This document shows positions 1 to 38,522 of a stretch of 38,522 nt of DNA, one piece after another. The position numbers and the translations under genes were made by a program. The DNA is taken from the NCBI GenBank assembly GCA_025356015.1, contig JANXYO010000133.1, positions 1-38,522 of the forward strand, written 5' to 3'. How positions within the stretch are numbered: the first letter of the stretch is position 1; the number at the start of each line of letters is the position of its first letter. The DNA comes from Spirochaetaceae bacterium (GTDB taxonomy: Bacteria > Spirochaetota > Spirochaetia > Treponematales > Rectinemataceae). The notes beneath the pieces are model-generated. The model saw only the letters and a program-made list of their open reading frames with translations. It was not told where the DNA came from and did no database searches.

Positions 1-450
1 GTCGCGGAGAGGAGGGCGGCCCGCGCGAGGGAGGCCCGGCGGAGGCGAGTGCCCCGCCTCATCGCCGGGGACGGCCGCGCCTGGTTCGACCCTCCCACGG
101 CACCCGGGGGCGAGGGCGCCGATATCATGAAAGGCACTCCCGTCTCGCCCGGGGTAGCCGAGGGAAGGGCCCGTGTCGTCTTCGATCCGGCGCTGGCCCG
201 CCTCGAGCCCGGGGACATACTCATCTGCCCCGCCACCGATCCCGCCTGGACGCCTCTCTTCCTCGCGGCGGTAGCCCTGGTCACGGAGGTAGGCGGCGAG
301 ATGACCCACGGCTCGGTCGTCGCGCGGGAGTACGGCATCCCGGCCGTGGTCGGCGTGCCGCGGGCGACCGAGCGCATACCGGACGGATCGCGCATCAGGG
401 TGGACGGCGCGGTGGGGCTCGTCGTCATACTCGACCGTCCCGAGGGCTAG
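1..450 (+). CDS. PEP-utilising enzyme, C-terminal swivelling domain (partial)
   Basis: The reading frame is open from the first base of the window, so this is the 3' end of a longer gene that starts outside. The visible 149 residues carry the mobile phosphohistidine domain of the PEP synthase / pyruvate phosphate dikinase / rifampicin phosphotransferase superfamily. A GGEMTHGS motif is present, with the phospho-accepting histidine at visible codon 103, followed by VAREYGIPAVVGV. In this family the histidine carries phosphate between a nucleotide-binding domain and a PEP/pyruvate (or acceptor) domain. Here the swivelling domain sits at the very C-terminus, as in rifampicin phosphotransferase-like and some PEP synthase-like proteins, rather than centrally as in classical PpsA. 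The exact substrate cannot be told from this fragment. The Arg-rich stretch before residue 20 looks like an interdomain linker. Confidence 0.85.
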   Translation, partial: VAERRAARAREARRRRVPRLIAGDGRAWFDPPTAPGGEGADIMKGTPVSPGVAEGRARVVFDPALARLEPGDILICPATDPAWTPLFLAAVALVTEVGGEMTHGSVVAREYGIPAVVGVPRATERIPDGSRIRVDGAVGLVVILDRPEG

Positions 451-524
451 CCGAGCCCGCCCTTGACCTCCGGCCCCGCGGAGAGGATGCTCATGGACAC
501 CAAACGTCCGCCGGGAGGCCTACG

Positions 525-1745
525 ATGAAACAGGAACTGATGCGAGCCTACGCCGCCGTGGCGGTCGACGCGGGCCTCGGCGTCGGGGAAGGGACCAAGC
601 TCCGCATGATAGGCGCCATGACCAACCGCGAGCTCATGCACGCCATAGCCGAAGCCGCCTACGGGCGCGGGGCGGCCCTGGTCCGCATCGAGTACGAGGA
701 TTCGCGCCTGGCCCGGATCCGGGCCGACCGCTCGCGCGACGAGTACCTCGACCAGGTCTCCGCCCTCCTCGAGCGCGAAAGCGAGGTCTTCGCCGGCGAG
801 GGCTGGGCCTACCTGCGGCTCCTCGGCGACGAGGACCCCGACGCCATGGAAGGCGCGGACAGCGACAGGCTCACCCGGATCCAGCGGGCGCGGGGCCAGG
901 CGGTCACCGCGCTCCGCACGGCGCAGATGTCCAGCCGGATAGCCTGGTGCGTCCTGCCGGCCGCGACCGAGGCCTGGGCGAAAAACGTCCTCGGCCCCGG
1001 AGCGTCCGCCGACGACCTTTGGGATGTACTGGCGCCCATCCTGCGGCTCGACCGCCCCGATCCCTCGGCCGAGCTCCGCGCGCACATGGGGGACCTCGAG
1101 GCTCGGTCGCGCTCCCTCGACGCCCTGGGACTGCGGGAACTCCGCTTCCGCGGCCCAGGCACCGACCTCCGGGTCGCCCTCGCGCCCGAGTCGCGCTGGC
1201 TGGGCGGCTCCGACAAGACGCCTGAGGGACTTCCCTTCATGCCCAATATCCCGACCGAGGAGACCTTCGCCACGCCCGATTTCCGCGGCACCGAGGGCTA
1301 CGCCGCGCTGACGAGGCCGGTCAGGATCCAAGGCAGCCTGGTCGAGGGAGGGTATTTGCGCTTCGAGGGCGGGCGAGTGGTGGAATCCTCGGCCGACCGG
1401 GGCGCTGGCGTCCTCGAGAGCTACATGAGGACCGACGTGGGCTCCCGCCGCCTCGGCGAGGTGGCCCTCGTCGACTCCGCCAATCCCATAGGCAGGAGCG
1501 GCCTCGTATTCGACTCGGCCCTCATCGACGAGAACGCCGCCTGCCACATAGCCCTCGGCTCGGGCTACGACCCCGGCTTCGAGGGAGCCATCGGCTGGAG
1601 CGACCTCGAGAAGGAGGCGCGCGGCTTCAACGTGTCATTCGTCCACGAGGACCTGATGATCGGCTCCGGCGAGGTCGACGTGACGGGGATAGACGCCTCT
1701 GGCCGCGAGGTGGCGCTGATGCGGAAGGGGAGCTTCGTCCTATGA
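525..1745 (+). CDS. M29 family metallo-aminopeptidase (AmpS/PepS/AmpT type)
   Basis: The 406-residue protein matches clan M29 thermophilic-type aminopeptidases in length and in the order of its metal ligands. These are E245/E246 in PTEE, E312 in GEVALVD, H341 in ACHIALGSGY, and H374 with D376 in VHEDLMIGS. The family forms cytoplasmic dimers binding two metal ions and removes N-terminal residues from peptides. The N-terminal half (about 1-200) is the Rossmann-like part with few catalytic residues. The ATG at 525 is preceded by GGGAGG at 513-518 with six-base spacing, which fixes the start. It follows the PEP-utilising gene by 74 bp in the same direction and may be co-transcribed with it, but nothing links the functions. 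Assignment to the family is firm; peptide preference is unknown. Confidence 0.93.
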   Translation: MKQELMRAYAAVAVDAGLGVGEGTKLRMIGAMTNRELMHAIAEAAYGRGAALVRIEYEDSRLARIRADRSRDEYLDQVSALLERESEVFAGEGWAYLRLLGDEDPDAMEGADSDRLTRIQRARGQAVTALRTAQMSSRIAWCVLPAATEAWAKNVLGPGASADDLWDVLAPILRLDRPDPSAELRAHMGDLEARSRSLDALGLRELRFRGPGTDLRVALAPESRWLGGSDKTPEGLPFMPNIPTEETFATPDFRGTEGYAALTRPVRIQGSLVEGGYLRFEGGRVVESSADRGAGVLESYMRTDVGSRRLGEVALVDSANPIGRSGLVFDSALIDENAACHIALGSGYDPGFEGAIGWSDLEKEARGFNVSFVHEDLMIGSGEVDVTGIDASGREVALMRKGSFVL

Positions 1746-1846
1746 CGCTCGCCTAGCCGAGCGCATCGTAGGGCATGGGCTGGCGTTCCTGGCCGATCGC
1801 TGGTAGACTTGGGCGCTCAACGATCCAATTTCGAATGGAGCCTCCA

Positions 1847-3253
1847 ATGTCGCCCATCCTCTTGTTCGGCCTCCTGCTCCTGCCGATATCCGCGGCCTAT
1901 ATGTTCATCCTCTGGCTCTTCTTCAAGCGGACGGTGACCTACAAGATTTCCGCCTCCCTCGCGGGAAGCCTGATGATCGTGGCCTTCGCCTCCTTCGTGA
2001 TCGGGAACAAGGGCTTCGGCCAGCTCCTCTGGGCGGCGCCCCTCGTCGGCGTGGCCTTCGTCCTCACCTACGCGGGCATCAACCTCTTCGTGGGGAAGCC
2101 CCTGCGCGGGACTTACGAAGCCCTGTACGAGATGGCCGAGGGTGACGGGGACCTCAGCGGAAGGCTCGACGTCCGCACGAAGGACGAGATCGGGAGGATA
2201 TCTGCCAACTTCAACGCCCTCCTCAGGAAGCTCGCGCTCATCATCTCGAGCCTGAGGTCGGTCGGCTCCCAGGGCGCCTCTATCGGGAACGAGCTCGCGG
2301 CGAGCTCGGAGGAGCTTTCCACGACGATCGAGCAGATGGGGAGGACCATAGACGCGATGAGCGCGAAGATAGCCGCGCAGAGCGGGGAGATCGCGAGGGC
2401 CAACGTCGATGTCAAGGAGATCATGACCGCGATAGCCAGGCTGGGCGGGCTCATCGACAAGGAGGCAGGCTCGGTCAGCGAGTCCTCGGCCTCGATAGAG
2501 GAGATGCTGGCTTCCATCCGGAGCATCGAGGCCGTGACGGGATCGAAGAAGGCCATCTCCGATCGCCTCGTCTCCCTGGCGAAGGAAGGAGAGAGAGGCA
2601 TGGGCTCGACGGTCTCCGAGATCGACGATATTGCCTCGTCCGCCCAAACCATCTTCGACCTCGTACGGATGATCGACGACATAGCCGCGAGGACCAACCT
2701 GCTAGCGATGAACGCCTCCATAGAGGCGGCGCACGCGGGCCAGTACGGCAAGGGCTTCGCCGTCGTAGCCGGAGAGATCCGCAAGCTCGCGGAGACTACC
2801 GTCGTCAATTCCAAGAACATCTCGGCCTCCCTGAAGACCATCGTCGACAAGATCACGAAAACCTCGGAGAGCTCCAAGATGACGGGCGCCGCGATCGGGG
2901 AGATCATCGCGGGGATAACGGACGTCTCCGACGGCATGAACGAGACCCTGGCGGGAATGGGGGAACTCTCCATCGGCTCGGAGCGCATCACGGATTCCCT
3001 ATCCAGCCTCGTGCTCCTCTCCGGGGAGGTCCGCTCCAATTCCCGTTCGATGAAGGCCATGACGGCGAGGGTGGGGACCTCGATGGAGAGACTCTCGACC
3101 ATGGCGGCCGAGAACAAGGCAGGCATGTCGGAGATGGCGCTGGGAGCCGCGGAGATTTCCAGGGCGGTACTCTCCTTGGCTTCCCTGGGCGCCTCCAACG
3201 CCGAGAACATGACCAGGCTCGAGACCGAGATCTCGCGCTTCAAGACCGAGTAG
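1847..3253 (+). CDS. Methyl-accepting chemotaxis protein without a periplasmic sensor domain
   Basis: This is a transmembrane chemoreceptor of 468 residues. The start at 1847 is chosen because GGAG at 1837-1840 lies six bases upstream; an in-frame ATG at 1835 and a longer frame from 1775 lack such a site. Hydrophobic segments lie near residues 2-25, 35-55 and 60-85 with only short loops between them, so there is almost no extracytoplasmic domain. A HAMP-like region follows (about 85-140, with [14 protein letters not shown]). The long coiled-coil signalling domain carries the conserved hairpin tip, including [18 protein letters not shown] and [16 protein letters not shown], which contacts CheA and CheW. 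It probably senses membrane or intracellular state, or is driven by a partner protein. Tandem hairpins at 3281-3340 end the transcript. Confidence 0.92.
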
Positions 3254-3280
3254 GGCCTGGCCCTAGCGCCTCTCGAGCCG

Positions 3281-3340
3281 GCTGATCGCTCGCGATCAGA
3301 GTTTTTCCAACTGGCTGATCGCTCGCGATCAAAGTTTTTC
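3281..3340 (+). terminator. Duplicated intrinsic terminator of the chemoreceptor gene
   Basis: Two successive hairpins are present. Each has arms TGATCG and CGATCA around a CTCG loop (3283-3298 and 3316-3331) and is followed by a run of five T (3302-3306 and 3335-3339). Orientation of the T runs shows that they serve the plus-strand chemoreceptor gene ending at 3253. The second hairpin overlaps the stop codon of the convergent pseudouridine synthase gene. Confidence 0.75.
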
Positions 3341-3356
3341 CAACTGGCTGATCGCG
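3281..3356. repeat. 33-bp tandem duplication of a gene end plus terminator
   Basis: A 33-bp unit is repeated 2.3 times, beginning at 3281, 3314 and 3347 (partial), with one base difference between the full copies. The unit contains the last codons of the minus-strand pseudouridine synthase gene, its stop codon and the terminator hairpin. Read on the minus strand, the C-terminal residues SQLEKL-stop are encoded a second time downstream of the used stop. Confidence 0.9.
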
Positions 3357-4045
3357 GCCCTCATGTCCTTCGCCAGCGGTGCCTCGACCTTGAACGTCGC
3401 CCCGGTGGCGGGGTGGGGAAATTCCGCCGAGAGGGCGTGCAGCGCGGCGCGCGCGAGCAGCGGCCTCTCGTCGAGGAGATCACCCTTCCACCTTCGCTTG
3501 AGCTTGGATAGGAGGAGGGGATCGCGATCGCCGTAAAGGGGGTCGCAGAGGCAGGGATGCCCGAGGGAGGCGAGATGGACGCGCACTTGATGAGTGCGCC
3601 CGGTCTCGGGGCGCGCTTCGACGAGCGCATAGTCCTTGTAGCGCGCGATCACGGCGAAGGCCGTCTTCGAAGGCTTGCCATGGTGGGGCGTCGCGACCGT
3701 CCTGTGCAGCCTGTCGCCGTCGGGCATCAAGGGGAGATCGCAGACCGTCTCGTCCCAGTCAGGCGCGCCTCGGACCAGGGCGCGGTAGACCTTGGACACC
3801 GACCTCGTCTCAAAGGCCTCGCTCAAGGACTTGTGCGCCTCGGGCGACCTCGCGAAAATCAGCACCCCGCTCGTCTCCTTGTCGAGGCGATGCACGACGA
3901 AGAGCTTGCCCCAGGCGGCCTTGAGCTCGGTCACCGCGTCGGGGAGGTCCGGATCCCAGCGGTCGGGTATGGAGAGGATGCCGGCGCTCTTGTCGATCAC
4001 GAGGAGACTATCGTCGGAATATAGCACGGAAAGCGGACTGGCCAT
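3329..4045 (-). CDS. RluA-family pseudouridine synthase
   Basis: The protein has 238 residues and isomerises specific uridines in rRNA or tRNA to pseudouridine. The family signature HRLDKETSGVLIFA is present, with the catalytic aspartate at D55. The later conserved GRTHQVRVHLASLGHP motif and PLYGD are also present. There is no N-terminal S4 domain, and the length is close to that of RluA itself (about 220 residues) rather than RluC or RluD (over 300). The target site therefore cannot be inferred beyond the single-domain class. The start ATG at 4045 has no clear Shine-Dalgarno sequence. The gene is convergent with the chemoreceptor gene, and its stop lies within a tandem repeat. Confidence 0.93.
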   Translation of the reverse strand: MASPLSVLYSDDSLLVIDKSAGILSIPDRWDPDLPDAVTELKAAWGKLFVVHRLDKETSGVLIFARSPEAHKSLSEAFETRSVSKVYRALVRGAPDWDETVCDLPLMPDGDRLHRTVATPHHGKPSKTAFAVIARYKDYALVEARPETGRTHQVRVHLASLGHPCLCDPLYGDRDPLLLSKLKRRWKGDLLDERPLLARAALHALSAEFPHPATGATFKVEAPLAKDMRAAISQLEKL

Positions 4046-4098
4046 GAGTCGATTCTAGCAGAAGGCGGGACCATGAATAAGGGGCGACTCACAGGCCA

Positions 4099-4528
4099 TC
4101 AAGGCCGAATGATTTCCACGCCGAGCAGTGCTCGCAAAGGGAACACGGCCCCATTGGTAAAAATCAAATCCCCCCGAACGAGCCCAAAGACCTTGACCGT
4201 AGACGAAAGCGGCAGCTGGGCTCCCCCCGCGACCATCAAGCCCAAGGGGAAATCGACTCCCGCATCGTCGCTCGATTCCGATACGACGTTGCCATAGTAG
4301 TTGCGCCAGCGATAAGTTCAGATACTCAAGTAAAGCCCTGCCTCCCGCTGTCGCGTTGTGGTAATCGGTAGCCCAGGGAATGCCAGTATCGTAATCGAGG
4401 CTTTTGAGCGAAGGAGGCGCGAGCGTGTAGCCAAGAGATCCGTAGACCCTGATTCGGGCACCTTGGCCGAAGAGGGCCAGGGATGAAATAAGTGACAAAC
4501 TTATCGCGAGAAGAGCGATACGTTTCAT
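4099..4528 (-). pseudogene. Frameshifted small outer-membrane-type exported protein
   Basis: The start ATG at 4528 has a good GGGAGG site just upstream. It is followed by a clear signal peptide (MKRIALLAISLSLISSLALF, then GQGA). The N-terminal frame reads like a small beta-barrel protein (RIRVYGSLGYTLAPPS), but after about 4330 it becomes implausible and runs on to 4055. The frame one base over, from about 4315 to the TGA at 4099-4101, reads naturally as a barrel C-terminus, with RWRNYYGNVV, DFPLGLMVAGGAQLPLSS, VKVFGLVRGDLIFTNGAVF and a final ALLGVEIIRP. I infer a frameshift near 4300-4330, probably with an internal deletion because the combined length (about 140 residues) is short for such proteins. 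Alternatively it is a sequencing error. No specific family is recognised. Confidence 0.65.
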
Positions 4529-4617
4529 TATTCCTCCCAGGCAGCAGTTCACCGTGGCCCTGATCTAAATGGTGAAGCCGCTACCACGCAGATAGCGTGA
4601 TAGCGGCCTCTACCGGA

Positions 4618-6816
4618 TCAAGGGTTGGGCTTCGCGACAGTCGTTGGAAACTGATAAAGTTTCTCTACGGTATATGGGGCTATTTCATTATCCGGAGATA
4701 CCTGTTCGCTCGATGCTCCATTGTGGTCGTGACTATTGTATGTTTGGACGAAAAAACCATAGGAATGGCTTGAGTTGAGGCCGGTAACGGTGCAGCTCGT
4801 CTTATTATAGATATCCCAGGCGCCCGCATCGGTTACTGTTTCTGCGGTGAAATCAACGCATAACAAACGAACAGTAGCGTTCGTATCAGTCGAAGTTTGA
4901 GCCCAGGAGGGAGTCAGGCTCTGAGATCCGACTGCAATGGAGGTTACGTTGACCAACGGGAAAGTCTTGGGGAGCGTGACGGTCAAAATATCGGAAGGAA
5001 CGGACCATCCCCATTGGTTCTTCACCCTGACCGTGAACGTATAATCTGTGGTTGTCGAGGTGCTTCCACGGATCAAAGTATTCGCTCCTTGCGTCTGGGA
5101 CGTATAGTTCTTTATGTAGTAAAAGTAAACCCCGGTGAGATTTGTCGTCTTGACGGTTGTCCAGCTAAAAGGATCGTGCATCGTGTATTCGATAGCGCCG
5201 GGATCGCTGGAGTCATAGTTGCTCGGCGGCGTCAACCAGACATAGATAACGGATGCGTCAAACCATGGGCCGGCTGCGCCCTCTGAATAGCCTTGTAGGG
5301 TTGGTATGGAGGGCGCGGCAGTGGTTGCGATTGCCTCGCCGCTCAGGACGCTTTCACCTACCGAGTTGAGAGCGCTCACTTTGTAATAGAGCGAACCAGT
5401 GTAGTTATTCCAAGCGGTAGAAGTGTAGGTGCTTGCACTTCCTGTCAGGGTCGTTTCGAGCGTTTCGCTCCCAGAGCTGAAATACGAATAGATCTTATAG
5501 CCAGTGACCGTGCCGCTTGGCGAAGTCCAGGTCAGGACGACTTTCGCCAGGATCGGGTCGGCCACAGCTGTCAAGCCCGTGGGCGCGTCCGGCACCGTGG
5601 CAACATTCACCGCAACGGTTCTAGACAGAGGCGTAATAGCGAAGCCTGCCGGATTAGCCAGCGCAACCGTCACGTTCGCGCCGTTGGCAACCGTGATAGC
5701 CGAGATCGCGAGGCTCCGCGTAGTGCCGGTACCGCTCAAGGCGCCCTTGGTCGCTCCCGTCAACGTGATATTGCTTGCAGCTAAGCTTGTCGGGTCGGCG
5801 CTGAAGGTCAGGGTCAGAATAGTCGTCGAAACAGTGCCCGATGTGCCGTTCGCCGTTAGGCTCGAGAAAGACATGGGTACGTTCGCCACATTTACAGCAA
5901 CGGTTTTAGACAGGGGCGTAATAGCGAAGCCTGCGGGATTAGCCAGCGCAACAGTCACGTTCGCGCCGTTGGCAACCGTGATAGCCGAGATCGCGAGGCT
6001 CCGCGTAGTGCCGGTACCGCTCAAGGCGCCCTTGGTCGCTCCCGTCAGCGTAATATCACTCGCGGCCAAACTAGTCGGGTCGGCGCTGAAGGTCAGGGTC
6101 AGGATAGTCGTCGAAATAGTGCCCGATGTGCCATTCGCCGTAAGGCCCGAGAATGTCACGGGGCTGCCAGCCACAACTACCGCGACGGCCTTAGATGCGG
6201 GCGTAATGGTGAAGCCTGCCGGATTGGCCAGCGCAACCGTCACGCTCGCTCCGTCGGCGACCGTGATAGCCGAGATCGCGAGACTCCGCGTAGTGCCCGT
6301 GCCGCTCAAGGCGCCTTTCGTCGCGCCTGTCAGCGTTATATCGCTCGCAGCCAAGCTGGTCGGATCGGCGCTGAAAGTCAAGGTTAGGATAGTCGTCGAA
6401 GCGGTGCCTGTTGTGCCGTTTGCTGTTAGTCCCGAGAAAGTCACGGGTACGCTAGCTACATTTACCGAAACGGTCTTGGATGCTGGTGTAATGGTGAAAC
6501 CTGCCGGATTAGCCAGTGCAACCGTCACGTTCGCGCCATCGCCGACCGTGATTGCCGAAATTTCAAGGTTCCGTGTAATGCCAGTGCCGCTCAAGGCGCC
6601 CTTAGTCGCGCCCGTCAGGGTTATATCGCTCGCAGCTAAGCTAGTCGGGTCGGCGCTGAAGGTCAGGGTCAAGGCAGAAGTCGTGACCGAGCCCGCCGTA
6701 CCGTTAGCCGATAGGCCGGAGAGAGTCACATCGGTCGAATTTGATGCCGGATTGGGACATCCCAGAAAGAGCAATGCAATCGTTGCAAGGAGGATACACG
6801 CCACATTCTTTTTCAT
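4618..6816 (-). CDS. Repeat lipoprotein: four Ig-like repeats plus fibronectin-III-like domains
   Basis: The start ATG at 6816 follows a GGGAG site. Upstream codons in the same frame up to 6945 are not needed. The 732-residue product begins with a lipoprotein signal ending LLFLGC (lipidated cysteine at residue 20), so it is anchored to a membrane and probably surface-exposed. Residues about 30-409 are four 95-residue repeats, each containing LTLTFSADPTSLAAS, ITLTGATKGALSGTG, SVTVALANPAGF and ITP.SK; this style of Ig-like repeat is common in spirochaete lipoproteins. Next comes a fibronectin type III domain (starting DAPTGLTAVADP), then two further Fn3-like segments rich in Thr, Tyr and Trp. 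Adhesion or carbohydrate binding is a reasonable guess but is not shown. Base composition is visibly more AT-rich than in the neighbours. Confidence 0.88.
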   Translation of the reverse strand: MKKNVACILLATIALLFLGCPNPASNSTDVTLSGLSANGTAGSVTTSALTLTFSADPTSLAASDITLTGATKGALSGTGITRNLEISAITVGDGANVTVALANPAGFTITPASKTVSVNVASVPVTFSGLTANGTTGTASTTILTLTFSADPTSLAASDITLTGATKGALSGTGTTRSLAISAITVADGASVTVALANPAGFTITPASKAVAVVVAGSPVTFSGLTANGTSGTISTTILTLTFSADPTSLAASDITLTGATKGALSGTGTTRSLAISAITVANGANVTVALANPAGFAITPLSKTVAVNVANVPMSFSSLTANGTSGTVSTTILTLTFSADPTSLAASNITLTGATKGALSGTGTTRSLAISAITVANGANVTVALANPAGFAITPLSRTVAVNVATVPDAPTGLTAVADPILAKVVLTWTSPSGTVTGYKIYSYFSSGSETLETTLTGSASTYTSTAWNNYTGSLYYKVSALNSVGESVLSGEAIATTAAPSIPTLQGYSEGAAGPWFDASVIYVWLTPPSNYDSSDPGAIEYTMHDPFSWTTVKTTNLTGVYFYYIKNYTSQTQGANTLIRGSTSTTTDYTFTVRVKNQWGWSVPSDILTVTLPKTFPLVNVTSIAVGSQSLTPSWAQTSTDTNATVRLLCVDFTAETVTDAGAWDIYNKTSCTVTGLNSSHSYGFFVQTYNSHDHNGASSEQVSPDNEIAPYTVEKLYQFPTTVAKPNP
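5590..6729 (-). repeat. Four tandem 285-bp in-frame repeats
   Basis: Four units of exactly 285 bp (95 codons) run from 6729 down to 5590. Long blocks are nearly identical at the DNA level, such as the segments encoding DPTSLAAS, TGATKGALSGTG and ALANPAGF. The first unit (6729-6445) is the most diverged; the third and fourth are closest to each other. Exact period and DNA-level similarity indicate recent duplication or gene conversion, and the array is a likely site of copy-number change. Confidence 0.9.
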
Positions 6817-6985
6817 TGTTTTTCTCCCATGAATGCGCAATTTTTCATCAAAAGCTCCTTGTTTGTAGATATCGCAGTTATAAAACTCACTATTTTGCCG
6901 TAACCTAGCCCGAAAATTGAAAAATAGGAGTATGCCGTTCTTCACATTTCGCGCGCCGAGCCTCCATAAATCCTAAAAACGGGGT

Positions 6986-8209
6986 TCAGCCAAGAAGCCT
7001 GGCGAGCTCTACCCGGTTCTTCACCTGCGTCTTCTCGTAAATGTTGTAGACATGGTTCTTGACCGTACCCGGCGAAATGAAGAGCCTGTCGGCGATCTCC
7101 TGGTTCGAGAGTCCTTGGACTAGGTGGAGGCAGACCTCGCGTTCTCGCGCCGAGAGCCCTAGGGACTCTCGCCTCTCCTCGAGGCGCCTAAGCGGCTGGC
7201 CGATGACGACATGTCCGAGATAGTCGCCCCATGCGTCGCATAGCGGCGTGAGGGCGAGGCTCATGGGGGTTTCCGTCCCCTCGGGCCCCGGCAAGCCGCG
7301 TTCGATGTAGCGCGTCTCGCGGTTGGAAGGGCCCGCAAGACTCTCGGCGCCAGGGCCGAAGAGCGCGGAAGCGGGGCGGCCGAGAAGTTCGGCCTCGCCC
7401 ATCCCGGAGAGCTCCTCGGCCGCCGCGTTGACCGAAATAAGGCGGGATTCCGCGTCGAGGACGGCGATCGCGTAGGCAAGCTGAGACTTGATGTGGGCCG
7501 AAAGGATCGTGTCCGCGGACCTGAGCACCTGGAAATGCGCGATCGCGTAAGCCACCGCGAAGGGCTGGGCGATTTGAAGGATTAGGATCGCCTCGACATC
7601 GTACTCGCCAAGGTGGACCTTTACGAGACCGAGAAGGACAATCACCGCCACGACCGCGACGCCGAGGCCGAGGTGAAAGAGGGCCATGTTCCGCTCTCTC
7701 CGCAGCCGCGTCCGGCGATGCCAGATCGCGATGAGAACGAAGGCCGCCGCATCCTGTCCGACCGAGATCACGGCGTAAGCGCCTCGGACGAGTGCCGAGG
7801 CTGGAGCCGCTCCCGTTCCGCTTAGCAGTCGATACGCTGCGATACCGGGCTCGAGCCCCGCGAGGTAGGCGAGGCCGAGGAGGCAGGCGATGCCGGCAAA
7901 GGCGGCCTGCGCCGCGAAAAGGGCGCGCGGGTAGCGTTTCACGACGCCCGTGAGGCGCAGCGAGTAGAGGAGCACGAGGAGGGTCTTGGGGGCATAGGAA
8001 AAGAGCTCGTTCGCGTACCAGCGCTGGTCGAAACCCGCCCCGGCCGGAGCCGCGAAGGCAAACTGGAGGAAGGTCCAGGCAGCCACGAAGAAGCAGAGAC
8101 CCGAGTAGCTCCGGTTCAGCTCGGCCTTGGGGGCGAGGCGCAGCACGTACCAGCCAAGGAAGGAATAGGAGCAAAACGAGACCGCGACCAGGAAAAGACT
8201 CAGTTGCAT
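6986..8209 (-). CDS. Membrane-bound LuxR-type regulator with PAS domain
   Basis: The N-terminal ~220 residues contain about seven hydrophobic helices, resembling the seven-helix sensor regions found on some histidine kinases. Next is a PAS-like domain (AIAVLDAESRLISVNAAAEELSG). The C-terminus is a LuxR/GerE helix-turn-helix of about 60 residues with LSAREREVCLHLVQGLSNQEIADRLF, SPGTVKNHVYNIYEK and KNRVELARLL. A membrane sensor thus appears fused directly to the DNA-binding output with no phosphorelay. Start choice is uncertain. ATG 8209 has GGAG nine bases upstream; ATG 8215 and GTG 8233 are in-frame alternatives. It is divergent from a soluble LuxR-type gene at 8323, sharing an intergenic region of about 110 bp. 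The signal and targets are unknown. Confidence 0.85.
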   Translation of the reverse strand: MQLSLFLVAVSFCSYSFLGWYVLRLAPKAELNRSYSGLCFFVAAWTFLQFAFAAPAGAGFDQRWYANELFSYAPKTLLVLLYSLRLTGVVKRYPRALFAAQAAFAGIACLLGLAYLAGLEPGIAAYRLLSGTGAAPASALVRGAYAVISVGQDAAAFVLIAIWHRRTRLRRERNMALFHLGLGVAVVAVIVLLGLVKVHLGEYDVEAILILQIAQPFAVAYAIAHFQVLRSADTILSAHIKSQLAYAIAVLDAESRLISVNAAAEELSGMGEAELLGRPASALFGPGAESLAGPSNRETRYIERGLPGPEGTETPMSLALTPLCDAWGDYLGHVVIGQPLRRLEERRESLGLSAREREVCLHLVQGLSNQEIADRLFISPGTVKNHVYNIYEKTQVKNRVELARLLG

Positions 8210-8303
8210 GGCCATGTACTCCGAAGGGATCACGGCCCAATCATAGCGCGCCTAAGCGCTCCGCACATCCGCAGAAAGCTCCGTACTCCGCGGACAAATG
8301 ATG

Positions 8304-8309
8304 TATAAT
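8304..8309 (+). promoter_or_regulatory. Possible -10 element of the soluble LuxR-type gene
   Basis: A perfect TATAAT lies at 8304-8309, inside the divergent intergenic region. I see no matching -35 box 16-18 bp upstream, so this promoter would need an activator or is spurious. It overlaps the upstream in-frame ATG at 8308, which argues that translation begins at the next ATG (8323). Confidence 0.4.
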
Positions 8310-8322
8310 GGGCGAAGAAGCG

Positions 8323-9081
8323 ATGGAGCTATCAGCAAAAACCTGGCGCGGGATAAACGACTACCTGGTCGAGATTGAGGAGTCGGAGAGCGAAGCCGAA
8401 CTCTCGAGGCGCGCCCTCGAGGGAGTATTGCGCTTTATCCCCGCGGACATCGGCGCGGGCCTGGTGGACGCGAGCCAGCGGCTCATCGCCTATCCAAGCG
8501 AGACCGCCGGGATAGCTCAAGTCTATAACTCCCGCTACTGGTGCATCGTACCTTCGTTATCGCGCGGCGCCGACGGCGCCATTAGGTGGAGCGACCGGGC
8601 GCGTTGGGCGGACTATCCTAACAGCGAGTTCTACGCCGATTTCGCCCGGCCCCTCGGGGTCGGCGCCAGCATGAGCGTGCTCAGGCCGCCCCAGTGGCTC
8701 TCCATCACCCTGCAGCGCTCGAGCGGTGGTCGGAGCTTCTCCAAGCTCGAGCATACAATCCTCGAGGTGCTCAACCCCCACGTCCGCAATCTCCTGTCCC
8801 TGCGCAAGAAGCTCGACGCTCGGCCATTGATGGCGCGCGTCTCCGCCGAAGAACTCCGCTTCTGTTTCCCCGCCCTCTCGCCGCGAGAGGCACAGACGGC
8901 GGCCCTCCTCTGCATGGGCGCCAGCGCGCGGGAGATAGCCAGCGCCCTCAGATTCGGACTCAGGACCGCCGAGAGCCATGTCGCGCACATCTATCAGAAG
9001 CTCGACGTCTTGTGCAGGCGCGATGCGGTCGACACCATGCGCGTCGCCCTGGCAAGCCTTTCCGGCCACGCCCTCGAATAA
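8323..9081 (+). CDS. LuxR-family transcriptional regulator, soluble
   Basis: A cytoplasmic protein of 252 residues (257 if ATG 8308 is used). The N-terminal ~170 residues have no membrane segment and look like a GAF/autoinducer-binding-type sensor fold (ADIGAGLVDASQRLIAYPS, then Trp-rich loops), but no specific ligand signature is recognised. The C-terminal ~65 residues form a LuxR helix-turn-helix: LSPREAQTAALLCMGASARE, IASALRFGLRTAESHVAHIY and QKLDV. It lies back to back with a membrane-bound LuxR protein. The pair may regulate each other or a shared target, but this is inferred only from position. No terminator is visible before the convergent marR-type gene. Confidence 0.82.
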   Translation: MELSAKTWRGINDYLVEIEESESEAELSRRALEGVLRFIPADIGAGLVDASQRLIAYPSETAGIAQVYNSRYWCIVPSLSRGADGAIRWSDRARWADYPNSEFYADFARPLGVGASMSVLRPPQWLSITLQRSSGGRSFSKLEHTILEVLNPHVRNLLSLRKKLDARPLMARVSAEELRFCFPALSPREAQTAALLCMGASAREIASALRFGLRTAESHVAHIYQKLDVLCRRDAVDTMRVALASLSGHALE

Positions 9082-9154
9082 TTTCTTCTGCCTAGTCGCC
9101 CGATATACTCTTTGCCAGCCTGTCTACCGATTGGGGAGCTCCATCCCTCGAAGC

Positions 9155-9580
9155 CTACAACACATCCGCCGCCCGCCGGCCCACCTTATCGAGCATCCTC
9201 CTAAACTCCGCGCGTTCGGCCATATCGAGCACATCCAAGGGGTCGCCGAGCTCCTCGGGATAGAGCGCGCGCGAAACCTCGAGCTTGTCCAAGAGCTCCT
9301 CCCCCGGCCCGGCGAGGGATAGAGTGGACGAGCGCCTATCCGAGCGGGAAGGCTTCAAGGAAAGCCATAGCCGCTGTACGCACTTGCGGACCACTAGCGT
9401 CGTCGTAGGCCTGTCCCAGAAAAGCTCGGCTGCCGCCGCGGAGGGGCTGATAGCGCCCCGCCGCCTGGCGAGCTGGATGAGCTGCAGCTGGTTCAAGGTA
9501 ATTCCGTATTCGGCGATAGCGCGGGAAGCTCGACGCCGCCAGAGGGCGTAGGTCGTGCCCATGATGCCAACTTCATCCAT
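9155..9580 (-). CDS. MarR-family transcriptional regulator
   Basis: The 141-residue protein has the size and winged-helix organisation of MarR regulators. The helix pair LNQLQLIQLARRRGAISPSA followed by AAELFWDRPTTTLVVRKCVQ forms the recognition region, and WLSLKPSRSDRRSSTLSLAG is the wing. MarR proteins are dimers that usually repress their own gene and a neighbour and release DNA on binding a small molecule. A perfect 22-bp inverted repeat touches its start codon (9580-9601), which fits autorepression. ATG 9562 is an alternative start. No clear Shine-Dalgarno precedes 9580, so the message may be leaderless. It is divergent from groEL, with about 140 bp between the two starts. Confidence 0.85.
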   Translation of the reverse strand: MDEVGIMGTTYALWRRRASRAIAEYGITLNQLQLIQLARRRGAISPSAAAAELFWDRPTTTLVVRKCVQRLWLSLKPSRSDRRSSTLSLAGPGEELLDKLEVSRALYPEELGDPLDVLDMAERAEFRRMLDKVGRRAADVL

Positions 9581-9601
9581 ATAGTTAGCATACTAACTAT
9601 A
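9580..9601. promoter_or_regulatory. Perfect inverted-repeat operator at the marR-type start codon
   Basis: Arms TATAGTTAG (9580-9588) and CTAACTATA (9593-9601) are separated by CATA. The palindrome overlaps the first base of the minus-strand start codon and a possible -10 region. A TTGACG -35-like hexamer on the minus strand lies just upstream, at about 9614-9619. Position, symmetry and size fit the binding site of the MarR dimer encoded next to it. Confidence 0.7.
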
Positions 9602-9633
9602 CTAAAAACTCTTCGTCAATCGCTCCCGAGCCC

Positions 9634-9663
9634 TTGCCGCGATAGTGGAATATTTTGTATCTT
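9634..9663 (+). promoter_or_regulatory. Candidate groEL promoter
   Basis: TTGCCG (9634-9639) and TATCTT (9658-9663) are 18 bp apart, a weak sigma-70-like pair. No CIRCE element (TTAGCACTC inverted repeat) is seen between 9602 and 9721, so the usual HrcA control of groEL is not evident. AAAGGGAGA at 9706-9713 is the ribosome binding site. Confidence 0.35.
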
Positions 9664-9706
9664 ACTAGCGTCCCGTACAGCCAGGGCAAGCAATTTCTTT
9701 TTATAA

Positions 9707-11374
<1,668 letters not shown>

Positions 11375-11400
11375 TCCCGAGACTGTCACAGCTGCATGAT

Positions 11401-11430
11401 GAAGCGCCCCGAGAGGGGCGCTTCTTTTTT
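11401..11430 (+). terminator. Intrinsic terminator of groEL
   Basis: A 10-bp perfect stem (GAAGCGCCCC at 11401-11410 and GGGGCGCTTC at 11415-11424) with a GAGA tetraloop is followed at once by six T. It begins 26 bp after the groEL stop. Confidence 0.95.
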
Positions 11431-11601
11431 AGGCAGCCCAAGACGGCCCTGGATGGCCGCGACGTATCCCGCTCCTCACGGAGGACCTGGACGACACGCC
11501 CTTCTTCGAGCAGGCCGGGGCCGGTAGTGGCAGGTCTTCGGCAGCGGCTCGCCAGAGCTAACCTGAGAGCTCAACGAGGTCTTGGCCGGTTGAAGATCCA
11601 G

Positions 11602-11645
11602 TTGACAATCCCTGTCTTGTCGGCGATATTTTACCTTTGTGGTAA
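11602..11645 (+). promoter_or_regulatory. Promoter and operator of the toxin/antitoxin-protease operon
   Basis: TTGACA (11602-11607) and GATATT (11625-11630) are exactly 17 bp apart, a good sigma-70 promoter. Directly after the -10 lies the inverted repeat TTACC-N5-GGTAA (11631-11645), well placed for repression by the helix-turn-helix antitoxin. The preceding part of the gap (11431-11600) shows no convincing gene. A short open stretch from about 11462 (IPLLTEDLDDTPFFEQ) could be a remnant of a lost gene end. Confidence 0.65.
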
Positions 11646-11672
11646 TCACTTCGATACAGGTGAGGACGGCTC

Positions 11673-11984
11673 GTGGAAATTTCCTTTCCAAACAAGAAGC
11701 TCCTCGACCTGTACGAATGCGGGTCGGGTCGTCCCCTGCGACTGGAGCAGCGCGTGGTCGATTCCTTCTTCGACGTTGTGGCCATCCTGGAGGCGGCCAA
11801 GGACATTCACGACCTGTGGCGCAGGCGCGGCCTCAACTTCAAGAGGCTGCAGGGGCATAAGAATCGCTACTCGACGAGGCTCGACCGCAAATGGCGGCTC
11901 GAGCTGGCCATCGAGTGGACGAATGAGGCAATGACCATCGGGATCATCGGCCTCGAGGAGATCACGAATCACTATGGAGACTAG
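11673..11984 (+). CDS. HigB/RelE-type toxin
   Basis: The 103-residue protein starts at GTG 11673, with GAGG at 11662-11665 as ribosome binding site. It fits the HigB branch of the RelE/ParE superfamily of mRNA-cleaving toxins. The core shows GLNFKRLQGHKNRYSTRLDR, then KWRLELAIEW, and ends IIGLEEITNHYGD. Basic residues in the RYSTRLDRKWR strand and the C-terminal His-Tyr are where HigB family members place catalytic residues. The next gene overlaps by 11 bp and encodes a HigA-like antitoxin, which gives the toxin-first order typical of higBA. Toxicity and RNA cleavage are family knowledge, not shown here. The start is well supported by promoter, operator and ribosome binding site. Confidence 0.85.
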   Translation: MEISFPNKKLLDLYECGSGRPLRLEQRVVDSFFDVVAILEAAKDIHDLWRRRGLNFKRLQGHKNRYSTRLDRKWRLELAIEWTNEAMTIGIIGLEEITNHYGD

Positions 11985-13113
11985 AAAGGCCCCGCGAAAG
12001 CCTGTCCCCGCGCAGAACGTGGGGCCGGGGAGGATCCTCAGGCGCGAGATGGAGGCCATGGGCTGGAGCAACACGGACCTGGCGGAAGTGCTGGCGATGT
12101 CGGAGAAATCCGTGAGCCAGCTTCTCAACGACAAGCAGGCCATCACCGTGCCCACCGCCCGTCTTCTGGCTCAGGCCTTTTCCTCGAGCCCCGAGTTCTG
12201 GCTCAATCTCGACCAGAACTATCGCCTCCGCCTTGCGCCCCATGATCCCAGGGAGGACGAAACGGCTCTCAAGGCGCGGATCCGCGCGCGCATGCCCCTG
12301 GCCGAGATGCGCAAGAAGGGCTGGATCGAGTACGACTCGACGGCCAAATCCCAGGTAAATGCCTACAAACATTTCTGGGACAGCGAGGACGGCGACTTCT
12401 CCGCCTACGAGCGGTCCGACCTGCCCTTCTGCGCCCGGCAAGGGAAGCAGGGCGACAGCCAGACCCGCGACTACTGCATAACTTGGTACCAGAAAGCCCG
12501 ATCCGAGGCGGCTAGCATCAAGGCCAAACCCTATGACCCGGACCGCACCCTGGCCCTCGCCTCCTCTATCCCAGGCTACACGCTAAAGCCCGACGGTCCC
12601 CGTCTATTCCTGGCTAGCCTCAAAGCCTGCGGCGTCAAGTTCCTCATCCTCGAGCATCTGTCCAAGACCTATCTCGACGGGGCCAGCTTCATGGACGGCA
12701 CGAACCCTGTGATCGTCTACACAGCGCGTTACGACCGCGTGGACAATTTCTGGTGGACGGTCGCCCACGAGGTCGCCCATGTAGTCCTCCATATCAAATC
12801 CGAGGCTGATTCCTTCCTGGACAATCTCTCCGACCAGGCAGTCGTGAAAGGCAGGGAGCGCGAGGCCGATGCCCAAGCTGCTAAGTGGCTACACGTGGAC
12901 AAACTGCTAAAAGTGGCCGAGCCCTACGCTCAGTATTTGACCGAGGCGAGACTGCGAGAGATCGCCGGCGAAGTCGAGCTGGGGCCTGAGCTCGCGTTGG
13001 GTATATTGCAGTTCAATGGGGTGGTGGAGTGGAGGACTTTGCCAAAACTGAAGAGCAAGATATCTCAGAAGTTGGCACGTTCGGTTGCGGGCTCTTCGGA
13101 ATCCAGGCAATGA
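11974..13113 (+). CDS. HigA-like antitoxin fused to an ImmA/IrrE metalloprotease domain
   Basis: The 379-residue protein has two parts. Residues about 15-80 are a HigA-type XRE helix-turn-helix (GRILRREMEAMGWSNTDLAE, VLAMSEKSVSQLLNDKQAIT, PEFWLNLDQNYRL). Residues about 200-330 form an ImmA/IrrE zinc peptidase domain with H265-E266-x-x-H269 in TVAHEVAHVVLH and a probable third ligand at E297 in EREADAQAAKWL. A linker of about 120 residues joins them. Ordinary HigA proteins are about 100 residues and lack a protease. ImmA-type proteases cleave partner repressors, so the fused enzyme may control antitoxin stability or sense a signal; this is inference. The start ATG overlaps the toxin gene by 11 bp, and GAGGAG lies 13 bases upstream. 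HEXXH is intact, so activity is plausible. Confidence 0.88.
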   Translation: METRKAPRKPVPAQNVGPGRILRREMEAMGWSNTDLAEVLAMSEKSVSQLLNDKQAITVPTARLLAQAFSSSPEFWLNLDQNYRLRLAPHDPREDETALKARIRARMPLAEMRKKGWIEYDSTAKSQVNAYKHFWDSEDGDFSAYERSDLPFCARQGKQGDSQTRDYCITWYQKARSEAASIKAKPYDPDRTLALASSIPGYTLKPDGPRLFLASLKACGVKFLILEHLSKTYLDGASFMDGTNPVIVYTARYDRVDNFWWTVAHEVAHVVLHIKSEADSFLDNLSDQAVVKGREREADAQAAKWLHVDKLLKVAEPYAQYLTEARLREIAGEVELGPELALGILQFNGVVEWRTLPKLKSKISQKLARSVAGSSESRQ

Positions 13114-13335
13114 CGGCGAGCGAACTCCCTTTTGGCTGGGGCATCGCGCAAAGCCAAAGAGTGGGGGTGCCGGAGCCCACCGCAGGCGCTTCTGCGCCGA
13201 GGAGGGCGAAGGCAGGGGGAGCCGCGTGATCGATGGCGCGCCAGCCACCTTTTGCACTGCGCTCCCCCTCTCGGGTCCATATTGGAATGAGCTGCCTACT
13301 CCCGTCGGCGCTTGTTCTCACTGACCGAGGTTTTC

Positions 13336-13344
13336 TGCTATAAT
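13336..13344 (+). promoter_or_regulatory. Extended -10 promoter of the S1-domain gene
   Basis: TGC followed by TATAAT (13339-13344) is an extended -10 element, so a weak -35 is tolerable. A strong AGGGAG ribosome binding site at 13355-13360 follows, seven bases before the ATG at 13368. The gap 13114-13335 shows no gene; it contains weak inverted repeats (TTTGGCT/AGCCAAA and CGCAG/CTGCG) of unclear meaning. Confidence 0.75.
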
Positions 13345-13367
13345 CGGTCTCCCCAGGGAGAACCCAT

Positions 13368-14531
13368 ATGAAACCGCTCAATCTAGATTCGAATGCCAAC
13401 GATCTCGAGAAGATGTACGAACAGAGTTTTTCAGGAATGGGATACTACAAGCCCGGCCAGGCTGTGAAGACCGAAGTGGTGTCGATCTCCAAGGACTGCG
13501 TATTCCTGCAGCTGGGCGGGAAGAGCGAGGGGATCCTCGACCGGGACGAGCTGACCGACAAGGAAGGGAATCTCACCGCAAAGGTGGGAGACCAGCTCCG
13601 GGTTTTCTTCCTCAGCGCGGAAAACGGGGAGATGCGCTTCACCACCAAGATCAGCGGGAACTCGGCCGGCGCGGGGATGCTGGAGCAAGCCTATCTCGAG
13701 AAGATCCCGGTGGAGGGCCTGGTCGAGAAGGAGATCAAGGGCGGCTACGATATCAGGATCGGCGAGTTCCGCGCCTTCTGCCCCTATTCCAAGATGGGCG
13801 AAAAACGCTCCGAGAATTCCGCCGAATATGTCGGCAAGCGCCTGAGCTTCAAGATCCAGGAATACAAGGACAATGGCCGGAGCATCCTCGTCTCGAACAG
13901 GGTGATCTTTGAGGAGGCCCGCCAGGAGAGGCTCGAGGCGCTGAAAGCCACCCTTCATGAGGGCATGGTCATCACGGGCGCCATCGCTTCCATCCAGTCC
14001 TTCGGCGCCTTCGTCGACTTGGGCGGCATCCAGGCCCTGCTCCCCGTCTCGGAGATCAGCAGATCCCGGGTCGAGGACATCAAGGCTGTCCTGTCGGTTG
14101 GGCAGGAAATCCAGGCTTCCATCCTGCAGATCGACTGGAGAAATGAGCGCATCACCCTCAGCATGAAGAGCCTCCTCGCCGATCCCTGGGACACGGCGAG
14201 GGAAAGATACAAGGTCGGCTCAAAGCATTCGGGCAAGGTCGTTCGCCTTGCCGATTTCGGCGCCTTCGTTTCGCTTGAACCGGGCATCGACGGTCTCATG
14301 CACTCTTCCGAAATCAGCAAGGCCGGCGCCTACGGCACGAGCCGGGAGCTCGCAGTCAAGCTTGGCCAGACCCTCTTGGTGGAAATTCTTGGCGTGGATC
14401 AGTCCAACAGGAGGATTTCCCTGAAGCCGGCGAGCTCGGTCGAGGAAGACGAGACTACAGCCAGGTACATGGACGCCTCGGGCGATTCCACGACCTACAA
14501 TCCCTTTGCCGCCCTGCTCAAGAAGAAATGA
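13368..14531 (+). CDS. S1 RNA-binding domain protein with four S1 modules
   Basis: The 387-residue cytoplasmic protein is made of four OB-fold S1 modules at about residues 30-94, 112-179, 199-270 and 284-356. The last two are the most canonical (SFGAFVDLGGIQALLPVSEI and DFGAFVSLEPGIDGLMHSSE). It resembles ribosomal protein S1 but is shorter than the six-module E. coli protein, like the reduced S1 proteins of several bacterial phyla. It may act as S1 in translation initiation or as a separate RNA-binding regulator; the sequence alone does not decide. It is monocistronic, with an extended -10 promoter upstream and an intrinsic terminator downstream (14583-14606). Confidence 0.88.
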   Translation: MKPLNLDSNANDLEKMYEQSFSGMGYYKPGQAVKTEVVSISKDCVFLQLGGKSEGILDRDELTDKEGNLTAKVGDQLRVFFLSAENGEMRFTTKISGNSAGAGMLEQAYLEKIPVEGLVEKEIKGGYDIRIGEFRAFCPYSKMGEKRSENSAEYVGKRLSFKIQEYKDNGRSILVSNRVIFEEARQERLEALKATLHEGMVITGAIASIQSFGAFVDLGGIQALLPVSEISRSRVEDIKAVLSVGQEIQASILQIDWRNERITLSMKSLLADPWDTARERYKVGSKHSGKVVRLADFGAFVSLEPGIDGLMHSSEISKAGAYGTSRELAVKLGQTLLVEILGVDQSNRRISLKPASSVEEDETTARYMDASGDSTTYNPFAALLKKK

Positions 14532-14582
14532 TCGGCCGAAACGGACTGGTTGATTCACTTACCGCAAAGCCAGCTTGATGAG

Positions 14583-14606
14583 GCGCCCCGCGAGGGGCGC
14601 TTTTTT
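14583..14606 (+). terminator. Intrinsic terminator of the S1-domain gene
   Basis: Stem GCGCCCC (14583-14589) and GGGGCGC (14594-14600) with a GCGA loop, followed by six T. The stem sequence is nearly the same as that of the groEL terminator 3.2 kb upstream. Confidence 0.93.
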
Positions 14607-14720
14607 CGTTGGCATGCCCACAATGTCGCCTTTGGCCAGGCCCCGCCGATCGAAGGGCATCTGGGGATATCGCCGCCAAAGTTCGATAGATTCTCTGTCT
14701 GAGTCATCATGGAGGTAAAC

Positions 14721-14840
14721 ATGAAGGTCTTCCTGTGCATGAAGTGCGCCGGCGTCGCCGAAGCGGCCGCCAATCCCGAGGGCAAGGGCTGCCCCGCGGG
14801 CGGGCTCCACGACTGGAACTTCTCCGGCGAGAAGGGCTAG
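14721..14840 (+). CDS. 39-residue zinc-ribbon-like small protein
   Basis: A short gene below usual length cut-offs. The ATG at 14721 is preceded by a perfect GGAGG at 14711-14715 with five-base spacing, and the frame ends at TAG 14838-14840. The product begins MKVFLCMKCAG and contains C6-x-x-C9, then GKGCPAGGLHDWNF with C24 and H30, a plausible CCCH zinc site. I recall similar very small proteins with CxxC, GCP.GG.H.W in spirochaetes and other bacteria, usually annotated as hypothetical; this recall is not a search result. The strong ribosome binding site, G/C third positions and conserved-looking ligands argue that it is real. Its function is unknown; RNA, DNA or protein binding are all possible for such a mini-ribbon. 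Confidence 0.75.
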   Translation: MKVFLCMKCAGVAEAAANPEGKGCPAGGLHDWNFSGEKG

Positions 14841-15006
14841 GCCGCCCGATGGGGTCTCCATAGTAGCTGGCGAGCACAATCCATTCCCCGAGCGGCTATC
14901 CCGCATGAGCGTCGCCGATTCCTGGAGCCCGAATTCCTAGGACCACCAGGATGCACCCGCGTGGGTGGTTGACGGATGGCCAGCTTTCCCGCCCATAGTG
15001 CAGCCC

Positions 15007-15915
15007 ATGCAAAAGCACCAGCGCGTACTGCCCATCGCCGCCGTCCTCGTGGCCGCAAGCCTCGGCGCTTCGAGTGGCCTGTACATAAAGGGCATCCATC
15101 TATCGAGCCTGGCCCTTGCGGGATTCCGGATGTCTGTCCCCTTCCTCGTGGTCCTACCCATCATCGCCCGCGGTGGCCGCATGCTCGGCGAGAGATCGCA
15201 GCGCAAGAGCCTGTGGCTAGCGAGCGGACTAAACGCCGTCCGGATGCTGCTCTTCGTCATGGCCTACAAGCTGACCGCGATCGGCAATGCGGTCGTGCTC
15301 CTCTACCTCTGGCCCATCTTCGCCCTCATCTTCGACTGCATCGGGTTCAGGCAGAGGCCGGCCCCAGCCCGGCTCGGCCTGCTCGCGCTCGCCTTTGGCG
15401 GCGTCGTCACGATGAACCTGCACCGGGACTTCTCCCTTGCGTCGGGAGACCTCCTCGGCAGCGTCTTCATGATCGTCTCGGCCAGCATCTTCGCCATGAC
15501 GGCCATCATCTTCAAGAAGGCCCTGGCCAGGGTCCACGAGACCGACGCCCTCTTTTTCCAGAACGCGATCGGGGCAGTGGTCTTCTTTCCCTTCCTGTTC
15601 GCGGAGCTCGGCGGAGCGCCTTTCTCCGACCTTGCCTTGGGCCTGTGCTACGGTCTCATGGTGGGCCTGATCGGTTTCGCCCTGTTCTTCTTTGGAATGA
15701 AGCGTCTCCCGCTTTTCCAGTACTCCGCCCTCGCCTACAGCGAGGTTCCCTTCGGCCTGGCCCTGGGCGTCCTGGTCCTGGGGGAGCGCTTCGTGCTCAA
15801 CCAGATCCTGGGAGCCGCCATGATCCTCTGCGCGAGCTTCATCGCACAGAGACTGAGGAGCAATGTCGCCGCGCCACTGGCGAGGCTCGGGCCGGCAGAG
15901 GTTGCAAAGATGTGA
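15007..15915 (+). CDS. EamA/DMT-family transporter
   Basis: The 302-residue protein has about ten hydrophobic helices arranged as two EamA repeats of five, as in the drug/metabolite transporter superfamily. The first repeat starts AAVLVAASLGASSGLYIKG and the second DLLGSVFMIVSASIFAMTA. The stretch YSEVPFGLALGVLVLGERF near the end is the typical penultimate helix with the conserved glutamate. These are usually exporters of amino acids, sugars or other metabolites; the substrate is not predictable. ATG 15007 is chosen because the hydrophobic region begins right after it; an upstream in-frame start at 14965 would add 14 residues. No good Shine-Dalgarno is seen. TTGACG (14969-14974) and CATAGT (14994-14999) give a weak promoter with a long spacer that would yield a nearly leaderless message. 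Confidence 0.88.
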   Translation: MQKHQRVLPIAAVLVAASLGASSGLYIKGIHLSSLALAGFRMSVPFLVVLPIIARGGRMLGERSQRKSLWLASGLNAVRMLLFVMAYKLTAIGNAVVLLYLWPIFALIFDCIGFRQRPAPARLGLLALAFGGVVTMNLHRDFSLASGDLLGSVFMIVSASIFAMTAIIFKKALARVHETDALFFQNAIGAVVFFPFLFAELGGAPFSDLALGLCYGLMVGLIGFALFFFGMKRLPLFQYSALAYSEVPFGLALGVLVLGERFVLNQILGAAMILCASFIAQRLRSNVAAPLARLGPAEVAKM

Positions 15916-15918
15916 TTT

Positions 15919-17319
15919 TGGGGCGCTTCTGCCCTCGGCACGATCGGCGGGGACAGGCTCGCAGCCTACCGCGACTACGTCTATGTCTCGGAGTTCGGCG
16001 CCGACTGGAGTGCGGCATCCAACGCGGTGGCCAGCCCCGCCTCGGCCTACCGATACAACCCCTCCATCGGCTCCTACCCCCCCTATGACTTCGCCTCGCC
16101 GGAGCCAGGACCTATGCCGCCGCCGAGCGCAGCGGGATCATGATGTGGGACAATGCGGTCCCGGGCTCGCCCGCCGTGCTCCCTCCTTGGTACGTCTCGG
16201 TCCCCGGGGGAAACGCATGGGCAATAGCCCCTCGCCGACCACCGAGATCCGCGGCCTGGCGCTCAGGGGGGACCTCGCCTTCGTCGCCAACGAGACGGCC
16301 GGGCTTCGTGTTGTGGACCTGGCCGACCCGACCTTCCCTGTCGCCCTCTCGGGATATGGGGCTCTGTCCGGCCGCGGTGTCAGGCGGAGGAGCCCTCGAC
16401 GACCTCACGGTGCTCTTCGCGAGCCTCCTTGAGACGGCGGGCATCGAGACCGGCTTCATCATCGTGCCCGGACACTTCTATCCCGCCTTCGACTCGAAGA
16501 TCCCCTCTGCTTCCTTCAGCGAGCTGCACCCGGACAGGAGCCTCGGCATCCCGGTGGATGGCTTGCTCTGGGTGCCGATCGAGATCACCCTGGTAGGGAA
16601 GCAGGGCTTCGTGGAAGCATGGCGACGGGGGGCTGAGCTCTGGCGTCTCTACGACCAGGATTCCGGCAAGCGCCGCTTCACGCGGACCGCCCAGGCCCAG
16701 GCCCTCTTCGGCCCCGTGGCCCTGAAGGAATCCGACCTCGGCCTCCAGTACGGCGGCAAGGAAGGCCTCGCCCAGGCCTACCGCGATGAGATCGCAAGGC
16801 TCGCAGAATTCTCGATCGCCGACCTCACGGCCGCCGCGAAGGCGAGCGGGGACAAGCGCGACCTGAACCTCCTGGGCCTGGCCAACGTGCGCTTCGGCCG
16901 CCTCAAGGACGCGGAGGCAGCCTTCTCGAAGGCGGTCAGACTCGATCCCGGAATGGCGAGCGCCCAGGTGAATCTCGGCAACATCGCCTTCCTCCAGAGG
17001 ACTACAAAAGGGCCCTCTCCCAGTACCAGGCCGCAAGACAAGGGCCAGCAAGGTCGTTTCTTCCGACGCGGGAAGCCTCGCCTCGATCAGCCCTGCGGCG
17101 GTATTCAGGCCTGGCCCGCCCCCGCCAGCCTGGAATTCGCCCGCGACCGCGTCCTTGGCGCTTTCGCGCAGCGGGGCCGAGGCCGAAGGCGAGGACAGGA
17201 AGGAGGCCACTGCCGGCATCCTCAGGCTCGAGGCGAGCCTCAGCCGGGTCTACGAAGGCTGGCGTCTTGAGATTTCGATAGACCGCAGCGATATCTGGCA
17301 AGGGATGTACGACGAATAG
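15919..17319 (+). pseudogene. Decayed LVIVD / transglutaminase-like / TPR protein
   Basis: Consecutive pieces of one protein lie in different frames. From about 15934 comes LGTIGGDRLAAYRDYVYVSE in one frame. From about 16111 comes YAAAERSGIMMWDNAVPGSP in the next. From about 16233 comes an LVIVD-type repeat (ALRGDLAFVANETAGLRVVD). From about 16360 to 17000 comes a long stretch with LDDLTVLFASLLETAGIETG and VPGHFYPAFDS, resembling a transglutaminase-like core, followed by TPR-like helices (KDAEAAFSKAVRLDPG). DYKRALSQYQAA continues in a third frame at 17000, and a last segment ends VYEGWRLEISIDRSDI... at the TAG 17317-17319. At least five frame changes and no start codon or signal peptide make it non-functional unless the assembly is badly wrong. 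It begins four bases after the transporter stop. Confidence 0.75.
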
Positions 17320-17366
17320 GATGGGGTCTTGTTTCCACAGACCTCTGTGATCACTGCCGGCCACCA

Positions 17367-17406
17367 TCAGGCCAGGATCGATCAGGGCGCGCTGATCCTG
17401 GCCTGA
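17367..17406. repeat. Long perfect inverted repeat between converging genes
   Basis: Thirteen-base arms TCAGGCCAGGATC (17367-17379) and GATCCTGGCCTGA (17394-17406) flank a 14-base loop that can itself pair partly (ATCAG/CTGAT). It sits just after the stop of the minus-strand vWA gene and after the plus-strand pseudogene. There is no T run on either strand, so it is not a classical terminator; it may stabilise the 3' end or act as a bidirectional terminator. Confidence 0.7.
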
Positions 17407-17411
17407 AGGTC

Positions 17412-19589
17412 CTAGCGGCTTTCCGCCGACATTGACTGGGCGATCCTCACGAGGCGCAGGAACTCGCCACGGTAGCCCTCGCTGTCTGGCCCCCTGGCTC
17501 CAGCCGCGAGCTCCTCGACCTGGGAATAGTTCGCCTTCGCTTTGAAGGCCGAGTCCCTGAGGATGAGGCCCCATTCCGCCACGGCGGCGGCGAAGCGGTA
17601 ACTGTCCGAGGTCTTCCCAAGGTCCCTGACCTCCTTCGCCACCGGCCTCTCGATGAGGCTGCTCGTGTCCCCGTCGGGCTTCTTGTAGCGGAACTTGATG
17701 GTCATGAGCTCGCCTTCGCCAGCGGCCTTGGTGATGGTCGACTGCTGGTACTTAAGGTCGCCCCGAGGCGAGGCGGTCGCCGCGGGCACAAGCTCGTAGA
17801 GGGCGGTTACGCTCGCTCCCGCGCCCAGCTCGCCCGCATCCTTCGAATCGTCGGCGAAGTCGCGGGCCGCGAGCATCCGCTTCTCGTAGCCGATGAGGCG
17901 ATACTCGGCCACAGCGAGGGGATTGAACTCGATCTGGATCTTCACGTCCTTCGCGATGGTGAAGAGCGTGCCCGCCATCTGCCTGGCGAGGACCTTCTCC
18001 GCCTCGCCGAGGCTGTCGATGTAGGCGTAGTTGCCGTTCCCGGAATCGGCCAGCTTCTGCATCTTCGAGTCCTTGTAGTTGCCCATGCCGAAGCCAAGCA
18101 CCGTCAGGAAGATCCCGTCCTTCCGCTTCTGCTCGATCATCCTGACGAGCTCTCCGTCCGACGAGGCGCCGACGTTGAAGTCGCCGTCGGTGGCCAGGAC
18201 GACGCGGTTGTTGCCTCCGGCGATGAAGGCGGCCTTCGCGGTCTGGTAGGCGAGGAGGATCCCCTCCCCTCCCGCGGTGGAACCCCCCGACTCGAGGGCG
18301 TCGATGGCCGCGAGGATCTCCTGCTTCCGCGATCCCGGGGTCGGGGCCAGGACAAGGCCAGCAGAGCCGGCGTAGACGACGAGCGATATCCTGTCCTGCT
18401 GCCGCATGCGCCTGGCGAGGAGCTTGAGCGATTCCTTGACGAGGGGAAGCTTGTTCGGCTCCTCCATCGAGCCGGAGACGTCGACGAGGAAGACGAGGTT
18501 GGTCGGCGGGATGTCCTTTTCGGCGATCCGCCTGGCCTGCAGCCCAATCCTCAGGAGGAGGTGCTCAGCGTCCCAGGGGCATTTCGCGAGCTCTGTGTCG
18601 AAGGCGAGGGGATCGCTCCCCTCCGGGCCCTTGTAGTCGTAGCTGAAGTAATTGACCATCTCCTCGATGCGGACGGCATCGGGCGGGGGAAGGCTGCCTC
18701 CATTGAGGAAACGCCTGAGGTTGGCATAGGAGGCCGTATCGACGTCGATGGAGAAGGTCGAAAGCGGCTCCTTGACCGTCTCGCTGAAGGAGTTCTCGAC
18801 GCTATGGCCGTATTCCTCGGTGTTGAAGTTCGGGTTGTTGCGGCTGGCGAGGAGCTCCTTGGCCTGCTTTGCCGCGGCCTGGGCCAGCGGGGAGGGCGCC
18901 GCGCCGGAGGCGGGAGGAGGAGCCAGGGATCGGGCCGGGGACTGCTCCTCTGCCTCGGTCATTGCCTGGTCGGCATCGGCGCGGAGCCTGTCGTAGAGGG
19001 GCCCGGCTGATCCGTCGGAGCTCTTCCGCTTCTCGTCGGCCGCGGCGATCAGGGCCGGAGCCCCGGCCCCGGCCGAAACCGGGGAGGGCGGGAAGACCGC
19101 GGGCCTTCCTCCCAGTTCGGGCCGCGCCACAGCGGGGGCCGAAGCGGGGGCCGAAGCGGGGGCCGAAGCGGGGGCCGAAGCGGGGGCCGAAGCGGGAGCC
19201 GAAGCGGGAGCCGAAGCGGGAGCCGAAGCGGGAGCCGAGGGCGGGAGGCTTCGAGCGAGTTCGCGCATCGCGGGGAGGGAAGGCTCGCCCGTCCTGAGTG
19301 CGATGAAGGCCACGAAGGCGAGGCAGGCGGCGGCAGCCGCGCCCGAGGCGATGATGAGGCCCAGGCGGGAGAAGCGCGGGACCGGCTTGGCCTGGAGGGG
19401 GATACGGCTGGCGGAAAATTCCGCGATCAGCCTCTGTTTGAGCCCTTCCTCGAAACCCGGGTCCATGCGGGCCTCGGGCTTCGCTTCCAAAAGTTTCCGG
19501 ATCGCATGGCGCAAAACGTCCTCCTGAGCCCGCAGGGCGGGATCGATCCTGTACAGCTCCCTCAGAATCCTGTTCTCGTTCGCACGCAT
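17412..19589 (-). CDS. Membrane-anchored von Willebrand factor A protein (YfbK-like)
   Basis: The 725-residue product starts at ATG 19589, preceded by AAGGGAGAA. Residues 1-74 are charged and probably cytoplasmic. Residues 75-98 form a membrane helix. Residues about 117-155 are a Pro-Ala-Ser repeat linker. The extracytoplasmic part holds the YfbK-type N-terminal vWA-associated region (FSIDVDTASYANLRRFLNGG), a vWA domain with an intact MIDAS motif D370-V-S372-G-S374 (FLVDVSGSM), and a conserved C-terminal region (SDSYRFAAAVAEWGLILRDS). vWA domains bind partners through a divalent metal. The gene lies 14 bp after an ECF sigma factor gene on the same strand, so the cytoplasmic N-terminus may act as anti-sigma-like tether or sensor; this is inference from position and topology. 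Confidence 0.87.
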   Translation of the reverse strand: MRANENRILRELYRIDPALRAQEDVLRHAIRKLLEAKPEARMDPGFEEGLKQRLIAEFSASRIPLQAKPVPRFSRLGLIIASGAAAAACLAFVAFIALRTGEPSLPAMRELARSLPPSAPASAPASAPASAPASAPASAPASAPASAPASAPAVARPELGGRPAVFPPSPVSAGAGAPALIAAADEKRKSSDGSAGPLYDRLRADADQAMTEAEEQSPARSLAPPPASGAAPSPLAQAAAKQAKELLASRNNPNFNTEEYGHSVENSFSETVKEPLSTFSIDVDTASYANLRRFLNGGSLPPPDAVRIEEMVNYFSYDYKGPEGSDPLAFDTELAKCPWDAEHLLLRIGLQARRIAEKDIPPTNLVFLVDVSGSMEEPNKLPLVKESLKLLARRMRQQDRISLVVYAGSAGLVLAPTPGSRKQEILAAIDALESGGSTAGGEGILLAYQTAKAAFIAGGNNRVVLATDGDFNVGASSDGELVRMIEQKRKDGIFLTVLGFGMGNYKDSKMQKLADSGNGNYAYIDSLGEAEKVLARQMAGTLFTIAKDVKIQIEFNPLAVAEYRLIGYEKRMLAARDFADDSKDAGELGAGASVTALYELVPAATASPRGDLKYQQSTITKAAGEGELMTIKFRYKKPDGDTSSLIERPVAKEVRDLGKTSDSYRFAAAVAEWGLILRDSAFKAKANYSQVEELAAGARGPDSEGYRGEFLRLVRIAQSMSAESR
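19141..19236. repeat. Eight tandem 12-bp repeats encoding a Pro-Ala-Ser linker
   Basis: Eight copies of GAAGCGGGRGCC run from 19141 to 19236; the first four have G and the last four A at the variable position. Read on the minus strand they encode repeated Ala-Pro-Ala-Ser in the linker between the membrane helix and the vWA domain. A degenerate unit precedes the array. Slippage could change linker length without a frameshift. Confidence 0.92.
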
Positions 19590-19603
19590 GGCTGTTCTCC
19601 CTT

Positions 19604-20182
19604 TTACGCGGCTGGCGGTTTCATCATGAGGAAGGCGATGAAGAGGGAGAGGGGCATGGCCTCGCGAAGGCTGGAGAGCGCCCGCGAGAAGCACATCTTG
19701 CAGGCGCCCTCTGTCTTGCCGCTGATCCTCGCTATCTCGGCATAGGGCAGATCGTCCCAGACGCGGAGCAGGAGGATCTCGCGTTGCTCGCTCCCGAGGG
19801 CGGCGACGAAGGACTTGACCGTCTCCCAGAGCTCGCGGTTCTCGGCGTCGAGGGCGACGTCGTCGCAGCCGGGGAGGTCCCAGACATCGCTCACCACCGA
19901 CTCGAGCGAGACCGTCTGGTCGCGCCGCCTGAAATGATCGGCGAGGGCGTTGCGCGCTATCGCGTAGATCCAGCCCGAGAAGCCGCCCAGCTCCGGCCGG
20001 AAACCGTCAAGCTTCTCGAGGGCCTTCATGAACACGGTCGCCGTCAGGTCCTCGGCCGTCTCGCGGCTGCAGCTGCGGTAGTAGAGATAGGCGTAGATCC
20101 GTTTCGCGTACAGTTCGTAGATCCTCGCGAACGCCTCGCGGTCGCCCTTCTGACTCCGCCTCGCCAGAGCTTCTGCATCCAT
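19604..20182 (-). CDS. ECF-type RNA polymerase sigma factor
   Basis: A 192-residue sigma-70 family group 4 factor. Region 2 is seen as FARIYELYAKRIYAYLYYRS, then AEDLTATVFMKALEKLDGF and FSGWIYAIARNALADHFRRR. Region 4 is LGSEQREILLLRVWDDLPYA followed by EIARISGKTEGACKMCFSRA. The start ATG at 20182 has AAAGGGAGAAC eight bases upstream; longer in-frame readings up to 20491 run through the ywbE region and are not credible. The next gene, 14 bp downstream, encodes the membrane vWA protein, and both carry the same style of ribosome binding site, so they form an operon. ECF factors are normally held inactive by a membrane partner and released on an envelope signal. No recognisable classical anti-sigma gene is adjacent, which puts the vWA protein in that role by default. 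Confidence 0.92.
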   Translation of the reverse strand: MDAEALARRSQKGDREAFARIYELYAKRIYAYLYYRSCSRETAEDLTATVFMKALEKLDGFRPELGGFSGWIYAIARNALADHFRRRDQTVSLESVVSDVWDLPGCDDVALDAENRELWETVKSFVAALGSEQREILLLRVWDDLPYAEIARISGKTEGACKMCFSRALSSLREAMPLSLFIAFLMMKPPAA

Positions 20183-20247
20183 TCCCTTTGTTCTCCCTTT
20201 TCCCTTCCGCCTAGTACTACGTGCGCCAGAGGGAGAAAGTAACGCGG

Positions 20248-20442
20248 CTATTCCAGTATTTCCTGCACCCTCCCCACCTCTCCTGATTCCAGCCTCACCT
20301 TGATACCGTGGGGGTGGGTCCGGGAATTGGTGAGGATGTCCCGCACGATGCCAAGGGTTCTCCTGCCGCTTCGCTGGTCCTCCTTGAGGACGATCGAGAC
20401 CTTGATTCCAGGCTTTATCGAGCTCCTGCTGGTTCCATCCAT
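20248..20442 (-). CDS. ywbE: YwbE family protein
   Basis: The 64-residue protein matches the YwbE family (DUF2196) in size and motifs: KPGIKVSIVLKEDQRSGRRT, GIVRDILTNSRTHPHGIKV and RLESGEVGRVQEIL. The family is widespread and has no established biochemical role; its beta-rich KOW-like look suggests nucleic-acid binding, but that is a guess. ATG 20442 is chosen because GGAGG lies eight bases upstream; an in-frame start at 20484 lacks a site and adds a charged tail not typical of the family. It lies 65 bp upstream of the sigma factor gene on the same strand and may be the first gene of that operon. Confidence 0.88.
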   Translation of the reverse strand: MDGTSRSSIKPGIKVSIVLKEDQRSGRRTLGIVRDILTNSRTHPHGIKVRLESGEVGRVQEILE

Positions 20443-20530
20443 TTGTCGACCTCCGTCTGATTTTCGCGCGGAAGGCCCCTCCATGAGCCATTCCCGGGTG
20501 AGCTTGAGCTTATTCCGTCAGGCAATCGCG

Positions 20531-20558
20531 TTGACTGCCAGCGCCGAGCCGCCAGAAT
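20531..20558 (+). promoter_or_regulatory. Candidate promoter of the BspA/InlB lipoprotein
   Basis: TTGACT (20531-20536) and CAGAAT (20553-20558) are 16 bp apart, about 40 bp before the start codon at 20600. Position is right and matches are moderate. Confidence 0.4.
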
Positions 20559-20599
20559 GGCGCTTGGGAAATCCATACACAAGAAGGCAGGAGAGACAC

Positions 20600-22606
20600 A
20601 TGACAAGAAGGTCCCGCATCGCGAAATCGCTCCTTCCCTGGCTTGCCATCATCTCCCTCCTGGGCTTCGGGGCCTGCTCCTCACCGACCTCCCCCGAGCC
20701 GGGCCCGACATCCTTCACAGTGAGCTTTGACAGTCAATCGGCCAGCGTTGAGGCAAGTCCCTCGAAGATGACGGTCAGCTCTCCAGGCGCGGCTGTTGGC
20801 AGCCTGCCGAGCCCTCCAAGCCTTGCAGGTCATTCCTTCGCCGGTTGGTGGACCGAGAAGAACGGCGGAGGAACGGCCTTCAGCTCGAGCACGGTGGTGA
20901 GCCACGACATCACAGTATATGCGTACTGGGTCACGGTCCATGCGGTCAGCTTTGACGGCCAGGCCGCGACCACCGAGGCGGACCCGCCCATCGTGCCAGT
21001 CAATCCTCCGGCGACGACAGTCGCCAGCATGCCAAAAGAGCCAGCCAGGACCGGCTACAGCTTCGGAGGCTGGTGGACTGGGACCGGCGGCAGTGGCAGC
21101 CAATTCACCTCGGCCACGACCGTGGATTCAAGCCTCGTCGTCTACGCCAAATGGATCCCAGACATCTACACGGTGATCTTTGACAGCCAAAGCCCCACGA
21201 CGCCGGCCAGCCCGAGCAGCGTGACGGTGACCGTGCCAGCCACGACCCTCGCCGCCCTGCCAAGCGCCCCAACAAAGAACGGCTTCAGCTTTGGCGGCTG
21301 GTGGACAGCGCCGAACGCGGGGGGAACATCGTTCAACGCGAGCACGCCGGTTGGCGCGAGTCTCACCGTATATGCCAGCTGGAACCCCGCCTATTCGGTC
21401 ACCTACTACGCGAATGGGGCTTCTGGATCGGTCCCTGTCGATTCCACCTTGTACGCCCAGGGACAGACCGTCCATGCGAGCGCCAACACCGGCCTGAGCT
21501 ACGGCGGGTACACCTTCGCGGGCTGGATGACCCAGACGGCCGGGACGGGGAGCAGCTACGCGGCGAACGCGAGCTTCGCCATTGGCAATGCCAATGTGGG
21601 CCTCTATGCAATATGGGTCCCCACGACGGTGACCTTCACCGCCTCGGGAAGCTCAATCACCCTGACAAAGGCCACACCCCTGCCCTCCGGCAGCTTTACC
21701 GTGCCCACAGGCATAACGGCCCTGGCTTCGGACTCCTTCTACGGGGCCACGGCCATGACAGGGCTGACCATCCCCGCAAGCGTCCGCTCGATCGCCACGG
21801 CAGCGTTCGGCTACTGCCCCGCCCTGACCAGCATCAGCGTCAACGCCTCGAATCCGAGTTTCTCATCGGCGAGCTCGGCGCTTCTGGACAAGACGGGGGC
21901 CACGCTGCTGGCCGTGCCCGCGGGCCTGTCGAGCTTCACCATACCCGCGAGCGTGAGGACCATTGCCGGCAATGCCTTCGACGAGGCCAACTGCAGCGGC
22001 GGGCTCACGAGCATCACCATCCCCGCGACAGTGACGACGATCGGCAACAGCGCCTTCTACTACTGCGGGAACCTGACGAGCGTGTACATCCCCGCGAGCG
22101 TCACCAGCATCGGGCTCAGCCCATTCAGCAACGCGACAAAGCTGACCGCGCTCACCGTCTCGGCATCCAACCCCAACTACAAGGCGGTGGGCAACGTCCT
22201 CTTTAGCGCAGACGGGAAAACCCTGATCCAGTGCCCCAGCGGCCTTACCGGAAGCTACGCGATCCCGGCGGGAGTCACCTCCATCCAATCCGCCTTCACC
22301 GGCTCCAAGCTGACGAGCGTGAGCTTCCCGGCCAGCCTCGCTGAAGCGAGCTCGTGTGCCTTCTGGGGCGCCGAGCTCACTACGGTGATCATACCCTCCA
22401 CAATCACGGTCATACAGGCCTACGCCTTCTATGGATGCAGCAACCTGGCGAGCGTCACGATGCAGGCGGTCTCGCCGCCGAGCCTGGGCACAAACGCCTT
22501 CCAGTACTGCAGCGCAAGCCTGAGCTTCCATGTCCCCAGCGCGGCGGCCGTCACAAGCTACAAGGCGAGCAGCAGCTGGAGCGGCTTCACCATCGTGACT
22601 CCCTAG
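20600..22606 (+). CDS. Surface lipoprotein with InlB B-repeats and BspA-type leucine-rich repeats
   Basis: ATG 20600 follows an AGGAG site and starts a lipoprotein signal (MTRRSRIAKSLLPWLAIISL, then LGFGAC). The 668-residue product has three clear Listeria-Bacteroides (InlB B-type) repeats at about residues 40-255, each with a VSFD or VIFD strand, a GYSFGGWWT-like turn and a VYAKW-like end. A fourth, divergent one follows (GGYTFAGWMTQT). From about residue 325 come BspA-type leucine-rich repeats (LTIPASVRSIATAAFGYCPA, SITIPATVTTIGNSAFYYCG and others). Both repeat types are typical of cell-surface adhesins in Listeria, Treponema and Bacteroidetes. The protein is probably outer-membrane anchored and involved in attachment, but no partner is known. 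A strong terminator follows. Confidence 0.92.
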   Translation: MTRRSRIAKSLLPWLAIISLLGFGACSSPTSPEPGPTSFTVSFDSQSASVEASPSKMTVSSPGAAVGSLPSPPSLAGHSFAGWWTEKNGGGTAFSSSTVVSHDITVYAYWVTVHAVSFDGQAATTEADPPIVPVNPPATTVASMPKEPARTGYSFGGWWTGTGGSGSQFTSATTVDSSLVVYAKWIPDIYTVIFDSQSPTTPASPSSVTVTVPATTLAALPSAPTKNGFSFGGWWTAPNAGGTSFNASTPVGASLTVYASWNPAYSVTYYANGASGSVPVDSTLYAQGQTVHASANTGLSYGGYTFAGWMTQTAGTGSSYAANASFAIGNANVGLYAIWVPTTVTFTASGSSITLTKATPLPSGSFTVPTGITALASDSFYGATAMTGLTIPASVRSIATAAFGYCPALTSISVNASNPSFSSASSALLDKTGATLLAVPAGLSSFTIPASVRTIAGNAFDEANCSGGLTSITIPATVTTIGNSAFYYCGNLTSVYIPASVTSIGLSPFSNATKLTALTVSASNPNYKAVGNVLFSADGKTLIQCPSGLTGSYAIPAGVTSIQSAFTGSKLTSVSFPASLAEASSCAFWGAELTTVIIPSTITVIQAYAFYGCSNLASVTMQAVSPPSLGTNAFQYCSASLSFHVPSAAAVTSYKASSSWSGFTIVTP

Positions 22607-22626
22607 GGCGGTCTGCATCCCCTGGC

Positions 22627-22664
22627 AAAGGGGCCATCCGGAAGCTCTTCCGGATGGCCCTTTT
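22627..22664 (+). terminator. Intrinsic terminator after the BspA/InlB lipoprotein
   Basis: A 13-14 bp stem, GGGCCATCCGGAAG (22631-22644) with CTTCCGGATGGCCC (22647-22660), is followed by TTTTC. The AAAG before and TTTT after can extend the stem. Confidence 0.9.
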
Positions 22665-22793
22665 CTATTGGGGCCGCCAGCTAAAGGACAAGTTAGGTGT
22701 ATAGTCCAAGGCCCGGGAAAACTTGCCTGGACCTCGTGGACGACAGTAATTTTTCATCCAGTTGTGAAAAACCAGGGCGGGAGGGCTAGGGAA

Positions 22794-24206
22794 ATGAAGA
22801 TTAGATCGGGCGGTCTCTTCACCACGATCGCATGCGTGGCCATCCTGACGATGGGCGCGGCGCAGTCCCTCGGAGCCGCCCCCGCCGCGGGCGCCAAGGA
22901 AATCACCTCCTTCTCGATCGCCGGAGCTGCCGGAGTTATCAATGGGCAGGCGATCACCGTCGACCTGACGGCCCTGCCCCTGTTCTCAAATCTCACAAAC
23001 CTCGTCGCGTCCTTCAAGACCAGCGGAAAGACGGTTCTGGTCGGGACAAAGGTCCAGGAGAGCGGGAAGACGGCCAACGACTACACCAAGCCAGTCTCCT
23101 ACACCGTAACCGCGGCCGACGGCTCGAAGGCCTCCTATGTCGTCAGGGCCCTGGCCGCGAGGGTAGCCGCCATTTCGGGCTACAGCGACACCCTCATCGT
23201 GGGAAGCGACGGGAGCCTCTGGGCCACGGGGCGCAACGGCGACGGGCAGCTGGGCCTCGGCAACACCAATACGATCTCCTCGCCGACCCTTGTCCTTGGC
23301 GGCGGTGTCGCATCGGTCTCGGCGGGCTACTATCACAGCCTCATCCGCAAGACCGACGGCAGCCTTTGGGCGATGGGCTACAACAAGCTTGGCCAGCTCG
23401 GCAACGGGAGCACAGCCGGGGTCTCGGCTCCGGTCCAGGTCCTCCCCGATGGGGTGGCTTCGGTCGCCGCCGGGGTCAATTTCAGCCTGATCGTGAAGAC
23501 GGATGGCAGCCTCTGGGCCACGGGCTCGAATGCCTCGGGCCAGCTCGGCACGGGGAACAGGAACAATGTGTCCAGTCCCGTGAAGGTCATTGATGGCGGC
23601 GTGGCCTTGGCGGCCGGAGGCGAGGACCACAGCCTGATCGTCAAGAGCGATGGCAGCCTCTGGGCGGCGGGAGCCAACACCCACGGCCAGCTGGGTACCG
23701 GCAACACTACGGCCGTCAGCAGCCCCGTCCAGGTCGTCGCGAGCGGTGTGGTCTATGCCTCAGCGGGGCGGAGCCACAGCCTCTTCATCAAGGCCGATGG
23801 CAGCCTCTGGGGGATGGGCTACAACAACTTCGGCCAGCTGGGCACGGGAACGACAGCCGACGCCTTGAGTCCGGTCCAGCTCATAAAGGACCAGGTGCTC
23901 TCTGCCGCGGCTGGCGGCGACCACAGTCTCGTGCTCAAGACCGATGGCAGCCTCTGGGCCATGGGCTACAACAAGAACGGGCAGATCGGCAACGGGCAGC
24001 TGGAGAGTGTCCTTGGCCCCATCATGATCCTGCCGAGCGGGGTCACGGCGATCTCCGCGGGTCTGGCCCACTCGGCCATCCTCAAGGCCGATCACAGTCT
24101 CTGGTCGACGGGCTACAACAACAACGGAGAGCTCGGGAACGGAAGCACGACGGGGGTATCAAGGCTCGTCCGGATCAGGCGTCCGAGCCTGGCAAAGGAC
24201 GACTAG
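22794..24206 (+). CDS. Exported RCC1-repeat beta-propeller protein with DUF5018-like N-terminus
   Basis: ATG 22794 opens a 470-residue exported protein with a signal peptide (about residues 1-30, GAAQSLGAAPAAGA). Residues about 33-115 resemble the DUF5018-type beta domain seen in front of surface propellers (ITSFSIAGAAGVINGQAITV, VSYTVTAADGSKASYVV). Seven RCC1-type repeats follow, each about 48 residues, with a DGSLWATG or DGSLWAMG core and a GQLGTGN turn; seven copies would close one propeller. In eukaryotes RCC1 folds are exchange factors, but bacterial exported versions are usually binding scaffolds. A purine-rich GGGAGGGCTAGGG stretch upstream supplies the ribosome binding site. The gene follows the BspA/InlB lipoprotein but is separated by its terminator, so it is a separate unit. 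Confidence 0.9.
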   Translation: MKIRSGGLFTTIACVAILTMGAAQSLGAAPAAGAKEITSFSIAGAAGVINGQAITVDLTALPLFSNLTNLVASFKTSGKTVLVGTKVQESGKTANDYTKPVSYTVTAADGSKASYVVRALAARVAAISGYSDTLIVGSDGSLWATGRNGDGQLGLGNTNTISSPTLVLGGGVASVSAGYYHSLIRKTDGSLWAMGYNKLGQLGNGSTAGVSAPVQVLPDGVASVAAGVNFSLIVKTDGSLWATGSNASGQLGTGNRNNVSSPVKVIDGGVALAAGGEDHSLIVKSDGSLWAAGANTHGQLGTGNTTAVSSPVQVVASGVVYASAGRSHSLFIKADGSLWGMGYNNFGQLGTGTTADALSPVQLIKDQVLSAAAGGDHSLVLKTDGSLWAMGYNKNGQIGNGQLESVLGPIMILPSGVTAISAGLAHSAILKADHSLWSTGYNNNGELGNGSTTGVSRLVRIRRPSLAKDD

Positions 24207-24447
24207 TGGAGGACTGGCAGACCTCCGTCCCCGTCTCCGCTCCCCACAGCGGCTTTCCTCGTCGAGAAATAGACCTTTTGCGACAATCTTGCTCAAGCCA
24301 TACTCCGAAGATGGATCGGCCCTCGCCCAAGGCGTCTTTTGCCCTCGAGTCAAAAACCGGCGACTCCTCGCACCACGAGTTGTACCATTCCGAGGAAGCT
24401 GAGCTGCTGATGCCAATGCCCTCTGTCTTTGAAGAGGGGTAAATCGG

Positions 24448-25307
24448 ATGATAAATATCCGCTCGGGCAGCGATATCTCCGTCATCAAGCACGGGATGAT
24501 GAAGGACAGGCTCGTGGTCGGGACCTCGTTCCCCTCGAGGCTCAAGATCAGCTACGCCCTCGATATTCCGGACTCCAGGCTCTAGGTCGACGGCTCAAGG
24601 GACAGGCGCAAGGTGGGAACCGGGGAATTCTGGCTCATTTCTCCATCCGGCATTCCCCAGTTCGAGTACTTTGCCCAGAAGCCAACCCACATCGTCCTTT
24701 TGTCGATCGATCCCGATCTGGTCGCCGAGACGCTTGGGACCGACAAGGGCGGCCCGGATGCCAATATCGCCGGCTTGATCCGAGAGACCGGGGGCGAGCC
24801 CTCCCTCTCCGTTTTCCACAATCGATTCGGGGATTTCCCGCATCCTTGGCCAGATCGAAGCCTGCCCCTACCGTGGCACGGTTGGCCGTCTGTTCATGGA
24901 GGGGGCGGCCCTCATGCTCACTGCCCTCTCTCTGGGGCGTCTTGCCGCTGTCCAATCGCCTGCCACGGGAGGGCCTTCACAAAGGGAGAAGAGGCGCATG
25001 ATATGCGCCCGCGAGATCCTGGACGCGAGGTGGAGGGATGCTCCTTCGCTTGAGGAACTGGCGAGGGAACTGGGGATCAGCCTGTCCAAGCTCAAGCGGG
25101 GACTTCCTGCTCATCCATGCGATCAATGTCTACGAGTATATCGTGAACAAGAGGATGGAAGAGGCCAGACGGCTCCTCTCTGAGGAGGAACTCAGCGTCA
25201 AGGAAGCCGCCTACTTCGTCGGCTATAGGAGCCAGAGCCATTTCGCCCAGGCCTTCAAGCGCCACTTTGGCTCGAACCCGAGCGGGAGGAAGGAACCGGA
25301 AGCCTAG
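24448..25307 (+). pseudogene. AraC-family regulator, broken by a stop and frameshifts
   Basis: Starting at ATG 24448, the frame reads MINIRSGSDISVIKHGMMKD... with an in-frame TAG at 24583-24585. The same frame then continues (GTGEFWLISPSGIPQFEYFA) to about 24840. The continuation is in the next frame from about 24840 (GQIEACPYRGTVGRLFMEGA, then the first helix-turn-helix SLEELARELGISLSKLKRG). After a second frameshift near 25100 the third frame has FLLIHAINVYEYIVNKRMEE and the second helix-turn-helix (VKEAAYFVGYRSQSHFAQAF), ending FKRHFGSNPSGRKEPEA. Together this is a nearly complete PchR-like AraC regulator of about 285 residues, inactivated by one nonsense codon and two frameshifts. The interval 24207-24447 before it shows no recognisable gene. 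Confidence 0.85.
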
Positions 25308-25330
25308 GGAGTCTTGGGGTCTGCCAGGGG

Positions 25331-25368
25331 TATTGCAAAATATTATTTGCAAAGGTATCTTTGCAATA
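25331..25368. promoter_or_regulatory. Three TTTGCAA operator half-sites over the ArsR-type promoter and start codon
   Basis: TATTGCAAA (25331-25339), TTTGCAA (25346-25352) and TTTGCAATA (25360-25368) lie together. The first two form TTGCAAA-N6-TTTGCAA; the first and third form a 9-bp inverted repeat. The last site ends on the A of the start codon. A possible promoter overlaps it (TTGCAA 25333-25338 and TATCTT 25356-25361, 17 bp apart). This is the expected layout for autorepression by the encoded winged-helix protein. Confidence 0.7.
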
Positions 25369-25970
25369 TGGACACAAAGGATGAACCCACCGCCATGAAG
25401 GCGGCTCGGGAAAGCTCCCTCGGCACAAGGAACATCAAGGGCCTCGCCCATCCCCTGCGAATACGGATCCTTGGGGCCCTGCGCATAGGCGGGCCATCCA
25501 CTGCCTCAAGCCTCGCCTCGAGGCTGGGAGAATCGAGCGGGGCCACGAGCTACCACCTTAGGCAGCTGGAGAAGTTCGGCTTCGTCATCGAGGAGCTGGA
25601 CCGGGGATCGAGGCGGGAGCGTTGGTGGCGCGCCGCCCAGCAGAGCACCCAGTTCGACGAGGCCGCCCTGGTGAGGGATCCAGAGACCAGGGCCTTCGGG
25701 AGCGAATTCCTCCGCCTGGTCGCGGGGGCTACCCTGGAGAGAGCCCTCTCCTGGATAGACTCCCTGCCCTCTTTCCCTGGGCAATGGGCCGAGGCGGGGA
25801 CGATGAGCGATTGGGGACTGCGCCTCGATCCCGCCCAGCTTCGTGAGCTCAAGGCCGAGATGGAGGCCCTGGTTGGCCGCTACCCGCGCTTTGATCCCGA
25901 GGAGGAAGGTAAGCCGGGAACGGCCTATGTGAGCGTCCAGCTCCAGCTCCTTCCGAGGCTGGAAGCATGA
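25368..25970 (+). CDS. ArsR-type winged-helix transcriptional regulator
   Basis: The 200-residue protein has an N-terminal winged-helix domain with GLAHPLRIRILGALRIGGPS, then LASRLGESSGATSYHLRQLE and a basic wing ending RGSRRERWWRA. The HP-x-R-I-x-IL start and SYHLRQL recognition helix are characteristic of ArsR-type regulators of the HTH_20 kind. The C-terminal half (about 110-200) has no metal-binding cysteines, so this is not a metal sensor of the classical type. It overlaps the MFS transporter gene by 4 bp (ATGA), so it probably represses its own operon until the transporter's substrate is present. TTTGCAA sites cover the promoter and touch the start. No proper ribosome binding site is seen for ATG 25368, so a leaderless transcript is possible. 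Confidence 0.87.
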   Translation: MDTKDEPTAMKAARESSLGTRNIKGLAHPLRIRILGALRIGGPSTASSLASRLGESSGATSYHLRQLEKFGFVIEELDRGSRRERWWRAAQQSTQFDEAALVRDPETRAFGSEFLRLVAGATLERALSWIDSLPSFPGQWAEAGTMSDWGLRLDPAQLRELKAEMEALVGRYPRFDPEEEGKPGTAYVSVQLQLLPRLEA

Positions 25971-27196
25971 GAGGCCAGCGGCTCGGCATCGTCGGCCTTC
26001 TGGCGGCCAATGGCATTTCCATGTCGGGCACCTCGATGTCCATGCTTGCCCTGCCCTGGTTTGTGCTCGCCACCACTGGCAGCGCGATGGACACGGGGCT
26101 CGTGGCCCTGGCGGAAATGCTCCCCTATGTCCTGGTCCAGGCCTTTGGCGGCCCCCTGGTGGACCGGCTCGGAGCGCGGCGCATGAGCATCGCGACTGAT
26201 GTCGCGGCGGCCCTGGCGATGGGAGCCGTGCCTGTTCTCCACGCCGCGGGCCTCCTCGGCCTCGCTCCCCTCTCCACAGTGGTGGCAGTGGCGGGAGCCT
26301 GCCGCGGGGCCGGGGACATTGCGAGGCGCGTCCTCCTCCCCCGGATCTGCCAGCCGGCTGGCCTCCCCCTCGACCGGGCCTCGGGCCTCTACGACGGCAT
26401 CAACCGCGTGGCCGCGCTGATAGGGGGTCCGCTCGGCGGACTCCTCATAGCCCTCAGCTCGGCGCCGATAGTGCTCGCCCTCGATGCCACGAGCTTCGCG
26501 GCCTCTGCCCTCGTCATTGCCATCTGCACGGCTGCCGAGGGCGGGAGCCAGGGAAGAAGCGAGGCCAAGGCTCCCTCCTACCTCGCCGATCTGAAGGAGG
26601 GCTTCTCCCGCCTGGGCAGGGACCGCCTCCTTGTCGGCATTGGCGCGATGATCATCGTCACGAACCTCCTCGACCAGGCCTTCGCCTCGGTTCTCATGCC
26701 ACTGTGGGTGAAAAGCGAGCTTGGCTCTCCCCTGGCCCTGGGCAGCATCTCGGCCTGCTTCGGCATCGGCGCCGTCGCCGGCAACGCCCTCCTGGCCTGG
26801 CTCGCTCCCCGGCTGCCTCGGCGCCTGCCCTTCGCCCTGAGCTTCCTCGTCTGCGGAGCGCCGAGGTTCCTTGTCATGGCCATCGCATCCACACTCGGCC
26901 CCGTGGCCATTGTCGCAATAGCCTCGGGCCTTGGTGCGGGGGGCATAAACCCCGTCCTCGGCGCTGTCGAATACGAGCGGGTGCCCAGGGCTCTCCAGGC
27001 CCGGGTCCTTGGCGCCCTGGGCTCCCTGGCATGGGCCGGCATTCCCTTCGGCGGCCTCGTCGGTGGCGCGCTCGCGGGGAGTCTCGGCCTGCGAACCGCC
27101 CTCGCGATCTGCGGCCTCGCCTATCTGCTGGCGACCCTGGCCCCCTTCGTCTTCCCCGTCTGGCGGGAGATGGAGCGGGGGCGGTCCGCGGCTTGA
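25967..27196 (+). CDS. MFS transporter, EntS-like exporter family
   Basis: The 409-residue protein has about 12 hydrophobic helices in two halves around a central charged loop (about residues 190-215). The helix 2-3 loop shows GGPLVDRLGARRMSIATD, the MFS signature. The start fits members that resemble the enterobactin exporter EntS and macrolide exporters, with LPWFVLATTGSAMDTGLVAL in helix 1-2. It is probably a drug or metabolite exporter, but substrate cannot be inferred. It is the second gene of an operon with the ArsR-type regulator (4-bp overlap), the common arrangement for an exporter and its local repressor. The stop codon lies inside a TTGACA box that may serve the next gene. Confidence 0.9.
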   Translation: MRGQRLGIVGLLAANGISMSGTSMSMLALPWFVLATTGSAMDTGLVALAEMLPYVLVQAFGGPLVDRLGARRMSIATDVAAALAMGAVPVLHAAGLLGLAPLSTVVAVAGACRGAGDIARRVLLPRICQPAGLPLDRASGLYDGINRVAALIGGPLGGLLIALSSAPIVLALDATSFAASALVIAICTAAEGGSQGRSEAKAPSYLADLKEGFSRLGRDRLLVGIGAMIIVTNLLDQAFASVLMPLWVKSELGSPLALGSISACFGIGAVAGNALLAWLAPRLPRRLPFALSFLVCGAPRFLVMAIASTLGPVAIVAIASGLGAGGINPVLGAVEYERVPRALQARVLGALGSLAWAGIPFGGLVGGALAGSLGLRTALAICGLAYLLATLAPFVFPVWREMERGRSAA

Positions 27197-27221
27197 CATG
27201 GCCTTGGCCCCGCACATACCT
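27193..27221 (+). promoter_or_regulatory. Candidate promoter of the small lipoprotein gene
   Basis: Consensus TTGACA at 27193-27198 overlaps the MFS stop codon. The -10 is poor (CATACC or TACCTT, 16-18 bp away). The start codon at 27250 has a strong AAAAGGAG site. Confidence 0.4.
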
Positions 27222-27249
27222 TTGTCCTGCAATATGAAAAGGAGATAGC

Positions 27250-27630
27250 ATGAGACCCTCGAGAATCATCCTGCTCTTCACCATCGCCGCAGTGGCCCTG
27301 GCTTCCTGCACCACCTTCAAGGCCACCGGCCTCGCAGTGAGTCCCGCCGAGCAAAAATACGCCGTGCTGGGAAATTTCTCGATCCAGATCCCCGTCACCG
27401 AATTCCTCGGCTCCTCCGGCGGCTCCAAGCTCCTCAACGTGACCGCCAATGCGACCGATCCCGCCATCGCGGCGGCCATCCAGCAGGAGATCAAGGCCAA
27501 GGGCGGCACCGGGGCTGTCAACGTCACCATCGTCCACAAGGCCTCCTTCTTCAATCTCCTCCTCAACGGCCTGACCCTGGGCATCTACGCCCCGGGCACC
27601 GTCGAGGTCTCCGGCATCGTGGTAAAATAA
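27250..27630 (+). CDS. Small conserved lipoprotein, function unknown
   Basis: The 126-residue protein has a lipoprotein signal ending ALASC (cysteine near residue 20), then a beta-rich body: KYAVLGNFSIQIPVTEFLGS, LLNVTANATDPAIAAAIQQE and a hydrophobic end (FNLLLNGLTLGIYAPGTVEV). I recall similar lipoproteins with VLG.F.I...V.EFLG in spirochaetes; they are uncharacterised. It sits outside the cytoplasmic membrane, probably periplasm-facing. The ribosome binding site AAAAGGAG and a TTGACA upstream suggest its own transcription, though read-through from the MFS gene 53 bp upstream is possible. No terminator is visible after it. Confidence 0.8.
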   Translation: MRPSRIILLFTIAAVALASCTTFKATGLAVSPAEQKYAVLGNFSIQIPVTEFLGSSGGSKLLNVTANATDPAIAAAIQQEIKAKGGTGAVNVTIVHKASFFNLLLNGLTLGIYAPGTVEVSGIVVK

Positions 27631-27663
27631 GGTCCTTCACCGAAGATCGGGGAAGAGCGGGGG

Positions 27664-29020
27664 CCGGCATCCCGCGAGGGGCTCTCGCCGGCTCCCATAC
27701 TCGACATGCTCGACTGGATGCGCTCTTCCGGCCTCGAGTTCCATGGGTTTCGATCCATTCCAGAGCGACACGCCGCAGAACCTCTACTCCTGCACCAAGA
27801 GCTTCCTGTCGACCCTCGTCGGAATCGCCTCGGCCGAGGGCCTCTTCCCGGACCTGAAGAGCCGGGTGTCCGACTACCTGGGCGAGTACGATTTCGGCGA
27901 GGCCTCTGATCCACGGCGCCGGATAAGCTTCGAGCAGCTCATGACCCAGAGCTCAGGTTTCCCGCCTGTGCTGTCCTGGGATTTCGAGCGCGTCGTCGAT
28001 ACCGAGCGCTACGTCCTCTACCGCAAACTGGTCGCCGAGCCGGGAACGAAGTTCATCTACAACTCGGGAACCCTCAACCTGGTATCGGCAGCCCTCCAGA
28101 AAGCCACCGGCATGAAGACATCGGAATATGCAGGCTTGAGGCTCTTCGGCCCCCTTGGCATCACCGACTGGGCCTGGTCGGGCGATGGCATGGGCATCAC
28201 CACAGGGGGAACCAACCTCTGCCTCTCCGCGATGGATCTGGCCAAGCTGGGCTACCTCTCTCTGCGAAGGGGCCTCTGGCGGGGCCGGCGCGTCCTCCCG
28301 GCCGACTGGGTGGAACGGGCGACAAGCTCGCGATGGAAGCCGACGAACATGAACAGGGCCGAGGACTCGGGCTACGGCATGCTCTGGTGGGTCGACGAGT
28401 GGGGTGGCTACTCGTCCCACGGCGCGGCCGGGCAGTTCTGCTTTGTCGTGCCGAATCTGGACCTGGTCGTGGTCTTTACCGCGTCACTTTCCGCTGACAA
28501 GTTCCCCCTGCCCTATGACCTCATGAAGCGCTACATCCTTCCCGCGGCCGAGGCGGGCAAAAGGGCCGCCGCCGACCCTGCGGGTGACGCCGCCCTTGCC
28601 ACCCGCGCTTCCTCCCTCGGGCCGAAATCGCATGCCGTGGCGGCCCTGCCCGCCGTGGCGATGAGAATGGCCGGGGCGAAATTCTACTGCGAGAAGAACC
28701 CACTCGGCATGGAGTATTTCCAGATTGATTTCCCGCAACCTGGAATCACCCGCGTGAATATCAAGACCTCCGGAGAGTTCGGCGAGACCAAGTCCTTCTC
28801 AGCCGGCATGGGCGGGCGCTTCCTCGTCGCCATGTCGGCGGGCGGGGGCACGGCAGCAAAGGCCGACTGGGTCGGCGAACGGAGCCTGAGGCTCATGGTC
28901 TTCGACATGAAGGCGCTCATGGAGTTCACCGTCGTCTTTGACGCGGCTAGCGGCGCGACGGTTCGTGCGCGAAGCGCGGCCTATGGGATGGACGCGGCCT
29001 GGAGGGCGGATGTGAGATGA
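27664..29020 (+). pseudogene. Serine hydrolase (beta-lactamase family) with damaged N-terminus
   Basis: From 27743 an open frame of 425 residues has the class C beta-lactamase / penicillin-binding-protein-like fold. It shows SxxK as S-C-T-K at residues 16-19, a YNSG second motif near residue 105, and a SHGAAG third motif. Family members begin about 50 residues earlier. Those residues are visible in another frame just upstream (REGLSPAPILDMLDWMRSSG, LEFHGF, from about 27664), but the usual strand between them, of the RHGKVVAEG type, is missing. The simplest reading is a deletion of about 40-50 bp that also shifts the frame. The ATG at 27743 has no ribosome binding site. The rest is intact, so inactivation would be recent, or the region is misassembled. 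No signal peptide remains. Confidence 0.65.
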
Positions 29021-29027
29021 TCAGGGA

Positions 29028-29059
29028 GAGCTTCGGGGCGCCCTGGCGCCCTCAAAGCT
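29028..29059. terminator. Hairpin between convergent genes, possible bidirectional terminator
   Basis: GGGCGCC (29036-29042) pairs with GGCGCCC (29045-29051), and outer AGCTT/AAGCT extends the stem. It occupies the 38 bp between a plus-strand gene ending at 29020 and a minus-strand gene ending at 29058. There is no T run, so efficiency is uncertain. Confidence 0.45.
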
Positions 29060-31427
29060 AGATCCCCGAGCCCAGGTAATACAGGCCGAGGAGGGCGACG
29101 ATCATGGACGCGGCCTCGTCAAGGCCCTGGTCCGGGTCCGTGGAGGCCGCGCGCTCGGCGGCCGAGGCGGCGATCCAGCACCAGGCGCCGAGACGCATGT
29201 CTGCCCGCCCAGCGGCCTCGGGGAAGTCGGGCTCGTCGACGAGGCCGCCGAAGAGCCTGCTCATGGCAAGATGGTGGATGCGGAGGCACGCCTCCAGGGC
29301 CTCGCCGCCGCGATCGGCCTCGAGGGCCAGGGCGCACTCATCGAAGAGGGGACTGATGTCGGCGCCCTCGGCGCGCAGAAGTGGCTCGAGGCGAAGCCTG
29401 AACACGGCGAAAAGCGCGCGGCAGCGCTCCTGCCTCGAATAGAGCTCGCCGGTGATGAAGCGGTAGAACTCCCCCGCCTGGCCGAGGATGTTGCCGAGGG
29501 CGATGGCGTACTGCCGTTTGAGGGCCGCGTTGCGCGACTGGGCCATGCGCGGGAAGAGCTCCTGCACGGCCTCGAGCACCTCCATGGGAGCGTCGGCTTC
29601 CTCGGCGCCGGCGGCCCTCGTCACGGCCTCGGCGAGCGTCGCCGCGACCGAGTGCTCCTTCTCGCCCGAGAGGGTGGCGGCGAGGGCGGAGCGCGCCTCC
29701 TCGCCCCCGATGATCCCCAGGGCCTCGGCGCAGGCCAACCTGAGCTCGGGCGAGCCCACGGCGAGGCAGCGCACCAGGGATGACACGGCCCGCTCGTCGC
29801 CTATGCTGCCCAACGCTCGCGCGGCATCTATCCTTATGGGACTCGAGGGGTCGGCGAGCCGGGTCGAGAGCTCGGTGGTGGCCTCGCGCGAGCCGATCCT
29901 CCCAAGGGCCCGGGCGGCCTCGCGCCTGACCTCTGCGGCGGGGTCGTCCAGGCGCGCCACGACCTCGCGCAGCACGAGTTCGCCGTCCTCCCTGTCAATG
30001 CGCCGAAGCGCCCGCGCGACGCGGGGATCGCTTGAGTCCCGCGAGAGGGCTCCGAGCGAGGCGAAGCTCCTGAACACGCCCGCCGTGGCGAACTGCGAGA
30101 CAAGGTAGGCGACCGGCCTCTCCTTGCCCTCCCTCACCCTCCTCAGGGCCAGGGCCGCCAGAGCGAGGAGGATCAGGCTGGCCAGCTGGCCCACATGGAA
30201 TCCGCCCAACTCCATGGCCCCCACGCGGAAGCGCAGGCCGGTCAGGGCGGCCGCGAGAAAGCCTCCGGCGATGGGTCCCAGGGCCGAGACCATGCCCAGG
30301 ATCGTGTTGTACCAGCTTATGTACACGACGCGGCGCTCCGGCGGGGCGAGGGTAAGCATGAGCTGGTTCGAGCCCTCCCAGAAGGCGGGGCCGAAGAAGC
30401 CGGCCGCCAGGGACAGAAGGGGGAGGAGGTAGGGGTAGTCGCGGGGCGTCAGGAAGACATAACCCAGGGTCGAGAACCCGACCAGGAAGCCCATGAGCAC
30501 GGCGGGCTTGCGGCCGTAGCGGTCCATGACAAAGCCCCACAGGGGGGCTATCGCTACCCAGGTGAGCTGGGACATCAGGGTCATGATGCCCAACCACACG
30601 TTGGGCGCTCCCACGGCATCTTTGGAGGTTACAAAGGGGGCCTGGAAGGGTCCGGCCAGGTTGAGGGCCAGGACGGCCAGGCCCATCGAAAACGAGAAGC
30701 GTATGAAGTTGCGGTCGCCCAGGGGGGCGGCGAAGTCGGCTGCGGTGAACCTGGGGCGCGCGACGCGTGGAGGCTCGGGGATCGCCAGGTGGAGCATGAT
30801 GTCGACGACCCCTCCGACCGCGCCGACCCCGAAGATCGCCACATAGGCCCAGGACCTTGATTCGTCGCCGAACAGGTCAAGGAGGACAGAGGCGAGGAAG
30901 AACCAGGCCACGGTCGCCCCCTGGAACACGGCCGAACGCCTCAGGAAAAAGCTCCCCCTGGTCTCGGCGGGAACGAGGTCGGCCATCCAGGACATCCAGC
31001 CCGAGGAGCTCAGGTTCATCAGGGCCCAAGAAGCTATCATCGCTGCCGAGACCAGAAGGGCTGCCGGGGCCTGCCCCGCCCCCGTGGCGAAGATCGCGGC
31101 CGAAGCAGCCACAGCGAGGCCAGCGAGGCGGTGGACTAGGTGTGAAGCCATCCAGAATGCCTTGCGCCTGGGAAGGTAGGAGTAGGCGAGAATCGAGAGA
31201 AGCTGGAGCACACCCGAGAGCTGCATGAGACCCAGGAGGGTACCCAGCAGCCTGGGCGAGACACCCAGGTGGTTGAGCATGTAGACGTTGAAGATGGGCT
31301 GGTTGTTGCAGACCGTCAGGAACAGGGCGCCCGAGCCCCCGGCCGCGACGGAATAGTTCATGGCGCGTGACAGCTGGCGCGGACTCAAAGGCTCCACTGC
31401 GGGGCCATTCTTTTCTGGACTCGGCAC
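29058..31427 (-). CDS. MFS transporter fused to a C-terminal HEAT-repeat domain
   Basis: From GTG 31427 the product is 789 residues. Residues about 15-435 are an MFS-type membrane domain with about 12 helices (starting LSPRQLSRAMNYSVAAGGSG, and GFVMDRYGRKPAVLMGFLVG in the second half). Residues about 440-789 are soluble and contain PBS-lyase/HEAT-like repeats (VARLDDPAAEVRREAARALG, RLADPSSPIRIDAARALGSI, CLAVGSPELRLACAEALGII). A helical tail follows. HEAT repeats are protein-binding scaffolds, so the transporter may be gated by or scaffold a partner. The start is unclear: ATG 31361 is a shorter option. The open frame continues upstream past 31571 behind a GGGAGG box, without a normal start codon. 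The M28 peptidase gene ends 143 bp upstream on the same strand. Confidence 0.82.
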   Translation of the reverse strand: MPSPEKNGPAVEPLSPRQLSRAMNYSVAAGGSGALFLTVCNNQPIFNVYMLNHLGVSPRLLGTLLGLMQLSGVLQLLSILAYSYLPRRKAFWMASHLVHRLAGLAVAASAAIFATGAGQAPAALLVSAAMIASWALMNLSSSGWMSWMADLVPAETRGSFFLRRSAVFQGATVAWFFLASVLLDLFGDESRSWAYVAIFGVGAVGGVVDIMLHLAIPEPPRVARPRFTAADFAAPLGDRNFIRFSFSMGLAVLALNLAGPFQAPFVTSKDAVGAPNVWLGIMTLMSQLTWVAIAPLWGFVMDRYGRKPAVLMGFLVGFSTLGYVFLTPRDYPYLLPLLSLAAGFFGPAFWEGSNQLMLTLAPPERRVVYISWYNTILGMVSALGPIAGGFLAAALTGLRFRVGAMELGGFHVGQLASLILLALAALALRRVREGKERPVAYLVSQFATAGVFRSFASLGALSRDSSDPRVARALRRIDREDGELVLREVVARLDDPAAEVRREAARALGRIGSREATTELSTRLADPSSPIRIDAARALGSIGDERAVSSLVRCLAVGSPELRLACAEALGIIGGEEARSALAATLSGEKEHSVAATLAEAVTRAAGAEEADAPMEVLEAVQELFPRMAQSRNAALKRQYAIALGNILGQAGEFYRFITGELYSRQERCRALFAVFRLRLEPLLRAEGADISPLFDECALALEADRGGEALEACLRIHHLAMSRLFGGLVDEPDFPEAAGRADMRLGAWCWIAASAAERAASTDPDQGLDEAASMIVALLGLYYLGSGI

Positions 31428-31570
31428 AGCCCTACCATGGCGACGATCCGCCGCCGTGGTCAAGGCCAGACCCCAGCCGCCCGTTTGAGTCGCGCCCTGC
31501 CGCGCCGGGGCCAGGACCTCGCGCGCGAAGGCTTCGATGGACCTGGCGGGATTGAAGATGTCCTCCCGCT

Positions 31571-32773
31571 TTAGTCGAGGGCGCCGGTATCCAGCTGCTC
31601 GGCGAGGGCGACCGCCACCCGGATGGCAGCCTCGACCGCGGCCGGCTCTACGGCCTCGAGGGTATCCCCCGGCGTGTGATAGGCCGAGGAGCGTTCCTCG
31701 TTGCTCCACTTCATGGCGATGAGGGTCGTGGCCCTCACGCCAACCCGGGCAAGTTCCGCCGCGTCCGTCCCACCGGTGAGGAAGGCTATGGGCTCGACCT
31801 TGGCTGGGATGCCCCTTGAGTGAGCCATGTCGGCGCAGGCCCTGGCCAGGGCCGAGGAGAGCTTGACCGAGCCGTTCACGTCGCTCGAGAGAAACTTGAT
31901 GTCGGGATAGGAGAACAGGCAGTCCATGTTGAAGCAGAAGGTGGGACTGAGAGCGACCTCGTCTCGGTGCGCCCTCGCCCAGGCCCTCGCTCCGCGAAGC
32001 CCCGCCTCCTCGGCGTCGAAACTCGCGAAGATGAGCCTGGTGCCTTTGAGGCCCTCGCCGCCGTCGCGGCTCGAGCGGAAGTGGCGGAGGACCTCGAGGG
32101 CGACGCAGCTCGCCGCGAGGTTGTCGCCGGCGCCTGGACTTCCATCGCGTGAAGCGAAGTTCCACAAAGGGGCGACGAGGACAAAGCCCGCGAGGAAGAC
32201 AAGGGCGGCCGCGAGGTCCACGATCATGGGCGCGCCCGCCAGGGCGAGGACGCAGGAGGCGGCCCAGAAGACGACAAAGGCGCCGATGCCACCGTAGATC
32301 CGCCGCCCGTAGAGCTCGGGCCTGTCAACATAGAAGTTGAAGATCCTGGCCGAATCGTGGTGTCCGCTCACGATCAGGGTCCTCTCCACCTTGCCCGAGG
32401 GCTCGAGACTCGCGAGGACATTTCGTCCAGTCCTGCGGGGGTAGAAGGGATCGAGGATCCCGACATAGAGGATGAAGCCGAGCACGAGGATTGCCAGGCC
32501 GATGCTCGCGGCCAAGGCTGAAGCCCAGGCAGCGAAGGGCAGGGCGAGGGTCGACGCTGCGTAGATGATGACGAGGACCCTGATGAAACCGAGAAAGGAG
32601 CCGGGATGGACAGGGAAGTCCTCGTTCCAGGCCCGGTCTGCCAAGGGAGCTGCATGATCCTTGAGGGCATCGGCCGTCGCGAGGCATGAGGGACTCCCCG
32701 CGAGGCGGGGGCCGAAACGGTCGATGAGGGATCCAGTCAGGCCGAGGGCGCTTTGGGCTTCGTGTTCGAACAT
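31571..32773 (-). CDS. M28-family zinc peptidase with intervening membrane helices
   Basis: The 400-residue protein carries all five metal ligands of M28 aminopeptidases, in order: H138 in SGHHDSA, D217 in GAGDNLAA, E255/E256 in FDAEEAG, D284 in NMDCLF, and H366 in AYHTPGD. Two hydrophobic helices lie before the catalytic part (about residues 61-80 and 85-107). A further hydrophobic pair (about 160-203) is inserted between the first and second metal ligands, so the catalytic domain is interrupted by membrane segments. The family removes N-terminal residues from peptides; an enzyme at the membrane might process signal or lipoprotein remnants, which is speculation. The start ATG 32773 has no clear Shine-Dalgarno. 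It probably forms a unit with the downstream MFS-HEAT gene. Confidence 0.88.
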   Translation of the reverse strand: MFEHEAQSALGLTGSLIDRFGPRLAGSPSCLATADALKDHAAPLADRAWNEDFPVHPGSFLGFIRVLVIIYAASTLALPFAAWASALAASIGLAILVLGFILYVGILDPFYPRRTGRNVLASLEPSGKVERTLIVSGHHDSARIFNFYVDRPELYGRRIYGGIGAFVVFWAASCVLALAGAPMIVDLAAALVFLAGFVLVAPLWNFASRDGSPGAGDNLAASCVALEVLRHFRSSRDGGEGLKGTRLIFASFDAEEAGLRGARAWARAHRDEVALSPTFCFNMDCLFSYPDIKFLSSDVNGSVKLSSALARACADMAHSRGIPAKVEPIAFLTGGTDAAELARVGVRATTLIAMKWSNEERSSAYHTPGDTLEAVEPAAVEAAIRVAVALAEQLDTGALD

Positions 32774-32806
32774 GGGCCGTAGGATGAGGTCAGGGAGTCC
32801 AATCCG

Positions 32807-33253
32807 TCAAGGCACGATCGCCCGAACGAGCTTGCTCTGGTTGACCATGAGTTTGCCCATGGCCTCGATCAGGACCCTGGTGACGCTCACCTTGCCGGCC
32901 GAGCCCGTCGTGGCGGCAACGTCATAGAAGTAGTTCTTGCCGGCCTCGAGATCGACGCCGAGCTTGGCGGTGCTGATCAGGGCCCTCACCTCGATCGAAT
33001 GCTTGCCGGGCTCGACCGCGACGAGGTAGAAGGTCCCGGTGGAGATTGGCCCGAGCTCATTCCCGTCTACAATGAGCTTGAAGGCGACCGCCGAGCCAAA
33101 AGTCTCGCTCTTGCGGGCGATATAGAGATTGGCCTTGCCATCCAGGGGCTTGAACAGCTTGGCAGCCGCGTCGGCCTCAGGCGGGGCTACTTGAGCGCTG
33201 GCACAAGCCGCGAAGGCGATGAAAGCGACGAGGAACAGCAAATTGCCCTTCAT
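32807..33253 (-). CDS. Exported DUF2846-type protein
   Basis: ATG 33253 follows AGGAGG with nine-base spacing, so the longer frame from 33439 is not used. The 148-residue protein has a signal sequence (MKGNLLFLVAFIAFAACASA). The cysteine before ASA could make it a lipoprotein. The mature part has the DUF2846-like pattern: ANLYIARKSETFGSAVAFKL, VDGNELGPISTGTFYLVAVE, PGKHSIEVRA and AGKNYFYDV. The fold is beta-rich and resembles PEGA-like carrier domains; its function is unknown. A promoter lies at 33306-33334 on the minus strand. It ends 33 bp upstream of the M28 gene, which may be transcribed with it. Confidence 0.82.
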   Translation of the reverse strand: MKGNLLFLVAFIAFAACASAQVAPPEADAAAKLFKPLDGKANLYIARKSETFGSAVAFKLIVDGNELGPISTGTFYLVAVEPGKHSIEVRALISTAKLGVDLEAGKNYFYDVAATTGSAGKVSVTRVLIEAMGKLMVNQSKLVRAIVP

Positions 33254-33305
33254 ATGCGGAATCCTCCTACTTAAGAATGACCCAGATGTCGAACTTGAGT
33301 CTTTA

Positions 33306-33334
33306 ACTATAGTTTTTTGACTGGCCCGGAACAA
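33306..33334 (-). promoter_or_regulatory. Promoter of the DUF2846 gene with a palindromic -10
   Basis: Minus-strand TTGTTC (33334-33329) and TATAGT (33311-33306) are 17 bp apart. The -10 lies within the 10-bp palindrome AACTATAGTT (33305-33314), which shares AACTATA with the arms of the marR-type operator at 9580. Confidence 0.55.
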
Positions 33335-33419
33335 TGCGAAACCCCGGTTTTCTACGCGCCTGCCAAATTGACCTTCCGAGGGCTTTCCTCTACACTCAGC
33401 TTCTTCCGGAGACAAACTT

Positions 33420-35051
33420 GTGACAAAACTCACGAACATCGGCCTGGCCTATGCCGACCGCATTCTCTTTGCCGACGGCGAACTCCTCATCAGGAATGGC
33501 GACAGGATCGGCCTGGTGGGCCCGAACGGCGCTGGCAAGACCTCGCTCTTCCGGATCATCGCGGGGATCGAGAGGCCCGACCAGGGCACGATAAGCATGG
33601 ATGGTGGCACCGTCATCGGCTATTTCTCCCAGGACGTGGGCGAGATGTCGGGCAGGACCGTGCTCGAGGAGGTGCTCGCTGGCGCCGGCCGGGTCTACGA
33701 GATCGGCCTCGAAATCGCCGAACTCGAGCACCGCATGTCTGACCCTCAATCGCCGGGTCTGAGCGATGCCGAGATGACGGCCTACGGAGAGCTCCAGAAC
33801 GATTTCATGCACCACGGCGGCTACGAGCTCGAGACGAAGGCCGAGGCCATCCTTTCCGGCCTCGGCATCGGCAAGGAACGCCAGGGCGAGAGGGTCGAGA
33901 GCTTCTCGGGCGGATGGAAGATGCGGATCGCCCTCGCCCGCATCCTCCTCCTCGAGCCCCAGCTCCTGTTGATGGACGAGCCCACCAACCACCTGGACCT
34001 CGAGTCGATCATCTGGCTCGAGTCCTGGCTCGGCTCCTTCAAGGGCGACCTGGTGATGACGAGCCACGACAGGGAATTCATGACCCGGGTCTGCCGCACG
34101 ACAGTCGAGGTGGCCTCGGGGGCAATCACCACCTACTCGGGCGACTACGACTTCTACGAGCGCGAGCGCGCGGTCCGCAGGGAACAGCTCGTGGCCTCGC
34201 AAAAGCGTCAGGAGGCCATGCTCGCGAAGGAAGAGGAGTTCATCGCGCGCTTCGCCGCCCGCGCCTCCCACGCGGCTCAGGTCCAGTCGCGCGTGAAGAC
34301 CATCGACAAGATAGAGCGCATCGTCGTTCCAGCCGACCCCAAGTCCATAAAGCTGCGCTTCGAAAGCGCACCGAGGGGACCCGACATCGTCGTTGCGATG
34401 GAAGGCCTGGGCAAGTCCTGGCCCCTCCCCGGCGGCGACACGCGCTCGGTGTTCTCAGGAATCACGGGCACGGTAAACCGGGGAGACAAGATCGCCCTCA
34501 CCGGGATCAACGGCGCAGGCAAGTCCACCCTGCTCAAGGTGATAACGGGCCAGACCGAGGCGAGCGAGGGTAGCTCGACCCTCGGCACGAGCACGAAGCT
34601 CGGCTATTTCAGCCAGTACTCGAGCGACATCCTCATTCCCTCGCGCACGATCTTCGAGGAGGTCTCGGAGCGCCTCCCCAAGGCCAGCGAAGGCCAGATC
34701 AAGAACATCCTCGGTGCCTTCCAGTTCTCGGGCGACGATTCGGACAAGCGCGTGGGCGTCCTCTCGGGCGGAGAGAAGAGCCGGGTGATGCTCGCCCTCA
34801 TCCTCTCCCAGAGCGTCAATTTCCTTGTCCTCGACGAGCCGACCAACCACCTCGACATCGCGAGTCGCGAGGTCCTGCTCGAGGCCCTGAAGGACTTCGA
34901 GGGCACGATCATGCTCGTGAGCCACGACCGCTATTTCCTCAGGCAGCTGGCCAACCGGGTCTTCGAGATAGACAAAGGCTCGCTCGCGACTTATGAGGGC
35001 GACTATCAATACTACCTTGAGAAATCGGAGAGGATGAGGGCGGGGAGATAG
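33420..35051 (+). CDS. ABC-F family ATPase
   Basis: A 543-residue soluble protein with two complete ABC domains and no membrane segment. It has Walker A GPNGAGKTS and GINGAGKST, signatures FSGGWKMRIALARI and LSGGEKSRVMLALI, and Walker B LLLMDEPTNHLD and FLVLDEPTNHLD. The domains are joined by a charged helical linker at about residues 240-320. These features define ABC-F proteins, which bind the ribosome E site and influence peptidyl-transfer or relieve stalled or antibiotic-bound ribosomes. No long C-terminal coiled coil of the Uup type is present. Translation probably starts at GTG 33420, with GGAG a few bases upstream. The target (housekeeping translation factor or antibiotic protection) cannot be told from the sequence. 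Confidence 0.94.
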   Translation: MTKLTNIGLAYADRILFADGELLIRNGDRIGLVGPNGAGKTSLFRIIAGIERPDQGTISMDGGTVIGYFSQDVGEMSGRTVLEEVLAGAGRVYEIGLEIAELEHRMSDPQSPGLSDAEMTAYGELQNDFMHHGGYELETKAEAILSGLGIGKERQGERVESFSGGWKMRIALARILLLEPQLLLMDEPTNHLDLESIIWLESWLGSFKGDLVMTSHDREFMTRVCRTTVEVASGAITTYSGDYDFYERERAVRREQLVASQKRQEAMLAKEEEFIARFAARASHAAQVQSRVKTIDKIERIVVPADPKSIKLRFESAPRGPDIVVAMEGLGKSWPLPGGDTRSVFSGITGTVNRGDKIALTGINGAGKSTLLKVITGQTEASEGSSTLGTSTKLGYFSQYSSDILIPSRTIFEEVSERLPKASEGQIKNILGAFQFSGDDSDKRVGVLSGGEKSRVMLALILSQSVNFLVLDEPTNHLDIASREVLLEALKDFEGTIMLVSHDRYFLRQLANRVFEIDKGSLATYEGDYQYYLEKSERMRAGR

Positions 35052-35102
35052 GCCGAGGCCGATAGGGTGGCCGTGTTCGGTTGGGGGCCGGGGCGGGAGA
35101 TG

Positions 35103-35139
35103 AGGAGAAACAAGAAAGCGGCGCCATGGGGCGCCGCTT
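35103..35139 (-). terminator. Terminator of the minus-strand lipoprotein operon
   Basis: A 10-bp perfect stem AAGCGGCGCC (35116-35125) with GGCGCCGCTT (35130-35139). On the minus strand it is followed by a T-rich TTCTTGTTTC stretch, so it serves the gene ending at 35162; it may also help end the ABC-F transcript. Confidence 0.7.
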
Positions 35140-35161
35140 GCGATGCTGGATTCCCGTTCTG

Positions 35162-35551
35162 CTAGTTGAAATACGAGATGCTGGCGATCGTGATCGAGGA
35201 GATCACGTAGTCCTTGTCGAGGTTTTGGGTCATGGTGAACACGATGTTTGAGCCCGGATAGAGGCTGCCGCCAGAGAGGCTGGCCGTCACTGTCGAGCCC
35301 GCGGTGGACTGTCCGCTCAAGGCATAGCTGTATCCCGGGGGGAAAACAATGTCCCAATATGCGGCAGGTACAGCCTGCGCATACTTGACTGAGCTCGTCG
35401 AGAGGTTCTTGTACACGCTCGAGTGGTCATTGTTGACATCACTCATGAAATTGGATATGCACTCGTCGATCGTGACTGGTTTCACGATGGCGCAGGACAT
35501 GACCAGGTACAGTGCGGCGATGGCCGCGATGATCAATAGGGCGCGTTTCAT
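35162..35551 (-). CDS. Small lipoprotein, function unknown
   Basis: The 129-residue protein starts at ATG 35551 with a strong AAAGGAGGA site. It has a lipoprotein signal ending LVMSC (cysteine at residue 20). The mature part is polar and rich in Ser, Thr and Tyr, with DECISNFMSDVNNDHSSVYK followed by beta-strand-like segments such as VTASLSGGSLYPGSNIVFTM; this suggests a small NTF2-like or beta domain, but no family is recognised. It lies 21 bp downstream of the FecR-domain gene on the same strand and is probably the last gene of that operon, followed by a terminator hairpin. Confidence 0.8.
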   Translation of the reverse strand: MKRALLIIAAIAALYLVMSCAIVKPVTIDECISNFMSDVNNDHSSVYKNLSTSSVKYAQAVPAAYWDIVFPPGYSYALSGQSTAGSTVTASLSGGSLYPGSNIVFTMTQNLDKDYVISSITIASISYFN

Positions 35552-35572
35552 TTCATTCCTCCTTTAGTCATT

Positions 35573-36601
35573 CTAGATATCGGCGTCGACAAGCTGGGGC
35601 ACGATGCTGGCTTCGTAGGCCGTTACTATGTCAGCGTAAACGCCAAGGAAATCGCTGTACTGCTGGTTTCCTGGATCGAGCATGTGACGCGACCTCATCT
35701 GCATGTACATGTCTCCAAGGACAAAACGGCGCATCGAGAGGACCGAGAGGGCGTAGTATCTGATGTTGAGGAAGAGGGTGGCCTGGTCCTGGATGAGCGG
35801 GAACACCGTGCCTGCCCTATAGTCCTCGCTCCGCTGGTCCTTGGCATCGGAGAGCCGCTTCAGCTCCGCTGCGGCCGCGGCAAAGTCGGCCTTCTTCTTC
35901 TCAAGCTCTGGGAGGAGGGCCAGCATTGAATCCCGGTAGCCCGCCATCTGCTCCCGCACCTTCCTCGCCGAACCTGCCGGATCAGCGAGGAAGTCGGCGA
36001 GCTTTCCCTCGTTCCATTTCGAGTAGTCGACTTCCTTGCCCAGCCAGGCGAACTTCTGTCCCGGGGCCTGTCCGGGCTTGACCTCGACGGCCTCGTTGGC
36101 AGAGAGGCTCACGGTCGACCCGCCCGACTCGAGTTCGACGGCGCCCGAGCTAACGGCCATGAGGGTCGAACCGTCCATGCCCGCGTAGATGGTCACCTCG
36201 GTGCCACGCACTCCTGCGACGCAATTGCTCGAGCCCACGAGGGGCTCCTTGCCCGCGAGCTTCTCGAACTTCATGGACACCGAGCCGGCCGCCGCCTGCA
36301 GCACTGTCTGCTTCACCCCGCCGACGCTTCTTTCGGTGAGCATGAAGACCGAGTTGGGCTTGACCTTGATCGAGGACTTGCCCGTCGTGAGCTGGAGCTC
36401 GGCGTTGCCGTCGCTCTTGGTGATGACGGATTCGCCGGTCCTTACCAGGTCTCCGATCTCGAGTGAGACGGTCTTGCCCGCCGCGTTCTTGTGGCCCACG
36501 GTGCCGGATGTAAAGACGGTCTCTGCGTTCTGGGCCTGGAGGAGGGGGCAGAGCCCCGCGAAGAGAAGCGCTCCCGCGAAAGTGAGTCGTCGTGCCTTCA
36601 T
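35573..36601 (-). CDS. Exported FecR-domain protein
   Basis: The 342-residue protein has a cleavable signal peptide (ending LLQAQ) and an extracytoplasmic FecR-type beta domain at about residues 30-180 (GDLVRTGESVITKSDGNAEL, IKVKPNSVFMLTE, CVAGVRGTEVTIYAG, VSLSANEAVEVKPGQ). A helical C-terminal half follows (about 190-342), with charged coiled-coil-like stretches (ALLPELEKKKADFAAAAAEL). Classical FecR proteins also have a cytoplasmic anti-sigma part; this one does not, as in the many exported FecR proteins of spirochaetes. It overlaps the upstream lipoprotein gene by 4 bp (ATGA), which implies translational coupling and shared function, perhaps an envelope complex. Confidence 0.88.
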   Translation of the reverse strand: MKARRLTFAGALLFAGLCPLLQAQNAETVFTSGTVGHKNAAGKTVSLEIGDLVRTGESVITKSDGNAELQLTTGKSSIKVKPNSVFMLTERSVGGVKQTVLQAAAGSVSMKFEKLAGKEPLVGSSNCVAGVRGTEVTIYAGMDGSTLMAVSSGAVELESGGSTVSLSANEAVEVKPGQAPGQKFAWLGKEVDYSKWNEGKLADFLADPAGSARKVREQMAGYRDSMLALLPELEKKKADFAAAAAELKRLSDAKDQRSEDYRAGTVFPLIQDQATLFLNIRYYALSVLSMRRFVLGDMYMQMRSRHMLDPGNQQYSDFLGVYADIVTAYEASIVPQLVDADI

Positions 36602-37083
36602 TTCGTCGGCCCCTTGAAGCCCTGGATCCGTGGGTAGCCTTTTACCTCGCGGTTCAGGATGACCAAGTACCTGCCCTCGCTCGTGTCGAGGGTGACGAGG
36701 ACCGAGTCGCGGTTGAGGTACTTCTTGAAGAAGGCCCTTACCTCGGCCGTGGGGGAGAAAAGCCTGTAGCTTTCGTCGCCGATCCTGGAGATGGAGACTA
36801 TCTTCGCCTTCCCAATGCCAAAGCCCGTGGCCTTGAGGTTGTCCCAGAGCGAGGCGACCTCGGCCTGAAGCAGGAGTATCTCAGCGTCGAATATGAAGGG
36901 TGCATCGGAAAGTCCCTTGATGCCCGGGACGCCTCCCGAATTGATGAGGGCGACTGTCTTCTGGACCTTGGCCTCGCCGGGCATATAGGGCACGGATGCG
37001 CAGGAGGCGAGCACCAGGGCCAGGGCCACGAGGGCGATACTGGGCCAGAACCGGTTTCGAAGCTTGCCTGGCTTGATCTTCAT
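36598..37083 (-). CDS. Lipoprotein co-transcribed with the FecR-domain protein
   Basis: The 161-residue product starts at ATG 37083 behind GGAGG. After a basic N-terminus it has a lipoprotein signal ending ALVLASC (cysteine near residue 28). The mature part includes VQKTVALINSGGVPGIKGLS, PFIFDAEILLLQAEVASLWD and SRIGDESYRLFSPTAEVRAF; no known domain is recognised. The 4-bp overlap with the FecR-domain gene and a shared promoter (37116-37144) show one operon. It is probably in the periplasm, anchored to a membrane, and may work with the FecR protein. Confidence 0.82.
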   Translation of the reverse strand: MKIKPGKLRNRFWPSIALVALALVLASCASVPYMPGEAKVQKTVALINSGGVPGIKGLSDAPFIFDAEILLLQAEVASLWDNLKATGFGIGKAKIVSISRIGDESYRLFSPTAEVRAFFKKYLNRDSVLVTLDTSEGRYLVILNREVKGYPRIQGFKGPTK

Positions 37084-37115
37084 TGATCCTCCGGCGCGAA
37101 ATGGCGATGAGTCTT

Positions 37116-37144
37116 AGGATATTCCCCAAGCCGATCATTTTCAA
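37116..37144 (-). promoter_or_regulatory. Promoter of the lipoprotein/FecR operon
   Basis: Minus-strand TTGAAA (37144-37139) and TATCCT (37121-37116) are exactly 17 bp apart, 33 bp before the start codon at 37083. A good sigma-70-type match in an otherwise gene-free interval. Confidence 0.65.
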
Positions 37145-37192
37145 TAGAAGCGGGACCAAAGCGACACTTATCGGTCGATTTGGCACGGGGGC

Positions 37193-37699
37193 CTAGAGCC
37201 TCCTGCTGTCATAGGCCCAATGAAGGAGGGCCTGACGTTGCCTGCTCCTGCACAGGAGATCACCACCCTCGCAGTGAGAGCGAAGCTGGGCGACATGGCG
37301 GGTCATCGCCCGCCAGCGTCCGATCTGCCTTTCGTCATCGGGGGACCGGCGGCCCATGTAGTAGCGGCAGTACCACTGGAACCATCCCCTTGGGTCCTCC
37401 TCCCTGATCCAGAGCTTCGCGCGCCAGTAGGCCAGCGGCTTCGACGCGTTGACCAGGAAGAAATTGAGCTCGCTGCGGTGCGACTCATGGCAGAGCCTGG
37501 CCTTCTCGTACCAGGCCTCGGGGAACTCAGCCGCGCAATCGGTCATGTACTTGCCGCCGAACACGCCGAGGGCAAGGAGCTCCTTCGGGGAGAGGTCAGG
37601 TCTGAAAGCCCTGTGGAAATTGCGGCCCGGGGCTTCGGTGCGGAAATACCGGTAGCCCTGCTGCATGAGATCGTCCACGAGGACTTCCACGGCTTTCAT
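37193..37699 (-). CDS. Conserved hypothetical protein, Trp/Tyr/Cys-rich
   Basis: A 168-residue cytoplasmic protein with no signal peptide or membrane segment. It has a distinctive sequence: LSPKELLALGVFGGKYMTDC, PEAWYEKARL, then DPRGWFQWYCRYYMGRRSPD, DERQIGRWRAMTRHVAQLRS and ALLHWAYDSRRL. I recall homologues in many bacteria annotated only as hypothetical proteins. The many invariant-looking aromatic, Arg and Cys residues suggest an enzyme or nucleic-acid-binding role, but none is established to my knowledge. An AGAGGG stretch precedes ATG 37699. The 109-bp gap to the lipoprotein operon, on the same strand, contains that operon's promoter, so this is probably a separate unit. Confidence 0.8.
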   Translation of the reverse strand: MKAVEVLVDDLMQQGYRYFRTEAPGRNFHRAFRPDLSPKELLALGVFGGKYMTDCAAEFPEAWYEKARLCHESHRSELNFFLVNASKPLAYWRAKLWIREEDPRGWFQWYCRYYMGRRSPDDERQIGRWRAMTRHVAQLRSHCEGGDLLCRSRQRQALLHWAYDSRRL

Positions 37700-37871
37700 A
37701 AGCGCCCTCTTCCTCTAGCCGGCGCGGCGATGCGGGTTCCGGGCCAGCACATCTCCAAGAATAACCCGGCTTCCTCCGGGAGTCCATTCATGGGAGCCTC
37801 GAATCCTTGACCTCATGCCCCGGAGCAACTAGGCTTTCCCCCAGCAACTATGGACCCATCAAGGAGAAATC

Positions 37872-38522
37872 ATGAAGAGACTGATCATCCTGGCCCTGGC
37901 CATCGCCGCGATCGCGCCGGCGATCCTCTCGGCAGAGAGCATTGGCGAGCTCAAGACCGCGGCCGAGACCGCCGCGAAGGCCGCCGCGGGCGCGCCGGGC
38001 GACTATACAGCCAACTGGACGGCGGCGATGAACCTGCGCAAGTACGGAGCCGAACTCGTCACCCAGGAGGTCCAGGGATGGAAGGACCTCGCGAAGGCGG
38101 CGGCCAAGGATGGAATGAAGTTCGGCGAGATCGCCCAGAAGCTCGACCCGAAGGGCATTGCCGGCTGGTACTGGTACGGGCTCTGCGTCGGGACCTACTC
38201 AGACTGCGTCAGCATCCTCACCGCCCTCGGCGAGGGGCTCAAGGGCAAGACCCAGAAATCCTTCGAGACCTCGTACTCCCTGGACAAGACCTACGAGAAC
38301 GGCGGTCCCATCCTCTCCCTCGGCCGTTTCTGGCAGGTGCTTCCGGGCATAGCGGGCAGGGACCTCAAGAAGGCCGAGTCCCTGTTCAACGAGTACATCA
38401 CCACCTATGGCTCGCTAAAGGATGCGAACAAGGACGCCTGGTACTTCCGCGGGGCCCTCTACAAGGATACGGGCAGGAAGGCCGAGGCACGCGCCGACCT
38501 CGAGAAGGCTGCTGCGATGGGC
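37872..38522 (+). CDS. Exported TPR protein, TatT-like (partial)
   Basis: ATG 37872 with AAGGAG upstream begins a frame open to the window edge (217 codons visible), so the C-terminus is missing. A signal peptide (MKRLIILALAIAAIAPAILS, then AES) leads into helix pairs with a TPR pattern: AAETAAKAAAGAPGDYTANW, GIAGWYWYGLCVGTYSDCVS, SYSLDKTYENGGPILSLGRF and KKAESLFNEYITTYGSLKDA, ending WYFRGALYKDTGRKAEARAD. The order, including the GGP...LGRFW...LPG segment, recalls TatT-type TPR proteins that work with periplasmic TRAP-type binding proteins in Treponema; the resemblance is from memory and may only reflect general TPR features. TTGACC (37807-37812) with TAGGCT 17 bp on is a weak promoter candidate. 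Confidence 0.78.
   Translation, partial: MKRLIILALAIAAIAPAILSAESIGELKTAAETAAKAAAGAPGDYTANWTAAMNLRKYGAELVTQEVQGWKDLAKAAAKDGMKFGEIAQKLDPKGIAGWYWYGLCVGTYSDCVSILTALGEGLKGKTQKSFETSYSLDKTYENGGPILSLGRFWQVLPGIAGRDLKKAESLFNEYITTYGSLKDANKDAWYFRGALYKDTGRKAEARADLEKAAAMG

Follow-up and report, generated by a model that had tools for sequence, protein, structure and literature searches.

A HEAT-tailed MFS carrier of spirochaetes with an unnamed helical end domain that also occurs as a free-standing protein

The window, the 38,522-nucleotide stretch of Spirochaetaceae DNA that we analysed in full (assembly GCA_025356015.1, contig JANXYO010000133.1), encodes a fused protein in which an MFS transporter domain is followed by HEAT repeats and an all-helical end domain. 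The fused protein is a real, conserved and partly new HEAT-tailed carrier; its end domain is undescribed and exists free-standing in nearly all relatives. With moderate confidence, we propose that it is a spirochaete MFS secondary carrier whose HEAT repeats form a cytosolic platform and whose end domain is a new one that serves docking or regulation. A second transporter family is thereby added to the carriers known with HEAT tails, and an unnamed protein domain comes to light that almost all genomes of one spirochaete order encode.

Table 1 Coordinates of the fused gene, its parts and the upstream peptidase gene (positions are those of the window; residues are those of the fused protein)
Feature	Position	Strand	Details and basis
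MFS-HEAT-end-domain gene	29058..31427	-	789 aa; GTG start 31427, stop 29058; homologues align over full length
MFS transporter domain, residues 15-437	30117..31385	-	PF07690; model and VIA-align to solved MFS chains
C-half loop GFVMDRYGRKP, residues 298-308, MFS motif A-like	30504..30536	-	Conservation, 27 intact sequences
Linker, residues 438-482	29982..30116	-	Model confidence low at 458-484
HEAT repeats, residues 483-607, about four	29607..29981	-	PF13646/PF03130/PF02985
End domain, residues 614-789, all-helical, unnamed	29061..29588	-	Homologues and predicted model
M28-type peptidase gene, 400 aa	31571..32773	-	PF04389; 143 bases upstream of fused gene, same strand

Architecture and conservation of the fused carrier

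A sequence-only reading of this DNA had described an MFS domain continuing in frame into HEAT repeats, and the Pfam search of the tail that it suggested agrees. Within the single open frame, PF07690 (MFS_1) scored 63.2 bits against a cut-off of 33.4 and HEAT_2 99.7 bits against a cut-off of 27.7; HEAT_PBS (37.7 bits) and HEAT (35.9 bits) also exceeded their cut-offs, the HEAT matches together falling at residues ~483-607. The 350 residues that the reading had assigned to a HEAT tail are right for the length of the tail, but only ~125 of them are HEAT repeats; the last ~176 residues, helical as stated, form a separate domain whose distinctness had been undersold. Pfam gave no match from about residue 610 to the C-terminus, and every NCBIfam match on the protein was below its cut-off. 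In a search of the PDB, the HEAT part resembled designed alphaRep chains and a phycocyanobilin lyase subunit. The start of the frame is consistent with that of a relative (L022), whose first start codon aligns with the start residue of the window protein.

The same reading had allowed that the fusion could be an assembly or annotation artefact, in which case homologues would be split at about residue 440. We collected 30 fused loci (the window and 29 others), 21 of them in the window's order, a lower bound for that order, and nine from further orders of its class. An intact single frame spans 27 of the 30, and none of the 30 is split at ~440. Two are frameshifted, both inside the transporter part (G009 at ~217-237 and G664 at ~382-389), and one, in G266, is truncated where its contig ends. 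The G664 gene (L113:6929-9267) is present as two overlapping frames broken near residue 385, which may reflect a sequencing error, a pseudogene or frameshifting. With 27 intact frames, and with breaks elsewhere than at ~440, a split-gene artefact is ruled out and the fusion is genuine. The three-part architecture was found in five families of one order and in four further families of the class; a plasmid search yielded one distant MFS match only.

Conservation was mapped over the 27 intact fused sequences, leaving out the frameshifted L091 and L113 and the contig-cut L083. The mean frequency of the commonest residue was 0.62 in the MFS part, 0.59 in the HEAT part and 0.42 in the end domain, and the 26 other sequences are 36-85%, 37-80% and 22-70% identical to the window protein over these three parts, respectively. 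Fifty positions of the MFS part are invariant (Q43, K89, R100, D184, D209, D302, K307, R366 and others), charged ones among them, and the fifty include G298, M301, D302, G305 and K307 of the loop GFVMDRYGRKP. This loop resembles MFS motif A, a motif of the loop between helices 8 and 9. That the MFS positions are so strongly kept makes it likely that this part is a working carrier of a solute.

AlphaFold modelling of the full chain, also suggested by the earlier reading, built the chain as a bundle of membrane helices, followed by HEAT hairpins (~483-605) and, from residue 614, another helical domain (mean pLDDT 79, pTM 0.56; alignment of nine sequences). Because the pTM is modest and confidence between the MFS and HEAT parts is low, the predicted relative placement of the three parts is to be read with low confidence. 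The bundle itself fits solved MFS transporters: VIA-align superposed model residues 13-436 on them with Z up to 32.4, the value obtained for residues 17-435 on SotB (6kkl; rmsd 3.1, 366 aligned).

Spread, fold and descent of the end domain

Residues ~615-787 match stand-alone proteins of ~190-200 aa. Of the 390 genomes of the order, 355 carry the end domain according to an 18-row profile, in most cases as a separate protein of ~190 aa, and so do 188 of the 195 with at least 90% completeness and at most 5% contamination; the 1.1-Mb single-contig genome G039 is without it. Among 392 genomes sampled across the phylum, 118 had a match; of the nine matches outside the order, eight are fused genes whose open frames span ~770-820 aa, and one is a fusion with a frameshift. 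A second end-domain match is present in 19 of the 21 fused genomes collected in the order, and it was a free copy wherever inspected; the other two, G128 (93% complete) and G089 (72% complete), have one match each. In the window's genome, the stand-alone protein is encoded at C35:14061-14636 on the minus strand.

The end domain modelled alone (residues 600-789, 52 sequences) is all helix and predicted with high confidence (pLDDT 92.5, pTM 0.87). No Pfam or NCBIfam family covers it in the 18 members scanned, for which family matches were weak and limited to one member each, the best being HEAT_2 at 7e-5; PF00027, the cyclic-nucleotide domain, is absent both from these members and from the Pfam matches of the whole protein. 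Foldseek found no match in the PDB at E 0.001 (best 0.19) and none among viral models (best 0.39), and a PDB profile search gave nothing below E 0.57. The best VIA-align superposition reached Z 5.4 (rmsd 2.4, 73 aligned), with HEAT/ARM chains among the top rows of weak partial overlaps. An extra stretch of HEAT repeats was also considered; profile comparison of the end domain with the HEAT part (probability 1.8%, over the first hairpin only) does not support it. On these comparisons with the PDB and viral models, the predicted structure may be a wholly new fold, or a known one.

The history of the free copy was traced in an IQ-TREE phylogeny of 67 domain copies over 201 columns, drawn from fetched loci that are a subset of the 355 genomes and rooted on fused genes of the same class from other orders (eight rows given as outgroup). 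The 37 stand-alone copies form one clade with support 100/100. This clade is nested with the fused genes of families f1 and f2, at support 92/77, which was not starred, and the fused genes of families f3, f4 and f5 form another clade; the ninth fused row of the class, L113, groups with the eight outgroup rows. Because the stand-alone copies are a single clade and each of the nine matches from outside the order is fused, the free protein probably arose once in the order, through duplication of the transporter's tail. On the simplest reading of these sequences, the class has long had the fused carrier. The root depends on the choice of outgroup, and an alternative root may lie between the fused and free forms.

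A more far-reaching reading, which we regard as a long shot, is that the end domain is a new spirochaete regulatory family that began as the tail of an MFS-HEAT carrier, was freed once in the ancestor of the order and would now act in trans on MFS-HEAT carriers, on the present one and perhaps on a second such family too. The analogy would be with PII proteins on ammonium channels, the end domain being a domain of its own.

The free copy has neighbours of its own. Among 19 sampled loci, it is divergent from a DUF4954/DUF6819 gene in 12, near an EF-G-like gene in seven and beside a proA-like gene in four (family f3); three of the DUF4954 genes, two of the EF-G genes and one proA gene were named by profile, and the rest by blast clustering. 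The DUF4954/DUF6819 divergence holds in 12 of 12 loci of families f1 and f4 and in none of the seven of f3 and f5, and in the window's genome the free copy lies divergent from a DUF4954 gene at C35:14885-16213 (plus strand). The DUF4954/DUF6819 neighbour, present for example at L029, L033 and L037, is left-handed beta-helix-like.

Gene neighbourhoods and candidate roles

The sequence-only reading had placed the fused gene after an M28 peptidase gene and offered peptide handling as a theme. The peptidase gene is real and on the same strand (Table 1). A peptide or amino-acid carrier working with it would suit this immediate adjacency and the lack of a minus-strand terminator-like site between the two genes. 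However, the adjacency is not conserved: the survey for co-occurrence found no M28 homologue at any of the 29 other fused loci (flanks of 0 to 8.9 kb per side searched), including the two nearest relatives (80% and 76% identical). Peptide-transporter families likewise gave no match on the window protein, PF00854, the PTR2/POT peptide transporter profile, being absent at E up to 0.01. We judge a peptide or amino-acid carrier of this kind very improbable, and with M28 absent from the searched flanks of the other fused loci the peptide theme is rejected.

Two further genes flank this region of the window. A second MFS gene lies ~1.9 kb from the fused gene (25967-27196, plus strand); its nearest NCBIfam models, 2A0121 and Tap efflux, match below their cut-offs. 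On the other side, at 33420-35051 (plus strand), an ABC-F protein exceeds the NCBIfam cut-off of a ribosomal protection-like family.

Across the loci, the neighbours of the fused gene differ by clade and include a pyrimidine operon, pyruvate kinase, a Reg_prop-GGDEF protein, a UvrD helicase, a CDP-alcohol transferase and a NagA-like gene. In the window's family, four fused loci (L021-L024) have the NagA-like amidohydrolase gene in their vicinity; as a partner it was set aside, the gene being on the other strand or several kb off, and that of L022, the one scanned, being below the NagA cut-off.

The pyrimidine operon suggests a transporter of that pathway, for instance of nucleobases, nucleosides, orotate or dihydroorotate, with a tail that would sense pyrimidine or PRPP status. 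In six of the 30 loci (L039, L040, L073, L074, L075 and L077), which span three genera in two families, the next gene on the strand of pyrE is the fused gene, and in L039, L040, L073 and L075 the order pyrB-pyrI-pyrC-pyrF-pyrK-pyrD-pyrE-fused gene runs on one strand. The L074 contig starts inside pyrD and retains the pyrE-fused gene pair, the only part of this order found in L077. Gene names rest on profiles for L039, whose PyrE and PyrC exceed the cut-offs of TIGR01367 and TIGR00857, and for pyrE of L077, and on tblastn for the other loci. Against such a role, four of the six loci belong to one genus, and pyrE is missing from the directly upstream position in 23 of the 30 loci, with L083 undecidable as its contig ends inside the gene. 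In L079 and L082 pyrE lies 2-4 kb upstream and does not adjoin the fused gene; the searched flanks of 21 of the 30 loci, those of the window and of the nine loci from other orders included, gave no pyrE match, and the sole pyrE-like match in the window's genome (30% identity) is on another contig. In the fold search, the nucleoside carriers YegT and NupG stand among many near-tied MFS chains. Our reading is that one clade ties the fused gene to pyrimidine synthesis, and that a pyrimidine-pathway transporter is unlikely. We also observed that the pseudouridine synthase following the fused gene in L039, L040 and L073-L075 has a 51% identical homologue in the window at 3329-4045 (minus strand), ~25 kb from the fused gene on the same contig.

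Signalling genes occur among the neighbours as well: L109 and L110 have one for a GGDEF protein, and L106 has one for a CheA-like kinase. Together with the large conserved tail and the near-universal free copy in the order, they are what would be expected of a transceptor, in which the MFS part would sense instead of carrying, with the HEAT and end domains passing its signal on. These neighbours are not conserved among the loci, however, and the transport-type residues, the motif A-like loop included, are kept in all 27 intact sequences, so that we consider a transceptor rather improbable.

We return to the preferred reading of a carrier with a docking or regulatory tail. The C-terminus of MFS proteins is normally cytosolic, and a 19-residue Kyte-Doolittle scan detected no membrane-like stretch after residue 440 (maximum 1.41). 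Given these two points and the protein binding for which HEAT repeats are known (available text of PMC5381601), we infer that the most likely cytosolic C-terminus bears a short HEAT platform and the helical end domain, which would dock the carrier to a cytosolic partner or let it be switched by one. The free copy could use the same binding surface in trans, sharing the partner or competing for it. The spread of the end domain through the order and its high-confidence predicted model speak for this reading. Counting against it are the clade-dependent neighbours of the fused gene and the low conservation of the end domain, the least conserved of the three parts, which would be odd for a tight docking surface. 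The regulated or complex-forming transporter that the sequence-only reading had suggested is a fair inference, and one strengthened by the free-standing copy.

Comparison with known HEAT-tailed and tail-controlled carriers

Soluble repeat scaffolds on MFS carriers had been called uncommon, a statement to be qualified: the same order has a second MFS-HEAT family, distantly related and ~745-775 aa long (for example L072:3421-5715 and L011:331-2571, both on the plus strand), present even in the 1.1-Mb single-contig genome G039. Its members carry MFS_1 and HEAT_2 in one chain, match the profile of the fused family over positions ~150-680 and are ~22-24% identical to the window protein, and they have no end domain by the A2 profile. 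In L072, too, the MFS-HEAT gene has an ABC-F homologue ~1.2 kb away. Among open-licence papers, we found no literature on MFS-HEAT proteins.

Control of an MFS carrier by its own cytosolic C-terminus has been described for ProP (PMC10710835, in the text available), to which the fused protein may be likened. The ProP tail is an extended dimerising segment, in contrast to the HEAT and end domains of the window protein, and that review in its available text does not mention HEAT.

The closest described systems are the NTT-HEAT and NTT-HEAT-cNBD fusions, which, as far as the available text of PMC5381601 describes them, share the plan of the fused protein: HEAT repeats (PF13646, PF02985) behind a membrane carrier, with a further C-terminal domain in some of them. 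According to the same text, NTT-HEAT proteins are broadly distributed in bacteria, the fusion is of single origin, the C-terminal end is evolutionarily labile, the function of the tail is unknown, and NTTs are not reported from Spirochaetes. The two systems differ in the carrier, which is of the NTT family (PF03219) in those fusions, a profile absent from the window protein at E up to 0.01. They differ also in the third domain, a cyclic-nucleotide domain in NTT-HEAT-cNBD and, in the window protein, a helical domain that is unnamed and also found as a free copy. That free copy offers a concrete handle on what HEAT-tailed carriers bind, a question shared with the NTT-HEAT proteins.
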